Positions 1 through 64,000 of a stretch of DNA of 64,000 bases are shown here, piece by piece. Origin of the DNA: Poseidonibacter parvus. GTDB taxonomy: Bacteria > Campylobacterota > Campylobacteria > Campylobacterales > Arcobacteraceae. The stretch is from contig NZ_CP019070.1 in assembly GCF_001956695.1 (NCBI RefSeq), forward strand, positions 1,550,001 through 1,614,000. Direction: 5' to 3'. Numbering within the stretch: the first letter of the stretch is position 1; each line of letters begins with the position of its first letter. A program made the position numbers and the translations under genes. Under the pieces are notes generated by a model. That model saw only the letters and a list, made by a program, of their open reading frames with translations. It did not search any database and was not told where the DNA came from.

Positions 1-1
1 A

Positions 2-568
2 AAATGCAGTAAATGTAAAAGAAAATTTAGCCTGAAAAAAATACAAAGAGAAGAAAGAGTTTTCGACCATTTTAAAAAAGGTGACACAGCAAGACAAACA
101 GCTATTAGTACTAAAATGCACTTTTTAACTATTCAAAATTACTTTGAAAAATTTAGAAAGAATATTGCAATTTATGCAGATGAAATATATCAAAAAAATT
201 CTCATAGAGTAACAAACTATGATGAATATCTTTATTTACCAAGAAGTCTTCAAATTGAAACAAATATAGATAAACTTCAACATTTTCTCACATTTTGTTA
301 TGATGATACGATTTATAATATAATGATGCCTAAGAAAAAACTATCATTGATTAAAGATGATGATGAAAAAGAGCATAAGCTTTTAATGAAATATCTTAAA
401 TTTAATACAATATCAAAGCTTTCAAAATCTCAAAATACTATTACAAGGTTTTGGGATTATTTTGAAGAGTTTATTTGCCGTTACAAAGGTGTGAGTGATG
501 AAAAGTTTATTTTTTATCTTAAAGAAGCTGAATGGAGATTTAACCTTCAAAGAAAAAATATAGAATAA
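2..568 (+). CDS. transposase-like zinc-ribbon protein, N-terminus off the window
   Basis: The open frame runs in from the left edge, so the start is not visible. The first visible residues form the second half of a zinc ribbon (KCSKCKRKFSLKK). A helix-turn-helix-like stretch follows (DTARQTAISTKMHFLTIQNYF). The middle has the short motif YDEYLYLP, where ISXO2/IS1595 transposases carry their first catalytic acid. The end (FWDYFEEF...KEAEWRFNLQ) resembles the FW...RFN tail of ISXO2-type transposases. The DDE core is much shorter than in active IS1595 enzymes, and I see no terminal inverted repeats beside it. It may be a domesticated or decayed transposase. The family link rests on motif resemblance only. 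Confidence 0.55.
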   Translation, partial: KCSKCKRKFSLKKIQREERVFDHFKKGDTARQTAISTKMHFLTIQNYFEKFRKNIAIYADEIYQKNSHRVTNYDEYLYLPRSLQIETNIDKLQHFLTFCYDDTIYNIMMPKKKLSLIKDDDEKEHKLLMKYLKFNTISKLSKSQNTITRFWDYFEEFICRYKGVSDEKFIFYLKEAEWRFNLQRKNIE

Positions 569-585
569 TTTAAAGGAATACATAT

Positions 586-834
586 ATGAAACACCCAGTG
601 AGAACTTACCTAAAAAAAGGTGAAACTTATCAATTCTGTACTTGTGGACAAAGTGAAGATGGCGTACTTTGTGATGGAAGTCATAAAGGTACTGATTTAA
701 CTCCAAAAGAGTTCATAGCTACGAGAAATGCCGAATTTTTATTATGTCTATGTAAAAACAGTACCTGTACACCTTTTTGTGATGGAGCACATGCAAAACG
801 TGAGAAATTGGACTTAGATTTTTTATTAGAATAA
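586..834 (+). CDS. tandem CDGSH iron-sulfur protein
   Basis: This 82-aa protein holds two CDGSH domains. The first uses C18, C20, C29 and H33 (CTC...CDGSH); the second uses C54, C56, C65 and H69 (CLC...CDGAH). The 3Cys-1His set binds a labile [2Fe-2S] cluster in this family, so two clusters per chain are expected. It is probably cytosolic, with no signal peptide or membrane segment, and the likely role is redox or iron-sulfur trafficking. The start has an AAAGGA ribosome site 18 bp after the preceding stop, so it may be cotranscribed with the transposase-like gene. The family call is firm; the exact role is not known. Confidence 0.9.
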   Translation: MKHPVRTYLKKGETYQFCTCGQSEDGVLCDGSHKGTDLTPKEFIATRNAEFLLCLCKNSTCTPFCDGAHAKREKLDLDFLLE

Positions 835-908
835 ACAAAAGTATTTAATATTTTAAAGGAATTTAGGTGAAACTTTAAATAACTGATTTGAAAAGTACTA
901 TTTAGTTA

Positions 909-1002
909 TTCCATAATTCTTTAAAACTTATGGAACTTTGTAGTTTTTAATTTTTGAACACTTTGTGGAACAGGAAAACTCACTTGAGTGTTTTCTGTTC
1001 CA
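909..1002. repeat. two hairpin-forming inverted repeats between convergent genes
   Basis: TTCCATAA (909-916) is repeated inverted as TTATGGAA (928-935). A second, longer imperfect hairpin follows at 966-1002, with outer arms TGGAACAG and CTGTTCCA around AAAAC/GTTTT segments. They sit between a plus-strand and a minus-strand gene, so a shared terminator role is plausible, but neither is followed by a clean T-run. Confidence 0.4.
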
Positions 1003-1044
1003 AACATAAGAGGTTTTGTAACTTTTTCTAAGTTTCAAACTAAA

Positions 1045-1272
1045 TTATTGTTTCTCTTGCATCTTTTCTATCATTTGTTCTTTTAGTTCTTGAAGTTTTT
1101 GTTCTTGTGTAACTGAACCTGCAATGATTCCTGCAGATAATAGTAAGATAAAAATAGCAGCTAGTAAACTAAAAATATGAGATAGTATTTTCCCTTTTTG
1201 TTTTTTATTAGCTAAATACTTATATAGAAGTACCCAAACTAAGATGAATAATATAAATGGAATAACTTTCAT
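1045..1272 (-). CDS. small membrane protein, unknown function
   Basis: A 75-aa protein with two predicted membrane helices (about residues 3-20 and 31-52) separated by a basic loop (NKKQKGK). The tail from about residue 56 is charged and Glu/Lys/Gln-rich and looks helical. The start is supported by AAAGGA seven bases upstream. I do not recognise the family. It stands alone, convergent with the CDGSH gene. Confidence 0.55.
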   Translation of the reverse strand: MKVIPFILFILVWVLLYKYLANKKQKGKILSHIFSLLAAIFILLLSAGIIAGSVTQEQKLQELKEQMIEKMQEKQ

Positions 1273-1762
1273 TTATTTCCTTTTTTTGTAAATTATAGCA
1301 AATACATTTACAATAAGAAATATAATACTATTGGTATAGCTATAACACTAAAAACGGTATTTTGAGAATGTTCAACAATTCAACTCTTTTTGGAACAAGC
1401 TTTTCATTAGTAAAAACTGCTTAAAATATAAGAGGTTGTTGAGAAAGATATTATGATGAATTTGATTACATAGATATTATAAAGCAAATAAAATATATTA
1501 AATTATGTGCTTGAAATAAATATAGAATATATATTGTTTATTGATATATGAAAACCCACACATATAGAAATTTATTTTCGTATTCCAATCCGATAATGTT
1601 TTCATACATACATATAATAGTACTTTCTTGATTATGCAAAGTTATCGATAGGCGACGGTGAACAGATGATTTAAAATTAGTCTTAAAAAAGTTATATATT
1701 CTATTTTATTTTTATTAGATTTAAAGAGAATTTAAACACTTCCTTGGAATGAAATCAATTTA
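1273..1762. other. 490-bp intergenic region, no convincing gene
   Basis: No frame here has a start with a ribosome site and a plausible protein. Near 1388-1440 a stretch (GGAACA...ATAAGAGGTT) loosely repeats words of the hairpin region at 966-1015. A short GC-richer word (GGCGACGGTGAAC, about 1652-1664) stands out in the AT-rich background; I could not match it to a known RNA motif. Confidence 0.5.
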
Positions 1763-2131
1763 TCATTCAAATAAAAAATGAGTATATAAAATTGTACCCC
1801 ATGTTACTACAAATATAAAAATACTTATAAACACCACAGTACTTCCAACATCTTTAGCTCTACCTGCCATTTCATGATGTTCAAGAGTAACAAGGTCAAC
1901 AACTCTTTCAATAGCACTATTTATAGCTTCTGCTAAAAGCATTCCTGTTAAACTAGTAAACATTAAAAGTTTACTAATTATTGTTACATCTATTATAAAA
2001 AGAGTAGGCATTAGAATTATTGCGATTATTAATTCTATTTTAAAAGATGTTTCATATTTTATTAAATCTTTTAAACCTTTTAATGCATAATTTGTATTTT
2101 TAAAAAAATTGTATTTTGGTTGATTTCTCAA
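1763..2131 (-). CDS. dgkA: diacylglycerol kinase
   Basis: A 122-aa integral membrane kinase that phosphorylates diacylglycerol to phosphatidic acid. The family core is clear: EAINSAIERVVDLVTLEHHE followed by GRAKDVGSTVV, matching the E(L/A)xNSAIExxVD and AKDxGSAAV signature, with three membrane helices and typical length. The start is TTG: AAAGGAAG lies about six bases before it and no ATG fits. It follows a PAP2 phosphatase and eptA on the same strand. EptA releases diacylglycerol when it uses phosphatidylethanolamine, so DgkA would recycle that product. Confidence 0.93.
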   Translation of the reverse strand: MRNQPKYNFFKNTNYALKGLKDLIKYETSFKIELIIAIILMPTLFIIDVTIISKLLMFTSLTGMLLAEAINSAIERVVDLVTLEHHEMAGRAKDVGSTVVFISIFIFVVTWGTILYTHFLFE

Positions 2132-2151
2132 TATTCTTCCTTTTATTATTA

Positions 2152-2856
2152 TTATTGTTGTTGTACATATTTTCTTTTTCCCATATAACTAATTATTTTA
2201 TAAATAATTAGAACGAGTAGCCAAGCAATAAGCATTGTAATAATTGTATGACTTAAAAAATGGTCACCAATTAGCATCTTATACGTACCCATACTCCATC
2301 CAACAGTCAAAGCAAAGCTAAGTGCATATATTTGATTCCTTCGTTTTTTAAATAAAAAGAATAAAGAAAGAAGTGCAAAGCCACCACTCGCATGTCCTGC
2401 TGGCCAACATTTTATTTTTTTGTTTTGCATAAACTCTATTGGATAGGAATCAAGCAGTTTTACATCTGGATAATTTCCACCAAAAAATTCTATATTTTTA
2501 GGACAAGGCATATTTGTTGTAGCTTTTAATGCACCAACTGTTACAGGAATAATTATGGCGGATAATAAAACTATAATTAATCCCTTCTTATAATTAATTA
2601 TAATCTTTTTTTTTCTAAAAAATATTAAACTACAAAGAATAAGAAAAGCAAAAAATATTAAAAGTTTTTTTATTCCATCATAAAGTAAAAACTTTAAAAT
2701 AGGTTCACTACTATCTAAAGCCCAAGAACTTGTATCAAGATTATAAAAATAACCTTGTACGATAATATCTATAGCTGTGAATTCAAATAATGCAATTGTA
2801 AAAATCAAACATATAATAGTAATTAGAATATATTTAGTGAGATTTTTTTGCATCAT
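2152..2856 (-). CDS. PAP2-family membrane phosphatase
   Basis: A 234-aa protein with about six membrane helices and the three PAP2 phosphatase motifs in changed form: K111...P119 (KATTNMPCP), WPAGHASGG with H155 in place of PSGH, and a last motif GTYKMLIGDHFLSH with H199 and H203. The usual RP and SR arginines are not obvious. It overlaps the end of eptA by about 23 bases and lies upstream of dgkA, so it is probably translated with them. Members of this branch dephosphorylate lipid A or other lipid phosphates; an LpxE/LpxF-like role that prepares the site for EptA is an inference. Confidence 0.8.
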   Translation of the reverse strand: MMQKNLTKYILITIICLIFTIALFEFTAIDIIVQGYFYNLDTSSWALDSSEPILKFLLYDGIKKLLIFFAFLILCSLIFFRKKKIIINYKKGLIIVLLSAIIIPVTVGALKATTNMPCPKNIEFFGGNYPDVKLLDSYPIEFMQNKKIKCWPAGHASGGFALLSLFFLFKKRRNQIYALSFALTVGWSMGTYKMLIGDHFLSHTIITMLIAWLLVLIIYKIISYMGKRKYVQQQ

Positions 2857-4447
2857 TTAATATGTCCATCTCTTTTTCATAAACATCTGTTTCAACTTCA
2901 AAAAATGATAATAAGGTATGAAATAGATTATCCTGTGAAAACTTTTTATCGGAATATGATTTAAGTTTATCAACATCAATATCTTCTTTAATATCACCTT
3001 CACCAAACCACATAAATGATGCTACATGTTTTTGTTCATCAGGAGCCATAAAATAAGGCATTCCATGTAAGTAAAGTCCATTCTCTCCTAAGCTCTCTCC
3101 ATGGTCGCTCATATAAACCATTGCTGTTTCATAATCTTTTGAATATGGTTTTAAGAAGTTTATAGTTTTAGATAAGAAGTAATCAGAATATAAAACTGCA
3201 TTATCATAAGCATTACTAACTTCTTCTTGTGTACATTGCTCTAATTGATTAGTTTCACAAACTGGCGTGAATTTTTCGTAATCTTTTGGGTACCTCTTAT
3301 AATATGCAGGGCCATGATTCCCCATTTGATGTAATACAATTAAAATATCTTTATCTTTATTTTTTTTAATATAATTGTCTAACCCAATAAGCATACCCTC
3401 ATCTCTACATTCATCATCGCAAATTGTATTGTTTTTATTTGTTCGATAATCTTCATAATCAACTCTGTCTGCAACACCTTTTGAACTTGAGTTGTTATCT
3501 CTCCATAGAACTTTTACATCTTTTGTATTGATTAATACATCTAATACATTTTGAGTAGTAATCCCTTTTTTATAATCATAAGTATCACGATCATAAATAG
3601 AAAACATACACGGTACTGATTGTGCAGTTGAAGTACCACATGAATAGAAGTTTGAGAAATTAACTACATCTTCTTTTTTAAGTAAGGGGTTTGTCTCTTT
3701 TTCATAACCATTTAATGAAAATCTATCAGCTCTTGTAGCTTCTCCTACAACCATTATTATTAATTCTTTTTTATCAATTTCATCTTCAGTTTTTTGGATT
3801 TTTGCATCAAGTCCTATAGGTTTTACAACCATAGGACCACTGTTCATTGTTTTGCTAATATAATTTCCTGTACTATAAATCCAATAAATCGGGTTTACAT
3901 GGTATCTAAGAGGTTTATGTTCTCTAAAAAAAGAAGTATAGAATTTACTAAAAGAGAAGATTGGAAGTATAACAAAAATTAAAGCTACAATAATAGTTCC
4001 TACCTTTAATAATAATTCTTTTTTTAAAGGTCTGTATTCTAGTTTTATTTTATAAACAAAATAAGAGGGCAATATTCCTAATAATAAGACATAAAAAACT
4101 AGTTGAAAACTAAATAAGTCACTAGATTCTGCTAAGTTTGTTTGTAAAGAGTTTCGTATCATTTCATCATCAATAACTACACGATATGTATCCATAAAAT
4201 ATGCAGTAAATGAAGAAACCATTAATGTAATTATTAAAAGAGGTTTAGTTGTATATTTTGAAGAGAGTAGTGTAAATAAAAATACAGTAAATGCTACTAA
4301 AACAATAGCAAGAGAACAAATATATAAAATATTTTTACCTACGGGTTCATAAATTGATATGACATTTGTAAAAAAAGATAAATTATAAAAAGTTGCAAAA
4401 AATATGGCAACTAATAGTATAAGTTTATATTGTGAAATAAATTTCAT
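2834..4447 (-). CDS. eptA: lipid A phosphoethanolamine transferase
   Basis: A 537-aa inner-membrane enzyme of the EptA/MCR/YhjW sulfatase-fold family. Five N-terminal membrane helices (to about residue 170) are followed by a periplasmic catalytic domain. The metal-site residue E236 lies in VVGEATRAD; the likely nucleophile is T272 in SCGTSTAQSVPCMFS; HQMGNHGPAYYKRYP and MSDHGESLGENG supply the other metal and phosphate ligands; cysteines for the usual disulfides are present. It moves phosphoethanolamine from phosphatidylethanolamine to lipid A, which lowers surface charge and gives polymyxin resistance in relatives. The start has AAAGGA. An 11-bp direct repeat 39 bp upstream suggests control by the neighbouring response regulator. 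Confidence 0.93.
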   Translation of the reverse strand: MKFISQYKLILLVAIFFATFYNLSFFTNVISIYEPVGKNILYICSLAIVLVAFTVFLFTLLSSKYTTKPLLIITLMVSSFTAYFMDTYRVVIDDEMIRNSLQTNLAESSDLFSFQLVFYVLLLGILPSYFVYKIKLEYRPLKKELLLKVGTIIVALIFVILPIFSFSKFYTSFFREHKPLRYHVNPIYWIYSTGNYISKTMNSGPMVVKPIGLDAKIQKTEDEIDKKELIIMVVGEATRADRFSLNGYEKETNPLLKKEDVVNFSNFYSCGTSTAQSVPCMFSIYDRDTYDYKKGITTQNVLDVLINTKDVKVLWRDNNSSSKGVADRVDYEDYRTNKNNTICDDECRDEGMLIGLDNYIKKNKDKDILIVLHQMGNHGPAYYKRYPKDYEKFTPVCETNQLEQCTQEEVSNAYDNAVLYSDYFLSKTINFLKPYSKDYETAMVYMSDHGESLGENGLYLHGMPYFMAPDEQKHVASFMWFGEGDIKEDIDVDKLKSYSDKKFSQDNLFHTLLSFFEVETDVYEKEMDILNDAKKSH

Positions 4448-4485
4448 TATTTTCCTTTAGTTTCTGATATTAATAAATTAACAAT

Positions 4486-4508
4486 TGAAAATGAAATGAA
4501 AATGAAAG
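4486..4508 (-). promoter_or_regulatory. 11-bp direct repeat box upstream of eptA
   Basis: Plus-strand TGAAAATGAAA occurs twice back to back (4486-4496 and 4497-4507), so the eptA strand reads TTTCATTTTCA repeated. An 11-bp centre spacing is typical of OmpR/PmrA-type response regulators. Related boxes in the same orientation relative to their genes lie before the 48-aa ORF, the bcrC-like gene and the PepSY-regulator operon. Confidence 0.7.
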
Positions 4509-4621
4509 AGAAATTTATTAGATTTAAAATTTTCCTCGTAAAGAATGATTAACTCCACCTATATGCTTACTAAATCTAAGAATCTACCCATAGTTACCTT
4601 TTTTTGTAAAATCAACATTTA

Positions 4622-4768
4622 CTAAGTAAGAGGACTATTTTTCTCTTTACTTATTGATAAAGTAGACAAATAACCTTTTAGACCGCATGATGATATTTTA
4701 TTTAAATTGTCTTGAACAAATAAACTTCCAACAAATAATCCTAAACTCAATATTGTAATTTTTAACAT
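4622..4768 (-). CDS. 48-aa putative secreted peptide
   Basis: A short frame starts at ATG 4768 with an excellent AAGGAG ribosome site. The peptide begins MLKITILSLGLFVGSLFVQD, which looks like a signal peptide, and continues with a mature part of about 28 residues holding a single cysteine. Its promoter region has a box at 4809-4830 like that of eptA. No family is recognised. A well-placed ribosome site, signal-like start and promoter box make it likely to be real. Confidence 0.6.
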   Translation of the reverse strand: MLKITILSLGLFVGSLFVQDNLNKISSCGLKGYLSTLSISKEKNSPLT

Positions 4769-4808
4769 TTTTATCTCCTTATTAAATATATTTCCTAATG
4801 ATATATAG

Positions 4809-4830
4809 TAAAAATGAAATGAAAATGAAT
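4809..4830 (-). promoter_or_regulatory. 11-bp direct repeat box for the 48-aa ORF
   Basis: TAAAAATGAAA (4809-4819) is followed directly by TGAAAATGAAT (4820-4830), the same 11-bp phasing and orientation relative to its gene as at eptA. A TATATC-like -10 follows on the minus strand. Confidence 0.6.
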
Positions 4831-4844
4831 GATTTATAACTAAG

Positions 4845-4877
4845 TTTTCATTTTCATTTCATATGGGTAAATATAAT
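4845..4877 (+). promoter_or_regulatory. regulator box and -10 element of the bcrC-like gene
   Basis: TTTTCATTTTCATTTCAT at 4845-4862 holds three copies of the half-site TTTCAT/TTCAT in the same sense as the other boxes. A perfect TATAAT at 4872-4877 follows about ten bases on, so the box lies where a -35 element would be, as expected for an activator-dependent promoter. Confidence 0.65.
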
Positions 4878-4899
4878 TAAAGAAAAAGAAGGAAATATT

Positions 4900-5463
4900 T
4901 TGGAACATTTAAATATGAATTTATTTTTATTTATAAATTCATTCGCAAAAATAAGTGAATTTCTAGATAATATAATGATAACATTTGCTGAATATTTGCC
5001 ATACTTATTTCTTATAATAATGGTTTATACATGGTTTACAAATAAAAAGAATGAAACATTATATGCAGGATATACTGTAATTCTTGGTTTATTAATAAAT
5101 CAAGTTATTGGTTGGTTTATTTATCATAATAGGCCATTTGTAGATGGGTTTGGAGTAACATTAGTTATACATAAAGTTGAAAATTCTTTTCCATCTGACC
5201 ATACTACTTTTTTAATATCAATTGCACTAGCATTTTTAATATTTAAATCTTCTAGGAAAATTGGATATCTATTATTTATATTAGCCATAATAGGAGGTAT
5301 ATCAAGAGTTTATTGTGGAGTTCATTATCCATTTGATATAATTGGTTCACTTGTAGTTTCTATAATGGCTATTAGTTTAATTTATACGACAAAAGATGAC
5401 TTTAACAATATAAATTTATTTTTAATAAATACCTTTAGAAGAATAGAATTTTGGAAAAATTGA
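4900..5463 (+). CDS. bcrC: undecaprenyl-diphosphate phosphatase, BcrC/PAP2 type
   Basis: A 187-aa, six-helix PAP2 enzyme. All three motifs are intact: HNRPF (76-80), SFPSDHTTF with H101, and SRVYCGVHYPFD with R136, H142 and D146. The combination and length fit the BcrC/YbjG branch, which dephosphorylates undecaprenyl diphosphate on the periplasmic side. The start is TTG: AAGGAA lies seven bases before it, whereas the first ATG (4915) has no ribosome site. It diverges from the eptA side and shares its promoter motif, so lipid carrier recycling seems coupled to lipid A modification. A lipid A 1-phosphatase role is the alternative. Confidence 0.8.
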   Translation: MEHLNMNLFLFINSFAKISEFLDNIMITFAEYLPYLFLIIMVYTWFTNKKNETLYAGYTVILGLLINQVIGWFIYHNRPFVDGFGVTLVIHKVENSFPSDHTTFLISIALAFLIFKSSRKIGYLLFILAIIGGISRVYCGVHYPFDIIGSLVVSIMAISLIYTTKDDFNNINLFLINTFRRIEFWKN

Positions 5464-5487
5464 AAAAATTGAAAAGGAAATCTTATA

Positions 5488-5606
5488 ATGGATACATCAA
5501 CATTAAGTAATCAAGTGAATCATTATGTATGAAGTAGCTGGATTTATTGTACATTTTTTTTCAAAAGAAAAAATAGAATTATTATCAACACTACAAGTTT
5601 TTAGAT
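5488..5606 (+). pseudogene. possible start of a broken gene
   Basis: A start at 5488 with an AGGAAA site opens only 14 codons (MDTSTLSNQVNHYV) before TGA at 5530. A second frame overlapping there (YEVAGFIVHFFSKEKIELL...) reads on as if one base had been gained or lost, then runs into the end of the convergent kinase gene. It could be a truncated gene remnant after bcrC. The evidence is thin. Confidence 0.3.
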
Positions 5607-6920
5607 TTAAAGAATTATTTCTATTTTTGTTCCTTTATTTAGAACAGATTCAATTTTTAATTGACCATTATGAAGTTCAACACTATTTTTAACGATAGAT
5701 AATCCTAATCCAAAACCTTCTATAGTTTTATTTCTTGACTTATCAGCCCTATAAAATCTATCTGTAATCAAAGGCAACTTTTCTTTTGAAATACCAATAC
5801 CCTCATCTTCAATGCAAAAATGCATCTTTTCATTTTGATAAAGTTTAATTATTATATTTTTATTATCTAAAGAGTACTTAATAGCATTATCTATAAGATT
5901 TGAGAAAATTGTTTTAAGAAGTAAAGGATTTAATTTTTTAGTAATAGTTTCCATTTTATCGATAGTAAGAGTAATATTTTTATTTTTTATTTGAGTATCA
6001 TATTTATAAATAGTATCAAGCAATAATGAATCAACACTTGTTTCTTCAAAAGTCTTTTTTATATTCTCTTTTGAATATTTTGTTAATAAGAGTAAGTTTT
6101 CAATGATATCTTCAATTTGTTTTATTTCATAATAAACTGTATTCATAGAATCAATATAATATGAGCTTTCTCTCTCCCTTCGTAATGAAACTTCAATTTC
6201 CCCTCGAATAACAGTTAAAGGTGTTCTTAACTCATGTGAAACATCGCTATTAAATCTATCTAAATTCTTAACACCATCTTGAAGTCTTTCAATCATAGTA
6301 TTAAAGGATTCTATTAATTCAGAAATTTCATCATTATGTTTATGAGGAGGAATAGTTTTTGAAAAATTATTTATAGTAATATTCTTTGCACTTCTTGTTA
6401 TATGGTTTATTGGTATTAATATTTTATCAATAAGTCTACTTCCTAAAAAAAGTAAAGTGAAAAAAAGTAAGGGTTCAATAACCAACATAACTTCTATTAT
6501 GTCTTCAATCTTATCATCTATATTATCTTCATATAAGATGATTTTTAACTTATTATTTACCTTTAAAGTATAAATAGCATGCATACTTTCATCATTATGT
6601 ATTAATAAAAAAGATTTTTCATTATCTAAATAAGAACTTATCTCTTCAAATTTAAAATCATCTGTTTTTTTTATTATTTGCTCATTCTCAAATAATGCAG
6701 CTTTAGAAGAAAGGAATTCTCTTTTATTAAAATTTTCTTTATTATCATTTAAAAGATTTTCTTTTATAAAAATTGCTTCTTTATATAATTTTGATTCAAA
6801 ATTAAAATAAGTATTTTTTTCAAAGAGGAAATAGAAAGAAAAACTAAATATTAATAAAACTAAAAAAGTACTACTTCCAAACCAAAATAGTATGCGTGTT
6901 TTTAAACCTTTAAACTTCAA
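5607..6920 (-). CDS. sensor histidine kinase, OmpR-class partner
   Basis: A 437-aa kinase with two membrane helices (about 10-33 and 143-165) bracketing a roughly 110-residue periplasmic sensor. HAMP follows, then the H-box FNSDVSHELRTP with H229, N-box NLIDNAIKYS, G1 DEGIGI, F-box FYRADKSR and G2 GFGLGLSIV. All catalytic boxes are intact. The start is TTG inside the end of the regulator gene, with TAGGAT upstream, so translation is coupled to it. By neighbourhood it controls the envelope lipid genes (eptA and bcrC-like), much like PmrB. The signal is not known. Confidence 0.9.
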   Translation of the reverse strand: MKFKGLKTRILFWFGSSTFLVLLIFSFSFYFLFEKNTYFNFESKLYKEAIFIKENLLNDNKENFNKREFLSSKAALFENEQIIKKTDDFKFEEISSYLDNEKSFLLIHNDESMHAIYTLKVNNKLKIILYEDNIDDKIEDIIEVMLVIEPLLFFTLLFLGSRLIDKILIPINHITRSAKNITINNFSKTIPPHKHNDEISELIESFNTMIERLQDGVKNLDRFNSDVSHELRTPLTVIRGEIEVSLRRERESSYYIDSMNTVYYEIKQIEDIIENLLLLTKYSKENIKKTFEETSVDSLLLDTIYKYDTQIKNKNITLTIDKMETITKKLNPLLLKTIFSNLIDNAIKYSLDNKNIIIKLYQNEKMHFCIEDEGIGISKEKLPLITDRFYRADKSRNKTIEGFGLGLSIVKNSVELHNGQLKIESVLNKGTKIEIIL

Positions 6921-7566
6921 TTTTATATCCTAAGCCTCTAAAACTTTTTATTAGATTTTTACCTATTTTTTTTCTAAGATGATAAATGGTTACTGGGATC
7001 ACATTACTATTTATAAATTCTTCATTATTCCATAATTGTTGCTCAATCATACCATTTGAAACCATTGAGTTTTTATTCTTAATTAGAAAAAGTAGCAGTT
7101 CATATTCTTTTGCAGTTAATGATATTTCGATGTTCTCTTTTTTTACAATTTTCTTACTCATATCAATATTTATGTCATTTATTAAAACTTCATTTTTGCC
7201 ATCAGACAAGATTCTTCGATATATTGCTTCAATTCTTGCTATTAATTCTTTATAGGAAAAAGGTTTAGATAAATAATCATCTGCTCCATGATTTAGTCCT
7301 AATACTTTATCATCAATCTCACTTTTTGCAGTTAACATTAATACCGGAATAGTAATATTCTTTTTTCTCAAAGATTTTAATATCTCTATCCCTTCTTTGT
7401 TAGGTAGCATCCAGTCAAGTATGATTAAATCATAATTATTCATACTTGCTAAATATTCACCTTCTTCTCCATCTTCTGAAGTTTCAATAAAATGACCATC
7501 TTCAACTAATCCTCTTTTTAAAAGAGATACGATGTTAGGGTCATCTTCAATTAATAAGATTTTCAT
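6910..7566 (-). CDS. OmpR/PmrA-type response regulator
   Basis: A 218-aa regulator with an N-terminal receiver (phosphoacceptor D51 in LIILDWMLP, K101 in DYLSKPF) and a C-terminal winged-helix domain ending SFRGLGYKIEV. It lies between the PepSY gene upstream and the kinase downstream, with overlap to the kinase. Its likely targets are the TTTCATTTTCA repeats upstream of eptA, the 48-aa ORF, the bcrC-like gene and its own operon (8063-8084); this is inferred from the shared motif and the 11-bp spacing such regulators use. Confidence 0.92.
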   Translation of the reverse strand: MKILLIEDDPNIVSLLKRGLVEDGHFIETSEDGEEGEYLASMNNYDLIILDWMLPNKEGIEILKSLRKKNITIPVLMLTAKSEIDDKVLGLNHGADDYLSKPFSYKELIARIEAIYRRILSDGKNEVLINDINIDMSKKIVKKENIEISLTAKEYELLLFLIKNKNSMVSNGMIEQQLWNNEEFINSNVIPVTIYHLRKKIGKNLIKSFRGLGYKIEV

Positions 7567-7581
7567 AGACTACCTAATTCA

Positions 7582-8004
7582 TTAATCTTTCTTTTCTTTT
7601 TCGTTCTCATCATTATCTTCATGCTCATCTTCTTTATCAGATTTATCTTTTTTATCAACTTCTTTATGTAATATTTTACCATTTCCGGCATCAACTATAA
7701 AATCTATACTTTGATTATCTTTGATAACTTCAGCTTTATAAACTAAATTACCATCTTCATTTTCTAATTCTACGTTTATGATTTTACCAGATTCTTCTTT
7801 TCTTAAAATATTAATTACTTCATTAACATCAATTTTAGCATAAGATTTTTCTTCATTTTCTGATATATCATCATTTACTTGAATTGAACTTTTTATTTCT
7901 AAATCTTTTTTCTCATCATCTAACTCTATATCATTAGCTAATGCTACACTTCCTATTAAACTTAATCCAATAAGACTTTTTACAAAATATGAACTTTTTT
8001 TCAT
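7582..8004 (-). CDS. secreted PepSY-domain protein
   Basis: A 140-aa protein with an N-terminal signal peptide cleaved near ALA-ND (about residue 24). A PepSY-like domain spans about residues 57-115 (VINILRKEE...VDAGNGKILHKE), and a strongly acidic and basic tail of Asp, Glu and Lys follows. The ribosome site GAGGAT is well placed. It is the first gene of the two-component operon, 16 bases before the regulator, so it may be a periplasmic signal modulator for the kinase. PepSY domains in other systems restrain partner activity; that role here is inferred. Confidence 0.8.
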   Translation of the reverse strand: MKKSSYFVKSLIGLSLIGSVALANDIELDDEKKDLEIKSSIQVNDDISENEEKSYAKIDVNEVINILRKEESGKIINVELENEDGNLVYKAEVIKDNQSIDFIVDAGNGKILHKEVDKKDKSDKEDEHEDNDENEKEKKD

Positions 8005-8051
8005 TTTAAATCCTCGTATAATTTATTCAATAATTATTCTATTGATAAGGA

Positions 8052-8084
8052 AGTATAAGTACTGAAAATGAAGTATAAATGAAA
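8052..8084 (-). promoter_or_regulatory. autoregulatory box and -10 of the PepSY-TCS operon
   Basis: TGAAAATGAAG (8063-8073) and TATAAATGAAA (8074-8084) repeat the 11-bp phasing seen upstream of eptA, in the same sense relative to the gene. On the minus strand TATACT (8052-8057) follows as a -10. This suggests that the operon is under its own regulator. Confidence 0.6.
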
Positions 8085-8526
8085 ATTACTGTTAAAAAAC
8101 ATTATATTAAGCAGAGGACTTATATGCTTTCTTTTACATTAAAATCTTTTGATAAAAATTAGTTTTATAAACTAGTATTCAGTGATACTAAATTAATGTT
8201 CTTGTTATACACTAAAACTACTTTTATATTTTCCGGCATCTAGTGAAAAACATGTTTTCAGTTTTCGTATATATTTTAAATTTGTAAATGATATTTATTT
8301 TAATATTTAATCAAATAAAATTTATATTTGGAATTGCAAGAAGTTCCACTCTAGGACATGAAAAGATGGCTCATAATAATAAGTTCCACAATCTGTACCT
8401 TTTGCAACTCTCACTCAATAAGTAGCAAAAGATATACTATTATATAATTATAATAACTATTACTTGCTTACACAAAATTTTGGATAATCTTGTTAAGTTA
8501 TGTACTATTTAAATAAAAATAAGGAC
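8085..8526. other. intergenic region of about 440 bp, no gene found
   Basis: No frame has both a ribosome site and a credible protein. There is one hairpin (8399-8431: arms CTTTTGCAACT and AGTAGCAAAAG with one mismatch, 11-bp loop) and two copies of AAGTTCCAC (8341 and 8391 areas). No RNA family was recognised. Confidence 0.5.
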
Positions 8527-10179
8527 CTAATCCTTATCTATTTTATAATTTTCATGAAGTTGTCTTAACTCTAGCTTATTATATTTTAATAGCTTGTCTT
8601 CTTGTAGTTTTTCTTTATATTTATCTATATCAAAATCTCTTAACATATCTAATTTCATAAATTCAACTATTCTTTCATTATAGAAATTTGCTAGTTTGAT
8701 TATAAAGTTAGTATATCCATTTCTAGTATTGTTAATTTCAAGAGAATAGTATTTTAATAGCTCTTTAGATTTTTCTATATAGATAGGAAACTTCTCAATA
8801 AAAGTAATTAAAATTTCTTTTGCAGCTATTTTAAATTTATCTTTATTGACTCCTAAAATATCAGCAAGTCCGTAAAAATCTTCAACTCTAAACTTAACCT
8901 TTTTATGCAAGTATCTACTATTGATAGATAATCCCAGTGCATCACTATTTCCATAATAAACACCAACTGATATAACATCATAAAGAGGAGCAAGAATATT
9001 TTTTTCTCTTCCTATATTTAGCGCACCAATATTTTTTGCATGAAGATCACTATGGTTAATAATACTAGAGTAAAAATAGAATCTCAACGCATCAAACTTT
9101 TCATCTTCACTATATATAACCTCATTTAGTTTAGTAAACAATACTTCACTAGTCGTTTTGTATTTTTGAGTACTTTTAATACCAAGATATTGAGCAAAGT
9201 CTTTTTGATGATATTTATAGTTTTCATATCTGTCATATCTTTTTGTAATATAATGAAATTCTTTTTCTCCTTCTATTAATGCAGTATATGGTACATTGAA
9301 ACCCAATTCATTTTTCGCAAAACTCATAAACAGATGTTCATTAATTGCAATATGAGGATAATACCCTTTATCTCTTTTTTTAAACTGCTCAAAATAACTA
9401 GATAAATCTTCACTATATGGTTTTAATAGATATAAAGCAACTTCATCTTTTGTAACCTCTGCAATCTCTTTGTTTTTAAAATCAATATCAATATCTACCT
9501 TATTCTGATTTCCACTCAGTGCAGAGTGTTCACCTTTTGTTTTAGCTGTTAATATTTCTTTTTCTACATTAAGATTGAATCCATATAAAACATTTGGATA
9601 ATCATTGCTTCCTAGAATTTTATTTTTAATACTATACCAAGAAGGTCTATTTGAATAATCACTTACATATTTACTTTCTTCATAGCTATTTATAAAGTCA
9701 TATGCACCATGGGTATTTTTTAAATGTACTAACAGTTCAGATAAATATTCTGTATTATATTCATTTATTAACTTATCTCTTCTAGCATATTCAGGAATAA
9801 GATTTTCAAACTCGGGAAACAAGTCAGGGCTTTGCACATTTTCTAAAAGGCTAGTAGGTTTCTCTCCTTTATAGTTTTTATCATATGTAAATTCAAAACC
9901 ATTTGCACCAAATTGAAGTACTCCAAACTTAATACCCTCTTTAAATACTGTAATCTCTTTTGCAATATATTCATTAATAATCACTCTAGAGTAAAAAGTA
10001 CCTTTTCCCGAACCAGATTTTTTTGCTAGGCCATGTTTAATTAAGAAGTTAATATTATCTAAAAAAGTTCTTCTAGGAAGTCCAAGTTCTTTTGTAAGTT
10101 CACTAGTTGTTCCCTCTTTTACTTTTTCAAGTATTGCAATAATATTTCTTTGATTTCTTGATAAATCATCAATTTTCAT
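8527..10179 (-). CDS. HipA-family kinase with fused winged-helix domain
   Basis: A 550-aa protein. Residues 1-65 form a winged helix (ILEKVKEGTTSELTKELGL). The HipA kinase core follows: SGNQNKVDID (222-231) for the Gly-rich loop, YLLKP (250-254), INEHLFMSFAK (279-289), ITKRYDRY (311-318), HQKDFAQYLG (324-333), catalytic D378 in NHSDLHAKN, and the metal Asp D401 in LAPLYDVIS. All catalytic motifs look intact. E. coli YjjJ has the same layout, with the antitoxin-like DNA-binding part fused to the kinase. No separate HipB gene is present. The start at 10179 has AAGGAAG; an upstream in-frame ATG (10245) has none. Two operator-like repeats precede it. Confidence 0.85.
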   Translation of the reverse strand: MKIDDLSRNQRNIIAILEKVKEGTTSELTKELGLPRRTFLDNINFLIKHGLAKKSGSGKGTFYSRVIINEYIAKEITVFKEGIKFGVLQFGANGFEFTYDKNYKGEKPTSLLENVQSPDLFPEFENLIPEYARRDKLINEYNTEYLSELLVHLKNTHGAYDFINSYEESKYVSDYSNRPSWYSIKNKILGSNDYPNVLYGFNLNVEKEILTAKTKGEHSALSGNQNKVDIDIDFKNKEIAEVTKDEVALYLLKPYSEDLSSYFEQFKKRDKGYYPHIAINEHLFMSFAKNELGFNVPYTALIEGEKEFHYITKRYDRYENYKYHQKDFAQYLGIKSTQKYKTTSEVLFTKLNEVIYSEDEKFDALRFYFYSSIINHSDLHAKNIGALNIGREKNILAPLYDVISVGVYYGNSDALGLSINSRYLHKKVKFRVEDFYGLADILGVNKDKFKIAAKEILITFIEKFPIYIEKSKELLKYYSLEINNTRNGYTNFIIKLANFYNERIVEFMKLDMLRDFDIDKYKEKLQEDKLLKYNKLELRQLHENYKIDKD

Positions 10180-10193
10180 AATCTTCCTTTCTA

Positions 10194-10210
10194 TGCGATA
10201 CTGTGCGAAA
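10194..10210 (-). promoter_or_regulatory. operator-like repeat, copy 1 (HipA promoter)
   Basis: TGCGATACTGTGCGAAA on the plus strand, 15 bp before the hipA-like start. It matches copy 2 in 16 of 17 positions and contains two TGCG words. It is a candidate binding site for the winged-helix domain of the kinase. Confidence 0.6.
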
Positions 10211-10274
10211 TACCGAATATTTAAGTTTATATTAAATATTATCATAAAAATGGTGATAAATCAATTTTTCTTTG

Positions 10275-10291
10275 TGCGGTACTGTGCGAAA
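10275..10291 (-). promoter_or_regulatory. operator-like repeat, copy 2 (HipA promoter)
   Basis: TGCGGTACTGTGCGAAA, the same orientation as copy 1 and 81 bp from it, just before the stop of the upstream gene. Between the copies lies a short inverted repeat (TTATCA...TGATAA, about 10240-10260). GC-rich words like these stand out in this region. Confidence 0.6.
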
Positions 10292-10328
10292 AGTGTAATT
10301 TTTAAATTTAAATTAATATTTACCTAAA

Positions 10329-11009
10329 CTAACTCCAAAAATCTTGTACATTCTCTTTTTGAAACTTATATCCTAAAACATCACAAAGAATATCTGAAGA
10401 ATAAGAATTGTTTTTATCTATTATATTACTAAAAGATGGTTCTTTAAAATTGAACTTTTTACTATTTTGAGTAAATATTTCTTTTTTTGTTGATTGAATT
10501 GGTGCTACAACATTAAATATCTTATTTCTAACATTTTTATCAATAATAATTTCAATAACACCTATAACATCATCACGATGTACATAATTTGTAGTAGAAT
10601 CGTTAGTCATTTTGCCAGCAGTATTTTCTCCCGCAATTCTATCATATCCCATAAGTTCACCAAGTCTTAAAATTACTGTGTTTTCATCTTTTATTTTTGC
10701 TAATTCTTCAGCATCTGCAATTAGTTTATCATTATCATAAAAAGAAAGAGAACTTAAAAGTATCATTTGTGTATTAATAGCTTCATTTAAAGAAACAGAA
10801 AAATATACATCTTCTATAACATCTAAGTATTCATCTGAAGGTGGCACAGCAATAATCAAAGCATCACAATTATAAAAGCCTACTAAAGAGTCCATATTAA
10901 TATCACGACATAGACAATTTACTTCATGTCCTTGTTCTTCCATTTTTGTTTTAAGAGCATTTCCTACCCATCCACAACCTAAAATAGCTATCTTTTTTTT
11001 CTTACTCAT
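10329..11009 (-). CDS. NAD(P)-binding SDR-like protein, YeeZ type
   Basis: A 226-aa protein with a Rossmann motif at the N-terminus (IAILGCGWVGNAL, residues 8-20) and a layout like YeeZ and other atypical short-chain dehydrogenases or nucleotide-sugar epimerases (AVPPS, LLSSLSFYD, ILRLGELMG). The YxxxK active pair of classical SDRs is not evident. It overlaps the preceding membrane-protein gene by eight bases and is the last gene of the hydrogenase transcription run. No substrate can be assigned, and a link to hydrogenase work is only positional. Confidence 0.65.
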   Translation of the reverse strand: MSKKKKIAILGCGWVGNALKTKMEEQGHEVNCLCRDINMDSLVGFYNCDALIIAVPPSDEYLDVIEDVYFSVSLNEAINTQMILLSSLSFYDNDKLIADAEELAKIKDENTVILRLGELMGYDRIAGENTAGKMTNDSTTNYVHRDDVIGVIEIIIDKNVRNKIFNVVAPIQSTKKEIFTQNSKKFNFKEPSFSNIIDKNNSYSSDILCDVLGYKFQKENVQDFWS

Positions 11010-11523
11010 CTTTTTCCTTTTTGTTTCTTTTTAAATTATATATTTTTTTATAAATTTCTTTGCTTGTAGCGTAAATATAGTGTTTCTCTTTACTTAATGT
11101 AAATTTAGTAGTAAAAGTAGCTATAGGTAATGAACGTAGAGGTAATACAGATTCTTTAACACTTACTTCATAAGATAAATCAATATTTTGATAAACATAA
11201 AAAGATTTATCTTCAAACATATAACTTTCAATATATCTGCTTTTACTATATCCAATACCAATCATAATAATTGAAGCACTACCTATATAACTTAAGAAAA
11301 ATAGAGTGTATCCTGTAGTTTTCCAAAGTGCTTTTTTTGTTTGATTATCATAAATATTACAAATTATTTTATATGCAAAAAATATTGATAATAAATATAA
11401 AAAGATAATACTAATATTAACAATACTTATAAGAATAAATGACGGAATCCATTCTATAATATTTAGTATAAAGCTTAAAACTAAACAAAATGTTACTTGT
11501 ATAAAACTTTTTAAATAACTCAT
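11002..11523 (-). CDS. four-helix membrane protein, unknown
   Basis: A 173-aa protein with four hydrophobic helices (about 5-22, 28-54, 70-90 and a short C-terminal amphipathic part) and a basic C-terminus (NLKRNKKEKDE). It begins one base inside the stop of hypF and ends inside the next gene, so translation is coupled. I do not recognise the family. Confidence 0.5.
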   Translation of the reverse strand: MSYLKSFIQVTFCLVLSFILNIIEWIPSFILISIVNISIIFLYLLSIFFAYKIICNIYDNQTKKALWKTTGYTLFFLSYIGSASIIMIGIGYSKSRYIESYMFEDKSFYVYQNIDLSYEVSVKESVLPLRSLPIATFTTKFTLSKEKHYIYATSKEIYKKIYNLKRNKKEKDE

Positions 11524-13763
11524 TAGTTTTTATATCCTGATGTATTAATTGTAGACATAACTTGGCCTAAAGCAATTCCACCATCATTAGGAGGAATCAT
11601 GTTAGAAATTATAGCCTTTGGAAATCTATCTAAAACTAAACTTAAAAGCACTCTATTTTGGAAAACTCCGCCACTTAAAACTAGAGGTAAATCATAAGGC
11701 TCATATACTTTAACTATTACTTCAACTAAAGTATAAAAAAACTTACTTACAGCAGTTGAAATATCTTTTTCTTTTAACAGTAAAGGAAGAATAGGAAGTA
11801 TATCTATTTTTCCATTTTCATAATTAAAAGGATAGTATCCTGTAACTGAACTATCAAATAATTCTTCTAGTAACATTCCACTTTCACCCTCAAAACTCAT
11901 AACTTGGCAAATACCAAGTAAGGATGCAACTGCATCAAATAATCTTCCTACTGAAGAACTTAATGGTGAATTTAATCCTTTTTCCCATGCTACATAATAA
12001 GCTTTAAGTTCTACAGATGAGAATGCTCTAGTAGTAGGATTATCCAACTCAAAAACATCTTTTCCATAAAGACTAAAAAGTACTGAAAGAGCAACTCGTT
12101 TTGGTTCTTTAATAGCTTTTGTTCCACCTAAAAGCTTAAAGTATTCTAGTGAAGCTATTCTTTTGTAGTCATCAAAATCACATACTAAAAACTCACCACC
12201 CCAAAGCATACCATCATCACCATAACCAGTACCATCAAAGGCAACTCCAAATACTTTTTCTTTTATCTTTTTTTCTGCCATAACAGATAAGATATGTGCA
12301 TAGTGATGTTGAACTTCTTTACCTATAATTTTCTTATTATTGCTTATTATTTTATTTGCTATCTTAGTTGATTCATAATTAGGGTGCTTATCGTAAGCAA
12401 TAATATCTGCTTTAAAATCATATATTCTCTCTAATGTTTCGATATTTTTTTCATAGTATTCAACAGATGAAATACTAGATAAATCTCCAATATGAGGAGA
12501 TAAAATCACTTGATTATTAAAACCAATAGCTATTGTATTTTTCTGATTAGCTCCAAGAGCTAAAACATTACTCTTTAATGCAAAAGGTAATGTAACTCTC
12601 ATAGGAGCATATCCTCTAGCTCTTCTAATAACAATTGTTTGTTCTTTTACTACCATAACTACAGAATCATCACAACCATTAACAATATCTCTATTATGGT
12701 CTAAAATATAATCATATACTCCATGTAATTTTTCTAAAGTTTCTAAGCTTGTACAAATTGGTTCATTACTTATATTAGCAGAAGTGAATACTAAAGGACG
12801 GTTAATATTATCTATCAAAAGTAAATGAAGAGGAGTATAAGGTAATAAAAGACCAATATAAGAAATATTAGGTGAAATAACACTTGAATGTTTTTGTTTC
12901 ATTTTAACAATCACAATAGGTCTTTCTTTTGAAAGTAAAAGATTCTCTTCATCCTTAGAAATAACTGCAAGTTCTCTAGCCATTTCCATATTACGAACCA
13001 TTACAGCAAAAGGTTTTGTTTCTCTTTTTTTTCTATTACGTAATTTTATTATTGTACTTTCATTTGTTGCATCACAAACTAGATGATAACCCCCTACTCC
13101 TTTAAGAGCAAGAATATTACCTTCTTTTAATAATGAAACAGTTTTATCTACTTCATTTGTTTTTATATCTATTCTTTTTGCAACCTTATCTAGTAACTCT
13201 AGTTTTGGTCCACAATCATTACATCCAATAGGTTGAGCATGATAGCGTCTATCAAAAGGGTTATTATATTCTGTTTCACAAGTCTTACACATCTTAAACA
13301 TTTTCATTGATGTTTTGTTTCTATCATAAGGTAAATTATGAATTATAGAGTATCTTACCCCACAATGAGTACAGTTTATAAAAGGATATTGATAACGACG
13401 ATTATTAATATCTAAAAGTTCTTTTTCACATTCTTTACAAACACTTACATCAGAAGGAATATTAACAACAACATCACCTTTACTTTGAGTTTTGATAATT
13501 TCAAAACTATCAAAAGCTTTATAATTAATCTTTTTGTGTTCGATAGTTTCAATAGAAGCTAAAGGTGGATATTCGAACTCAATCGCTGTTAAAAACTGTT
13601 TTAAAGTAATGGTATCACTATTAATAATTATTTCAACACCACCACTATTATTACTAACTGTACCAGTTAGTATGTATCTTTGAGCAAGTGAGTAAACAAA
13701 AGGACGGAACCCTACACCTTGCACAGTACCAGTGATATTTATTTTATAAGTACAAAGCTCCAT
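11523..13763 (-). CDS. hypF: carbamoyltransferase HypF, [NiFe]-hydrogenase maturation
   Basis: A 746-aa enzyme that makes the carbamoyl group later turned into the cyanide ligands of the NiFe site, working with HypE. Domains in order: acylphosphatase (GTVQGVGFRPFVY, residues about 1-85), two C4 zinc fingers (CKECEKE...CTHCG and CKTCETE...CNDCG, about 105-185), YrdC/Sua5 (KGVGGYHLVCDA and KKRETKPFAVM, about 200-380), and a Kae1-like C-terminal domain with the metal motif VQHHYAHILS and FDGTGYGDDGMLWGGE. Everything is intact. ATG 13763 is preferred because AAGGAG lies ten bases before it; ATG 13772 sits one base from that site. It overlaps the end of hydE. Confidence 0.95.
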   Translation of the reverse strand: MELCTYKINITGTVQGVGFRPFVYSLAQRYILTGTVSNNSGGVEIIINSDTITLKQFLTAIEFEYPPLASIETIEHKKINYKAFDSFEIIKTQSKGDVVVNIPSDVSVCKECEKELLDINNRRYQYPFINCTHCGVRYSIIHNLPYDRNKTSMKMFKMCKTCETEYNNPFDRRYHAQPIGCNDCGPKLELLDKVAKRIDIKTNEVDKTVSLLKEGNILALKGVGGYHLVCDATNESTIIKLRNRKKRETKPFAVMVRNMEMARELAVISKDEENLLLSKERPIVIVKMKQKHSSVISPNISYIGLLLPYTPLHLLLIDNINRPLVFTSANISNEPICTSLETLEKLHGVYDYILDHNRDIVNGCDDSVVMVVKEQTIVIRRARGYAPMRVTLPFALKSNVLALGANQKNTIAIGFNNQVILSPHIGDLSSISSVEYYEKNIETLERIYDFKADIIAYDKHPNYESTKIANKIISNNKKIIGKEVQHHYAHILSVMAEKKIKEKVFGVAFDGTGYGDDGMLWGGEFLVCDFDDYKRIASLEYFKLLGGTKAIKEPKRVALSVLFSLYGKDVFELDNPTTRAFSSVELKAYYVAWEKGLNSPLSSSVGRLFDAVASLLGICQVMSFEGESGMLLEELFDSSVTGYYPFNYENGKIDILPILPLLLKEKDISTAVSKFFYTLVEVIVKVYEPYDLPLVLSGGVFQNRVLLSLVLDRFPKAIISNMIPPNDGGIALGQVMSTINTSGYKN

Positions 13764-15762
13764 ATACCGCATTCTCCTTACCTATAGGAAAGTTCTTATT
13801 CATTAGAGGTTTTTTAGCCCCAAGTGTTTTTTGAATACTAGCATAAAGTGATTGATTTGCAAAAGTTTCACCACTAAGAACTACTATATTACTTCCTACT
13901 TTGTCACAAAGTTGAGGAACAAGTTCTCCTATATAATCACCAAAAGATTCATAAATACTATAACAAATATAATTATTCTCTACATCTCCTAATTGATAAG
14001 ACATGATACTTGTTAAAAATGCGTAATTATCAAAACGATTATCTTTGATTTTAGTATCTATTTGTAATCCACCTTTTCCTAAAAAACTAAGAGATTCAGA
14101 GGAAATACCTTCAAAACTCTCATTTTCAAGTCCAAGAGTAATAGCTGTAACTTCAAAAACATCCATATCTCCTTCTAAGTTATCTAAACGATCCCATATT
14201 TTAGGATATGCTTTTTTATAATTATTAACTAATCTATCAGAACCGTCTCTAAGTGTTCTAATCTTTTCCCACAAGTTATCGGATTCAAAAGGTATTGCTG
14301 GTACTGCATTTATAACTTTTTTTCCATTGTAATATAAAAAATTCAAGCTTCCATCAAAATGAACACCAATAGCTTTTTCTCCAACTTTTTCATATTCTGC
14401 AAGTACTGATAGCATCGACGCTTCATATTGTTCAAATTTATTCTGATTATTTTCTTCATTTCCAAAATTCTTTTGAGCATCTAGTACATATAGTTCTGAT
14501 GTATATACAGAATCAAATACACTAAATGAATCTATAATACTTTCTTCTTCTAAAGGAACGCAAGCTAAATCATGTGCTACAGTAACCCTAGCTTTTTCAT
14601 TTTTTGCTATTGTAGGGTAAATAATACGTTCACCTGAAATAAAAAATTTTGCATCTTGATTAATAAAAAGTTTTGTATCTTTTTGTGTATTTATAGGCAT
14701 ATCAAAATCAACTAAGAAATCAGCTTCTTCATCACTACTACATTCTATATAAGCCATATACTCTAAACCATGTTTCACAGCTTCTGCTGCTAAAAGCATT
14801 GTCATACCATCATCTGGATATTTAACCAAAGCAGATGAACCATAAAATTTCTTTATTTCATCACTTTTTGTTGCAACTCTTAAAAGTGGACGTTCAATAC
14901 TAAGTAAAGCATTAAACTCTTGTTCAACAAGCATTAGATGCTTATTAAAACCTGCAGAATTTGCCATAAGTAATGTTGATAAGGCAACGTTATTTTCAAT
15001 ATGTTTTGTTGAAGTATTTTGAGGCTTAGATAGACCTATATCAACTTTATTTGTTGTAAATTTTATTTTATCTATTGAACTAGCATTTGGTTTTGGATAA
15101 AAAAACTTTCTATATCCATGTATTGTTTTCATTAAAACAGTTTTACCTGTGCTAATTGCACCTGCACTTACTTTAAAAAGATTGTGGTAATCTCCTTTAT
15201 TAAGAGCCATATGTTCTGTTTCTTGATTAAGCATTCTTAAGCCTATACCACATTCTATACATGAAATCAGGGGATAGTCTTTACGTAAAAAATTAGTTTC
15301 TCTTTCTTTTTCACACTCTGAACAAGGTACTAAAAATTTCATTGTTGTATTTGCACGAATATAAGGATACTTAGTCAAAAAAGGATGTTGTGAACCGCAG
15401 CTATTACATGAAGTAAAAGGATAATAAAAACGACGAGAGCTTACATCAAACATTTCTTTTTGACAACTAGGACAAGGTGCTATATTTACAGGAAGATTTG
15501 ACTGTTCTACTGCAACTAAAGATGGTTTTTCTTCACTAAAATAGTGATTAGCATTTCCTAAAAATAAAGAAGCAGGTAATAAATCTTCCATATTTAATAA
15601 AAAACTTTCTAATTTTTCGTCATCTTGATTAAAAATCATAACTATCTTATCTTTTGTTTGAACTATTTCTACTTCAATTTCTGTTTTATTCGCATATCCA
15701 CGTATTAGTTTTGATATATAGTTCTTGTTTGAGCTAAATGTTATCTCAAAGATAAAATACAT
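13744..15762 (-). CDS. hydE: HydE, HypF-like protein without the catalytic histidines
   Basis: A 672-aa relative of HypF. Both zinc fingers are kept (C97/C100 with C119/C122, C147/C150 with C168/C171), as are a YrdC-like middle and a Kae1-like C-terminal part (GVHFDGSLNFLYYNG, VVLSGETFANQSL). Where HypF has HHxxH, this protein reads EQYEASMLSVLAEY, so the metal-binding histidines are gone; the DGTGYG loop is also changed and the N-terminal acylphosphatase signature is absent. It is probably not an active carbamoyltransferase. Position after hydD matches hydE of Helicobacter and Wolinella, which is reported as needed for hydrogenase activity in H. pylori. A scaffold or maturation role is inferred. 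Confidence 0.75.
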   Translation of the reverse strand: MYFIFEITFSSNKNYISKLIRGYANKTEIEVEIVQTKDKIVMIFNQDDEKLESFLLNMEDLLPASLFLGNANHYFSEEKPSLVAVEQSNLPVNIAPCPSCQKEMFDVSSRRFYYPFTSCNSCGSQHPFLTKYPYIRANTTMKFLVPCSECEKERETNFLRKDYPLISCIECGIGLRMLNQETEHMALNKGDYHNLFKVSAGAISTGKTVLMKTIHGYRKFFYPKPNASSIDKIKFTTNKVDIGLSKPQNTSTKHIENNVALSTLLMANSAGFNKHLMLVEQEFNALLSIERPLLRVATKSDEIKKFYGSSALVKYPDDGMTMLLAAEAVKHGLEYMAYIECSSDEEADFLVDFDMPINTQKDTKLFINQDAKFFISGERIIYPTIAKNEKARVTVAHDLACVPLEEESIIDSFSVFDSVYTSELYVLDAQKNFGNEENNQNKFEQYEASMLSVLAEYEKVGEKAIGVHFDGSLNFLYYNGKKVINAVPAIPFESDNLWEKIRTLRDGSDRLVNNYKKAYPKIWDRLDNLEGDMDVFEVTAITLGLENESFEGISSESLSFLGKGGLQIDTKIKDNRFDNYAFLTSIMSYQLGDVENNYICYSIYESFGDYIGELVPQLCDKVGSNIVVLSGETFANQSLYASIQKTLGAKKPLMNKNFPIGKENAVYGALYL

Positions 15763-15795
15763 TACTTTTCCTGATTTTAAATTTTTATTTACTAA

Positions 15796-15821
15796 ACAGA
15801 TAGATTAAAAGATCTACCTGT
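15796..15821 (-). other. hairpin between hydD and hydE
   Basis: Arms ACAGATAGAT and ATCTACCTGT pair over ten positions with one mismatch in the 62-bp hydD-hydE gap. There is no T-run beyond it, so mRNA processing or stabilisation fits better than termination. Confidence 0.35.
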
Positions 15822-15824
15822 GTA

Positions 15825-16400
15825 CTAAATAAGTTTTGACATATCTGTAAAATCCGCAATTTTAGGATTTGCATAGGCTTCAATTATATTTTCAAAGCTT
15901 ACTTCATCAGATTTTTTTCTTGTAAGTTCAATACCAGATTCTTTTAATTCATAAAGCGTTTCATCAACAAGTGAAGGCATATGCTCTAATGCCTCTGGTG
16001 TCATAGCATTTTTAACATCTATAATATCATGAGGAACCATGGTTATAAGTTGTACTTCACCCATATCTTCATGAAAAGAACATATTTCTATCATCATTGT
16101 TATTTCTACTTCATTTGCAGTTCTTCTTGTAGATGTTGAATTCGCCATTACCTGCTCAGAATTTTCTGAACTTATAGTACCAACAGGACCTATTTTAGAT
16201 CCTGTTCCAACAACAATAACTTTATCATATTCTTGATAATAAGTCATCAAAGTAAACCCTAATGTACCACCCTCTACAATAGTTAGTTTAGGATGTTCTT
16301 CATAGTTTTCTTCGATATACTTTACTAAATATGCACCTAAACCTTCATCATGAAACATAATGTTTCCAATGCCAATAAGTGCTATTCTTTCATGGTTCAA
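15825..16400 (-). CDS. hydD: HydD, hydrogenase maturation endopeptidase homologue (M52)
   Basis: A 191-aa member of the HybD/HycI family that normally removes the C-terminal tail of the large subunit. The N-terminal GIGNIMFHDEGLG holds the first nickel-probe ligand, E19. The Asp expected in the second motif is Gly (IVVGTGSKIGPVGT, G65) and the His expected in the third is Asn (RTANEVEI, N96), by alignment with E. coli HybD from memory. Two of three ligands therefore seem lost, although hydB does carry a tail needing cleavage. It is longer than HybD by about 25 residues at the C-terminus. It starts two bases from the hydC stop. Confidence 0.75.
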   Translation of the reverse strand: MNHERIALIGIGNIMFHDEGLGAYLVKYIEENYEEHPKLTIVEGGTLGFTLMTYYQEYDKVIVVGTGSKIGPVGTISSENSEQVMANSTSTRRTANEVEITMMIEICSFHEDMGEVQLITMVPHDIIDVKNAMTPEALEHMPSLVDETLYELKESGIELTRKKSDEVSFENIIEAYANPKIADFTDMSKLI

Positions 16401-16402
16401 AT

Positions 16403-17146
16403 TTATGATTCCTTTTCAGTTTTCACAAATTTATCACCACCAACAACTATTGAAATATCACCCTCTTTCCAAAAAATTGTTCGCCATACTTGATAATAAA
16501 TATGAAAAACTATCCATGTAATTAAAAGCCACATTGTCAAGTGATGAGAAATACGTACATCCATAATATTCGCACCAGTAGCAGTTGTTCCAATCATCCA
16601 TGAACTAACTACTTGTGTCCAGTCTGTTGTAGCATGTAATATCCAAGGCCACCATGTTCCAACACTACTCTCTCCTGAACCTAATGCATGTACATAAAGC
16701 TGAAGACCTGTTAAAAGCATCCACCCTAAAAGTAAATGAAAAATTAAAAAATAAACAGAATTAAAGCTATCACTATGTGTTGAATCAAATTTCTTTCGTC
16801 GGTTTAGTGTTATTAAGTTTAAAAATACTTCAGCAAACTCTTTAATATTCTTTCCTGTAGGAATAACCTTTTTCCATGGCTTTTCAAAACGTGAAAAGAA
16901 GAAAAGATAAGCAATAATAACAGAAGTAACATCAAAAATAATAGCCACTATAAAGTGACCCCATCTATTCCAAGCCATTACATATTTGTCCACTGCATCA
17001 TCAGCCATAAAAGTTTGATAATACGGTGCAGCAATATAAAGACCTGTAGCAATTGCTACAATCATTGAAATAACATTAACCCAATGAATGATTCTCATTG
17101 CAGGGGTCATACGTCTTATACGAGTATATCCTTCTTTATTCTCCAC
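16403..17146 (-). CDS. hydC: HydC, b-type cytochrome subunit of Ni/Fe hydrogenase
   Basis: A 247-aa membrane cytochrome with four helices. Histidines suited to haem ligation lie in RIIHWVNVIS near the N-terminus, WGHFIVAIIF, FHLLLGWML and HHLTMWLL/FHIYYQVW near the C-terminus, as in HydC/HyaC. It takes electrons from the small subunit and passes them to menaquinone. The gene lies between hydB and hydD with short gaps. Confidence 0.92.
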   Translation of the reverse strand: MENKEGYTRIRRMTPAMRIIHWVNVISMIVAIATGLYIAAPYYQTFMADDAVDKYVMAWNRWGHFIVAIIFDVTSVIIAYLFFFSRFEKPWKKVIPTGKNIKEFAEVFLNLITLNRRKKFDSTHSDSFNSVYFLIFHLLLGWMLLTGLQLYVHALGSGESSVGTWWPWILHATTDWTQVVSSWMIGTTATGANIMDVRISHHLTMWLLITWIVFHIYYQVWRTIFWKEGDISIVVGGDKFVKTEKES

Positions 17147-17156
17147 AATTTACTCC

Positions 17157-18998
17157 TTAAAAGGCACTAGTAGGGTCAACTTTATATACAGCTAACTCCT
17201 TACCATTAGTGTCCATAACATGTACTGCACAAGCAATACAAGGGTCAAAACTATGTACTGTTCGAATGATTTCTAATGGTTCTTCAGGGTTTGCTACTTT
17301 TGTTCCAATTAATGATGCTTCATAAGCCCCAATTTCACCATTTGGTCCTCTTGGTCCTGCATTCCAAGTAGAAGGTACAACTGCTTGAAAGTTAGATACT
17401 AATCCATCTTTAATAACAATCCAGTGACCTAATGCTCCTCTTGGAGCTTCTGCCATTCCTCTACCTTTACAGTCTTTACTTACTTCATCAAAATCAAAAC
17501 TTGTCCAAGTACTAAGATCACCATTAGCAGCATTTTTTGCAAGCTCTGATGCCCATTCTTTCATACCATCTGCTATCATTTCTGTTTCAATTGCACGTGC
17601 GGCTGTTCTTCCAACAGTTGAGAATAATACTGAAATAGGTAAACCTGAACGCTTAAGAAAATCACCAACATATTTAGTAATAACTTTATCGCCTTTTGCA
17701 TATCCTATAACCATACGAGCAAGTGGTCCAACTTCTACTTTACGTCCATCATAAAGTGGAGATTTAATCCAAGAATATTTACCTTCTGTTTTAAGATAAG
17801 CATATCCATCATCTTTTTTATCAAGTCCAGTATATTCAGGAATAGTAGTTCCAACATAAGGATGTTCTGGTTCACCTGTACCTTCAAACCATGCGTGAGT
17901 TACATCTTCAGTAATTTTATCTTCATCAAGTTCATGTACTTTAGAAATGTCTCCATCAAGTATTACACCAGCAGGTAAAAATAATGCAGAATTATAAAAT
18001 CCTGTATCATCAAGTCTAAAGTCACCATAAGACATGAATGATAACAATCCTCCACCAGAACCACCAATAGCTTTTCCTAATGTACCTTTATGCTTAGTAC
18101 CATGAAAAGATTGAGATGAATCCGTTGCTTCTTCTGCATAAGCCGTTCCTGCCATATAGATATCTGGAAGATATGCTCTTTTAACAAAATCAGTAGTTTC
18201 TCTTAATAATTCTTGGAAAAGAGCTATACGAGCAGGGTTTTGAATATCTTGAACACATGTAACTCCACCAACAACAATTGATTGAGGATGTGGAGATTTA
18301 CCACCAAAAAGTGCATGCATTTTAGACATACGTCTTTGTACATCTAACCCTTTAAGATAGTGTGCTACACCAATAAGATTTTGTTCAGGAGTAAGTTTAT
18401 ATCCTTTATTCCCCCAATATCCATTTCCAAAAATACCTAAACGACCCTCTTTTGCAAATTTTACAATTCGGTCTTGAATATCTTTAAAATCAGTAGCTCC
18501 TGCAATATATGGAGTAGTTCCTGCAATTTTTGCCCATTTCTCTGCTTCTTTTGCAGTTTTAACTGGATCAGCTTTTGTAGCTGAAATAATATCTACAAAA
18601 TCAAGAGCATGTAAATGATAAAAATGTACAAAGTGATCATGTACTTGAAGTGAACCTTGAATAAGATTACGTACAATTCGAGCATTTTTAGGAATAGTTA
18701 CATCAAATGCATCTTCAACAGCTTCAATTGATCTTTGATAATGTGTACCAGTACAAACACCACAAATACGCATAGTCATTAATCCAACATCTCTTGGATC
18801 TCTATTTTTTACAATAGTTTCAATTCCTCTAAACATAGTAGAAGAACTCCATGCATCAATAATTGTATTGTCCTTATCAATTACAGCTTCAATTCTAAGA
18901 TGTCCTTCAATTCTAGTAATAGGGTCAACAATAATATGCTTATTCCCATTTGAATCTGTTTGATGGAAGTTACCATCTTTTCCATGTAATTTACTCAT
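17157..18998 (-). CDS. hydB: HydB, [NiFe]-hydrogenase large subunit (group 1)
   Basis: A 613-aa catalytic subunit. PITRIEGHLRIE is at residues 26-37; the first nickel pair is C79 and C82 in RICGVCTGTH; the second is C587 and C590 in DPCIACAVH. Twenty residues follow H593 (VMDTNGKE...), the tail that a maturation protease removes after nickel insertion. It oxidises H2 at the periplasmic side of the inner membrane with HydA and HydC. The sequence resembles group 1b enzymes of Campylobacterota and Aquificota. It overlaps the end of hydA by eight bases. Confidence 0.96.
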   Translation of the reverse strand: MSKLHGKDGNFHQTDSNGNKHIIVDPITRIEGHLRIEAVIDKDNTIIDAWSSSTMFRGIETIVKNRDPRDVGLMTMRICGVCTGTHYQRSIEAVEDAFDVTIPKNARIVRNLIQGSLQVHDHFVHFYHLHALDFVDIISATKADPVKTAKEAEKWAKIAGTTPYIAGATDFKDIQDRIVKFAKEGRLGIFGNGYWGNKGYKLTPEQNLIGVAHYLKGLDVQRRMSKMHALFGGKSPHPQSIVVGGVTCVQDIQNPARIALFQELLRETTDFVKRAYLPDIYMAGTAYAEEATDSSQSFHGTKHKGTLGKAIGGSGGGLLSFMSYGDFRLDDTGFYNSALFLPAGVILDGDISKVHELDEDKITEDVTHAWFEGTGEPEHPYVGTTIPEYTGLDKKDDGYAYLKTEGKYSWIKSPLYDGRKVEVGPLARMVIGYAKGDKVITKYVGDFLKRSGLPISVLFSTVGRTAARAIETEMIADGMKEWASELAKNAANGDLSTWTSFDFDEVSKDCKGRGMAEAPRGALGHWIVIKDGLVSNFQAVVPSTWNAGPRGPNGEIGAYEASLIGTKVANPEEPLEIIRTVHSFDPCIACAVHVMDTNGKELAVYKVDPTSAF

Positions 18999-20235
18999 TT
19001 AATTCTCCTGCCTTTTCCTTTTTACCCGCAACAGCACTTGCTGCTGCATGTATTGCAATTCCAACACCAGCAGCTGTTAACAATCCAAGACCAAACTCAT
19101 CTACTGTTTTTTCAACTCCACCTGTTGGAGCTTTGATATTAGCATTTGCCATTGGTCGTTCATATGCGTACTTATCCCAAAAATCTGGTTCTGAACATCC
19201 TATACAACCACGCCCTACACCAATAGGCCAATTTACACCTTCATTGTAACGAATAATAGAACAGTTATTAAAAGTCATAGGACCTTTACATCCTACTTTA
19301 TAAAGACAGAAGTTGTTTTTAGCCCCTTCATCTCCCCATTCTTCTACATATTCTCCAGCATCAAAATGTGCACGTCGTTCACAGTTATCATGGATTCTGT
19401 ATCCAAATGCAAACTTAGGACGTAAAAGAGAATCAAGTTCAGGAATTGAACCCGTAAGTACATAATGCAATATAACACCAACCATATTAGATGGATTTGC
19501 AGGACAGGCAGGAATATTAATAAGTGGTTTACCTTTAACAACATCCATTACTCCAACTGCATCAGTTGGATTTGGAGCAGCTGCTGGTATACCACCATAA
19601 GTTGCACATGAACCAACAGCTACTATTGCTGCGGCACCTTCAGATGCTCTATGTAAATGATCTACAAATGTTTCACCTATAGCACCAATTGTTCCATAGT
19701 TTCCATTTAAACCTAAAGGAACAGCTCCTTCAACAAAAAGTAAATACTTTCCTTTGAAATGTTCCATTGCATCATTCATTTGTTTTTCAGCTTGATGTCC
19801 AGAAGCTGCTTGAAGTGCTTCATGAAATTCTAATGAAATAATATCTAAAATAATTTCATCAATTTTCGGTCCATCTGAACGTAAAAGTGCTTCAGAATTA
19901 CCTGCACAATCTTGTAATTCAAGCCAAATAACAGGAACTCTATTCATAAGTACTGCCGCTTCAGCTACTAATGGTGTAAAAGATGCAGGAAGCATCAACA
20001 TAGCTGTAGTTGCAGATGCCCATTTTAAAAAGTCTCTTCGTTCAAGACCTTGTTCTTCTATACTTTCTGTAAAGTCCATTCTGTTATTTAGAGGTGCAAG
20101 TTTTTTTAAATCTTCGATCCTCTGTTGACAAGATTCATATAGTTTTTCATAATATGTATCACCTTTATTAGTATCAACTTTAGCACTTTCTGCTGTAAAA
20201 AGTTTTTTTACAGATTCATCATTTGCTATATTCAT
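18991..20235 (-). CDS. hydA: HydA, [NiFe]-hydrogenase small subunit with Tat signal
   Basis: A 414-aa iron-sulfur subunit. A long leader precedes the Tat motif ERRDFLKWA (R66-R67), so it is exported folded with HydB. Cluster ligands are visible in GSCATYGG, PACPANP, HDNCERR, CLYKVGCKG and GCIGCSEPDF. The proximal CxxC motif reads DCAGNSE: C110 is present but the second cysteine is N113. A C-terminal helix (LGLLTAAGVGIAIHAAAS) anchors it to the membrane. GGGGAG precedes the ATG. Two palindromes upstream look like repressor sites. The first 60 residues before the twin arginines are unusually long. Confidence 0.95.
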   Translation of the reverse strand: MNIANDESVKKLFTAESAKVDTNKGDTYYEKLYESCQQRIEDLKKLAPLNNRMDFTESIEEQGLERRDFLKWASATTAMLMLPASFTPLVAEAAVLMNRVPVIWLELQDCAGNSEALLRSDGPKIDEIILDIISLEFHEALQAASGHQAEKQMNDAMEHFKGKYLLFVEGAVPLGLNGNYGTIGAIGETFVDHLHRASEGAAAIVAVGSCATYGGIPAAAPNPTDAVGVMDVVKGKPLINIPACPANPSNMVGVILHYVLTGSIPELDSLLRPKFAFGYRIHDNCERRAHFDAGEYVEEWGDEGAKNNFCLYKVGCKGPMTFNNCSIIRYNEGVNWPIGVGRGCIGCSEPDFWDKYAYERPMANANIKAPTGGVEKTVDEFGLGLLTAAGVGIAIHAAASAVAGKKEKAGELNE

Positions 20236-20257
20236 TATCTCCCCTTTTTATATTTAA

Positions 20258-20290
20258 TTGAATATCCATTCAACTGAATAAGTATTCAGT
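20258..20290 (-). promoter_or_regulatory. paired palindromic operators in the hydA promoter
   Basis: TTGAATATCCATTCAA (20258-20273) and ACTGAATAAGTATTCAGT (20273-20290) are adjacent perfect palindromes with the common form YTGAATnnnnATTCAR. They sit between a minus-strand -10-like TATAAAATACTATACT (about 20287-20305) and the ribosome site, where a repressor would block transcription. The TetR gene upstream in the same locus is the obvious candidate; its own promoter has two more CTGAAT half-sites. Confidence 0.7.
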
Positions 20291-20352
20291 ATAGTATTTT
20301 ATAATAACTTAAAGGTAGTTTAATGATAATCAGTTTTAATATCTATGTAAAA

Positions 20353-21651
20353 CTAGTGTGTAGTACAAACAGAACATACATCAAATGTACGAAAAATAAA
20401 AAGTGCTTCTGCTTTAGTGTGTCCAAACATAGTTTTTTGAACAGGAGTTAATTTATCTTTAGTAGAACTTCCAATATTCCATTGAGTAGGAGTAATAATT
20501 TCATATTTATTTATAATTCCATTTTCTATATCAACTTTGTGAATTAAAGGTCCACGAGGTGCTTCAACTATACCTATACCACTAGCAGTTACTTTTTCTA
20601 TAGAGATAGGTTTATTACATGAATTTTCAGAAATAGAAATAGTACTTAATAGCTCATTAGCATGTTTCATTAAATGTGCTAGTTCATATATACGTGCAAT
20701 TACACGAGAATAAGCACTATCTTTATATCGTCTATGAATATTTTTGATTAAAGGTATTTGTAGAGACATCATTCGTGATAAAGAACCAACTTCATAGTAA
20801 TCATCTTTATACATAGCATTTCTTGCATAAGTTTTTTCATTTGGAGAATAAGATTCAACAGTACTAACATGCTTTATATCAACACTAAAAGGCCGTGTTT
20901 GTTTCATTTTAATAGGATTAATAAAAAGGTGATCCCCTAACATTATAAATCTATCATAAGCCAATCCTTTTTCTTGCATGCCTAATTCTATTAAATGTTC
21001 CTCTATTTTAGAAACATCTGCTTCCCCTACTGAAATCTCTTTAGGTGTTTTATATGTTAAAAACTCATCTAGATTAACTCCTAAACTTTCTTTTTCAAAA
21101 AATTGTATAAGATCTTTAAGTATACTTTGTGCTTGCAAAATTTCTATATAAGTTGGATCGCTAGTGACTCCACCAGGAACCATATATGAAGAATGAGGCC
21201 ATTGTCCTCCAAGAAGCGATATAGCCTTCGTAGCTAATCTAGCTCCATATGCACCTTTTAGGGTATAATTCTCTTCATTAGAGTTTCTTAATTTTGAGAG
21301 TTCTGGTATTAGTACCATATACACCCACTTTAAATGGTTTTGTATTATTTCCATTACTAAAGTAAATTCTCGTATTTTTTTTGCTTTTTTACTTAAATGT
21401 ACTTCATATCCCGCATTTTTATATGCATCTTCTATAGCCCTTACACTAGACATCAAATGAGCATGACCACATATTCCACATACACGAGGAGTAATTACCA
21501 AAGCATCAAGAGCATTTTTTCCTTTTAAAATATTTTCGATTCCTCGAAAATGAGGAAAAGCAATAGTAGAAAAATTAACTTTTTCATTTTTCATATCAAA
21601 ATAAACAGATGCTTCACCTTCTATTTGATCAATCAGTTGTTTCGTAATCAA
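20353..21651 (-). CDS. hupL: [NiFe]-hydrogenase large subunit, uncleaved (group 2-like)
   Basis: A large subunit of about 432 aa, much shorter than HydB. The nickel ligands lie in RVCGICGHAH and in the last residues, DVCSVCTTH. The protein stops right at that histidine, so there is no tail to remove and no HydD-type protease is needed, as in H2-sensing HupV/HoxC proteins. The start is a TTG at 21651 with AAGGA seven bases before it; an in-frame TTG at 21666 has no such site. It overlaps the small-subunit gene. No membrane anchor or Tat signal is present in the pair, so it is probably cytosolic. Sensor or low-rate uptake enzyme are both possible. Confidence 0.85.
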   Translation of the reverse strand: MITKQLIDQIEGEASVYFDMKNEKVNFSTIAFPHFRGIENILKGKNALDALVITPRVCGICGHAHLMSSVRAIEDAYKNAGYEVHLSKKAKKIREFTLVMEIIQNHLKWVYMVLIPELSKLRNSNEENYTLKGAYGARLATKAISLLGGQWPHSSYMVPGGVTSDPTYIEILQAQSILKDLIQFFEKESLGVNLDEFLTYKTPKEISVGEADVSKIEEHLIELGMQEKGLAYDRFIMLGDHLFINPIKMKQTRPFSVDIKHVSTVESYSPNEKTYARNAMYKDDYYEVGSLSRMMSLQIPLIKNIHRRYKDSAYSRVIARIYELAHLMKHANELLSTISISENSCNKPISIEKVTASGIGIVEAPRGPLIHKVDIENGIINKYEIITPTQWNIGSSTKDKLTPVQKTMFGHTKAEALFIFRTFDVCSVCTTH

Positions 21652-22534
21652 TGAGTTTTCCTTCAAGTCTTTTAATACTAAATGTTTTTGCCATTCCTGT
21701 CATAGTCAAATAAGTCCTTTTGGGAACACCAAGAGGCACATCTTGTGGTATAGACATATTTGTTTTTGTGCTATAAAGATTTGATCTTGGAAAATCTGGT
21801 TCAGTACAACCAAAACACGGTGTTCCAACACGTGTTTTAGAGCTAACCTCATTCCAAAGAATCTTATTACAAGAAGCGTGTGTCATTGGACCACGACACC
21901 CTTGTTCATAAAACATACAACCTTCTTTTTTCCCAAAACCTTTTGTATCAATCTTCCATTCAAAGTATTCATTTCTTGTACATCCATGATGAGCAAGATT
22001 ACTATACAATTCCAAAGGTCTATAAAGATTATCAAGTGGTACTTCTCTTTTATTTATAATCATATTTAAAGTATAACTAAGCCATTCAGGATGAATCGGA
22101 CACCCTGAAAGATTAATCACCTTAGCCTTAGAATCAAGAAGTGGTCCGAATTCTTCTTTTTCGTTAAAGATAAGTCCACTATTTCGCTCAGGAGCAGAAG
22201 CTTTAAATATTCCACCAAAGCTTGCACAACTTCCTAATGCAATAACATACTTTGCATTAAGAGAGTAATGTTTCAAAATATTTTTAACTAATACATCATT
22301 TCTTTTTAAAAGAGGATCATATGCTCCTTCAAAAATTAATACATCACATGAAGTTTCTAATAAAGTAATTTCCTCAAGAGTATGTAATGATGTCAAAGAA
22401 GGGTGATATACCATATCTAAATTATCAAGTAAAGATGGTAGTGATGGTAAGTTTAAAAAAGAATGTATATTTGCATTACAAGTAACCCCTTGTATCCAAA
22501 TAATACGAAGCTTAGTTTCTGGATTTAAGTGCAT
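21629..22534 (-). CDS. hupS: [NiFe]-hydrogenase small subunit, soluble (group 2-like)
   Basis: A 301-aa small subunit without a Tat signal or C-terminal anchor. Cluster residues are in GVTCNANIHSF (C19; Asn22 where the second Cys is usual), GSCASFGG, LSGCPIHP, HHGCTRNEYF, CMFYEQGCRG and GTPCFGCTEPDF. Lack of export signals and an uncleaved partner fit the HupUV/HoxBC sensing class or the related group 2 uptake enzymes of Campylobacterota. Its start lies inside the 3' end of the tetR gene (23-bp overlap), which ties its expression directly to the regulator. Confidence 0.85.
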   Translation of the reverse strand: MHLNPETKLRIIWIQGVTCNANIHSFLNLPSLPSLLDNLDMVYHPSLTSLHTLEEITLLETSCDVLIFEGAYDPLLKRNDVLVKNILKHYSLNAKYVIALGSCASFGGIFKASAPERNSGLIFNEKEEFGPLLDSKAKVINLSGCPIHPEWLSYTLNMIINKREVPLDNLYRPLELYSNLAHHGCTRNEYFEWKIDTKGFGKKEGCMFYEQGCRGPMTHASCNKILWNEVSSKTRVGTPCFGCTEPDFPRSNLYSTKTNMSIPQDVPLGVPKRTYLTMTGMAKTFSIKRLEGKLIDYETTD

Positions 22535-23108
22535 TGAAAATGTTTTCAGAAATATCTTTTTTATACTCGTCTAAAGACCCAGGTAAAATTTCTTCCCCAT
22601 GTAAAAAAACCATACCACCTAAATAACCCATAAAAAGTCCAAAAGCACTGAAGAAATCTTGATTATGTAACTCACCACACTCTACTCCTTCATCAAAAAA
22701 GATCATCATTTCCGTAACAAAAGATGAAACACAAATCATACCCTTACATTCTTTCCCAAAAATTTCACGGTTTGATAAATAAACTCGTAAAAAATATTCT
22801 ATCATTTCAGGCTTTTCTTCTGCCATAGTAAAATACATCGAAACAATTTTTGAAATCTTTTCTTCAGTACTTATTTTTTCTTCATTTATCTCTCTAATGC
22901 GTTTACCTAGGTATTCTGAAATAAATATAACCAGCTCTTTTGCTAATAAATCCTTAGAAGTAAAATAATTATAAAAACTACCAACACTCATCCCAACATA
23001 TTTTGCAATATCAGGGATAGTTGTCATATAAAAACCTTTCTGCGAAAATAATTTCAATGCAGATAAGACTATAATACTTTTTCTTTCTTCTTTTGTTACT
23101 CTTGCCAT
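22512..23108 (-). CDS. TetR-family regulator of the hydrogenase locus
   Basis: A 198-aa TetR-type protein with an N-terminal helix-turn-helix (ALKLFSQKGFYMTTIPDIAK...SVGSFYNYFTSKDLL, residues 17-54) and a C-terminal ligand domain that holds cysteines at about 120, 125 and 143. It is the first gene of a run with hupS and hupL, and the hydA operon follows. Likely targets are the YTGAATnnnnATTCAR palindromes at 20258-20290 and the CTGAAT pair in its own promoter. Classic hydrogenase sensors signal through a HoxJ/HoxA pair; a TetR partner is a different layout. Ligand unknown. Confidence 0.85.
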   Translation of the reverse strand: MARVTKEERKSIIVLSALKLFSQKGFYMTTIPDIAKYVGMSVGSFYNYFTSKDLLAKELVIFISEYLGKRIREINEEKISTEEKISKIVSMYFTMAEEKPEMIEYFLRVYLSNREIFGKECKGMICVSSFVTEMMIFFDEGVECGELHNQDFFSAFGLFMGYLGGMVFLHGEEILPGSLDEYKKDISENIFNALKSRN

Positions 23109-23159
23109 ATAAACTCGTTTCTTAATTATTTTTTATCATAGTATATAATATAAAAGTTT

Positions 23160-23173
23160 CTGAATGACTGAAT
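23160..23173 (-). promoter_or_regulatory. CTGAAT half-site pair in the tetR promoter
   Basis: CTGAATGACTGAAT carries the half-site of the hydA operators twice in direct orientation, about 52 bp before the tetR start. It suggests autoregulation; as a direct rather than inverted pair it may be a weaker site. Confidence 0.4.
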
Positions 23174-23357
23174 AAAATTGATTTCTTTAAATGTTTTAGT
23201 ATCTATTTAAAAGATTAGTTTATTAAAATTTCTAAAATTAATTTTACTAGATAATAAATAAAGTTCATTACTTAAAAAAACTATTAGATTTGTATAAATA
23301 TATCTTAATTTAAAACATAAATATGCTAAAATTAAATATTAAAATAAAGGTGTACTC

Positions 23358-23747
23358 GTGTCAATATTTGCTTTACAATCACTAGCTGGTGGCTTCTTAG
23401 ATGAAGATTTACAAAATTTTAATAAATATTTTGATGATTGGTGTATTCAATTTGAAAGTTATGATGAAGCGAAAGATATTGTACAAACTTTAGAAAATGA
23501 AGAGGCTATAGATATAGTCGAAATTACACCCTTAACTTATCCAAAATATTTTTTTAATTCTTTGCAAGGTACTATTTATGCTACACGTCAAATTGAAAAT
23601 AATATCATTTGTGTGGTAGAGCCATCAATGGGTTCTAGTTTTAAACTTGCAGTATGTGACTTAAAAACAAAAAGAGTAAAACTATCAAAAACAAGCTACA
23701 AAAATATTCCAAGTATTGAAAGTGCTTTTGCTAGTTTTACTCAGTAG
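23358..23747 (+). CDS. conserved-looking protein of unknown function
   Basis: A 129-aa soluble protein with an acidic N-terminal half (DLQNFNKYFDDWCIQFESYDE) and a C-terminal half that looks beta-rich. There is no signal peptide or membrane segment. The start is GTG with AAAGG seven bases before it. It is convergent with the PAS protein gene. I recognise no family motif. Confidence 0.6.
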   Translation: MSIFALQSLAGGFLDEDLQNFNKYFDDWCIQFESYDEAKDIVQTLENEEAIDIVEITPLTYPKYFFNSLQGTIYATRQIENNIICVVEPSMGSSFKLAVCDLKTKRVKLSKTSYKNIPSIESAFASFTQ

Positions 23748-23760
23748 TTACTTTTAGTTC

Positions 23761-24141
23761 TTATCTCATTGTTTGATAAAGTTCTTCAGCTTTTTTAATA
23801 TCTTCTCTTGAAGGTTTTCTTCTACAAGAAATATAAGACTCATTGCCATTAGCATCTTTATAGGGATAAACTGTTGCAAAAACCCAATAAAAACCACCTA
23901 ATTTTGTTGCATTTTTTACATAACCTTGCCAAACTTTTCCAGATTTTACAGTACTCCATAAATCTTCAAATGCAGCTTTTGGCATATCTTTATGTCTTAC
24001 TATATTGTGTGGCTGATTTTTTAATTCTTCTGATGTATAACCAGCAACTTCACAAAATTCTTCATTTGTAAAAGTAATAATTCCTTTAGAGTCTGTTTCA
24101 CTAACAAGAAAAGCTTCTTCTTTTAATACAGTTTCATTCAT
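23761..24141 (-). CDS. single-domain PAS protein, Aer-like
   Basis: A 126-aa protein made of one PAS domain (SETDSKGIITFTNEEFCEVA, then QPHNIVRHKDMPKAAFEDLW and GKVWQGYVKNATKLGGFYWV), close to the FAD-binding PAS of Aer-type redox sensors, with a short basic tail (RRKPSREDIKKAEELYQ). It starts eight bases after the chemoreceptor stop, so the two are cotranscribed. Campylobacterota use split PAS/receptor pairs for energy taxis (CetA/CetB), and this looks like the CetB half. The flavin ligand is inferred from family resemblance. Confidence 0.8.
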   Translation of the reverse strand: MNETVLKEEAFLVSETDSKGIITFTNEEFCEVAGYTSEELKNQPHNIVRHKDMPKAAFEDLWSTVKSGKVWQGYVKNATKLGGFYWVFATVYPYKDANGNESYISCRRKPSREDIKKAEELYQTMR

Positions 24142-24149
24142 ACTAATTC

Positions 24150-26693
24150 CTAATTCCCACAGTTGATTTCTCTAATTTTGTTTAATTTATCAAATACAAT
24201 TTCAATATTTGTTTCAATATTTCTTGTAACTGCAAATATTTGTCCATTATCATAATCTTGTGCATATAAATCTACCGTATCTTGAACCATAGTATGTACT
24301 CTACTATGTGCTTCTAATAACTCTTCCCATTCTTTAGTTTTTGCAAACTCACTATTTGAATTTGCATCAATCCATTTACCAAGATTACACTCATGATGAT
24401 TTTTAACTTTGAAAGTATGTCCAGATTTACATTCAGCAAAGTTAACATTTTTAAATGAAATATGATCTGATTTTAATTTATTTATATCAAAAATCATATC
24501 TGTGTCACAAATTCTTTTTTTTGCTTCTTTATCAAATGATGTTTTATTTACAGCACTTTGTAATTGAACAGCTAAAGATGTTGTAACATCTGCCATTTCA
24601 TTAATAGTTGAAGCTAAAGATGCATTTTGTTGTGTTGCTTGATCTAATGAATTAACTGTATCGTTTATTTGTGACATTGCAAGTTGTTGTTCTTTTGAAG
24701 CTGTTGCAACATCTTCAATAAGCTCTATTGTAGTTCCAATATTTTCATTTAACTCATTGTAACCACTAATCATTTTAGTAGTAATTTCTTTTCCATCTTT
24801 TGCTTTTGATGTTGCACTTTCAACTAAATCTTTTATTTCTTTTGCCGCTTCTGCACTTCTACTTGCAAGATTTCGCACTTCTGCAGCAACAACTGCAAAA
24901 CCTTTTCCTGCTTCTCCTGCAGTTGCTGCTTCAACTGCTGCATTTAAAGAAAGAATATTTGTTTGGAAAGCAATTTGATCAATTACTGAAATTGATTCAT
25001 ATATTGCATTTACTTCAACACTTAAGTGTTCCATTGATTCAGATGTTTTAAATGCTAAATCTTTTCCAACTTCATTTGATTTAGTTACATTTTGCGCATA
25101 TTGAGCCATTTTTGTAGCACTTTGACTACTTTTATCAATAGTTGCAGAAATTTCTTCAATTGCTGCTGCTGTTTGCTCTAATGATGCAGCTTGAGCGTTT
25201 GATGAATCACTTAAACTTTTAGATGCATCAGATAATTCACTTGCACTATTTGTTAATTTATAATTTGATTCATCAATTAAACACATAACTTCATTAATAG
25301 TTGATTGAGTAACTTTTGTACCAGAAAATAATGATGCAACAGAACCTGTTAAACCTTCAATTTCTGGTATTGGCTTATCATATTTTGCGTTTGCTAAATC
25401 AACTAATACATTAGATAACTGAGCTAAGTTTGACTGCATAGTACTAATCATATTATTGATTTCAATAACTAATGAATCAACTTCAACAGAATGAGCTTTT
25501 CCTTTAATTCTATCATTTAATAAACCTGTATTAACTTTTTCTATAACTATTCTAGTTTCATCAATAACAAGCTTATCTTGATTTAATCCTTCATCAATAG
25601 AATCTAAATATTCATTGAAACTTGTAACAACATCACCAATTTCATCTTTTGATTTTACTTCTATTCTTGTTGAATCTAATGATGAATTATTTTTAATTTG
25701 GTCAATTGAATCTTTTAAATTTAAAATAGGAGTTATAATATTTTTTTTCATATTTATTATAGAAATAATCATTGTTAATAATAAAGCAATAACTAAAATT
25801 GTTAAGGCAACCCAAATTATTGATGAAGCATTGTTTACAGCAACTTCTACTTTATGAATATTTCTTATAGTTACTGCAATACCAAGTTTTTTACCATTAA
25901 AATCTTTTATATCAATAAAAGAATAAAAATATTTATCATCAAGTAAATATTTATTTTTAATTAATTCATCAAAATTAATATTTTTTAAATCACTTAATAT
26001 TTCTTCATTAACAAACTTTTGTGAAATAATGTATTTGTTTAATTTCTTTTTTTCATCAACTTTTGCAACAGAGAGTGAACTATCCATAAGTAATAAAAAA
26101 CCATCACCAATTTTATCAAAAGATTTTGCAACAGAATTAACACCTTGCATAAATTCTAATGAACCTAAGTGATTATTTTCATTATCCATAATTGGAACAA
26201 CAGACCTAATACTAAGTCCTGCTTTTCCAACTTCAAAAGTATTAACAGAATTTTTAGTATTATTTACTTTTACAACACTACTTCTAAATGAACTTAAATC
26301 GTCTCCAAACTTATCACTTTTCCATGATCGTAGAAAAGATTTATTATCTTTTGTATGAACGTGAACTTTAATATTTTTAAATGGAGTATGTGCTTTCATA
26401 TTTTTTGATAATGATTCTAATGCTTTTATAGATAATAATCTATCATTTAAAGATAAAGCATTTTTTATCATTCCATCATTTGCAATTGAGATAGCATTTG
26501 ATATACCAACATCTAGCTTTGATCTAAGTTTTTCACTAGCTAAGTAGTTTAATTCAACACTTGTATCATTATAAACTTGCTGCTGTAAATCATTCTTATA
26601 CTTATTTAAAATAAAATAACCAATAATCAACATAACTAAAGTAACTATAATAGTTACCCATGCTGACTTTTTTGCAAGACTCATACTATTCAT
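24150..26693 (-). CDS. methyl-accepting chemotaxis protein with CZB domain
   Basis: An 847-aa chemoreceptor. Membrane helices lie at about residues 10-30 and 292-315, with a dCache-type periplasmic sensor between them ([21 protein letters not shown]). HAMP follows, then the coiled-coil signalling domain with the hairpin tip around [20 protein letters not shown] and [13 protein letters not shown]. The C-terminal 110 residues form a chemoreceptor zinc-binding (CZB) domain with [17 protein letters not shown] and HSRVH, its 3His-1Cys set. CZB links zinc, and in Helicobacter bleach or oxidant, to chemotaxis. AAAGGG precedes the ATG. It forms a pair with the PAS gene. Confidence 0.93.
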
Positions 26694-26814
26694 TTTAGTA
26701 CCCTTTAATACATTTTTATTAATTCATTATAGTATTTTTATTATTAAAATAAGTTATACTAGATTATAAAAATAAAATAATAATAATTATATTTATAAAT
26801 TGATTATACATATG

Positions 26815-26846
26815 ATAATTAGATATCCTAAAGGATAAATAATTAT
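26815..26846 (-). terminator. hairpin after the TonB receptor gene
   Basis: ATAATT/AATTAT and TATCCT/AGGATA arms nest around a two-base loop, just beyond the stop of the receptor on the minus strand. The stem is AT-rich with an internal bulge and lacks a strong T-run. Confidence 0.35.
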
Positions 26847-27949
26847 CTATTATCATGTATTAGTTTAAAAAGTCATTCTAAGACCAGTAAAGTAGTAAGT
26901 CCCTACATTTGTGCCAATTTCTTCATCAACTTCTTTATTAAAAATATTATCAATACCAATGTAATACTCTATATTTTTATTGATTTGATATTGCGCACCT
27001 AAATCAACCAATGTATAGGCATTTGCTTCTTCAGTATTTGTTGAGTTTGTGAATTGCTTACCTATATATCTAAGCATTAAATTTGTATTAAATGCATCAG
27101 TGATTTTATAATTTGTATTAAATGAAACAGAAATATCAGGTGTATAAGTTAACTCTTTTCCTGTACTTTCATCTTCTGTTTTCAAATATGTTGCATTTAT
27201 TCCAAAATCGATATTTTTATTTAAGCTATAATCAAAAGAAACTTCAGCCCCTTTAATATCAACTTTATCAATGTTTTCTGATGTATAATATTTTGTAGAA
27301 GAGTTAGAGTCATTATATGAGACTAAATCAATTTTATCTTTTACTTTATTATTAAAGATTGTGAATGTAGATGAAAGGTTTTTATATTTATTTGATAATG
27401 ATAGTTCAAACGTTTGAGACTGTTCAGGTTTTAAGTCATAAGCTTCTGTTTTAATAGTATTAATAACTTCAGCACCATATCTTTTTGCTCCCTTATAATA
27501 CATAGAATTAACATAAAGTTCAGCAATATCAGGTGTTCTGTATCCTTGTGCATAATTTGCTCTAATACTAGTATTATCCGTTAAATTTTTAACAAGTCCT
27601 GCTTGAAGGGTGATTTTATTATCAGCATTTGAAATATTGTCATATCTAGCACCAATAATTGCATTTAGCGTATCAGAAAACTCTATTTCATCTTGAATAA
27701 ATAAAGATTTATATTTTACAATTTTTGTAACAAATTCACTTGATGATGCAATAGGATTGATTGCTCCCGAGTCTCTAGTTTCTTTTCTATATTCAAGACC
27801 TGTTGTAATAATATTTGAATCATTTAAAATATAAGTTAAACCTGATTCTAAAGTATCAATAGTAACATTTGCACTAAATTTTGTATTTGTAGAACCATCA
27901 AATGTTAATGGATCTGTATAGTTTCTTTTTTTATAATATGATCTATATA

Positions 27950-27975
27950 TGGAGTGGTAACATGAATTCATACTC
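27950..27975 (+). repeat. left terminal inverted repeat of the IS
   Basis: Begins TGGAGTGGTAAC and continues with AATTCATAC. It pairs with the right end at 21 of 26 positions. Confidence 0.85.
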
Positions 27976-28021
27976 GGAATTTAACAATTCTGAGATAAAA
28001 TAAAATGAATAAAGGTTACAA

Positions 28022-28318
28022 ATGAGAAAGAGTAAATACAGTAAAGAGTTCAAAGATTCCACAGTACAATTAATTTTAAATGATGGTGAAAGCGTTGTAA
28101 AAGTAGCAAAAGATTTAGGTTTAAATACAAAGACATTATATCATTGGGTTACTATATATAAAAAAGCTCATAATATACCAATACGAGATATAAATTCTTC
28201 TTCTAAAGAAAGTGATAATGAAGAACTAAAACGACTGAGACGTGAGAATAAAATACTAAAACAAGAAAGAGACATTTTAAAAAAGGCAGCAGCATACTTC
28301 GCAAAAGAAACTCTATAA
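28022..28318 (+). CDS. IS3-family OrfA, DNA-binding part of the transposase
   Basis: A 98-aa protein with the usual helix-turn-helix (KYSKEFKDSTVQLILN, VVKVAKDLGLNTKTLYHWV) and a leucine-zipper-like tail (ELKRLRRENKILKQERDILK). Near its end the slippery heptamer A AAA AAG (28279-28285) is in the correct frame for a -1 shift, which would yield the OrfAB transposase. AAAGG precedes the ATG. Confidence 0.93.
   Translation: MRKSKYSKEFKDSTVQLILNDGESVVKVAKDLGLNTKTLYHWVTIYKKAHNIPIRDINSSSKESDNEELKRLRRENKILKQERDILKKAAAYFAKETL
28279..28285 (+). promoter_or_regulatory. programmed -1 frameshift heptamer in the IS
   Basis: A AAA AAG in the orfA frame (codons TTA AAA AAG). Slipping back one base enters the orfB frame, which has no stop between there and the orfB start. 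It is the standard heptamer of IS3-family elements. Confidence 0.85.
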
Positions 28319-28365
28319 GGTATGCTTGGATATTTGAGAATAAAAAGAGTTTTAGCATTAAGCTT

Positions 28366-29196
28366 ATGTGTAAAGTTGTTAAAGTAGATTTATCTTCTTA
28401 TTACCATTGGATAAAAACAGGGTCTGTTGTAAAAAAAGTAGATAAAAAACTTAATGAATTAATTGAGATTATTTTTCTTCAAGGTAGGAATAACTACGGT
28501 ACTCGTAGGATTAGAGATAAACTAAAAGAATTATATGGATTAATTATTTCAAGAAGACGTATTTCAAATATCATGAAAGATTTAAATCTAAAAGTTAAAA
28601 TGAAAAGAAGATATAAAAATACAACTGATTCTAATCATAATCTGCCAATTGCACCTAATATCTTAAATAGAGACTTTTATGCTTCAAGTCCAGATCAAAA
28701 ATATGTAGGGGATATTACTTACATTCCAACAGGTGAAGGCTGGTTATATTTAGCAACGGTAATTGACCTATACTCAAGAAAAGTAGTTGGCTGGAGCATG
28801 GATGATACGATGAAAGTATCATTGGTAAATGATGCATTAAGTATGGCAATACTTCATAGGAATCCACCTTCTGGACTCATTTGGCACACAGATAGAGGCT
28901 CACAATATGCTTCTTATAGCCATAAAGATTTATTATTAAAAAACAATATTACACAAAGTATGAGTCGAAAAGGCAATTGCTGGGACAATTCTGTTGCTGA
29001 GAGTTTTTTTAAATCATTGAAACAAGAATTAGTTTATAACACATATTTTTATACAAAGAAACAAGCTAAAAAAGAGATATTTGAATATATTGAATTTTAT
29101 TATAATAGAGTTAGAAGTCATAGTTATGTAGGAAATTTATCTCCTGTTAAATTTGAAGAAAAACAAAATGCGTTACAAAGTGAAATGGTGGCTTAG
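28366..29196 (+). CDS. IS3-family OrfB, DDE integrase part of the transposase
   Basis: The retroviral-type integrase core is intact: first Asp in YVGDITYIPT, second in HTDRGSQYAS, Glu in CWDNSVAESFFKSLK. The frame is open further back, through YAWIFENKKSFSIKLMCKVV, to the slip site at 28279-28285, so the working product is the OrfAB fusion made by a -1 frameshift; the first ATG lies at 28366. Length and motifs fit IS3/IS150-type elements. Confidence 0.93.
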   Translation: MCKVVKVDLSSYYHWIKTGSVVKKVDKKLNELIEIIFLQGRNNYGTRRIRDKLKELYGLIISRRRISNIMKDLNLKVKMKRRYKNTTDSNHNLPIAPNILNRDFYASSPDQKYVGDITYIPTGEGWLYLATVIDLYSRKVVGWSMDDTMKVSLVNDALSMAILHRNPPSGLIWHTDRGSQYASYSHKDLLLKNNITQSMSRKGNCWDNSVAESFFKSLKQELVYNTYFYTKKQAKKEIFEYIEFYYNRVRSHSYVGNLSPVKFEEKQNALQSEMVA

Positions 29197-29210
29197 GGAT
29201 AAGCAAAAAA

Positions 29211-29236
29211 GTGTATGAATTTTAGTTACCTCTCCA
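29211..29236 (-). repeat. right terminal inverted repeat of the IS
   Basis: Read on the minus strand it begins TGGAGAGGTAAC and continues with AATTCATAC, mirroring the left end. Confidence 0.85.
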
Positions 29237-30221
29237 ATAGTTTTGTATTCATTGATAAATCATCATTTATAATATAGTTAAAATCACTTGAAATATCAAT
29301 TCTTCTATTTTTATCTTCAGAATTTACAGGAGTATTTGTAATTAAGCCTCCAAGAGATGACGCAGCATTTCCTAAGTATTGTCCTTCTCTATTTTCTGTA
29401 AAATAGTTTAAATCAAACCCTGCTGTAAAATTATCTGAAAAATCATATTCTAATCTTGTTCCAATAGTTCTAACAGTAGCTTCATCTTTATACGTTACAT
29501 CATAATCTCCAGATGCATTATCTAAAGGATATGAGTTTAAATCTGCTCCCGAACTTGGATTAATAGCTTGCTGTGTATATGATTTGTTTTCTGTGTAAGG
29601 AGTTGTATCATCAATAGATGCATGGATTTTATATTTAAATTTACCTACACGTCCTCTATTTGTTAGGTTTGCATTTTTATTTATAGCCTCCCCCTCACTA
29701 TTTGAACCATATTTTAAATCTAATGTTGTAACATTTTTATCTATTTTCTTTGTAATAATATTAATTACACCTCCAATAGCATCAGAACCATATAAAGTAG
29801 ACATTGAACCTTTAACTATCTCAATTCGTTCAATCATTGAAGATGTTATTCTAGTCATTTCGTATGGACTTTCAGTTTCTCCTGATAATCTTTTACCATC
29901 AATTAAAATCAGTGTACCATTTGATCCCATACCTCTTAATGAAATAGAAGCTTTTGATGAAGAACTAGGGTGTGGGAACCTTCCATATTGTGCATTTATA
30001 GATGGTATTTTTTGTAAAATTTTATCTAATGTAGAAGCACCAGTTTTTTCTATATCTTTTTCTGTAATAACAACAACAGATGCAGTTACTCCATCGATAG
30101 ATTTTTCAGTTTTAGTCGCAGTCGTAATTGTAATTTTATCTAAAGTACTTGCTTGTATAGTAGTGCTAGATACTAGTCCTATAAGTGCAGTTGATAGTAT
30201 TTTATTATGCATTATTTATCC

Positions 30222-30584
30222 TTATATATAGTTATTTACTCTCGTTTTTGAGAATGTATCATCTTTGAGATATTTAACTTTATTTATTTTTATGTTTTTT
30301 TCATTAACACATTTAATTATTATTGACTTTAATCCATCATTTTTATTACTTTGTTTTAAATATTTAGATTCAATTAAATCACAATAATCCTCTATATCTT
30401 TTTTTAGACCCTTGCTTTTAAATTTAGCTAAGACTTTTCTAAATTCATTTATATTCTCCTTATTAGCAAATTCTTTTATGATGTTAATTCTCGAATCAGA
30501 TGATGATAATATCGTTTCTAAAGCACAAACATTTTTATTTGTAAAAGCATCTTTGAAAACTGTATTTATGTTAATAAAAATCAT
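30222..30584 (-). CDS. small unknown protein upstream of the TonB receptor
   Basis: A 120-aa soluble, Lys/Asn-rich, mostly helical protein (MIFININTVFKDAF...LAKFKSKGLKKDIEDYC). No signal peptide or known domain is seen. The start at 30584 overlaps the stop of a 29-codon ORF as ATGA, with AAGGA upstream, which fits coupled translation; an in-frame ATG further up (30626) lies inside that ORF. The receptor gene follows after nine bases. Its place in an iron-regulated receptor operon suggests a role in that uptake or its control; there is no direct evidence. Confidence 0.6.
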   Translation of the reverse strand: MIFININTVFKDAFTNKNVCALETILSSSDSRINIIKEFANKENINEFRKVLAKFKSKGLKKDIEDYCDLIESKYLKQSNKNDGLKSIIIKCVNEKNIKINKVKYLKDDTFSKTRVNNYI

Positions 30585-30670
30585 TTTTGATCCTTTTTCT
30601 TTTGATTCTTTTTCATTGCATTCCATCTCTTTTGTAAATCATCCATATCAATAGTTTCGTTTTCTTTCAT
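30581..30670 (-). CDS. 29-aa leader ORF of the receptor operon
   Basis: ATG 30670 has a strong AAGGAG site. The peptide MKENETIDMDDLQKRWNAMK continues with a Lys/Gln/Asp tail, KNQKKKDQK. It ends in an ATGA overlap with the 120-aa gene. A Fur-box-like sequence lies just upstream. It may be a real small protein or a translated leader controlling the next gene. Confidence 0.55.
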   Translation of the reverse strand: MKENETIDMDDLQKRWNAMKKNQKKKDQK

Positions 30671-30681
30671 TGTTCACTCCT

Positions 30682-30756
30682 TAATTGATAACTATTATTA
30701 AAAAGAAATAATAACAATTTAATCTTAGAAAATTATTAATTTTGATAATCATTCTT
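30682..30756 (-). promoter_or_regulatory. two Fur-box-like sites before the receptor operon
   Basis: AATTTTGATAATCATTCTT (30738-30756) matches the 19-bp consensus GATAATGATAATCATTATC at 14 positions; a weaker site (TTGATAACTATTATTAA, about 30684-30700) lies next to the ribosome site of the leader ORF. Iron repression through Fur is the likely meaning. Confidence 0.6.
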
Positions 30757-30814
30757 AAAATTATAACGGAATTAAATTTTTAATTATTGATACAGATCAT
30801 TTCTTTTTAAATTT

Positions 30815-30835
30815 AATTATGATAACAATTATCAT
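30815..30835 (+). promoter_or_regulatory. Fur box of the ABC importer operon
   Basis: AATTATGATAACAATTATC (30815-30833) agrees with the Fur consensus at 15 of 19 positions and contains the perfect palindrome ATGATAA-CAA-TTATCAT (30819-30835). It lies about 60 bp before the binding-protein start. Confidence 0.7.
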
Positions 30836-30893
30836 CATTAAATATAATATTAAGATTTATTATAATAACATTCAAAAAAACAAAGGATTTAAA

Positions 30894-31874
30894 ATGTTTA
30901 AAACACTAATTACAGTACTTGTACTACTTTCTTGCGTAAATATAAATGCACAAGATAAATTAAAAAAACTAGTATTAAGTGGTCCAGTAGCTTCTGTTTC
31001 TCATCCACTTATTCATATGGTTAAGACTGGCGCTTTAAATGATATTGCAGAAGTAGTTGAGTTTAAGTTATGGAAAAATCCAGATGAATTAAGAGCTTTA
31101 ACTTTAAAAAATAGAGCTGATTTTATTGCAGTTCCGACAAACGTAGCTGCTAATCTTTATAATAGAGGTGTGAGAATAAAGCTCTTAAATGTTTCTGTTT
31201 GGGGAATATTAGGAATGATTACAAGAGATGAAACTCTTAAAACATTAGCAGACTTTAAAGGTAAAGAAATAGCAATGCCTTTTAGAGCTGATATGCCAGA
31301 TATTATATTTGAAGAGCTTGTAAAAGCACAAGGGATGGATCCTAAAAAAGATTTCAAATTAAAATATATGAGTAATCCTTTTGATGCAATGCAAAACTTA
31401 ATTTTAAGACAAGTAGATCATGCATTACTAGCAGAACCAGCAATTTCTATTGCTTTAATGAAGACAGGTTCATTTCCTTTAAAACTTGTAGCACCTGATT
31501 TATATAGAAGCGTTGATCTACAAAAAGAATGGGGAAAAACTTTTAAAGTTGAGTCAAAAGTTCCACAAGCGGGAATGTCTGTTATTGGAGATATGATTTT
31601 AAATAAAAAAGCAATCAAAAGATTTAATGAAGAGTATGCAAAATCATTACAATGGTATAAAAACAATCCTAAAGAAGCTGCTAGCATTGTAGTAGAAGAA
31701 ATACCAATGCTTGATGAAGCTGGAGTTGCCGAAAGTATTAAACATGTTCAGTTAAATACAGTAAGCGCAGAAGATTCAAAAGAAGACTTAGAATTCTTCT
31801 ATAAATTATTAGAAAAAAACAATCCTAAAACAATTGGTGGTAAATTACCTAATGATGCTTTCTATTTCAGATAA
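30894..31874 (+). CDS. ABC transporter substrate-binding protein, NitT/TauT-like
   Basis: A 326-aa periplasmic protein with a signal peptide (MFKTLITVLVLLSCVNINA). The fold is of the NMT1/SsuA/NitT type (LKKLVLSGPVASVSHPLIHM, ADFIAVPTNVAANLYNRG, FKGKEIAMPFRADMP, HALLAEPAISIALMKTG). The start at 30894 has AAAGGA; an in-frame ATG at 30819 lies within the Fur box and is not credible. It leads an operon of permease, ATPase and NnrS-like protein. Relatives bind sulfonates, nitrate, pyrimidines or thiamin precursors. Fur boxes and the divergent TonB receptor suggest an iron- or haem-linked ligand. Confidence 0.85.
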   Translation: MFKTLITVLVLLSCVNINAQDKLKKLVLSGPVASVSHPLIHMVKTGALNDIAEVVEFKLWKNPDELRALTLKNRADFIAVPTNVAANLYNRGVRIKLLNVSVWGILGMITRDETLKTLADFKGKEIAMPFRADMPDIIFEELVKAQGMDPKKDFKLKYMSNPFDAMQNLILRQVDHALLAEPAISIALMKTGSFPLKLVAPDLYRSVDLQKEWGKTFKVESKVPQAGMSVIGDMILNKKAIKRFNEEYAKSLQWYKNNPKEAASIVVEEIPMLDEAGVAESIKHVQLNTVSAEDSKEDLEFFYKLLEKNNPKTIGGKLPNDAFYFR

Positions 31875-31931
31875 TAAGAATAAATATTGATATTAGTCAA
31901 TGTGGAAAAATAAGACCTCTGATATTATTAC

Positions 31932-31950
31932 AATAATGATTATCATTAAT
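31932..31950 (+). promoter_or_regulatory. Fur box inside the ABC operon
   Basis: AATAATGATTATCATTAAT matches the Fur consensus at 15 of 19 positions, 27 bp before the permease start. An internal iron-controlled promoter in addition to the one at 30.8 kb is suggested. Confidence 0.65.
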
Positions 31951-31976
31951 ATAAAATTTGATACTAAGGATATTTA

Positions 31977-32759
31977 GTGAAGTTTTTACTAAAAATATTA
32001 AAAGATTTTCCTGCTTACCTTTGGAGCGGATGGGGTGCGATTGCATCTATTCTACTTTTTATTGCTTCATGGGATGTAGGAAATCAAATTTACGGGGATT
32101 TAATACTCCCCTCCCCTTTAGAAACTTTCCAAACACTAGGACTGATGCTTCAAGATAAATCAGTAATTGAAGAAATTAAAACTACTTTATATCGTTCTGC
32201 TGTTGGTTTTGGTTTTTCATTACTTGTAGGATCAATTTTAGGTCTTCTTGCTGGTTTCTTTGCGACTGCATCAATGATGAGTCGTCCTATTGTTACAATT
32301 TTAATGGGAATGCCTCCAATTGCATGGATTGTACTTGCAATGATTTGGTTTGGAATGGGAGATGAAACTGTAATTTTTACAGTTGTTATTGCATCTTTTC
32401 CAATCATATTTGTAGGAGCATTACAAGGAACAAGAACATTAGAAGGAGATTTAAAAGAGATGGCTGATAGTTTTAACTTGCCATGGCATATGAAGTTTAT
32501 TGATGTTTATTTTCCTCATATTTTTTCTTATGTTTTTCCTGCATGGGTTAGTGGTCTTGGAATGGCTTGGAAGATAGTTGTTATGGCTGAATTACTTGCA
32601 ACTTCAAATGGTATTGGAGCTTCTTTAGCAGTTGCTAGAAGTCAACTTGATACACCGACAGCTTTAGCACTTGTTTCTATTATGGTTGGTTCATTAATGT
32701 TTATTGAATACATCATATTAGAACCTATAAAAAGAGAGGTTGAATTATGGCGAGTTTAG
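31977..32759 (+). CDS. ABC transporter permease, SsuC/TauC type
   Basis: A 260-aa inner-membrane permease with six helices. The BPD-type loop is visible around EMADSFNLPWHMKFIDVYFP...MAWKIVVMAELLA, close to the EAA signature of the nitrate/sulfonate/taurine class. The start is GTG with AAGGA seven bases before it. It overlaps the ATPase gene by 13 bases. Confidence 0.9.
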   Translation: MKFLLKILKDFPAYLWSGWGAIASILLFIASWDVGNQIYGDLILPSPLETFQTLGLMLQDKSVIEEIKTTLYRSAVGFGFSLLVGSILGLLAGFFATASMMSRPIVTILMGMPPIAWIVLAMIWFGMGDETVIFTVVIASFPIIFVGALQGTRTLEGDLKEMADSFNLPWHMKFIDVYFPHIFSYVFPAWVSGLGMAWKIVVMAELLATSNGIGASLAVARSQLDTPTALALVSIMVGSLMFIEYIILEPIKREVELWRV

Positions 32760-33502
32760 AATGTTTAGAAGTAAAAAGATTAAATCATAGTTTTGGTTTT
32801 ACTCAAATATTAAAAGATATAAACTTTTCAATAAAAAAAGGTGAGGTTTTATCAATAGTTGGGCCATCAGGTGGTGGAAAAACTACATTAATGCATTTAT
32901 GTGCAAATCTTCTTGATGTTCAAGAAGGAAGTGTAGAAAACACTTTTACTAGTTCATCTTTTGCTTTTCAAGAAGCAAGATTACTTCCATGGAAAAATGT
33001 TATTGATAATATAGCTATTGGTTTATTAGCAAAAGGTATTAAAAATAAAGTTGCTAAAAAAATGTCAGAAGAAATAGCACTAAAATTTGGATTAGAAAAA
33101 GATGATTTTGATAAATTTCCAAAAGATTTAAGTGGAGGAATGAAACAAAGAGTTTCTTTTGCAAGAGCTTTAGTTGTAAATCCATCTTTATTATTTCTTG
33201 ATGAACCCTTCTCTGCTTTAGATATTGGTTTAAAAATGGAGTTACAAACATACTTAATTCAAATGGTTAAAGAAAAGAACCTTACTATTTTATTTATTAC
33301 TCATGATTTAATGGAAGCGATTAGATTAAGCGACAAGATACATTTATTACAAGCTGACCCTGGTCATATAATAAAAGAGTTTGAATATGACTTATCGCAA
33401 GAAAAAAGAGATGATAAATTTGTTTATAATGAAACAGCAAAGATATTGCAAGATGAAACTATTATAAATACATTTGAATTACAAACAATAGGATTTAAAT
33501 AA
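32747..33502 (+). CDS. ABC transporter ATPase, SsuB/TauB type
   Basis: A 251-aa nucleotide-binding subunit: Walker A GPSGGGKTT, Q-loop SFAFQEARLLPW, signature LSGGMKQRVSFARAL, Walker B LLFLDEPFSALD, and the H-loop ITHDL. All elements are intact. The Q-loop-LLPW form is typical of the NitT/TauT class. Its stop overlaps the start of the NnrS-like gene. Confidence 0.93.
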   Translation: MASLECLEVKRLNHSFGFTQILKDINFSIKKGEVLSIVGPSGGGKTTLMHLCANLLDVQEGSVENTFTSSSFAFQEARLLPWKNVIDNIAIGLLAKGIKNKVAKKMSEEIALKFGLEKDDFDKFPKDLSGGMKQRVSFARALVVNPSLLFLDEPFSALDIGLKMELQTYLIQMVKEKNLTILFITHDLMEAIRLSDKIHLLQADPGHIIKEFEYDLSQEKRDDKFVYNETAKILQDETIINTFELQTIGFK

Positions 33503-34761
33503 TGGAAAATGAATTAAAAAATAATACCCAAGAACAGCCATTGCACGCAACAAATCATTATATGTACTACCCCGATGAAAAAGATGTTCCTCCTTATTTA
33601 GCCTATGGATTTAGACCAGTATTTTTACTACTAGCACCTTACCTTGTTATTTCAATGATATTATGGGGATTAGTTTGGAATGGTGTTTTATCAATTCCTT
33701 TTATGGATGCTTCTTTAACTTGGCATATTTATGAAATGTTATTTGGAATATTAACAGCTGGAGTTATGGCATTTTTAACGACTGGTCTTCCTGAACTTTT
33801 TCCAGGAATGATTCCCTTTGTTGGACAAAGACTAAAATATATAGTTGCTTTATGGGTTTTAGGACGTGTTAGTTTTTGGACTATTGATATAACAGGAATA
33901 TGGCTTACAGCTATTTTAAATATTTCAATGCTTATATGGTTATTATGGTTTGCAAAAGATGTAGTTCTTGATAAACTTCAAAGACATGCCAGTTTAGGTT
34001 ATAGTCTTATTAGTATACTAGCTATTGAAATATGGTTTTTCTCTTCAAAATTAGGATTTGTAAGTATTGAAGGAATAAGTATTTTAAAAGTTGCAACAGG
34101 CGCAATTGTTATTTTAATACTACTAGCACTTAGAAGAGTTAATATGGAAGCAGTAAACGAACTAATGGAAGATAAAGGCATTGATGATATTTATATATCA
34201 AGACCACCTCTTACAAATCTTGCAATATTTGGTATAGCTTTATTTACTACTATAGAGTTCTTATATCCAGAGAATAGTGCTTTAGGTTGGTTAGGACTTG
34301 CTACTGCTGCGTCTATTTTAGCACTTACTAGTGATTATATTTTAAAAGATAAATTTATTTTGAATCAACCTTATGTAATATATCTAGCACTAATTCCTCT
34401 TATGCTTAGTCTTGGTTATGCACTTATGGGTTGGGATATATTAAATGACAATATATATGGAATAAATCACTTTAGACACTTTATTACAAGTGGAGGTATT
34501 GGTTTATCTTATTTAATTGTAATGATGATTATTGGTTTTGTGCATACAGGAAGACATTTAACTTCAAATATTTATACTCATATTATGATTTTATTAATTG
34601 TTATTGCAACTCTTATGAGAGCTTTGATTCCATTTTTTGAAAACTATATACAAGAATTATATATCTACTCATCAATTCTATGGGCGATTCCTTTTGTAAT
34701 ATACATAAAAGTATTTTATAACTTTTTATTAACTCCTAGAGCTGATGGTATAAAAGGATAA
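33502..34761 (+). CDS. NnrS-family membrane protein
   Basis: A 419-aa protein with about twelve helices. Family marks are LAYGFRPVFLLLAPYL, TWHIYEMLFGILTAGVMAFLTTGLPE and GFVHTGRHL, with histidines that could bind haem. NnrS proteins are haem- and copper-containing membrane proteins linked to nitric oxide stress and denitrification. Here the gene is the last of a Fur-boxed ABC operon, so a haem-related job alongside the importer is possible. ATG overlaps the ATPase stop. Confidence 0.85.
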   Translation: MENELKNNTQEQPLHATNHYMYYPDEKDVPPYLAYGFRPVFLLLAPYLVISMILWGLVWNGVLSIPFMDASLTWHIYEMLFGILTAGVMAFLTTGLPELFPGMIPFVGQRLKYIVALWVLGRVSFWTIDITGIWLTAILNISMLIWLLWFAKDVVLDKLQRHASLGYSLISILAIEIWFFSSKLGFVSIEGISILKVATGAIVILILLALRRVNMEAVNELMEDKGIDDIYISRPPLTNLAIFGIALFTTIEFLYPENSALGWLGLATAASILALTSDYILKDKFILNQPYVIYLALIPLMLSLGYALMGWDILNDNIYGINHFRHFITSGGIGLSYLIVMMIIGFVHTGRHLTSNIYTHIMILLIVIATLMRALIPFFENYIQELYIYSSILWAIPFVIYIKVFYNFLLTPRADGIKG

Positions 34762-34763
34762 AA

Positions 34764-34799
34764 AAAGATTAGTATAAATGAAAATTTATACTAATCTTT
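34764..34799. terminator. bidirectional terminator, 16-bp perfect stem
   Basis: AAAGATTAGTATAAAT pairs exactly with ATTTATACTAATCTTT around a GAAA tetraloop, between the convergent NnrS-like and ChaN-like genes. A-run and T-run on the two sides let it work in both directions. Confidence 0.85.
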
Positions 34800-34808
34800 A
34801 GAGATATC

Positions 34809-35705
34809 TTATTCGTAAATGTAAACGATATCTGCTTTATTAACATCAAGTTTTAAATCCTTATCTTTTTGTATCTTTTCATTTGAAATAGTTACAAAAG
34901 GAAGATTACTTAATCTTGCAAATCTTAAAGGAATACCTAAATTTTGTTCAACATGCATAGCACCTGCAAATACAATAAGTTTGTCTTTTGGGTTTTTGAT
35001 TACTTTTTTAGCTATTTTTGCTAGATTTTGTGCCATATAGGTATCCCATGTCACTTGAACTCTATACATTCTTTCTTCACATGGTTCAGGATTATCTGAA
35101 GGAGGCATTTTATTACAATGTTTTAAATATGGCATTACTAATTGATTATGAGCACTAACATTTAAATCTAAATTATTGTAAAACTCTTTTTCTTCTTTAC
35201 TCATTTTATCAAAAAGTTTTAAAGATATTTTTTCTCTTTGTTCTTTGGATATGTTGATACCATAAAGTTTCCCATTGTTTTTCTTTATAGCTTCATATAA
35301 GGGTTCTACATATTTCCATTTATATACTGTAAATTCATCCCATTTTCTTTTTTCTTTTAAGGTCTTACTATCAATTTTTCCATCTGTAAAGTCTTTTAAC
35401 AACTTATCATGTTGTGGTGTAAACCATTCATTTGCTAAAAATAAATTTGTACCATTTTTATCTAATTCTTTTAAAAGATTTTCAAAAAACTTATGTGTTT
35501 TTTCAGTATTGTGATGATCACCAACAAAGATTATTGGATAATATTCTATTTCTTTTACAAGCTGTTTCATATTTATATCTTTTGCTTGTTTTATAGAATA
35601 AATTCCTTCTTTTTTTTCTAGATTATGTGTTAATAAGAGTTCTTTGTTTGTACAACCTGAAAATATATAAATGACAGTTATAAATATTAATAAAATTTTT
35701 AACAT
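34809..35705 (-). CDS. ChaN-like haem/iron lipoprotein
   Basis: A 298-aa lipoprotein: signal sequence with lipobox IFSGC, then the ChaN/TIKI-like domain (IIFVGDHHNTEKTHKF, LFLANEWFTPQHDKLLKDF, LIVFAGAMHVEQNLGIPLRF). GDHHN and AMHVEQN hold the histidines conserved in the family. Campylobacter ChaN (Cj0177) is iron-regulated and binds haem. The start at 35705 has AAAAGG; an in-frame ATG 36 bases earlier does not and would spoil the signal peptide. It closes the iron island, convergent with the ABC operon. Confidence 0.88.
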   Translation of the reverse strand: MLKILLIFITVIYIFSGCTNKELLLTHNLEKKEGIYSIKQAKDINMKQLVKEIEYYPIIFVGDHHNTEKTHKFFENLLKELDKNGTNLFLANEWFTPQHDKLLKDFTDGKIDSKTLKEKRKWDEFTVYKWKYVEPLYEAIKKNNGKLYGINISKEQREKISLKLFDKMSKEEKEFYNNLDLNVSAHNQLVMPYLKHCNKMPPSDNPEPCEERMYRVQVTWDTYMAQNLAKIAKKVIKNPKDKLIVFAGAMHVEQNLGIPLRFARLSNLPFVTISNEKIQKDKDLKLDVNKADIVYIYE

Positions 35706-35755
35706 ATTTTTACCTTTTGATTTTATGTAATATTTTAACACTAAGAATGTATATG

Positions 35756-35784
35756 AAGAAGATGTAATAAAATTACATCTTCTT
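35756..35784. terminator. hairpin with 13-bp stem
   Basis: AAGAAGATGTAAT pairs exactly with ATTACATCTTCTT around AAA, between the aldo/keto reductase stop and the ChaN-like gene (both minus strand). The T-run is better on the plus strand. Confidence 0.6.
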
Positions 35785-35808
35785 TTTAATTATAATAATT
35801 TAATATTA

Positions 35809-36828
35809 TTATCCCATTGGATATAAAATATCAGCTTGAATTCTTTCAATTTTACTCATTAACTCATTATCAATATTAAATTTAAAAGCTTCTAGGGATT
35901 CATCTAATTGAGACAATTCTCTAGCACCTATAATTGTAGAAGCTACAAAATCAAAATGTTTTGAATAAGCAACTGCTAAAGTAACAGGAGAAATACCATA
36001 CTCTTTTGATAATTGCACATATCTACTTGTAGCTTCTAATGTTTTAGGATTAACAAATCTTGTAGCTTGTGCTTGAACTCTTGGATTTGGATTATTTACA
36101 TAAGCTGAAAACCTTGCATTTTCTGGATAAAAGTTATTACTATATTTTCCTGATAAAACGCCCCCACCTATTGGTGAATATGGAAGAAGCGAAATGTTTT
36201 CATTTTTACATACAGTAGAAAGTTCATCTAGAAATCTAGGATTTAATAGTGAAAAATTATTTTGAATAGATTGAAACCTAGATAAGTTTTTATTTTTAGC
36301 CGTTTCATTCGCTTTTGTAAGTCCATAAGCAGAATCATTTGAAGTTCCTAAGTATCTTACTTTTCCTTCTTTTACTAAATCATCAAAAGCTCTTAAACTC
36401 TCTTCAATAGGTACAATTGGGTCTGGCCAATGCATTTGATAAAGATCTAAATAATCAGTGTCAAGTCTTTTTAAACTTCCTTCAATTGCTTTTTTAATAT
36501 GAAAAGAATCAATAGCTGTAAGCCCATGTCTTTGAGGTGGAACAAACCAACCTGCAGCTGCTCCACTTACTTTTGAAGCTAAGATAATAGAATCTCTTTC
36601 TTTAGTCTTTAACCACTCCCCTACCCATTCTTCTGTATCTCCAGCAGTTGCTTTTTTAGGAGGTACGGGGTAAAGCTCAGCTGTATCATAAAAATTTATT
36701 CCATTATCATATGCTTTATCCATTATCTTAAAAGCTTCTTTCTTAGATGTAGTAGAACCAAAAGTCATAGTTCCCATACAAATTGAAGAAACTCTAAGTC
36801 CACTATTTCCTATGTATCTAAAATCCAT
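35809..36828 (-). CDS. aldo/keto reductase, Tas-like
   Basis: A 339-aa NADPH-dependent oxidoreductase of the AKR superfamily. MDFRYIGNSGLRVSSICMGT at the N-terminus is very like E. coli Tas. The tetrad is Asp and Tyr in FYDTAELYP, Lys in LASKVSG and His in YQMHWPD. The cofactor region SIIGARELSQLDESLEAF is near the C-terminus. Substrate unknown. It lies between the ChaN-like and TetR genes on the same strand, and TetR control is possible. Confidence 0.9.
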   Translation of the reverse strand: MDFRYIGNSGLRVSSICMGTMTFGSTTSKKEAFKIMDKAYDNGINFYDTAELYPVPPKKATAGDTEEWVGEWLKTKERDSIILASKVSGAAAGWFVPPQRHGLTAIDSFHIKKAIEGSLKRLDTDYLDLYQMHWPDPIVPIEESLRAFDDLVKEGKVRYLGTSNDSAYGLTKANETAKNKNLSRFQSIQNNFSLLNPRFLDELSTVCKNENISLLPYSPIGGGVLSGKYSNNFYPENARFSAYVNNPNPRVQAQATRFVNPKTLEATSRYVQLSKEYGISPVTLAVAYSKHFDFVASTIIGARELSQLDESLEAFKFNIDNELMSKIERIQADILYPMG

Positions 36829-36885
36829 AATATTTCCTTCATATTTTTAATAAGTGATTATAACTATATAAAAAGTTTATTTCAA

Positions 36886-37485
36886 TTAATTTTTTATTGA
36901 ATTTAAAATTGTTTCAACATTACATTTTGTAGAATTATCACAATCTTTAAACTCATGACTTAAAGACATAACTAAATTTCCTAAAATACTTGAAATGATT
37001 TCAATAGATATCTCTTCTGTATTGCAATCTTTAAACTCTTTAGTTTGTATTCCTTTTTTTAAATGATAATTTATAAGATTTAAAACCTGTTCATTAAAAC
37101 CATGTAATTTTTTTACTTCATCATTCTTTTTATTAAATGTTAATCTTAAAAATTCAATTAAAACATAAGTAAATTTTTCATCTTTTTCTTTCGATTTAAA
37201 AAGGTATTTAACAATAAAGAGAATCTTCTCTCTATTGCTTTTAAAATCATCAACTTTTTCATTGATTTGATTATGAACATTATCGAAATAATCTTTTATA
37301 TATTCATTAATTACATCATCTTTATTTTTAAAATATTCATAAAAAGTCCCCTTGCCAATATTCGCTAGATATGTAATTTCAGAAATTGTTGTTTCACTTA
37401 TACCTTTAGAATAAAATAAATCTGAAGCTATTTTCATAATTTCATTTTTTCTTATTTTCTTTAAATTATTCTTATCCTCATTCAT
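36886..37485 (-). CDS. TetR-family regulator of the efflux operon
   Basis: A 199-aa protein with an N-terminal helix-turn-helix (ASDLFYSKGISETTISEITYLANIGKG then TFYEYFKNKDDV, residues 20-56) and a variable helical ligand domain. It follows the RND gene after four bases, so it is the last gene of the OMF-MFP-RND operon and probably a feedback repressor, in the way CmeR acts on cmeABC. The operator was not located with confidence. Confidence 0.85.
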   Translation of the reverse strand: MNEDKNNLKKIRKNEIMKIASDLFYSKGISETTISEITYLANIGKGTFYEYFKNKDDVINEYIKDYFDNVHNQINEKVDDFKSNREKILFIVKYLFKSKEKDEKFTYVLIEFLRLTFNKKNDEVKKLHGFNEQVLNLINYHLKKGIQTKEFKDCNTEEISIEIISSILGNLVMSLSHEFKDCDNSTKCNVETILNSIKN

Positions 37486-37489
37486 AATA

Positions 37490-40400
37490 TCAACTTTCTT
37501 TGTCTTCTAATAATCTTTTTTTCTCCATTTTTTCATCACTATTTGTAAGTTTTTCAACTACATAATAAAACATTGGAATAAAAATAATTGCTATAAATGT
37601 AGCTGCTAACATACCCCCAATAACACCTGTACCAATAGAGTGTCTACTAGCTGCACCTGCTCCTTGAGATATTGCTAAAGGAACAACTCCAATTGTAAAT
37701 GCTAATGAAGTCATAATAATAGGTCTTAATCTTAATTTTGCAGCTTCGACTGCTGCATCAACTAATTTCATTCCTTCTTTTCTTTTGTGTAATGCAAACT
37801 CAACGATTAAAATTGCATTTTTTGCACTAAGTCCAATAAGTACCAATAATCCAACTTGGAAATAAATATCATTAGATAATTCTCTCCAAACTGTAGCTTC
37901 AATAGAACCTAACACTGCGAACGGAACAGCAAATACAATAGCAATTGGTAAGAACCATCTTTCATATAAAGCTGAAAGAACTAAATATAAGAAAATAATA
38001 CCTGCTATAAATGCTAAACTACTATTAGTTGATAACTCTTTTTCTTGATAAGCAGTTCCTGTCCATGCAATAGAATAATCACTAGGAAGAACTTCTTTAG
38101 AAATTTTTTCAATTACATTTAATGCTTCACTTGAGCTAACTCCAACAGAAGGAGAACCTGAGATTTTAGCTGATTGGAACATATTCATTCTAGTAATAAT
38201 ATCAGTCCCTGTTGTTTTCTTAATTGCTACAAATGATGTAATAGGTAATAATTCTCCATTACTTCCTCTAACAAAAATCTTATTTAAATTTTCTGGGTTT
38301 TCTCTATATTTTTGAAGTGACTCAATAACAACATTATAATTTTTACCATTTAATGTAAAATCATTCACATACTTGTCTGCTAAACTTGCATTTAAAGCTG
38401 TAAAAATATCACTTGTTGTAACACCTTTTGAGAATGCTTTTTGATAATCTACTTCCATTTTGTATTTTGGAGTATTAACATTAAGTGTAGTTCTAACTCC
38501 TGTTAAACTTGGATTAGCATTTGCTTTTTTTACAATTTCACTTACATATTTGTTTAATTCTAAAATATCTGTACTATTTCTAGCTTGTACATACATATCA
38601 AAACCACCTGTCATAGACATACCTGGAATTGGAGAAGGAACAACACCGAAACTAAATCCTTCACTTGTAGTTTGCATTAATTGACCTGTAAACTTTTTAG
38701 CTAAAAATGGAGTTTGTTGATCAGGATTTAATCTTTGACTCCAATCTTTCATATCAACAAATGTAATCATTGCATTTGTTCTATTTGTAAATGTACCAAA
38801 ATCCATACCAGGAATTTGGAATACTTGTTCAACATTTGGGTTTTGTGTAACAGTATCATAAATTTGACCTGCAAGTTTTTCTGTTCTTGTTAATGAAGAA
38901 CCTGGAGGATTATAAGAAAGAATAAATACATTTCCTTGATCTTCTGTTGGAACTAATGATGTATTCATTTTTCCATATTCCGAATATGTAACATAAACTA
39001 TAGCTGCATAAATAACTAAAAATACAACTGATAATTTAATTACAAATTTAACTAATTTTGCATATCCATTAGATAAAGATTCAAACATTCTATTAAACCA
39101 TCTAAAGAAAAAGTTTGGCTCACCATGGTTTGGTTTTAATAGTAAAGTACAAAGTGCTGGTGTTAATGTTAATGCAACAAAACCTGAAATTGCAACAGAA
39201 ATTGCAATAGTAACAGCAAATTGTTTATACATTACACCTGAAAGTCCGCCAAGAAAAGCTACAGGTAAAAATACAGCAGATAAAACTAAAACAATTGCGA
39301 CTAAGGCACCTGAAACTTCTTGCATAGCTTTCATTGTTGCATCTTTTGGACTCATACCATCAGACATATGTTTTTCAACATTTTCAATAACAATAATAGC
39401 ATCATCAACAACAATACCAATGGCTAAAACTAATCCAAATAATGTAAGAAGATTTATACTATAACCAAGTGCATACATACCAGCAAATGCCCCAACAATC
39501 GAAATAGGAACAGCTAAAATTGGAATTAGTGTAGCTCTCCAGTTTTGTAAGAATATATAAATAATTAACATAACTAAAATCATAGCTTCAATAAATGTAT
39601 TAACAACTTCATTGATAGAAATTTTAATAAATGATAATGTTTCATAAGGAACTTTATAGGCAACTCCATCAGGGAAAATCTTCTCAATTTCACTAATTTT
39701 TGTATTAATTGCAGCATCAGTATCTAAAGCATTTGCCCCTGATTGTAAGAAAATACCAAAAGGAATTGCATTTTTACCATTATATAAAGGCTTTCTTGAA
39801 TAAGACGCAGCACCAAGTTCAACTGTTGATACGTCTTTTAATAATACATTTCTTCCTCTTTCATCAGACTTTAAAATAATATTTGCAAATTGTTCCGCAT
39901 TTTCAAATCTATTAGGCGTTTGTAATGTATATGTAAACATTTGCTTACTCGCAGTTGGTTCTTGACCAAATTTACCAGCAGCATATTGTTCATTTTGATC
40001 TTTGATTTTTGTAATTACTTCAGCAGCAGTTAAATTGAAACTAACTAATTTATCAGGATCAATCCAAACTCTCATAGCATATTCTTTTTCACCAAAAATA
40101 ACTACATCACCAACACCTTTAATACGTTTAAGTTCATCAACTATATTGTTTTTTGCATAATTTGATAAAAACAAAGTATCTTTAGAATTATCAGGAGAAA
40201 TTAATGCATAAACTTTTAGCATACTTGCTGATCTTTCACGAACATTTAATCCTTGACTTTGAACAACTGTTGGCATTGTAGAAAGAACTGTTTGTACTCT
40301 ATTATTTACATTTACTTTTGCATCTTGCTTATCTGTTCCTACTTCAAAGAAAATACTAATAGAAGCTGTTCCATCATCTGATGTTGTTGATTCCATATAA

Positions 40401-40630
40401 ATCATATTTTCAACACCATTTAAGCTTTCTTCTAATGGTGCAACAACTGTTTGTGCAATAGTTTGAGCACTAGCTCCAGCATATGTAGTAGATACAATAA
40501 TTTGAGGAGGCGATACTTGAGGGTATTGCTCAACTGGCAAGTTTTTAATTGCCAAAAGTCCAGTAAGAAATATGATAATTGAAATTACCGATGTAAATAC
40601 TGGATTTTTTATAAAATAAGTTGAAATCAT
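37490..40630 (-). CDS. RND multidrug efflux pump, HAE1 type (CmeB/AcrB-like)
   Basis: A 1046-aa inner-membrane proton-driven pump with twelve helices and two large periplasmic loops. Proton-relay aspartates lie in GIVVDDAIIVIENVE (TM4) and the partner Lys in TM10 (GLSAKNAILIVEFA). N-terminal FFIxxPVF-like YFIKNPVFTSVISI and VEQYPQVSPP are standard HAE1 marks. Full length, no lesion. It forms a tripartite pump with the two upstream genes and exports hydrophobic compounds such as antibiotics and bile salts. Confidence 0.95.
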   Translation of the reverse strand: MISTYFIKNPVFTSVISIIIFLTGLLAIKNLPVEQYPQVSPPQIIVSTTYAGASAQTIAQTVVAPLEESLNGVENMIYMESTTSDDGTASISIFFEVGTDKQDAKVNVNNRVQTVLSTMPTVVQSQGLNVRERSASMLKVYALISPDNSKDTLFLSNYAKNNIVDELKRIKGVGDVVIFGEKEYAMRVWIDPDKLVSFNLTAAEVITKIKDQNEQYAAGKFGQEPTASKQMFTYTLQTPNRFENAEQFANIILKSDERGRNVLLKDVSTVELGAASYSRKPLYNGKNAIPFGIFLQSGANALDTDAAINTKISEIEKIFPDGVAYKVPYETLSFIKISINEVVNTFIEAMILVMLIIYIFLQNWRATLIPILAVPISIVGAFAGMYALGYSINLLTLFGLVLAIGIVVDDAIIVIENVEKHMSDGMSPKDATMKAMQEVSGALVAIVLVLSAVFLPVAFLGGLSGVMYKQFAVTIAISVAISGFVALTLTPALCTLLLKPNHGEPNFFFRWFNRMFESLSNGYAKLVKFVIKLSVVFLVIYAAIVYVTYSEYGKMNTSLVPTEDQGNVFILSYNPPGSSLTRTEKLAGQIYDTVTQNPNVEQVFQIPGMDFGTFTNRTNAMITFVDMKDWSQRLNPDQQTPFLAKKFTGQLMQTTSEGFSFGVVPSPIPGMSMTGGFDMYVQARNSTDILELNKYVSEIVKKANANPSLTGVRTTLNVNTPKYKMEVDYQKAFSKGVTTSDIFTALNASLADKYVNDFTLNGKNYNVVIESLQKYRENPENLNKIFVRGSNGELLPITSFVAIKKTTGTDIITRMNMFQSAKISGSPSVGVSSSEALNVIEKISKEVLPSDYSIAWTGTAYQEKELSTNSSLAFIAGIIFLYLVLSALYERWFLPIAIVFAVPFAVLGSIEATVWRELSNDIYFQVGLLVLIGLSAKNAILIVEFALHKRKEGMKLVDAAVEAAKLRLRPIIMTSLAFTIGVVPLAISQGAGAASRHSIGTGVIGGMLAATFIAIIFIPMFYYVVEKLTNSDEKMEKKRLLEDKES

Positions 40631-40631
40631 T

Positions 40632-41705
40632 TTATTTTTTTCCTTCTACTATTTGTACCTTTGAATTTGGTCTAAGCTTTGCAATATTACTTAATACAAT
40701 TTTCTCTCCACTTTTTAAACCACTACTAATAACAACACCTGTTTGAGTATTTTCACCTGTTAATACAACTGGTCTAATTTGTACTGTAGATTTATCATCA
40801 ATTACATATACAACTGAAGCACCCCCATTTTGCATAATTGCAATTTCTGGAATACTAATTACACCTGGGATAGCTATATTTTCTACATTAATATTTGTAA
40901 ACTGTCCTACAATAACTTTATTATCTTTATTAGGAAACTCTGTTCTTAATAAAAGTGTATCTGTTGAAGAATCTAATATAGGAGAAATATATTTTAAAGT
41001 TCCACCTACAATACATTCATTTTGACAATTCATAGAAAACTTTACTTCTTTTGATTTTATATGACTTAAGTATTTACCTAAATCAGTTTGAGGTAATGAG
41101 AATTCAACGTAAACAGGATCAACTTTTGTAATAGTTGTTAATACAGTATTTGCATTTACATAGTTACCAACATTTAATAAAGTAGTAGAAATAATACCAT
41201 CCATTGGCGCTTTAATTTGTGTATAACCATATTGAATTTTTGCATTTGTTAATGCAGCTTCAGCATTTTTTGTATTTGCTAATGCATTTTGATAGTTGTA
41301 ATAATATTCATCTTTTTGAGATGCACTAATTGACTTTTGCTCATATAATTTTTTATATCTTTTCCAATCATTTGTAGCTTTTACTAATAATGATTTTGCG
41401 CTATTTAAAGCAGCTCGTGATGAATCAATATTTGCTTGATATGTTCTTTGTTCAATTTTATATAATTTTTGACCTTTCTTTACAAAAGAACCCTCTTCAA
41501 AGTATCTATTTTGAAGTGCACCTGAAACTCTTGCAATTATATTAACGCTCTTTTCTGCTTTAATAGTCGCTGGATATTTTTTACTAATTGTTACAACATC
41601 ATTTGTAACAGTAAAGGCTTCTACCTTAACACTTGGTGCTTCTTTATTGGCTGCAAACACAAATGTGCTTGTTAATAATACTAAACTTGCTAATAATTTT
41701 TTCAT
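40632..41705 (-). CDS. RND efflux membrane fusion protein (CmeA/AcrA-like)
   Basis: A 357-aa periplasmic adaptor with a signal peptide (MKKLLASLVLLTSTFVFA). Lipoyl halves (VSGALQNRYFEEGSFVKKGQ and IKAPMDGIISTTLLNVGNYV) flank a coiled-coil hairpin; beta-barrel and membrane-proximal parts follow. No lipobox cysteine. The start at 41705 overlaps the OMF stop as ATGA with GGGAG upstream; an earlier in-frame ATG (41720) lacks a site. Confidence 0.93.
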   Translation of the reverse strand: MKKLLASLVLLTSTFVFAANKEAPSVKVEAFTVTNDVVTISKKYPATIKAEKSVNIIARVSGALQNRYFEEGSFVKKGQKLYKIEQRTYQANIDSSRAALNSAKSLLVKATNDWKRYKKLYEQKSISASQKDEYYYNYQNALANTKNAEAALTNAKIQYGYTQIKAPMDGIISTTLLNVGNYVNANTVLTTITKVDPVYVEFSLPQTDLGKYLSHIKSKEVKFSMNCQNECIVGGTLKYISPILDSSTDTLLLRTEFPNKDNKVIVGQFTNINVENIAIPGVISIPEIAIMQNGGASVVYVIDDKSTVQIRPVVLTGENTQTGVVISSGLKSGEKIVLSNIAKLRPNSKVQIVEGKK

Positions 41706-42937
41706 TTTACGTACTCCCATACATTTTTACCTTTTTGATACATTAAGTTAGCTTTTCTAACTTCAAAATTATTTTCTGCTAAACTAAGTGAACTTTGAGC
41801 ATTTGATTTATCACTTAATGCTTCTAAATAACTTACATTATCTACTAAACCATTTTCATATTTATTTTTTACTACATCATATGTACTTGATGCAGCTCTT
41901 ACTGCTGCTTGTGCTGATTTAATTTTAAGCTTTGCAATATCAAAAGATTTTTTTGCTAAATTTAAATCTACACTTGCTTTGTTTTTTTCATATTCAAGTT
42001 TTGATTTTGAACTTAAGAAAGATTTGTGAGAAGCCTCATAAGCAGCTTTTGTTGAACCAAAATCAAATAATTTCCAAGTAAGATTTACTGAGAAAATATT
42101 TTGTCTATCAATATTACTAGCACTTGTTTCATATGTTGAACTATTATAATTATTATCATAATATGTAAACTTATTATCCAATGTAATTTGTGGATTATCC
42201 TCTGTTTTAACACTTTTAGCATCTATAAATTTTGTTTGAACACTGTGTTCTAAAGATTTTATATCATTTCTTTGTTCATTTTCATCATTTATTACATCTA
42301 TATATGATCCAACGTCAATATTAACTCTTTGTCCTGTTATATATTCTAGTTCATGTAAAACTGTTTGAATATTTAAATCTAATTCATGAAGTTCAACTTT
42401 TGCACTTTCTAAAGTTGATAGAATTCTATCAAGTTCATCAATTGTAGTAGTACCAACAGCTAGGAACTTACTTAATCTTTTATGCTGAGCATTTAATTGT
42501 TCTATTTCTTTTAACTTTGCATCTTTTTGAGAAACATATGTTAAATAATTGAAGTAATGTTCTATAACATCTAATGATACTTCATTTTTTAATGTTGACA
42601 AATCTTCTTTAGAAGCTTTTATTTGTGACTCATAAGATTTATAAGTTAAATCTTTTTTTCCACCATCATATAAACTATAAGATAAGTCTACATATGCATT
42701 TAATGAATTATTTGCATAAGATGCAGTCTCATGAGAGACATCAGTATATGCTCCACCTATACTTAATTCTGGCAAATAGCCTTTCTTTACGCTTTTATAC
42801 TCTTCTTGAATTGATTCTACACTTTTTTGTGTTGACATAATATTTTTATTTTTTAATGACATTTCTATTAAATCATTTAAACTTTCTGAGAAAAGTAAGA
42901 TAGGTAAAGTTAATCCTATTACAACTTTTTTTATCAT
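41702..42937 (-). CDS. outer-membrane efflux protein (TolC family)
   Basis: A 411-aa protein with a signal peptide (MIKKVVIGLTLPILLFS) and the two repeated TolC halves, with long heptad helices (SVESIQEEYKSVKKGYLPEL; SYLEALSDKSNAQSSLSLAE). It is the first gene of the efflux operon, which runs OMF-MFP-RND-tetR. It starts after AAGGAT in a divergent promoter shared with a MarR gene. Confidence 0.92.
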   Translation of the reverse strand: MIKKVVIGLTLPILLFSESLNDLIEMSLKNKNIMSTQKSVESIQEEYKSVKKGYLPELSIGGAYTDVSHETASYANNSLNAYVDLSYSLYDGGKKDLTYKSYESQIKASKEDLSTLKNEVSLDVIEHYFNYLTYVSQKDAKLKEIEQLNAQHKRLSKFLAVGTTTIDELDRILSTLESAKVELHELDLNIQTVLHELEYITGQRVNIDVGSYIDVINDENEQRNDIKSLEHSVQTKFIDAKSVKTEDNPQITLDNKFTYYDNNYNSSTYETSASNIDRQNIFSVNLTWKLFDFGSTKAAYEASHKSFLSSKSKLEYEKNKASVDLNLAKKSFDIAKLKIKSAQAAVRAASSTYDVVKNKYENGLVDNVSYLEALSDKSNAQSSLSLAENNFEVRKANLMYQKGKNVWEYVK

Positions 42938-42958
42938 TTTAAATCCTTATTAATTACC

Positions 42959-43014
42959 TTCCTAGGAATTTAACATCTTCAAACTTACAAAGTGCTTTCC
43001 TAAGAAGGCACTTT
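42959..43014. promoter_or_regulatory. paired operator-like sites between efflux operon and marR
   Basis: TTCCTAGGAA (42959-42968, perfect palindrome) and TTCCTAAGAA (42997-43006, one change) are 38 bp apart centre to centre. The second lies inside a larger inverted repeat, AAAGTGC (42989-42995) and GCACTTT (43008-43014). They are good candidates for MarR or TetR binding. Confidence 0.6.
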
Positions 43015-43035
43015 ATGTGAATTTCTAAATTTTTG

Positions 43036-43044
43036 TGATATAAT
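43036..43044 (+). promoter_or_regulatory. extended -10 promoter of marR
   Basis: TGATATAAT is an extended -10 (TGN-TATAAT). Its last base is seven bases before the A of the marR ATG (43051), so transcription should begin at the start codon itself. Confidence 0.65.
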
Positions 43045-43050
43045 TTATAC

Positions 43051-43551
43051 ATGAAGAAAAAAATATTAGATGCATTCTATGCATATGAAGAAAATGAAAA
43101 TAAAGAAGGTGTTAGAAATAATACTGCTGCAATATCTATTCCAATGACCATTATTTCAAATATGTTACATTCAAGAGGTAAACATATATATGAAGAATAT
43201 GATGTAACTCAAGCTGAAATTGATGTGCTGGTTGCTTTACATATATATAAAGAAGGTCTAACAGCTTCTGAAGTTTCAGAAAGACTTGTATTCTCTTCAG
43301 GTGGAATTAGTAAAGTTGTTACAAAGCTAGAGTTTAAAAAACTTATCTATAAAAAAGATTCTAAAGAAGATAAAAGAAGTTCACTCTTATATCTTGAAGA
43401 AAGAGGTAGAAGAATTGTAGTTGAATGTTTTCCTTTATTTCAAAAGAATGATGATTATTTTTATGATATTTTAAATGATACAGAAAAAGAAATTCTAGAA
43501 AAAGCTTTTAAGAAGATTCTATACTCAATTGCAGAAGAAAAAGAAAAGTAA
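43051..43551 (+). CDS. MarR-family regulator, probably leaderless mRNA
   Basis: A 166-aa winged-helix protein (VTQAEIDVLVALHIYKEGLTASEVSERLVFSSGGISKVVTKLEFK core, then DSKEDKRSSLLYLEERGR for the wing; residues about 55-120). It is divergent from the efflux operon and probably controls it through the palindromes between them. There is no ribosome site before ATG 43051, and an extended -10 sits exactly one promoter spacing away, which suggests a transcript starting at AUG. A later in-frame ATG (43144) has no site either. Confidence 0.88.
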   Translation: MKKKILDAFYAYEENENKEGVRNNTAAISIPMTIISNMLHSRGKHIYEEYDVTQAEIDVLVALHIYKEGLTASEVSERLVFSSGGISKVVTKLEFKKLIYKKDSKEDKRSSLLYLEERGRRIVVECFPLFQKNDDYFYDILNDTEKEILEKAFKKILYSIAEEKEK

Positions 43552-43554
43552 AAT

Positions 43555-43586
43555 ATATGTATTATGGATTACTCCATAATACATAT
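43555..43586. terminator. bidirectional terminator between marR and the SLAC1-like gene
   Basis: ATATGTATTATGGA pairs exactly with TCCATAATACATAT around TTAC; the loop includes the stop codon of the minus-strand gene, and T-rich sequence follows. Confidence 0.75.
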
Positions 43587-44546
43587 TTCTTTTTTTCTCA
43601 TGTGTGCAATAGTTTCTTTAGCAACTAAAAATACAACTATAGTTGTAATAACCATAAGTGCATAAGATAAAATTGCATAAAATGAGAAAGCTGTTAATTC
43701 GTACATTAAGATAGTTGCAAGTGTTATTGCCGCCATTGGAAATGTAAATGCCCACCATGAAATAAAGAACTTAATATTAATATAGTTTTTATACATAGTA
43801 AAAACAAGAATAGTAAAAAACAGTCCTAAACTATATAAAATATGGGCAAAGAAGTCTAATTCTCCTGTTAATTTAATATATGATAAAAAACCTATTGCAG
43901 GTGGTGCTATTAAAATAAACAGTGTTGGCATAAACTTTGGTGCAAATTGTTTATGAAAGATAATTCTATTTAATATAATTGAAAAAAGTATAATCCAAAA
44001 GAATATACCAATTGAAAAATAAAAATATAATATAGAATCATCAATAAAACCTTTTCCTGCAATTGGAACAATTAAGTTACCAACAATTGGTATAAACCAT
44101 GCTGGATTTGAGTGTTGTATTTCAAGATTATTATTTATCCAAAATTTCATAGTATAAAAAGTCAATCCTATATGTATAATTGCTCCAACTATAAAGAATA
44201 TTTGTGATAAATCATCTAAACTGTGTCTATAAAGAATTGACAATATTAATATTGAAATTGAAATAGCAGCAAAAAAGTTGATTCTAATTGGGTGAGTTAT
44301 CTCAGTTTTAACTTCTTCTTTATATTTTAATAGTTTATAAAGATAGTTTCCTAAAATTAGAAAAAATATTATTGTTGATAATAAAGTAAATAAAATTCCA
44401 ACTATTGATGGAAAATATAAAACTTCACTTAATTTTTTAAATACTAATGACAATCCAGATAATCCCATTACAATAGCGAACATCATTACTGGAAAGAATT
44501 GTAATCTATTTGATGGTATTGATTTAATACTCTCATTATTTTTCAT
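43569..44546 (-). CDS. SLAC1/TehA-family anion transporter
   Basis: A 325-aa membrane protein with ten helices of the TDT/SLAC1 family. Marks are NPAWFIPIVGNLIVPIAG in the middle and PTLFILIAPPAIGFLSY and WWAFTFPMAA later. Members include TehA (tellurite or anion channel) and malate transporters. The neighbours give no substrate. Confidence 0.85.
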   Translation of the reverse strand: MKNNESIKSIPSNRLQFFPVMMFAIVMGLSGLSLVFKKLSEVLYFPSIVGILFTLLSTIIFFLILGNYLYKLLKYKEEVKTEITHPIRINFFAAISISILILSILYRHSLDDLSQIFFIVGAIIHIGLTFYTMKFWINNNLEIQHSNPAWFIPIVGNLIVPIAGKGFIDDSILYFYFSIGIFFWIILFSIILNRIIFHKQFAPKFMPTLFILIAPPAIGFLSYIKLTGELDFFAHILYSLGLFFTILVFTMYKNYINIKFFISWWAFTFPMAAITLATILMYELTAFSFYAILSYALMVITTIVVFLVAKETIAHMRKKEICIME

Positions 44547-44598
44547 TTCTTACATCCTATTTATAAATAATTTAATATAATTAAAAAAAAGGTTAAAA

Positions 44599-44811
44599 AT
44601 GGCAAAAAAGAAAGCTGTATTAGTAGATTTAAAAAAGATGAACCTCTCTTTTGAAGAGAAAGGTCAAACAATAAAACTAATAAATTTTAAAACTCAAACA
44701 CTAACTTTAGATACTGAAATCTTTGAAAATCAAGATTTTATAGCCAAAAGAACCATGGTATATGCTCATTTACCTAAAAAGTTAAAAGCACAATTAAACA
44801 GTTTTTTCTAA
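44599..44811 (+). CDS. small protein of unknown function
   Basis: A 70-aa basic soluble protein (MAKKKAVLVDLKKMNLSFEE...PKKLKAQLNSFF) with AAAAGG before ATG. It shows no recognised domain. The gene stands alone before the phosphoesterase-like gene, with 97 bp between them. Confidence 0.6.
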   Translation: MAKKKAVLVDLKKMNLSFEEKGQTIKLINFKTQTLTLDTEIFENQDFIAKRTMVYAHLPKKLKAQLNSFF

Positions 44812-44908
44812 TTATATTTATAATTATAACTTATTATTATTAAAATTAGTTTTAAGTTACATAAGTAAAAATTATAATAAAAAAGAATTAACAAAAAAAA
44901 GGAAATTA

Positions 44909-45652
44909 ATGAAAATAGCAATTTTATCTGACATAAAATCTAATGTTTACGCTTTAGAAGCAGTTTTAGATGATACTAAAAAAAATCATGTTGATGTATT
45001 ACTAAATCTTGGAGATTCTTTTTTCGGACCTATTGCTCCGAAAGAGACATACGATTTAATTAGAAAAAACGATTTCATCACTCTTTTAGGAGATGAAGAT
45101 AGACAAATTCTAGAAGCATCTTTAGCTCAACTTGAAATAAATGAAACACTAAAATTTGTTTATAATGATTTGAATGATGAAGTTTTATATTGGATTCAAG
45201 AGTTACCTTTTGAAAAACTAATAGGCGATGATTTTTATATGGTTCATGGAACATATCAAGATGATTCTTTATATATGTTAGAAGATGCATCAAGTGGAAG
45301 ATTAGAGCTTCATAATGATAAAAAAATATTAGAAATATTAGATGATATTAAATCAAAATTTATATTTTGTGGGAATTCTTGTACTCCAAGATGTGTAAAT
45401 TTAAGTTCAGGACAAGTTGTAATAAACCCAGGTTCAGTTGGGCTTCAAGCATGTACTAAAAACATTCCAAATAATCATACTATTGAAAATAATACACCAG
45501 AAGCTTCTTATGTAATTTTAACAATTGAAGATGATAAATATGATATTCAATTACGTAAAATTCCTTATGATACAGAAAAAGCAGCTTTAAAAGCTAGTCA
45601 AAATGGTAGAGATGATTGGGCTTATAGACTACGAACAGGAAAACTAAACTAA
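44909..45652 (+). CDS. calcineurin-fold protein with lost metal ligands
   Basis: A 247-aa member of the YfcE/MJ0936-like metallophosphoesterase fold. The motifs are recognisable but altered: DxH reads DIKSN (K10 for His), GDxxxxGP is kept with D36, GNHD reads GDED (D62, E63), HG is kept in MVHGTYQ, GHTH reads GNSC, and NPGSVG is kept. At least four of the usual ligands are replaced, so normal two-metal catalysis looks unlikely. Reading frame and ribosome site are intact, so it is selected for something else, such as binding or signalling. Confidence 0.75.
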   Translation: MKIAILSDIKSNVYALEAVLDDTKKNHVDVLLNLGDSFFGPIAPKETYDLIRKNDFITLLGDEDRQILEASLAQLEINETLKFVYNDLNDEVLYWIQELPFEKLIGDDFYMVHGTYQDDSLYMLEDASSGRLELHNDKKILEILDDIKSKFIFCGNSCTPRCVNLSSGQVVINPGSVGLQACTKNIPNNHTIENNTPEASYVILTIEDDKYDIQLRKIPYDTEKAALKASQNGRDDWAYRLRTGKLN

Positions 45653-45668
45653 GAGTTTTACTCCTAGT
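45646..45668. terminator. weak hairpin between convergent genes
   Basis: AACTAAGAGT and ACTCCTAGTT pair with one mismatch around TTT, at the end of the phosphoesterase-like gene and before the cobB stop. No clean T-run. Confidence 0.35.
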
Positions 45669-45695
45669 TACTTGCATAAAAGACCAACATTAATG

Positions 45696-46961
45696 CTAAA
45701 GATTAAAGTATATTTTTATCTTTGAAAAGTTGTTTCTAAACATTGTATGTAAGTAAGTTCCAAAAACTTTTTCTTTTTTAAAGGCAGCATAAATTTCATA
45801 TTCATTTTTCTTTTTGTATAAAGTATATTCACCTTTAACATCTGTAATAATCTTTGTATAATGAAAAGCGTGTCCTGTTATACCTAGATCATTGTCATAA
45901 TACCCTAACCTATTTGGTCTATTTGTTAGTTCAAAATCTAAAGATAAAAGATTTAACATCTCTTTATCATCAACTTTTCTACCAAGTAAAATAAGCCCAG
46001 CACATTCACCATAAACAGCTTTGGTTTTAGCATGATTTACAAGAGAATTTTTGAAGTTATTTGAATTTTTAAATTTATCGTATGCTTTTTGTGTTTCAAT
46101 ATAACCACCACAAATAAATACAATATCACAATCATTTGGAATTATCTCATCTTTAATACTATTTACAATTGTAACTTTTGAAAAATGCTCATTTAAAAAT
46201 TCTAAATTATCATGATAGAGAAATGCAAAGTTATCATCATTTACAACAGCTATATGTTTATTGTATTTTTCTATTTTCTCAAAAGGATAAATATCATTAG
46301 TTTCATAATTTGAAGAAGCTATATTTTCTAGTTTTTTTAAATCAATATTTGTCAATACTTCTTTTGATATTTCTTCTAATTTTTCTTTATCATTATCACC
46401 TAAATCTAGTCCTAAATGAATTGAATCTAAAGAGTCAAGTTTACTTTTTATCCAACCTAAAATCACAATATCATCAAAATCTTTTTCTACTTGTTTTCTT
46501 ATAAGTTCAAAATGCATTTGTGAAGATACATGATTAAAAACAACTGCCTTTACAGTATTTCCTTCTCGATACTCTTTTAAACCTTTTATTATTGCACTGA
46601 GGGTCGTATAAGAGCCACTTGCATCTAAAATTACTACTGTTGGTATATCTAGAAGTTTTGAAACATCATAAGCAGATGAGCCTTTATCCATGCCATCATA
46701 AAAGCCCATAACACCTTCTAATATAGAAATATTTTTATTAGAATATTTATTAAACATCCATTTAACTTGATTTTTATTCATAATACAAGTGTCAAGATTT
46801 ACACTTTTTGTATCACATACTTTTTCATGAAATAAAGGGTCAATAAAATCAGGACCAATTTTAAATGGTCTTACAGATTTTTTGTAATGATAAAGTAAAG
46901 CCGTTGTTAAAATGGTTTTACCTTGATTTGACGCAGTTGCACTAATACATAAAGCCTTGAT
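45696..46961 (-). CDS. cobB: cobyrinate a,c-diamide synthase, non-standard start codon
   Basis: An ATP- and glutamine-dependent enzyme that amidates cobyrinic acid. The P-loop (CISATASNQGKT), ALLYHY and PFKIGPDFIDP lie in the first 60 codons, which are open but contain no ATG, GTG or TTG. The best start is ATC at 46961, six bases after AAAAGG and just past the btuC stop; ATT at 46967 is the alternative. The first ATG (46781) would remove the P-loop. Later parts show ILEGVMGFYDG, the glutaminase Cys in YGECAGLILL and TGHAFHYT. The length from ATC is 421 aa, about normal. Role: corrinoid salvage, with the adjacent importer. Confidence 0.85.
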   Translation of the reverse strand: MKALCISATASNQGKTILTTALLYHYKKSVRPFKIGPDFIDPLFHEKVCDTKSVNLDTCIMNKNQVKWMFNKYSNKNISILEGVMGFYDGMDKGSSAYDVSKLLDIPTVVILDASGSYTTLSAIIKGLKEYREGNTVKAVVFNHVSSQMHFELIRKQVEKDFDDIVILGWIKSKLDSLDSIHLGLDLGDNDKEKLEEISKEVLTNIDLKKLENIASSNYETNDIYPFEKIEKYNKHIAVVNDDNFAFLYHDNLEFLNEHFSKVTIVNSIKDEIIPNDCDIVFICGGYIETQKAYDKFKNSNNFKNSLVNHAKTKAVYGECAGLILLGRKVDDKEMLNLLSLDFELTNRPNRLGYYDNDLGITGHAFHYTKIITDVKGEYTLYKKKNEYEIYAAFKKEKVFGTYLHTMFRNNFSKIKIYFNL

Positions 46962-46962
46962 A

Positions 46963-47922
46963 TTAATCCTTTTTATTTCTTTTTATTAATAGATATACAA
47001 AGAAAGGAGCACCAATAAATGCAGTCACTACTCCAATAGGCAAACTTGAAGCTGTATTTAAATTCCTAGCAATTAAATCAGACATTACTAAAAATATTCC
47101 TCCATAGAAAAATACTGGAAAAATTAACTGATCCGCACTTTTTTTATAAATAAGCTTTATAATATGTGGAACTACTAAACCAATAAAACCAATGGGACCA
47201 ACAAAGCTAATACTAACACCTACACAAATAGAAATAACTATAAGTAAAAGAAGATTTAACTTATGTACATTTAGACCTTTTAAAAATGCAGTATCATTTG
47301 AGATTAGAAGCAATTTTATCTTTGCTCTATTTACATAAATAGTAAAGTACATAATTGTAGCCATTACAAAAATCACAAAAGAACTTGTAAAACCAACTGT
47401 ATCTAAGCTTCCTAGTGTAAATCTTACTATTGAATAGTTTTGCTCTAAGTTACTCATATAAAATACTAACATCAATGCAGATGAATAAAAGTAAGATAAG
47501 GCAATACCAATTAAAAGTATTGAGTTTGTAGAAACTGCTATTGTGTTTTTATTGATGTTTTTTGAAATATAGTATAAAATTGTAATAGTGATAAGTGAAC
47601 CAAATGCAGATGATATAGATAAAATCATAGCAGGAAAGAAAACTATTGATATTGCAGTAAACAGTGTCGTACCACTTGCAATTCCTAAAGTATAAGGAGT
47701 TATAAGTGCATTTTTAAATATTATTTGAAATATCAAACCACTTAAAGCAAGTATTCCACCAACAAAAAAAGCTAGTAATACTCTAGAAACCCTAAGCTCC
47801 CAAAATACTTTATATGTAATAGTACTTGAATCAAATAGTTCCTTTAGATTTAAAGTGATTTCACCTAAGAAAGGAGAGATTATTAAAATAATTATAGAAA
47901 ATATATATAAACCTAGTTTCAT
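46963..47922 (-). CDS. btuC: corrinoid ABC permease, BtuC/FecCD type
   Basis: A 319-aa permease with about ten helices: GGILALSGLIFQIIFKNALITPYTLGIASG near the N-terminus and FVGPIGFIGLVVPHI in the coupling region are standard FecCD marks. It overlaps the ATPase gene by four bases. Its context between btuB/btuF and cobB gives the substrate as cobalamin or other corrinoids; the family also moves siderophores. Confidence 0.85.
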   Translation of the reverse strand: MKLGLYIFSIIILIISPFLGEITLNLKELFDSSTITYKVFWELRVSRVLLAFFVGGILALSGLIFQIIFKNALITPYTLGIASGTTLFTAISIVFFPAMILSISSAFGSLITITILYYISKNINKNTIAVSTNSILLIGIALSYFYSSALMLVFYMSNLEQNYSIVRFTLGSLDTVGFTSSFVIFVMATIMYFTIYVNRAKIKLLLISNDTAFLKGLNVHKLNLLLLIVISICVGVSISFVGPIGFIGLVVPHIIKLIYKKSADQLIFPVFFYGGIFLVMSDLIARNLNTASSLPIGVVTAFIGAPFFVYLLIKRNKKD

Positions 47923-48617
47923 AAGTTTACGACCAAATGTTCATTTATTTTTGTTATTGAATCATTATAAAACATTTTAAGATTTTCATTACAAAAAAAC
48001 TCATCATGCTTTCCAAAAAATTCTATTTTCCCATCTCTCATATATAAAACTTTAAATTTTAGAGCATAAGCTAAATCAAGATTATGAGTAATTATAATTT
48101 TTTGTTTTAGAAAATCTGAGTTAAAAATATCAAAAACCTCTTTTAATCTTGTAATATCTAAGTTTGCAGTCAATTCATCAAAAATAGTAATTTTGGCATT
48201 ATGTAAAATACTTGAACCTAAAAGAAGAAGTTGTTTTTCCCCTGAACTAAAAGCTTTACAATATTTATATTCAAGCTTTTTTAGATTTAAAATATCAATT
48301 AATTCATCTATTTTTTTATTATCAACTTGATCAATACATGCTAATTCAAAGAATTCTCGTAAAGTTATGTACTCATCAAATATTGATAGTTTTGGAGGAA
48401 TATAGTTTATATATTCTGCTCTTTTTTTGTCACTTAAATCACATAGATTTTCATCAAAAAGCTTCACATTATTGTTTTCAATTAGATTAGATAAAACTTT
48501 TGCAAGAGTTGACTTCCCTGCTCCATTTTCACCTAATATAAGAAGATTTTCATTCTCTTCTAAAGAAAAAGTAACATCATATAAGATATCACTATTGTAT
48601 TTATTTATTTCTAACAT
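47919..48617 (-). CDS. btuD: corrinoid ABC transporter ATPase, BtuD-like
   Basis: A 232-aa ATPase: Walker A GENGAGKST, signature FSSGEKQLLLL, Walker B ITIFDELTANLD and H-loop IITHNLDLA. The first 20 residues are short compared with other FecE proteins. It overlaps both neighbours. Confidence 0.87.
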   Translation of the reverse strand: MLEINKYNSDILYDVTFSLEENENLLILGENGAGKSTLAKVLSNLIENNNVKLFDENLCDLSDKKRAEYINYIPPKLSIFDEYITLREFFELACIDQVDNKKIDELIDILNLKKLEYKYCKAFSSGEKQLLLLGSSILHNAKITIFDELTANLDITRLKEVFDIFNSDFLKQKIIITHNLDLAYALKFKVLYMRDGKIEFFGKHDEFFCNENLKMFYNDSITKINEHLVVNL

Positions 48618-49428
48618 TTTCTAATATCTTTTTAAAATCATTTATAAAATAAACTACTCTTTGACTTGGTATTCCAGCATACAGTTTATCTACAATATAA
48701 ATATTTTTTTTAATTGCAGCATTTACAGGTAACTCTAACCAATTAGACATAAGTTCTTTTTGTTCTTCAATTTTTCCATCTAAAAAAGGAGATAAAAGAA
48801 CTATTATATCAGGATTCATATTGATAATTTTTTCACTATTTACAACTGGTTGATTTTTACTTGTTGAAAAAAATGCATTTTTATTATCTGAAGCTTTTAT
48901 AATATCTTCAAAATAAAGATGATTCCCTGTAATATAAATCTGATTGTTTAGATTTTTTTTAGGACCTATTACTATTAAAACTTTTTTGTTTGAAGTAATT
49001 CCTTTTAAAGAAAATAAAGAAGAGTTAATATTTGATATTAACTCATTTGCTTTTTCTTCTTTTTGGAAATACTCTCCTAAAGTTTTAATAGTTTTTTTAA
49101 TAGCATCAATAGTATCTGTTTTAAATACTAAAGTTTTTATATCTAAACTCTTTAAATTTCGTAATAGTTTTTCATCATAATTTTGAGCAATTACAACTGT
49201 AGGCTTTGCTTCTATAATTTTTTCTAAAGATATAGTTGCATATCCACCTACTTTCTTTACGTCTTTTGACTCAATTGGGAAATCACAATATTGAGTATTA
49301 GCTACTACACTATTTCCCATTCCAAGAGCATAAACTATTTCATTTATTGAAGGAGTCAAAGTTACTATTCTGATCTCCCCAAATAAATTTATACAAAAGA
49401 TAAAAAGAATAAATATAATTTTTTTCAT
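48601..49428 (-). CDS. btuF: corrinoid ABC binding protein, BtuF-like
   Basis: A 275-aa periplasmic protein with a signal peptide (MKKIIFILFIFCINLFG) and the class III binding fold: RIVTLTPSINEIVYALGMG, VGGYATISLEKIIEAKPTVV and PDIIVLLSPFLDG. It lies two bases after btuB. The TPSINEI and VGGY segments are typical of BtuF. Confidence 0.87.
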   Translation of the reverse strand: MKKIIFILFIFCINLFGEIRIVTLTPSINEIVYALGMGNSVVANTQYCDFPIESKDVKKVGGYATISLEKIIEAKPTVVIAQNYDEKLLRNLKSLDIKTLVFKTDTIDAIKKTIKTLGEYFQKEEKANELISNINSSLFSLKGITSNKKVLIVIGPKKNLNNQIYITGNHLYFEDIIKASDNKNAFFSTSKNQPVVNSEKIINMNPDIIVLLSPFLDGKIEEQKELMSNWLELPVNAAIKKNIYIVDKLYAGIPSQRVVYFINDFKKILENVRNK

Positions 49429-49429
49429 A

Positions 49430-51241
49430 TTAGAATGTAGCCTTTAAACCTACATAAGCACTTCTCTCTGCTGTTGCATAACCATCAACTGTTTGGTAGT
49501 ATTTATTAAATAAATTATCAACTTTTAAATATGTTGAAAAAGTTTTGTTGATTTCATAATTTATAACTGAATTCCAAACTGTATAATTTCCTGTTCTTGC
49601 ATCAACAGTATGTGTTCCATAAGAATATTCAACTCTATCTCCAACATATTCACTATTAATTCCAATGTGTAGTTTGTCTATACCATAATAATCAAAACTT
49701 ACTTTAAAAGTTTCAGTAGGAACTCTTTCAAGTTTATATTTTTCATTATCTTTTGCATAGTTTTTTGTATAATTTAAAGTTGTAAGAAGGTCTAATAATA
49801 TCTCTTTTTTATATTCAATTTCAAAACCTTTAATTGTTGATGTACCATCTAAATTAGCATATTCAAAAGTGCTCTTATCAAAAGTTTTCATATTTTTAAT
49901 TTTATTGTGGAAATATGTTAATTTAAGGCCATTAAATCCAAAAGTTACATCAGCACTTTTAGTTGTATCTGGTTGTAAATCATAACTTGAATTTGAATAC
50001 GGTCCAAATCTTTCATAAGGAGTTGGTACATTATAAGCTGTTCCTGCATTAGCCGATAAATAAATAGATTGGTTAAAGCTATATTTTAGACCTAATTTTC
50101 CTGTTAATTTGTTATCAAAAGCTGTATACTTGTCATATCTTAATGATTCTGTTACCACAAGATTATTAAACTTATTGCTATTAGTTAAAAATATACCTTT
50201 ATTGTTATATTTCTCATTTATGTCATCTTTATGCTCAAAATCTTTATAATCAAACCCAAATAATAAAAAAGAATCCGTATTATATTTTAAATTACTTTTA
50301 ATTCCATACTCATTAATATCTCCATTAAAAGATTTTGTATAGCCAGTTGGATAATTTCTTTTAAAGTCTGATCTTTTAAAACTTATATCAGTTGTAAAGT
50401 TTGAAGATATATTCTCTAAATTTACACTTGTAATTCTATTTTTAAATTCTGAATCACTACTTCCATTTGGATTATTATATGAATCTGCTTCATTGTCTGC
50501 ATTTATAAAGGTATGGGATAAAGCAATTTTATTTGAATCATTTAATTTATAATCCACTTTAGCAGATGTTGTTCTATTTATATAACCATCTTTTTCATAA
50601 CTATTAACATCAGTTCCTCTTGGCGCTTGAGCAGTAAAACCGTCAGTATCTAAAAATGAATGCGAAATTTTTGTAGATATTTTTTCATTCTTATAAGAAA
50701 TATTCGTAGATATCTTTTTTGTATTAAAGGAACCTGCTTCAAGATTAATATTTCCATGTAAACCACTCTTAATTGGATTACTAATAATATTGATAACTCC
50801 AGAAGTAGCATCAGCTCCCCAGATTCCTGATTGTGCACCTTTAATTACTTCAATTTGTTTTATATCCGATATTTGCAAATGCTGTATTTGTGCACCACTT
50901 GTTCCAGTTAGGTCATTAAGTCTAACACCATCTAATAGTAGTAGAACCCTATCAGAATCAAAGCCTCTAACTCTAATTGAAGTTGCTTTTCCTAATCCAC
51001 CATTACTAGTATATGAAATACCAGCAAGCGTATTTAAAGCTTCAGAAACTGTAGTAAAGTTTCTTTCTTCTAATTCTTCTTTTGTAATAACATCTATATT
51101 TGATGTAACATCTTTGATTGATTGGCTTGATTTTGTAGCACTTGTAACTGTGATTTCGTCTAATTGGGCAGTGTCATTTGCGTAGATATTTGTGGCTATT
51201 AGTAAGCTTAGCCCTAAGCTTGTAGATATTTTTTTATTCAT
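49430..51241 (-). CDS. btuB: TonB-dependent corrinoid receptor, BtuB-like
   Basis: A 603-aa outer-membrane receptor with a signal peptide, a TonB box (DEITVTSATKSSQS), a plug (VTSNIDVITKEELEER, IRVRGFDSDRVLLLLDGVRLN, IWGADATSGVINIISNP) and a 22-strand-type barrel ending in VGLKATF. The length matches BtuB (about 600), shorter than siderophore receptors. Its place ahead of btuF-btuD-btuC-cobB supports a corrinoid substrate. AGGAA precedes the start. The gene is intact, unlike the receptor at 26.9-30.2 kb. Confidence 0.87.
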   Translation of the reverse strand: MNKKISTSLGLSLLIATNIYANDTAQLDEITVTSATKSSQSIKDVTSNIDVITKEELEERNFTTVSEALNTLAGISYTSNGGLGKATSIRVRGFDSDRVLLLLDGVRLNDLTGTSGAQIQHLQISDIKQIEVIKGAQSGIWGADATSGVINIISNPIKSGLHGNINLEAGSFNTKKISTNISYKNEKISTKISHSFLDTDGFTAQAPRGTDVNSYEKDGYINRTTSAKVDYKLNDSNKIALSHTFINADNEADSYNNPNGSSDSEFKNRITSVNLENISSNFTTDISFKRSDFKRNYPTGYTKSFNGDINEYGIKSNLKYNTDSFLLFGFDYKDFEHKDDINEKYNNKGIFLTNSNKFNNLVVTESLRYDKYTAFDNKLTGKLGLKYSFNQSIYLSANAGTAYNVPTPYERFGPYSNSSYDLQPDTTKSADVTFGFNGLKLTYFHNKIKNMKTFDKSTFEYANLDGTSTIKGFEIEYKKEILLDLLTTLNYTKNYAKDNEKYKLERVPTETFKVSFDYYGIDKLHIGINSEYVGDRVEYSYGTHTVDARTGNYTVWNSVINYEINKTFSTYLKVDNLFNKYYQTVDGYATAERSAYVGLKATF

Positions 51242-51261
51242 TATTTATATTCCTGGTTTTT

Positions 51262-51447
51262 TTATATTTTATTTGTTGAATCTAAGTTTATGGGTTTTAA
51301 TTCTTTTGCTAGTAATATTTTTAATATTTTTGGCAAGAAGCTATCTAAAATTGCATCTATCATGCAGTTTAAAGATTGCATTTTTTTATCAACAGTAGCT
51401 GCTAATATTCCAAAAATTGTAAAATATTTTTTTGATTTACTAATCAT
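51262..51447 (-). CDS. 61-aa small protein leading the btu operon
   Basis: ATG 51447 has one of the strongest ribosome sites in the window (AAAGGAGG). The product is a 61-aa basic, largely helical peptide (MISKSKKYFTIFGILAATVD...ILLAKELKPINLD) with one cysteine and a central amphipathic stretch. The btuB start follows about 20 bases after its stop. No family is recognised. No cobalamin riboswitch is visible in this leader, so a translated leader is one possible control device. Confidence 0.6.
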   Translation of the reverse strand: MISKSKKYFTIFGILAATVDKKMQSLNCMIDAILDSFLPKILKILLAKELKPINLDSTNKI

Positions 51448-51507
51448 GTATCCTCCTTTAAAAAATTTTGTTTGTAATAATTATCGGGATTATATAGAAA
51501 AATAGAT

Positions 51508-51530
51508 AAAACTATTGAATTAATAGTTTT
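51508..51530 (-). terminator. hairpin after the UreH-like gene
   Basis: AAAACTATT and AATAGTTTT form a perfect 9-bp stem with a GAATT loop, overlapping the stop of the minus-strand gene; T-rich sequence follows on that strand. Confidence 0.6.
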
Positions 51531-52239
51531 AAATATGACAGCTTAGTATGCTTTTTGTTGGATCAATGATGTATTCATAACCTAAATAAGCTATATACAG
51601 TCCAAAAGCAATAACTAAAAAAGAAGCCATTTTAATAAATAAATCTCTTAAATTAGTTTGTTTAAAAAGTCCAATGAAAAAACCAAGAGAGAATAAAGCA
51701 GGAATAGTACTAAGTCCAAAAATAAACATTACAAAAGCACCCCAAAAAGCACTTCCTGTACTTGCAGCTGTTATTGCAAAAACATATACAAAACCACAAG
51801 GGAGTAGTCCATTTAGCATTCCAAGTAAGTAAAAACTCATCAATGAATCAGAACCAATTAGTGATTTGAAAGTACTTTGATAAAGTGGTGATTTTGAACA
51901 TGAATGCTCTAACATAGTAAGAAATTTAATTTTTCCCATTAAAGACAATCCAATTAAAACCATCATAGAACCAGTTGTAAGAAGTAAAATACCACTTGTT
52001 AAATTATCAAAAGTAACAACTCCACCAACAAGACCAAATAATGCTCCAAGAATTGTATAAGTTGTAACTCTTCCAAGTGAATAAAGTAAATGAACAGTAG
52101 TCTGCATTTTTTTAGACCATTCACTTTTAATTTTTGTACTTGAATATGCGATTACAATTCCACCACACATTCCAACACAGTGACCAAAAGAGCCTAAAAA
52201 AGCGATAGAAACAATAGTTAATATACTTATAGTTTCCAT
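51529..52239 (-). CDS. TauE/SafE (UreH-like) membrane protein
   Basis: A 236-aa membrane protein with six helices. The family marks are FGHCVGMCGGIVIAYS near the N-terminus and NGLLPCGFVYVFAI in the middle, with paired cysteines that suggest metal or thiol handling. Such proteins occur beside cytochrome oxidase copper-assembly genes. Here it overlaps the NosL-like gene, so a shared copper-related role is likely; sulfite export is a weaker option. Confidence 0.8.
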   Translation of the reverse strand: METISILTIVSIAFLGSFGHCVGMCGGIVIAYSSTKIKSEWSKKMQTTVHLLYSLGRVTTYTILGALFGLVGGVVTFDNLTSGILLLTTGSMMVLIGLSLMGKIKFLTMLEHSCSKSPLYQSTFKSLIGSDSLMSFYLLGMLNGLLPCGFVYVFAITAASTGSAFWGAFVMFIFGLSTIPALFSLGFFIGLFKQTNLRDLFIKMASFLVIAFGLYIAYLGYEYIIDPTKSILSCHI

Positions 52240-52742
52240 TAGTTACCTACTAATTCTTTTCTGATATATGGATTTGTAAGGTTTTCACCTCTAATCATTT
52301 TTAAAACTACTTCCTCAAAAGATATAAATTTCTCTTGTTTTTCCTTATATGCACCAAAACCATATCCCATTGGTGTTCTTTCAGTTCTACTATACCAAGC
52401 ATCTCTTGCATTTATATATTCTTTTGTATCATTTGAAAAAACCCATAAAGTAGCTTTTTCTTTAAATTTAATATTATTGTACCAAAGTACTAAACATCCA
52501 ACATCATCAAAAAACCACGTTTTTCCATCAGGAGATACTGCTTGTGCAGAATTGTCATCTTGAGTAATTGTCATTCCACATTGTGTATCTTGAAAATGAT
52601 CATGTTTTATATTAACAGGCTGATGAGTATGATTACCTTCATGAATTACTACCATTTGTTTTTTATTAGACATTGATAGAAATATTATTACGATTACAGC
52701 TATTATTATGATTATTGTTAAAAAAGGTAAGATTTTTTTCAT
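52239..52742 (-). CDS. NosL-like copper-binding protein
   Basis: A 167-aa protein with one N-terminal membrane anchor (about residues 4-23) and a periplasmic domain. NosL marks are CGMTI, KTWFFDDVGCLVLWY and TPMGYGFGAYKE; His-rich HEGNHTHQPVNIKHDHFQ precedes them. NosL delivers Cu(I) to nitrous oxide reductase; no nos genes are in view, so a copper chaperone for another enzyme is as likely. It is coupled to the UreH-like gene by a one-base overlap. Confidence 0.8.
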   Translation of the reverse strand: MKKILPFLTIIIIIAVIVIIFLSMSNKKQMVVIHEGNHTHQPVNIKHDHFQDTQCGMTITQDDNSAQAVSPDGKTWFFDDVGCLVLWYNNIKFKEKATLWVFSNDTKEYINARDAWYSRTERTPMGYGFGAYKEKQEKFISFEEVVLKMIRGENLTNPYIRKELVGN

Positions 52743-52770
52743 TTATAGAACTCCAAAGAAAATATTATAC

Positions 52771-52892
52771 AAAAAAAAAGCTTCACAAAGATTTGTGAAG
52801 CCGCATTCAAATTTATTATAATAGTATATAGGATACTAAGCTCGTATATAATCAGTTTAGTAGGAGGATTAATCTAGTAATACCCTAAATTG
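52771..52892 (-). ncRNA. candidate small RNA or 5' attenuator
   Basis: A perfect rho-independent terminator, GCTTCACAAA-GA-TTTGTGAAGC (52780-52801), is followed on the minus strand by nine or more T. No minus-strand gene precedes it. Upstream is an extended -10, TGTTATACT (52899-52907), which predicts an RNA of about 120 nt beginning near 52892. That RNA contains CCUCCU (52862-52867), exactly complementary to the Shine-Dalgarno core AGGAGG. The NosL-like start lies 29 bases past the T-run, so it could equally be an attenuated leader. No known RNA family was matched. Confidence 0.5.
52780..52801 (-). terminator. strong intrinsic terminator on the minus strand
   Basis: 10-bp perfect stem with a two-base gap, then at least nine T on the minus strand. 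It ends the candidate RNA at 52771-52892. Confidence 0.8.
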
Positions 52893-53030
52893 TTTCGTAG
52901 TATAACAAGTATTTGTTAAGTATTTGTTAAATGAGGATACAAACTGTCCTATTTTTATAATTTTTCTAAAATTTAATCTTACTTTATCATTTAAATCATA
53001 TAATACAAAAAATATATTTTAGGAAAATAA

Positions 53031-53654
53031 ATGCGTTTAATTATGTTTGATATGGATGGAACTTTAATTGATAGTGGCTTTGCTATTACAAATACTATAA
53101 ATTATGTAAGAGAAAATCTTGGCTTTGAAAGATTAGAAAAAGATTATATTTTAGAAAAAGTAAATGAACCCCATCTAAATTCAGCTGATTTTTTCTATGG
53201 AACAAAAGAGTTCACACAACAGCAAACCGAACTTTTTGAAGAGTATTACAATGAACATTGTTTAACAGATTTAGTACTTTATGATGGAATTGCAAAGTTA
53301 ATTGATGACTTAAAAGGTGATTTTGTTTTAACTGTTGCTACAAATGCAAATTCACAATATGCAAAAAAAATGCTAGATCATGTAGGTATTGGAGCTAATT
53401 TTTCTACTATTTTAGGTTATGATAGTGTGAAGAATCCAAAACCACATCCTGAAATGGTAAATAAAATCTTAAATAAACACAGTATTACAAATGTAAATGC
53501 CCAAATGATTGGTGATTCACATAAAGATATACTTGCTGCAAATAGTGCAGGAGTTGATTCTGTACTTGTTAACTGGGGATTTTCTAATCATGAAGAAGGT
53601 GCAATTGAAACAATAGAAGAATTAGAACAAAAAATATACGAAAAATTTAAATAA
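53031..53654 (+). CDS. gph: HAD-family phosphatase, phosphoglycolate phosphatase-like
   Basis: A 207-aa HAD hydrolase: motif I FDMDGTLIDS, motif II VATNAN, motif III Lys in KNPKPHPEM and motif IV MIGDSHKDILAANSAG. All catalytic residues are present. The cap and length fit Gph or related phosphatases; substrate is not proven. AGGAAA precedes the ATG. Its 3' end overlaps tonB on the other strand by eight bases. Confidence 0.82.
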   Translation: MRLIMFDMDGTLIDSGFAITNTINYVRENLGFERLEKDYILEKVNEPHLNSADFFYGTKEFTQQQTELFEEYYNEHCLTDLVLYDGIAKLIDDLKGDFVLTVATNANSQYAKKMLDHVGIGANFSTILGYDSVKNPKPHPEMVNKILNKHSITNVNAQMIGDSHKDILAANSAGVDSVLVNWGFSNHEEGAIETIEELEQKIYEKFK

Positions 53655-54411
53655 GTTTATATAGTATTGGTATTATAATATCGATACTTTTTGATACTTT
53701 AGGAAAGGAAACAGAAGCTTTTTCAACAGCTTTTATAGCTGATTTGTGAAGATGTTTGTTTCCACTTAAAACTTGAATATTTTTTACTTTTCCATTTGAA
53801 AGAAGAGTAAATTTAACTTTTACAGTATCTTCAATACGAAGTCTTTTGGCACGCTTAGAGTATTTTGCGTTTTTTATAATATGTCTTCTAACTTGCGCTA
53901 AATGTTTACTCAAATAATCCTTTTTTATATCAACTTGTTTAGCTTCTTTATTAACTGTTTTTTGAACTATTTCTTTTTTTACAGGTTTTAAAACAGGTTC
54001 TTCTATCACTTTTTTTACGACTTTTTGTTCTACTATTTTTTTCTTAATTACTTTTTTTTCTATCTTCTTTTCTATCTTCTTTTTTACAATTTTCTTTTTC
54101 TTAACTATTTTTTTCTTTACTACCTTTTTTTTAACAACTTTCTTCTTGATAATCTTCTTTTTTGGTTTTTCTTTTTTTACTATTTTTTTTGGTTCAACTT
54201 TTTTAGGTTTTACAATTTCTTTTTTAGGTTCAACTATTTCTTTTGGTTTAACAACTTCTTTTTTTATTTGTACATGATTTAAAGAAATAGTTTTTAAAGG
54301 TTTTGTTTCTTTATGTATAATTTTCTTATCTTCAAAAACTACAAATAAACCGTAAGCTAAACTTCCATATAAAAAAACGGTGATAAAAAAAGAGTTTAAA
54401 TATCGATTCAT
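53647..54411 (-). CDS. tonB: TonB energy transducer
   Basis: A 254-aa protein with one N-terminal membrane helix (about residues 7-25), a very long Lys/Val/Pro/Glu-rich spacer (about 45-165, runs such as PKKIVKKEKPKKK) and a C-terminal TonB domain (YSKRAKRLRIEDTVKVKFTL, VKNIQVLSGNKHLHKSAIKA). It carries energy from ExbB/ExbD to TonB-dependent receptors such as BtuB. The spacer is Lys-rich where many have Pro-rich ones. ATG overlaps the exbD stop. Confidence 0.92.
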   Translation of the reverse strand: MNRYLNSFFITVFLYGSLAYGLFVVFEDKKIIHKETKPLKTISLNHVQIKKEVVKPKEIVEPKKEIVKPKKVEPKKIVKKEKPKKKIIKKKVVKKKVVKKKIVKKKKIVKKKIEKKIEKKVIKKKIVEQKVVKKVIEEPVLKPVKKEIVQKTVNKEAKQVDIKKDYLSKHLAQVRRHIIKNAKYSKRAKRLRIEDTVKVKFTLLSNGKVKNIQVLSGNKHLHKSAIKAVEKASVSFPKVSKSIDIIIPILYKLI

Positions 54412-54791
54412 TTTTCCGTCACAATAGAAATATTTGAGTATTCGTTTTCTTTTAACATATCTAATACTTTTACAAAAGTATCAAACTTAGATTCTTTATC
54501 AGAATTTATATGAATAGGTGTATCTTTAGGGCTTAATAATACATGTTTTTTGATTGCTTCAATTCCTGAAATATCTTTATTTGCAAAAATAGTGTTATCT
54601 TTTTTGATTGTAATTACAATCTCTTTTTTAGGTTTCATATCATCTGCACTACTAGCATCAGGTAGTGAAACTGGAATAATTCCTTTTGAAATAAAAGTAG
54701 AAGTTAATAAAACAATTGTTAATAAAACTAATAATACATCAATAAAAGGTATTACATTTATTGATTCAAACTTCTTCAGTTTCATATTCAC
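54408..54791 (-). CDS. exbD: ExbD biopolymer transport protein
   Basis: A 127-aa protein: a single membrane helix with the key Asp in NVIPFIDVLLVLLTIVLL, then a periplasmic domain (EIVITIKKDNTIFANKD, PIHINSDKESKFDTFVKVLD). With ExbB it harvests the proton gradient for TonB. It overlaps exbB by 26 bases and tonB by four. Confidence 0.93.
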   Translation of the reverse strand: MNMKLKKFESINVIPFIDVLLVLLTIVLLTSTFISKGIIPVSLPDASSADDMKPKKEIVITIKKDNTIFANKDISGIEAIKKHVLLSPKDTPIHINSDKESKFDTFVKVLDMLKENEYSNISIVTEK

Positions 54792-55191
54792 TCTCTAAAA
54801 CTTCAGCATATCTTCCTAAAATATTATAAAAGATTTGAGAAATAATTGCTACAACTAAGCCAGCAGCTGTAGCTTTTAGTGCAAGTGCTAAGGAACTCAT
54901 TATTTTTGCAGCTTCAATATCACCATTTCCCATTGTAAAAAATGTAAGCATAATAGCTAATACAGTTCCTAATAATCCAATATAAGGAGAGTTTGATGCG
55001 ATTGTACCTATTATCGTAAGATTACGAGTAAGTGCTACATCTAAACTTTTTTTATTTTTATATGTTTTTACGTCTAGCTTTTTATAAAAAAACATTCTTT
55101 CTATAAAAAACCAAACAGATAAAAAACTCATAAATACTAAAAGTGCAATAACACCATAATCAATTAAATCTTTTAAAACTTCTATATCCAT
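54766..55191 (-). CDS. exbB: ExbB biopolymer transport protein
   Basis: A 141-aa protein with three helices: an N-terminal helix (about 12-30), then GTIASNSPYIGLLGTVLAIM and ALALKATAAGLVVAIISQIFYN. It is on the short side for ExbB/TolQ but the conserved core is complete. AAAAGG precedes the ATG. Confidence 0.93.
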   Translation of the reverse strand: MDIEVLKDLIDYGVIALLVFMSFLSVWFFIERMFFYKKLDVKTYKNKKSLDVALTRNLTIIGTIASNSPYIGLLGTVLAIMLTFFTMGNGDIEAAKIMSSLALALKATAAGLVVAIISQIFYNILGRYAEVLESEYETEEV

Positions 55192-55197
55192 TACTTT

Positions 55198-55623
55198 TTA
55201 CCTTTTATTTATTATTGCAAAATTTTTATAAGTTTTTGAAACAACTACTTTTTCACCTTCAGTAAAAATTGATTCATCAACTGAACCATCAATTTCCCAA
55301 TAAGTTCCTTTATAAAAAATCTTTTGATTTTTTATAATTCCAAAGCCTTTTTCATTTAAAAAATTGTCATTTATCTTTTTTTCTGGGTTTAAAAAACTTT
55401 TAAAAATTTTCTTTCGTAATATTGCTAATAACAATAAAGAAATAAAAGAGGCAATTGCAAGTTGCCAAATTCCATCATCAAAAGCATAAAAATATGAGAT
55501 TAGTGCAGTTAACATAAACCCTATTCCAAACCAAATAAGAATAAATGATGTAATAACAGCCTCAAGTGCAATTAAAACAATTCCAATTCCAAGTAAGATA
55601 TATGGGTCAATTACACTAAGCAT
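55198..55623 (-). CDS. NfeD-family membrane protein
   Basis: A 141-aa protein with two or three N-terminal helices and a C-terminal OB-fold (GTYWEIDGSVDESIFTEGEKV), the standard NfeD1b form. NfeD proteins pair with SPFH proteins, and this gene overlaps one by eight bases. Such pairs work in membrane microdomains and protein quality control. Confidence 0.88.
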   Translation of the reverse strand: MLSVIDPYILLGIGIVLIALEAVITSFILIWFGIGFMLTALISYFYAFDDGIWQLAIASFISLLLLAILRKKIFKSFLNPEKKINDNFLNEKGFGIIKNQKIFYKGTYWEIDGSVDESIFTEGEKVVVSKTYKNFAIINKR

Positions 55624-56551
55624 TGTTTGTATTCTCGTTACTTACACCTTTGAAAAAAGCATCACCAAGAACACTTGTACTTCCAATCATTTGTGTAACA
55701 TCATAAGGTAAAATCATTTTATCATTTGATGGACTTTCAGCTAATGATTTAAAAGCAGCAACTCTATCTTTCGCAAGTAAAAACTCTGCACCATCTTTAT
55801 TATAAGACATTGATTCATTAATTAATCGCATAGCTTCCATTTGTCCTGCTGCAACTTGTTCTTGTTCATATCTTTTTGCATCTGCCATTCTTTCAATTGC
55901 TTCTGCTTTTAAGAACTCTTCTTGTCTAAATCCTTCAGCTTTTCTAATTACGGCTTCTTTATCTGCTCTTGCTTTTGTTTCAATAGCTCTTTTTTCTCTT
56001 TCAGCTTCCATTTGCATATTCATAGCTCGTTCAATTTCTGCAGGAACAGAAATATCAGATATTTCAACACGAGTTACTTTTATTCCCCAGTTAGCAGCTG
56101 CACTTCCTAATTCACTTTGAAGTTTTGCATTTAATGTTTCTCTATTTGATAAAGTATCATCTAAATCCATTCCACCAATTTCAGATCTTAAAGTTGTCAT
56201 TGCAAGGTTTGCAATAGCATTTTTAAAATCTACTACATTATATGTAGCTTCTTGTGCATCATCTACTTTACAAAAAACAATTCCATCAATTGAAATATTT
56301 ACATTATCTTTTGTAATTACTGATTGTTTTTCAATATCAACTAATTGTTCTCTTGAAGTTAAAACATTTCTAATCGAATCAACTACAGGGATGATTAAAT
56401 GAAACCCACCATGAAGAACTTTATTAAATTTTCCCAATCTTTCAACAATATATAAATCTGATTGAGGAACAATTCTAACCCCTTTTAAAACTATAATTAA
56501 TGCAAAAATTATAATTGCAATGGCAAAAACCAAACTTTCATCTATTATCAT
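55616..56551 (-). CDS. SPFH/band 7 membrane protein, stomatin-like
   Basis: A 311-aa protein: N-terminal membrane helix, then the SPFH domain (IVPQSDLYIVERLGKFNKVLHGGFHLIIPVVDSIR, split here by position: about residues 28-60) and a coiled coil of Glu/Ala/Arg (MNMQMEAEREKRAIETKARA). It resembles QmcA/paraslipin and is partnered by NfeD. AAGGAG precedes the ATG. It scaffolds membrane complexes; here it sits in the Ton operon. Confidence 0.88.
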   Translation of the reverse strand: MIIDESLVFAIAIIIFALIIVLKGVRIVPQSDLYIVERLGKFNKVLHGGFHLIIPVVDSIRNVLTSREQLVDIEKQSVITKDNVNISIDGIVFCKVDDAQEATYNVVDFKNAIANLAMTTLRSEIGGMDLDDTLSNRETLNAKLQSELGSAAANWGIKVTRVEISDISVPAEIERAMNMQMEAEREKRAIETKARADKEAVIRKAEGFRQEEFLKAEAIERMADAKRYEQEQVAAGQMEAMRLINESMSYNKDGAEFLLAKDRVAAFKSLAESPSNDKMILPYDVTQMIGSTSVLGDAFFKGVSNENTNNA

Positions 56552-56563
56552 AATAACTCCTTT

Positions 56564-57427
56564 TTATTTTAGTATATTTTTTATATTTAAATTAAATGTA
56601 TTTCCGTCTTTAAATGTATCAATTTTAATAACAATCTTATTTTTATCACAAAACTCTTTTACAATATTTAAACCTAAACCAAAGCCTTCACTTGAAGAAT
56701 CTGATTGATAATATCTATCAAAAATTATAAGTAAATTTTTTGTATCAATTTTTTTACCCTTATTAAATATAGATAAAATATTATTCTCAAATGTAATCTC
56801 AACAATGGGATCTTCACTACTATTATATTTAATCGCATTTAAAATAAGATTGTCAATTGTTTTTTCAAAACCATTGATATCAGTTAAAAGCTTGATATTT
56901 GGAATACTTGATTTAATTATTACATCTTTTTTTATATCATCAAATTTATTTATTGAATTTGCAATTATCTCATCTAAAAAGCATTCTTGTTTATCAATTA
57001 CATCTATTTCTTTTTTTATATCATATTCCATATCGTCATATAATTTTATAAGATTATTAGAAGCTTGTTTAATTCTATTAAGACGTTTTAAACTCTTTTC
57101 ATCTTTTATACTTTTTTCTAAAAGCTGAGTATTCATTTTTATAGTTGAAACAGGAATATTTAACTCATGTATAGTTTCTTTTAAATTTTTTTGTAAGTTA
57201 TCATCACTTGTAAATAAAGGCTTTAAAATACTTGATGTAAAACTAAGAAAAATACCTAGAGCTAAAAGTAACAAAGGAATAATTATATAAATAAAATTTT
57301 CTTGATTTAAACCAAAAAGAGAGATTAAAACATAATTAACATATAAAACTATTATTAGTGTGAAAATAAAAACAATTGAAATAGAAATTAGAAAATCTTT
57401 TTTCTTAGAATTCAACTTTGTACCCAA
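56564..57427 (-). CDS. compact sensor histidine kinase
   Basis: A 287-aa kinase with two membrane helices (about 12-32 and 43-68) and almost no periplasmic part, so it probably reads the membrane. The H-box is KETIHELNIPVST; N-box NLILNAIKYNS; G2 GFGLGLNIV. G1 is weakly conserved (SIFNKGKKID). The start is TTG, either 57427 or 57415; neither has an ideal ribosome site, and both lie in the end of the regulator gene, which argues for coupled translation. Confidence 0.82.
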   Translation of the reverse strand: MGTKLNSKKKDFLISISIVFIFTLIIVLYVNYVLISLFGLNQENFIYIIIPLLLLALGIFLSFTSSILKPLFTSDDNLQKNLKETIHELNIPVSTIKMNTQLLEKSIKDEKSLKRLNRIKQASNNLIKLYDDMEYDIKKEIDVIDKQECFLDEIIANSINKFDDIKKDVIIKSSIPNIKLLTDINGFEKTIDNLILNAIKYNSSEDPIVEITFENNILSIFNKGKKIDTKNLLIIFDRYYQSDSSSEGFGLGLNIVKEFCDKNKIVIKIDTFKDGNTFNLNIKNILK

Positions 57428-58064
57428 TACCTTTAATATTTAAAACGGATTCTTTCCCTAAAAGTTTTTTCACTTGATTTATATAAACTCTAATAGAGCC
57501 TTCACTATAATCTTCATCAACATTCCATAATTTGGAAATAATCATTTCTTTTGTAACAATTGAGCCTCTATTTTCAATAAAAAGTTCTAAAAGTTCTGTA
57601 AGTTTTACAGGAAGATTTAAATCACAATTATTTTCAAAAACTCTTTTTGTATCAGGATTAAAAGTAAGCGTTGAATTTAATTCTACTATATCAAATTGTT
57701 TTTTATTTCTTTTTAGTAAAGCTTTTATTCTTAAAATCAATTCATCTAAATCAACAGGTTTTCTAATATAGTCATCACAACCATTTATAAAACCCTCTTT
57801 TAAAGTATCTTTATCTTTATATGATGTTAAAAATATAGAGGGTGTTTGGTCACCTGAATTACGTAGTTGCTTTAATAAATCTAAGCCATTGATTTTAGGA
57901 ACATTAATATCAAAAATATACAAATCATAGTTTTTTTCATAGTTTAAATCTAAACACTCTTCACCATCACTTGCAATATCTACTTCAAAACCTTCATCTT
58001 CTAAAAAGTCTTCTAAAGTAGAAGCAAAAAGTTCATCATCTTCTAAAACCAATATATTAAACAT
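57405..58064 (-). CDS. OmpR-family response regulator
   Basis: A 219-aa regulator: receiver with phosphoacceptor Asp in YDLYIFDINVP and Lys in YIRKPVDLDELI, then a winged-helix domain (LTELLELFIENRGSIVTKEMI ... VLNIKGIGYKVEF, positions about 140-219). It pairs with the compact kinase. Located between trmL and the SPFH-Ton genes, it may control that operon. No binding motif identified. Confidence 0.9.
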   Translation of the reverse strand: MFNILVLEDDELFASTLEDFLEDEGFEVDIASDGEECLDLNYEKNYDLYIFDINVPKINGLDLLKQLRNSGDQTPSIFLTSYKDKDTLKEGFINGCDDYIRKPVDLDELILRIKALLKRNKKQFDIVELNSTLTFNPDTKRVFENNCDLNLPVKLTELLELFIENRGSIVTKEMIISKLWNVDEDYSEGSIRVYINQVKKLLGKESVLNIKGIGYKVEF

Positions 58065-58073
58065 ATTTAATCT

Positions 58074-58538
58074 CTACTTGAAGTCGTTGTAGTTTTGTCT
58101 TAATGCCTCATAAGCAATAATAGAAACAGAGTTTGCAATATTTAAACTTCTAGCTTCATTTGTCATAGGAATTGTAATACAAGCCTCTTTACTTTTATCT
58201 AATATTTCTTGAGGAAGTCCAGCATCTTCACGTCCAAAATAGAAGTAATCACCTACTTCAAATTTTGCTTCAAAGTAGTTTTGAGTTGTTTTAGTAGTTG
58301 CAAAAAAATGTCTTGGAGAGAATGGATTCTTTTCCCAAAACTCTTCAATATTTTCATATTCTCTTACATCAAGTTCAAACCAGTAATCAAGCCCTGCTCT
58401 TCTTACTTCTTTTTCTGTAATATCACCAAAACCATAAGGTTTAATTAGATGTAAAGTACAATCCATTGCAAAAGCTAGTCTTCCTATAGTTCCAACATTT
58501 CCTGGCATTCGTGGTTCTAATAAAACTAAATTAAACAT
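58074..58538 (-). CDS. trmL: tRNA (cytidine(34)-2'-O)-methyltransferase
   Basis: A 154-aa SPOUT methyltransferase. LLEPRMPGNVGTIGRLAFA at the N-terminus, FGREDAGLPQEIL in the knot and IPMTNEARSLNIANSVSI are the TrmL/SpoU motifs. It 2'-O-methylates the wobble base of leucine tRNAs. Its ATG overlaps the purU stop. Confidence 0.93.
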   Translation of the reverse strand: MFNLVLLEPRMPGNVGTIGRLAFAMDCTLHLIKPYGFGDITEKEVRRAGLDYWFELDVREYENIEEFWEKNPFSPRHFFATTKTTQNYFEAKFEVGDYFYFGREDAGLPQEILDKSKEACITIPMTNEARSLNIANSVSIIAYEALRQNYNDFK

Positions 58539-59371
58539 TATAAAATTACCGTCTTATTTCCATGAACAAATACTTTATCATCAAGTAACATATGTAGTGC
58601 ATTTGATAATACAATTTTTTCTACATTTCGCCCTGCTTTTCTCATATCTTGCCAAGAATAAGAGTGATCAATATTTACAACATCTTGGAAAATAATTGGA
58701 CCTTCATCCAAATCATTTGTAACGTAATGAGCAGTTGCTCCAATAATCTTAACACCTCTTTGATGTGCTTGTTTATATGGATTTGCTCCAATAAATGCAG
58801 GTAAAAATGAATGGTGAATATTTAAAACTTTTTTAGGGAATGTTACCACAAAATTTGGAGTTAATATTCTCATATATTTTGCTAAAACAATTAACTCTGG
58901 TTCATACTCATTGATTTTTTCAATTACTTTTTCTTCATGATCTTCTCTACTTAATCCCTCTGCACTTATACATGTAAATGGAATATCAAAGTTTTCAACT
59001 AGTGATCTTAAATCTTCATGGTTTGCAATGACCGCTTTAATATTTGCATTTAACTCACCATCAATATATCTAATAAGTAAATCACCTAAAACATGTGATT
59101 CTTTTGTAGCTAAAATAACTATATCTTTCTTAGATTTTTTGCTTAACTTTATTTCTGCATTTTGAGGTAAGACTTCTTTTAACTCTTTTAAAAGTATATT
59201 CTCTAAAACATTTCCTGATATTATTGATCTCATAAAGAATTTATTTGTCTCTTTGTCAACATATTCAGTATTTTGTTCTATATTTAAGTTATTTGCAAAA
59301 AGCACTTTTGAGATATTATATACTAAACCTTTTGCGTCTTCAGTATCTATTAAAAGTATGTATTCTTCCAT
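58538..59371 (-). CDS. purU: formyltetrahydrofolate deformylase
   Basis: A 277-aa enzyme: N-terminal ACT domain (about 1-85) and a formyl-transfer catalytic domain with NIHHSFLPAFIGANPYKQAH and GATAHYVTNDLDEGPII. The HHS and Asp residues of PurU are present. It frees formate from 10-formyl-THF for purine synthesis and one-carbon balance. It is the first gene of the long minus-strand run that ends in tonB. Confidence 0.93.
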   Translation of the reverse strand: MEEYILLIDTEDAKGLVYNISKVLFANNLNIEQNTEYVDKETNKFFMRSIISGNVLENILLKELKEVLPQNAEIKLSKKSKKDIVILATKESHVLGDLLIRYIDGELNANIKAVIANHEDLRSLVENFDIPFTCISAEGLSREDHEEKVIEKINEYEPELIVLAKYMRILTPNFVVTFPKKVLNIHHSFLPAFIGANPYKQAHQRGVKIIGATAHYVTNDLDEGPIIFQDVVNIDHSYSWQDMRKAGRNVEKIVLSNALHMLLDDKVFVHGNKTVIL

Positions 59372-59380
59372 GTTTGTCCT

Positions 59381-59415
59381 GTATTATTCTCATTAAAATT
59401 TTAAATGAATAATAC
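59381..59415 (-). terminator. hairpin between glpK and purU
   Basis: GTATTATTC and GAATAATAC pair perfectly around an AT-rich partly paired loop, between the glpK stop and the purU start. It probably separates the two transcription units. Confidence 0.55.
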
Positions 59416-59446
59416 CATTTTATAAATTAATAGTTTATTTCAAAAG

Positions 59447-60946
59447 CTAAGATAATGTTCGTTGAACTGCATCTTTCCAACCATCATAAAGAATTTCTCT
59501 TTTTTCTTCATCCATTGATGGTTCAAACTTTCTTTCAAGTTTCCAAGAATCAGAAAAACCTTCTTCATTAGGATAAAAACCTGCTTTCATACCTGCTAAC
59601 CAAGCAACTCCTAGCGCTGTTGTTTCAAGTATTTCAGGTCTATCTACTGCCATTGCTAACATATCAGATAGAAATTGCATTGTATAATTAGATGAAGACA
59701 TACCACCATCAATTCTTAAAACAGATTTTTTATTACTATTGCTTTTTTCAAAACTATTCCAATCATCAAACATAGCTTCAATTAAATCTCTTGTTTGATA
59801 AGCAACACTTTCTAATGCTGCCTTTGCAAATTCATTAGGACCAGAACCACGAGTTAAACCATAAATAGCACCTCTACATTCCATATCCCAATAAGGAGCA
59901 CCTAGTCCTGTAAAAGCTGGTACTAAATAAAGCTGTTGATTTTCATCTGCATTAAGTGCCATTTCTTGTGCATTGCTTGCTTCTTCTATAATTTTTAGAC
60001 CATCTCTAAGCCATTGAACAACTGCTCCTGCAATGAAAATAGAACCCTCTAATGCATATGTTGTTTTTCCATTCAACCTATATCCAATAGTTGTAAGTAG
60101 TCTATTTTTTGATACAACCATATTTTCTCCGAGATTAAGTATTGCAAAACAACCTGTACCATAAGTAGATTTTGCCATTCCTGGTTCAAAACAAGCTTGA
60201 CCTACAAGTGCTGATTGTTGATCTCCTGCAACACCATTAATTGGTATTTCTTTACCAAAAAAATCTTTATGTACAGAAGCAAAATCATCTGCACAGTCTT
60301 TAACTTCAGGTAATATATTCATAGGAATATCTAACAAAGAACAAATCTCTTTATCCCATTCATTTGTTTTAATATTAAAAATCATAGTTCTAGCAGCATT
60401 AGTAGCATCTGTGACATGGTTTTGTTTATTACTTAGTTTCCAAATTAAAAAGGAATCAACTGTTCCAAATAATAAATCACCATTTAAGGCTTTTTGCTTA
60501 GCACCTTCAACATTTTCAAGAATCCATCGTAATTTCATTCCTGAAAAGTAAGGATCAAACAATAAACCAGTTTTTTCCATAATCATTTTTTCATGACCAT
60601 CTTTTTTAAATTCATTACATTCTTTAGCTGTTCTTCTATCTTGCCATACAATTGCATTATAAACTGCTTCTCCTGTATGTTTATCCCAAACAACAGTTGT
60701 TTCTCTTTGATTAGTTATTCCTATAGATACAATATCTTCAATTGTAGCATTAGCTTCTTTTAATACATTCTTGCAAGAATTTATTACTGTTTGAAAAAGG
60801 TCATTAGGATTATGTTCAACCCATCCTGAATTTGGAAAGTATTGAGGAAATTCTTCTTGAGAAGTTGCTTCAATTTTCATTTCTTTATTAAATAGTATTG
60901 CTCTGCTTGAAGTTGTACCTTGATCTATTGCTAAAATGTATTTCAT
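59447..60946 (-). CDS. glpK: glycerol kinase
   Basis: A 499-aa FGGY-family kinase: [16 protein letters not shown] at the N-terminus, [29 protein letters not shown] and [11 protein letters not shown]. Full length and intact. It makes glycerol-3-phosphate from glycerol brought in by the ABC importer upstream. It lacks an obvious EIIA-Glc site of the enteric type. Confidence 0.96.
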
Positions 60947-60999
60947 GATTGCCTACTTAAGTATATTAGTTTTGTTAGTTATTTAAATATAAGTATAGC

Positions 61000-61024
61000 A
61001 AAGTTGAGAAAAACTCTCAACTTT
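61000..61024 (-). terminator. hairpin between glpV and glpK
   Basis: AAAGTTGAGA and TCTCAACTTT form a 10-bp perfect stem with an AAAAC loop, but no T-run follows on the minus strand. It may trim or stabilise mRNA and lower glpK expression relative to glpV. Confidence 0.5.
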
Positions 61025-61041
61025 TACTATTTTTTAGTTTA

Positions 61042-62745
61042 TTATTTTGTCCATGACTTAATTAATTTGTCATAAGAAATAGTTACTGGAGTTGGTTTCT
61101 CATTCGCTAATTTAGCTTTAGGAGAACCTGGTTGCTTTAACCAATACTCTGCATCACTCTCTTTATTTAATTTTGGACCAATCTCACCTTGTACACCAGC
61201 TCTTTCAAGTCTTTTAAGAACTTTTTCTTGTGCTAAACAAAGTGAATTTAAAGCTTCTTGCGCTGTTTTAGCTCCAGAAGAAGCATCACCTATATTTTGC
61301 CACCATAATTGTGCTAACTTTGGATAGTCAGGTACATTTGTTCCTGTTGGAGACCATTGCACTCTAGCAGGTGATCTATAGAATTCTACTAAACCACCAA
61401 GTTTTGGTGCTCTTTTCGTAAATGATTCATGATTAATTGTTGATTCTCTAATAAAAGTTAAACCAACATGCGATTTTTTTACATCAACTGTTTTTGATGT
61501 AACAAACTGTGCATATAACCATGCAGCTTGCGCATTTTTAACAGGAGTTGATTTCATTAAAGTCCAAGAACCAGCATCCTGATAACCAATTTTTGTTCCT
61601 TCTTCCCAATAAGCACCATGTGGAGATGGAGCCATTCTCCATTTTGGAGTACCATCTTCGTTTACTACAGCAATTTTATCTTTTACCATATCAGCCGTAA
61701 ATGCTGTATACCAGAACATTTGTTGAGCAATTTCACCTTGAGCAGGAACTGGTCCAGCTTCAGAGAATACCATACCAGAAGCACTAGGTGGTGCATATTT
61801 CTTTAACCATTCAGAGTATTTTTCAATTGCATAAACAGCTGCTGGCGAGTTTGTAGCTCCCCCTCTTTGAACACAAGACCCAACTGGTTGAGACTTATCG
61901 TTTACTCTAATTCCCCATTCATCAACTGGAAGACCATTAGGTTCACCTTTATCACCCATACCTGCCATTGACATCCATGCATCAGTAAATCTCCAACCTA
62001 AAGATGGATCTTTTTTACCATAATCCATATGTCCATAAACTTTTTTACCATCAATTTCTCTACCAGTAAAGAACTCTGCGATATCTTCATATGCTGACCA
62101 GTTTACAGGAACACCTAATTCATAACCATATTTAGCTTTAAAGTCAGCCATGTTTTTCTTATCTGTGAACCAATCGTATCTAAACCAATAAAGGTTAGCA
62201 AATTGTTGATCTGGTAACTGATATAACTTACCATCTGGACCAGTTGTAAAAGAAGTACCTATAAAGTCTTTTAAATCTAAATTAGGATTAGTAACACTTT
62301 TTCCTTCATTCGCCATCCAATCTGTTAAATCTCTAGCTTGCTTGTATCTCCAATGAGTTCCTATTAAATCTGAATCATTAATATATGCATCATATATATT
62401 TTGACCTGTTTGCATTTGTGTTTGCAATTTTTCAACAACATCACCTTCACCAATAATGTCATGAATAACTTTTATTCCTGTTAAATCAAAGAATGCTTTT
62501 GTTAATGTTTTACTTTCATAAACATGTGTTCCTATACCTTCAGATACAACTTTAATAGTCATCCCTTTATAAGGCATTGCAGCTTTTTCAAACCAATCCA
62601 TTTCAGTTTTTTGTTCTGCTTTTGTAAGCGCAGAAGGTTGGAATTCTTCAATCCATTTACCCATATCTGCAGCACTTAAAGTACTTGCACTTAAACCTAA
62701 CATTGCACCAAGAACCGATGTAGTAATTTTATTTTTAATTTTCAT
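61042..62745 (-). CDS. glpV: glycerol ABC transporter binding protein, GlpV-like
   Basis: A 567-aa periplasmic protein with a signal peptide (ending STLSAAD). The extracellular solute-binding fold of the sugar/polyol type is long, as in rhizobial GlpV (MTIKVVSEGIGTHVYESKTL, YDAYINDSDLIGTHWRYKQA). Together with the DUF2160 gene, a MalG-type permease and glpK it matches the GlpSTPQUV glycerol importer. GGAGAG precedes the ATG. No sign of damage. Confidence 0.88.
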   Translation of the reverse strand: MKIKNKITTSVLGAMLGLSASTLSAADMGKWIEEFQPSALTKAEQKTEMDWFEKAAMPYKGMTIKVVSEGIGTHVYESKTLTKAFFDLTGIKVIHDIIGEGDVVEKLQTQMQTGQNIYDAYINDSDLIGTHWRYKQARDLTDWMANEGKSVTNPNLDLKDFIGTSFTTGPDGKLYQLPDQQFANLYWFRYDWFTDKKNMADFKAKYGYELGVPVNWSAYEDIAEFFTGREIDGKKVYGHMDYGKKDPSLGWRFTDAWMSMAGMGDKGEPNGLPVDEWGIRVNDKSQPVGSCVQRGGATNSPAAVYAIEKYSEWLKKYAPPSASGMVFSEAGPVPAQGEIAQQMFWYTAFTADMVKDKIAVVNEDGTPKWRMAPSPHGAYWEEGTKIGYQDAGSWTLMKSTPVKNAQAAWLYAQFVTSKTVDVKKSHVGLTFIRESTINHESFTKRAPKLGGLVEFYRSPARVQWSPTGTNVPDYPKLAQLWWQNIGDASSGAKTAQEALNSLCLAQEKVLKRLERAGVQGEIGPKLNKESDAEYWLKQPGSPKAKLANEKPTPVTISYDKLIKSWTK

Positions 62746-62784
62746 TTTTCTCTCCTTAAAAGTTAAATGTATTACAAATAGTTT

Positions 62785-63063
62785 TTATACCCAACGAAAA
62801 ACCGCTAGAGCATAAATAAAACAAACAATCATTCCTCCATAAATTGGAGCACCAAATATTGCTAACCAGGCTAAACTAATAAATGCAGAACCTAATAGAC
62901 TAAGAAAAAGTCGGTCACCAGGAGTAGTTTCAATTCTTAATATCCCTACTCTTGGAGCTTGAGGCCATTTAATTGCCCAAACTATCATACCCATCAAAGC
63001 TACAAAAATACAAATGAAAAACGTAGCTGTTCCACTTGTCCATGCCATCCATGATAAATCCAT
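62785..63063 (-). CDS. small membrane protein, DUF2160 family
   Basis: A 92-aa protein with two or three helices. DLSWMAWTSGTATFFICIFV and TTPGDRLFLSLLGSAFI fit the DUF2160 family, found almost only in GlpV-type glycerol transporter operons. GGAGG lies before the ATG. Its job in the transporter is not known. Confidence 0.85.
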   Translation of the reverse strand: MDLSWMAWTSGTATFFICIFVALMGMIVWAIKWPQAPRVGILRIETTPGDRLFLSLLGSAFISLAWLAIFGAPIYGGMIVCFIYALAVFRWV

Positions 63064-63074
63064 ATTAAACCTCC

Positions 63075-63905
63075 TTAAACTCGTCCAAGAGATAGACCCT
63101 TGGCAATATGATTACGAACAAAATATATAACAATAGCACCAGGAATAAGTGTAAGTACACCAGCTGCTGCTAGTACACCCCAATCAACTCCTGAAGCAGA
63201 TACAGTTTTTGTCATTGTTGCTGCAATTGATTTTGCATTAACTGATGTTAATGTTCTACTAAGTAATAATTCTACCCAAGAAAACATAAAACAGAAAAAT
63301 GCTGCAACTCCAATACCAGACGCAATCAATGGAGTGAAAATCTTTGTAAAAAATCCAAAGAAACTAAAACCATCAATATACGCAGTTTCATCTATCTCTT
63401 TTGGTACACCACGCATAAAGCCTTCCAATATCCAAACAGATAATGGTACATTAAATAATGTATGAGCTAAAGCCACCGCTATATGTGTATCAAATAAACC
63501 AACACTTGAATAAAGTTGAAAAAATGGCAGCGCAAATACAGCAGGTGGTGCCATTCTGTTAGTTAATAACCAAAAGAATAAATGTTTATCTCCTAAAAAC
63601 TTATATCTAGAAAATGCATAAGCTGCAGGTAAAGCAACTGCTATAGATATTATTGTATTAAGAACAACATATGTCATTGAGTTTATATATCCCCAATACC
63701 AAGAGGGATCTGTAAAGATTATAATATAATTATCAAATGTAAAGTTATTAGGAAAAAGTGAAAAAGTTCCTAATATTTCTTCATTTGTTTTAAAACTCAT
63801 ATTTATTAACCAATAAACTGGCAACATTAAAAATATTATATAAATCAGCATAATCATAGGTGATTTACTTGAGAAAAAACCTGTTTTTATTTTTGAATTA
63901 TTCAT
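63075..63905 (-). CDS. glpQ: glycerol ABC permease, GlpQ-like (MalG type)
   Basis: A permease of about 276 aa with six helices and the EAA loop (IDETAYIDGFSFFGFFTKIFTPL). It pairs with the permease whose end lies at the right edge. ATG 63905 has AGGAG seven bases before it; the frame is open to a TTG 21 bases earlier without a site. Confidence 0.9.
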   Translation of the reverse strand: MNNSKIKTGFFSSKSPMIMLIYIIFLMLPVYWLINMSFKTNEEILGTFSLFPNNFTFDNYIIIFTDPSWYWGYINSMTYVVLNTIISIAVALPAAYAFSRYKFLGDKHLFFWLLTNRMAPPAVFALPFFQLYSSVGLFDTHIAVALAHTLFNVPLSVWILEGFMRGVPKEIDETAYIDGFSFFGFFTKIFTPLIASGIGVAAFFCFMFSWVELLLSRTLTSVNAKSIAATMTKTVSASGVDWGVLAAAGVLTLIPGAIVIYFVRNHIAKGLSLGRV

Positions 63906-63906
63906 C

Positions 63907-64000
63907 TTAATTCTCCTGCTTATCAATATTTGTCATGATTGTAAAAAATGCCCAAGATGTCAATAATATAACTAGGAAGTATATTAATGAAAATGCAGCA
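63907..64000 (-). CDS. glpP: C-terminal end of a glycerol ABC permease, GlpP-like
   Basis: Only the last 30 residues are in the window (a hydrophobic stretch FSLIYFLVILLTSWAFF, then TIMTNIDKQEN and stop). By position, the partner MalF-type permease of the glycerol importer. The stop is one base before the glpQ ATG. Confidence 0.7.
   Translation of the reverse strand, partial: AAFSLIYFLVILLTSWAFFTIMTNIDKQEN

Follow-up and report, generated by a model that had tools for sequence, protein, structure and literature searches.

Conserved tetR-hupS-hupL operons suggest a new kind of H2-sensing switch in Campylobacterales and some Aquificota

Introduction

The closest described counterparts of the locus studied here are the regulatory hydrogenases HoxBC and HupUV (group 2b), which are partnered by a kinase (HoxJ or HupT) and a regulator (HoxA or HupR). 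The large subunits HoxC and HupV stop at ...CMVCTVH. The bulky gas-channel pair of regulatory hydrogenases is presumably I62 and F110 of HoxC.

Group 2d hydrogenases have been viewed in several ways. They were termed sensory on the basis of phylogeny (PMC2628731), were proposed as an electron source for carbon fixation (PMC5401914), and elsewhere their function is given as unresolved and possibly regulatory (PMC10052474). For S. multivorans, the authors called the role of HupSL unclear, noted a TetR-like gene upstream, and proposed that hupSL is repressed (PMC5357620). This remark was the only one found in a search of the open-licence literature for papers linking TetR, group 2d, and hydA operators. 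Here we describe a tetR-hupS-hupL run beside the uptake hydrogenase operon of a Poseidonibacter. Its recurrence across Campylobacterales and some Aquificota suggests a new kind of H2-sensing switch.

Results

The window, that is, the whole stretch of 64,000 nucleotides that was analyzed, belongs to a genome of a single 2.87 Mb contig with only two [NiFe] large subunits. Orthologues at 87% belong to the same genus, Poseidonibacter. All genes of the locus lie on the minus strand. The regulator gene tetR (22512..23108, 198 aa; PF00440, E 5e-14) is followed by hupS (21629..22534), which encodes the small subunit of a cytoplasmic [NiFe]-hydrogenase of the group 2d clade (PF14720 and PF01058; best PDB match, Huc small subunit 7uur, E 3e-55). 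The large-subunit gene of the same clade, hupL (20353..21666; PF00374), encodes four Cys ligands and no C-terminal extension. An earlier note on this DNA had described the three genes as one overlapping run. This holds, with overlaps of 23 bp between tetR and hupS and of 38 bp between hupS and hupL if the latter begins at TTG. The start codon of hupL is uncertain, being either the TTG at 21666 or a codon just inside it.

The end of hupL is separated by 117 bp from the start of hydA. The gene run that the note had placed after hupL is likewise borne out by the open reading frames and profile matches. It comprises hydA (18991..20235; TIGR00391, E 3e-136; PF10518), the small subunit of a membrane-bound uptake hydrogenase with a Tat signal and a predicted TetR target; hydB (17157..18998; PF00374, E 3e-204), the large subunit with a cleavable tail; hydC (16403..17146), a cytochrome b subunit with a TIGR02125 match below the cut-off; and hydD (15825..16400), a maturation protease named by sequence and gene order. 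These are followed by a hydE-like open reading frame (13744..15762), related to HypF in sequence and in the same place as a "hypothetical protein" that precedes hypF in S. paralvinellae, and by the carbamoyltransferase gene hypF (11523..13772), whose S. paralvinellae counterpart is annotated HypF.

The gene order was also found elsewhere, as the earlier note had suggested looking for. In other families of the order, tetR, hupS, and hupL are contiguous in 40 of 40 loci (median tetR-hupS overlap 11 bp), mostly with hydAB next. A TetR orthologue is present in 67 of 104 genomes of the family and in 139 of 299 genomes of the order. In the order-wide samples, orthologues of HupS and TetR nearly always occur together, and the few exceptions mostly resemble contig ends. 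Some members of the Hydrogenothermaceae (Aquificota) have the three genes in the same order. The Aquificaceae have group 2d hupSL genes with no tetR nearby.

Two genomes have lost hupSL and kept both tetR and the operator described below, which shows that HupSL is not essential for TetR retention. In the first, a short hupL-like end, read as DVCSLHTQ, follows tetR. In the second, an oxidoreductase-like gene on the opposite strand stands in place of hupSL. TetR may thus bind DNA without needing HupSL. The same two genomes speak for a different explanation, in which TetR uses its own pocket or cysteines to sense a small molecule or the general redox or oxygen state, and HupSL is a separate cytoplasmic uptake hydrogenase that happens to share the operon. 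Against this stands the nearly exclusive pairing of tetR with hupSL across many families and into the Hydrogenothermaceae.

Two palindromes were found at the hydA promoter. They had been reported as perfect; the arms are indeed perfect, but the centres are not palindromic, and the two elements share one base. Predicted operator 1 (20258..20273) reads TTGAAT-ATCC-ATTCAA and contains the conserved element TGAAY-N0/N4-RTTCA. Predicted operator 2 (20273..20290) reads ACTGAATA-AG-TATTCAGT and adjoins the likely -10 region. A putative -10 element, TACTAT, lies at 20291..20296 on the minus strand; it was assigned from the sequence and because an AT-rich stretch is weakly conserved on the upstream side of the operators. 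If TACTAT is the -10 element, the operators would cover the hydA start site.

The palindromes are conserved, a further point that the note had proposed to look for. The element TGAAY-N0/N4-RTTCA precedes hydA in 79 of 94 tetR-hupSL loci and in 1 of 32 loci without them (Fisher p = 5e-17, a value that overstates independence, as operator and tetR share ancestry). When the same hydA type only is considered, the element is present in 69 of 77 loci with tetR and in 0 of 20 without. A recognizable site is missing from 15 of the 94 linked loci, including L228-L231. The single site-bearing locus without tetR (L274) comes from a genus that also contains one of the two genomes in which hupSL was lost; its site looks like a relict. 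Spacers of 0 or 4 are the only ones seen above background. Spacer type matches TetR clade in 38/38 and 32/32 cases; this is an association rather than a proof, because TetR clade and promoter are inherited together. Most sites are 25-55 bp upstream of the hydA ATG and adjoin the probable -10, a position that fits a repressor.

A search of the 2.87-Mb genome for the pattern TGAAT-N4-ATTCA returned only eight sites. Two are the adjacent pair at hydA, one is at the promoter of a nickel permease-hypB operon approximately 140 bp to the left of the window, and five are inside open reading frames. Every promoter-placed site in the genome is therefore hydrogenase-related. The permease was recognized by a NicO match just below the Pfam cut-off, and its start was assumed to be the ATG after the site. 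Since the hydA pair makes up two of so few occurrences, it is beyond chance; a chance palindrome was rejected on the basis of this count, of shuffles, and of the loci without tetR. The same site is found before the permease-hypB operon in seven other genomes, two of which also have it before hypA. These comparisons support the inclusion of the nickel-permease/hyp operon in the predicted target set, and they make it very likely that TetR represses a hydrogenase regulon through TGAAT-type palindromes. A histidine kinase and an NtrC-type regulator were not found in the tetR-hupSL gene cluster, where TetR takes their place. The suggestion that the hydA promoter is served by a TetR output instead of the HoxJ/HoxA pair is very probable by comparative evidence.

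The tetR promoter gave a different picture. The two CTGAAT half-sites reported there (23160-23165 and 23168-23173) are present in the sequence. They form a direct repeat of doubtful function and are not conserved as a palindrome. Among tetR promoters of the family, the core TGAA-N2-TTCA occurs in 20 of 60 and TGAA-N6-TTCA in 9 of 60; only a handful of 40 promoters from other families have the same cores. Conserved autoregulation through these half-sites was rejected, as most tetR promoters have no conserved palindrome. The idea of a small-molecule or redox sensor beside an independent uptake hydrogenase draws on the plain repression of hupSL suggested in S. multivorans (PMC5357620), and the frequent lack of a palindrome at the tetR-hupSL promoter argues against it.

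HupL ends at ...FDVCSVCTTH-stop, that is, at the last nickel-ligand motif as the note had stated, and the same tail-less end is seen in around 100 relatives, in which the terminal residue is H, Q, or K. HydB, unlike HupL, continues for approximately 15 residues past its motif. The nickel-ligand cysteines of HupL (C63, C66, C431, and C434) are invariant in the alignment. HupL has neither the cleavable tail nor the maturation protease of its own that would be expected of a group 2a uptake hydrogenase of the Huc type. In the large-subunit tree, HupL and the Aquificota group 2d proteins form one clade (support 100/100) that is separate from both HoxC/HupV and group 2a. Membership of HoxBC/HupUV was rejected on the basis of tree position, partner gene, and residue marks. 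Two marks of regulatory hydrogenases are absent, namely the HoxB-type CGGC (here CxxN) and the Phe at HoxC position 110. The Ile/Phe gas-channel pair was also rejected as a mark of sensing: the Ile is present here as well, but V occupies position 110, which varies within group 2d. HupSL is a group 2d enzyme that probably resembles an H2-sensing regulatory hydrogenase in action. The loss of the maturation tail, as in known sensors, also counts against the view of HupSL as a separate uptake enzyme.

The published electron-source hypothesis for group 2d (PMC5401914, PMC2628731) would make HupSL a catalytic enzyme that delivers low-potential electrons to the reductive TCA cycle, with TetR tuning all hydrogenase genes. 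The intact active-site cysteines are in keeping with it. Of the 104 genomes of the family, 65 contain a HupL relative (partial copies counted), but only eight of these 65 have a strong ATP-citrate lyase match; the other 57 include the present genome, which has none. This disfavours a carbon-fixation role in Arcobacteraceae. The tetR-hupSL operon also contains no ferredoxin or NAD module, and the Aquifex enzyme is hard to detect, with ferredoxin reduction thought unlikely (PMC10052474). We consider this explanation very unlikely.

Published expression data bear on the response to H2. With H2, the two hynAB sets of A. butzleri are up 2.3-6.2-fold, and the group 2d genes huaSL are down (PMC12286921). 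This pattern agrees with repressor control of an H2-responsive hydA, but it is not specific, because 1191 of 2260 genes, about half, changed in that comparison (PMC12286921). Two Aliarcobacter relatives have tetR beside hupSL (L325 and L330); both genomes also carry a site upstream of hydA (L047 and L054). The fall of the 2d genes under H2 (PMC12286921) weighs against a TetR whose signal is a small molecule or the general redox state. In S. multivorans, hydB is on under almost every condition examined, whether or not H2 was supplied, and hupL is almost silent (PMC5357620); the steady hydB expression speaks against an H2-operated switch. Sulfurospirillum is described as making H2 from pyruvate (PMC6242987), and such production may lie behind the constant hydB expression. 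Based on the missing tail, the constant pairing with TetR, the want of a tie to the reductive TCA cycle, and the A. butzleri expression data, HupSL is probably the H2 sensor of the circuit.

The TetR protein combines a TetR_N domain (PF00440) with an all-helical TetR fold, as judged by Foldseek matches to TetR structures. The AF2 model has a mean pLDDT of 87, falling to a mean of 59 for residues 111-120. It places Cys121 (codon 22746-22748) and Cys126 (codon 22731-22733) at the junction of helix 6 and helix 7. A Cys-X4-Cys motif is present in 154 of 154 hupSL-linked TetRs (Cys in 99% at aligned columns 121 and 126). Among 14 unlinked paralogues, whose DNA-binding helices are nearly identical, only about two carry cysteines there. 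A pair that is constant in linked TetRs and rare in unlinked paralogues makes a redox switch possible, and a disulfide or metal site there could be a reasonable switch.

TetR could also be a sensor of nickel or another metal bound by Cys121 and Cys126. The conserved pair agrees with this, as do the nickel-related targets (permease, hyp, and hydrogenase genes). However, importer and consumer would be controlled in the same direction, unlike in metal homeostasis; nickel sensing needs no constant linkage to HupSL; and the TetR alignment shows no invariant His alongside the pair. A metal sensor is thus highly improbable. The nearest folds of TetR include the ligand-binding regulators FadR and RutR, which favours a TetR with a small-molecule signal. 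Taken with the pairing, promoter, tail, and expression evidence against it, we judge that alternative unlikely.

Discussion

We propose that the tetR-hupS-hupL operon provides both the sensor and the switch for the hydrogenase regulon. A TetR dimer would sit on TGAAT palindromes that cover the start sites of the hydA operon and the nickel permease-hypB (or hypA) operons, and would repress them. The co-translated group 2d HupSL, cytoplasmic, of low abundance, and reactive with H2, would report H2 to TetR and so relieve repression, with no histidine kinase required. This explanation as a whole, a TetR repressor with HupSL as H2 reporter, is in our judgement somewhat more probable than otherwise. 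Points against it are the two genomes with tetR and operator but no hupSL, the 15 linked loci in which no site is recognizable, the steady hydB expression of S. multivorans, the unspecific A. butzleri response, and the Aquificaceae, whose 2d hydrogenase has no tetR close by. The most economical route for the signal, which is speculative, would be electron or thiol transfer from HupSL, directly or via a carrier, to Cys121-X4-Cys126. In its strictest form this is an electron-wired one-component switch, in which electrons drawn by HupSL from H2 would reach the Cys121-Cys126 pair, TetR would leave the DNA, and the regulon would turn on with no kinase, response regulator, or small-molecule ligand. 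We put this form forward tentatively, as a possibility with the balance against it.

The proposal assigns a role that can be tested to the group 2d hydrogenases, which are present in around half of the sampled Campylobacterales genomes and in Aquificota. If it is true, there is an H2-sensing circuit with an output other than the HoxJ/HoxA type. The bacteria concerned are dominant at vents, in sulfidic sediments, and in some niches on hosts, all of them settings whose ecology is shaped by H2 use. Should the signal pass through the cysteines, HupSL would be a rare example of an enzyme that informs a transcription factor directly of its redox turnover, and the pair could be used as a kinase-free H2 biosensor.

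Among known systems, the pair with its order matches the TetR-like gene and hupSL of S. multivorans (PMC5357620). The published remark covers repression of hupSL only; it names neither an operator nor a target among the hydA and hyp genes, and it makes no link to sensing. Huc of Mycobacterium (group 2a) is the best PDB sequence match for both HupSL subunits and shares CxxN in the small subunit. In the group 2a relatives examined, the large subunit has a tail of approximately 20 residues and a maturation protease is encoded next to it, whereas HupL has no tail. The closest functional fold neighbours of TetR are Bacillus FadR proteins, also of the TetR family (TM approximately 0.8; approximately 20% identity). 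FadR takes an acyl-CoA ligand and, unlike the present tetR, has no linkage to a hydrogenase. Its operator, which we take to be of the TGAATGA type, resembles the one described here.

Aquifex Hase III, Hydrogenobacter Hup2, and A. butzleri HuaSL belong to the same 2d clade and have the same tail-less C terminus. Compared with known group 2d, the tetR partner and the set of hydA/hyp operators are new here, and the Aquificaceae members are those without a nearby tetR. HoxBC/HupUV and HupSL have in common a cytoplasmic group 2 [NiFe] enzyme, a tail-less large subunit, an adjacent regulator, and hydrogenase genes as presumed targets. They differ in that HupSL falls in the separate 2d clade, has CxxN where HoxB has CGGC and V in place of F at HoxC position 110, and is paired with a TetR where HoxBC/HupUV have a HoxJ/HupT kinase and HoxA/HupR.

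The HupL tree groups the hydrogenase cluster of the window (20353-23108, together with hydAB) with those of Sulfurimonas. Other Poseidonibacter carry a cluster of the Arcobacteraceae type, with an operator spacing upstream of hydA that differs from the one in the window. Taken together, these two observations suggest that the tetR-hupSL-hydAB cluster has been transferred as a whole.

In Sulfurimonas paralvinellae, a 50-kb plasmid carries a tetR-hupSL-hydAB cluster (L284:3528-10456), which is adjoined by a site-specific integrase gene. The gap between hupS and hupL is enlarged by 0.4-1.9 kb in six of the loci compared (L038, L042, L055, L072, L081, and L082). Within the window, an IS3-like transposase pair (28022-28318 and 28366-29196, plus strand) cuts a TonB-dependent receptor gene (26865-30212) into two halves (26865-27971 and 29226-30212, both minus strand).

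A small zinc-ribbon-like/HTH-like protein is encoded at the left edge of the window (1-568; L372:1596-2216), divergently from the nickel permease-hypB operon. It has no Pfam match. The same divergent arrangement is found in L393, L395, L408, and L410.

The unlinked TetR paralogues (L246-L257) have DNA-binding helices nearly the same as those of the hupSL-linked TetRs, and the Cys121-X4-Cys126 pair is mostly absent from them. Their neighbors are other genes: at L249, for example, a [NiFe]-type cluster of another kind, and at L248 and L252 a peroxiredoxin-like gene. A TetR gene also precedes a group 2a hydrogenase pair in Runella (Bacteroidota; L287:148-3563), where the tail and the protease are both present.
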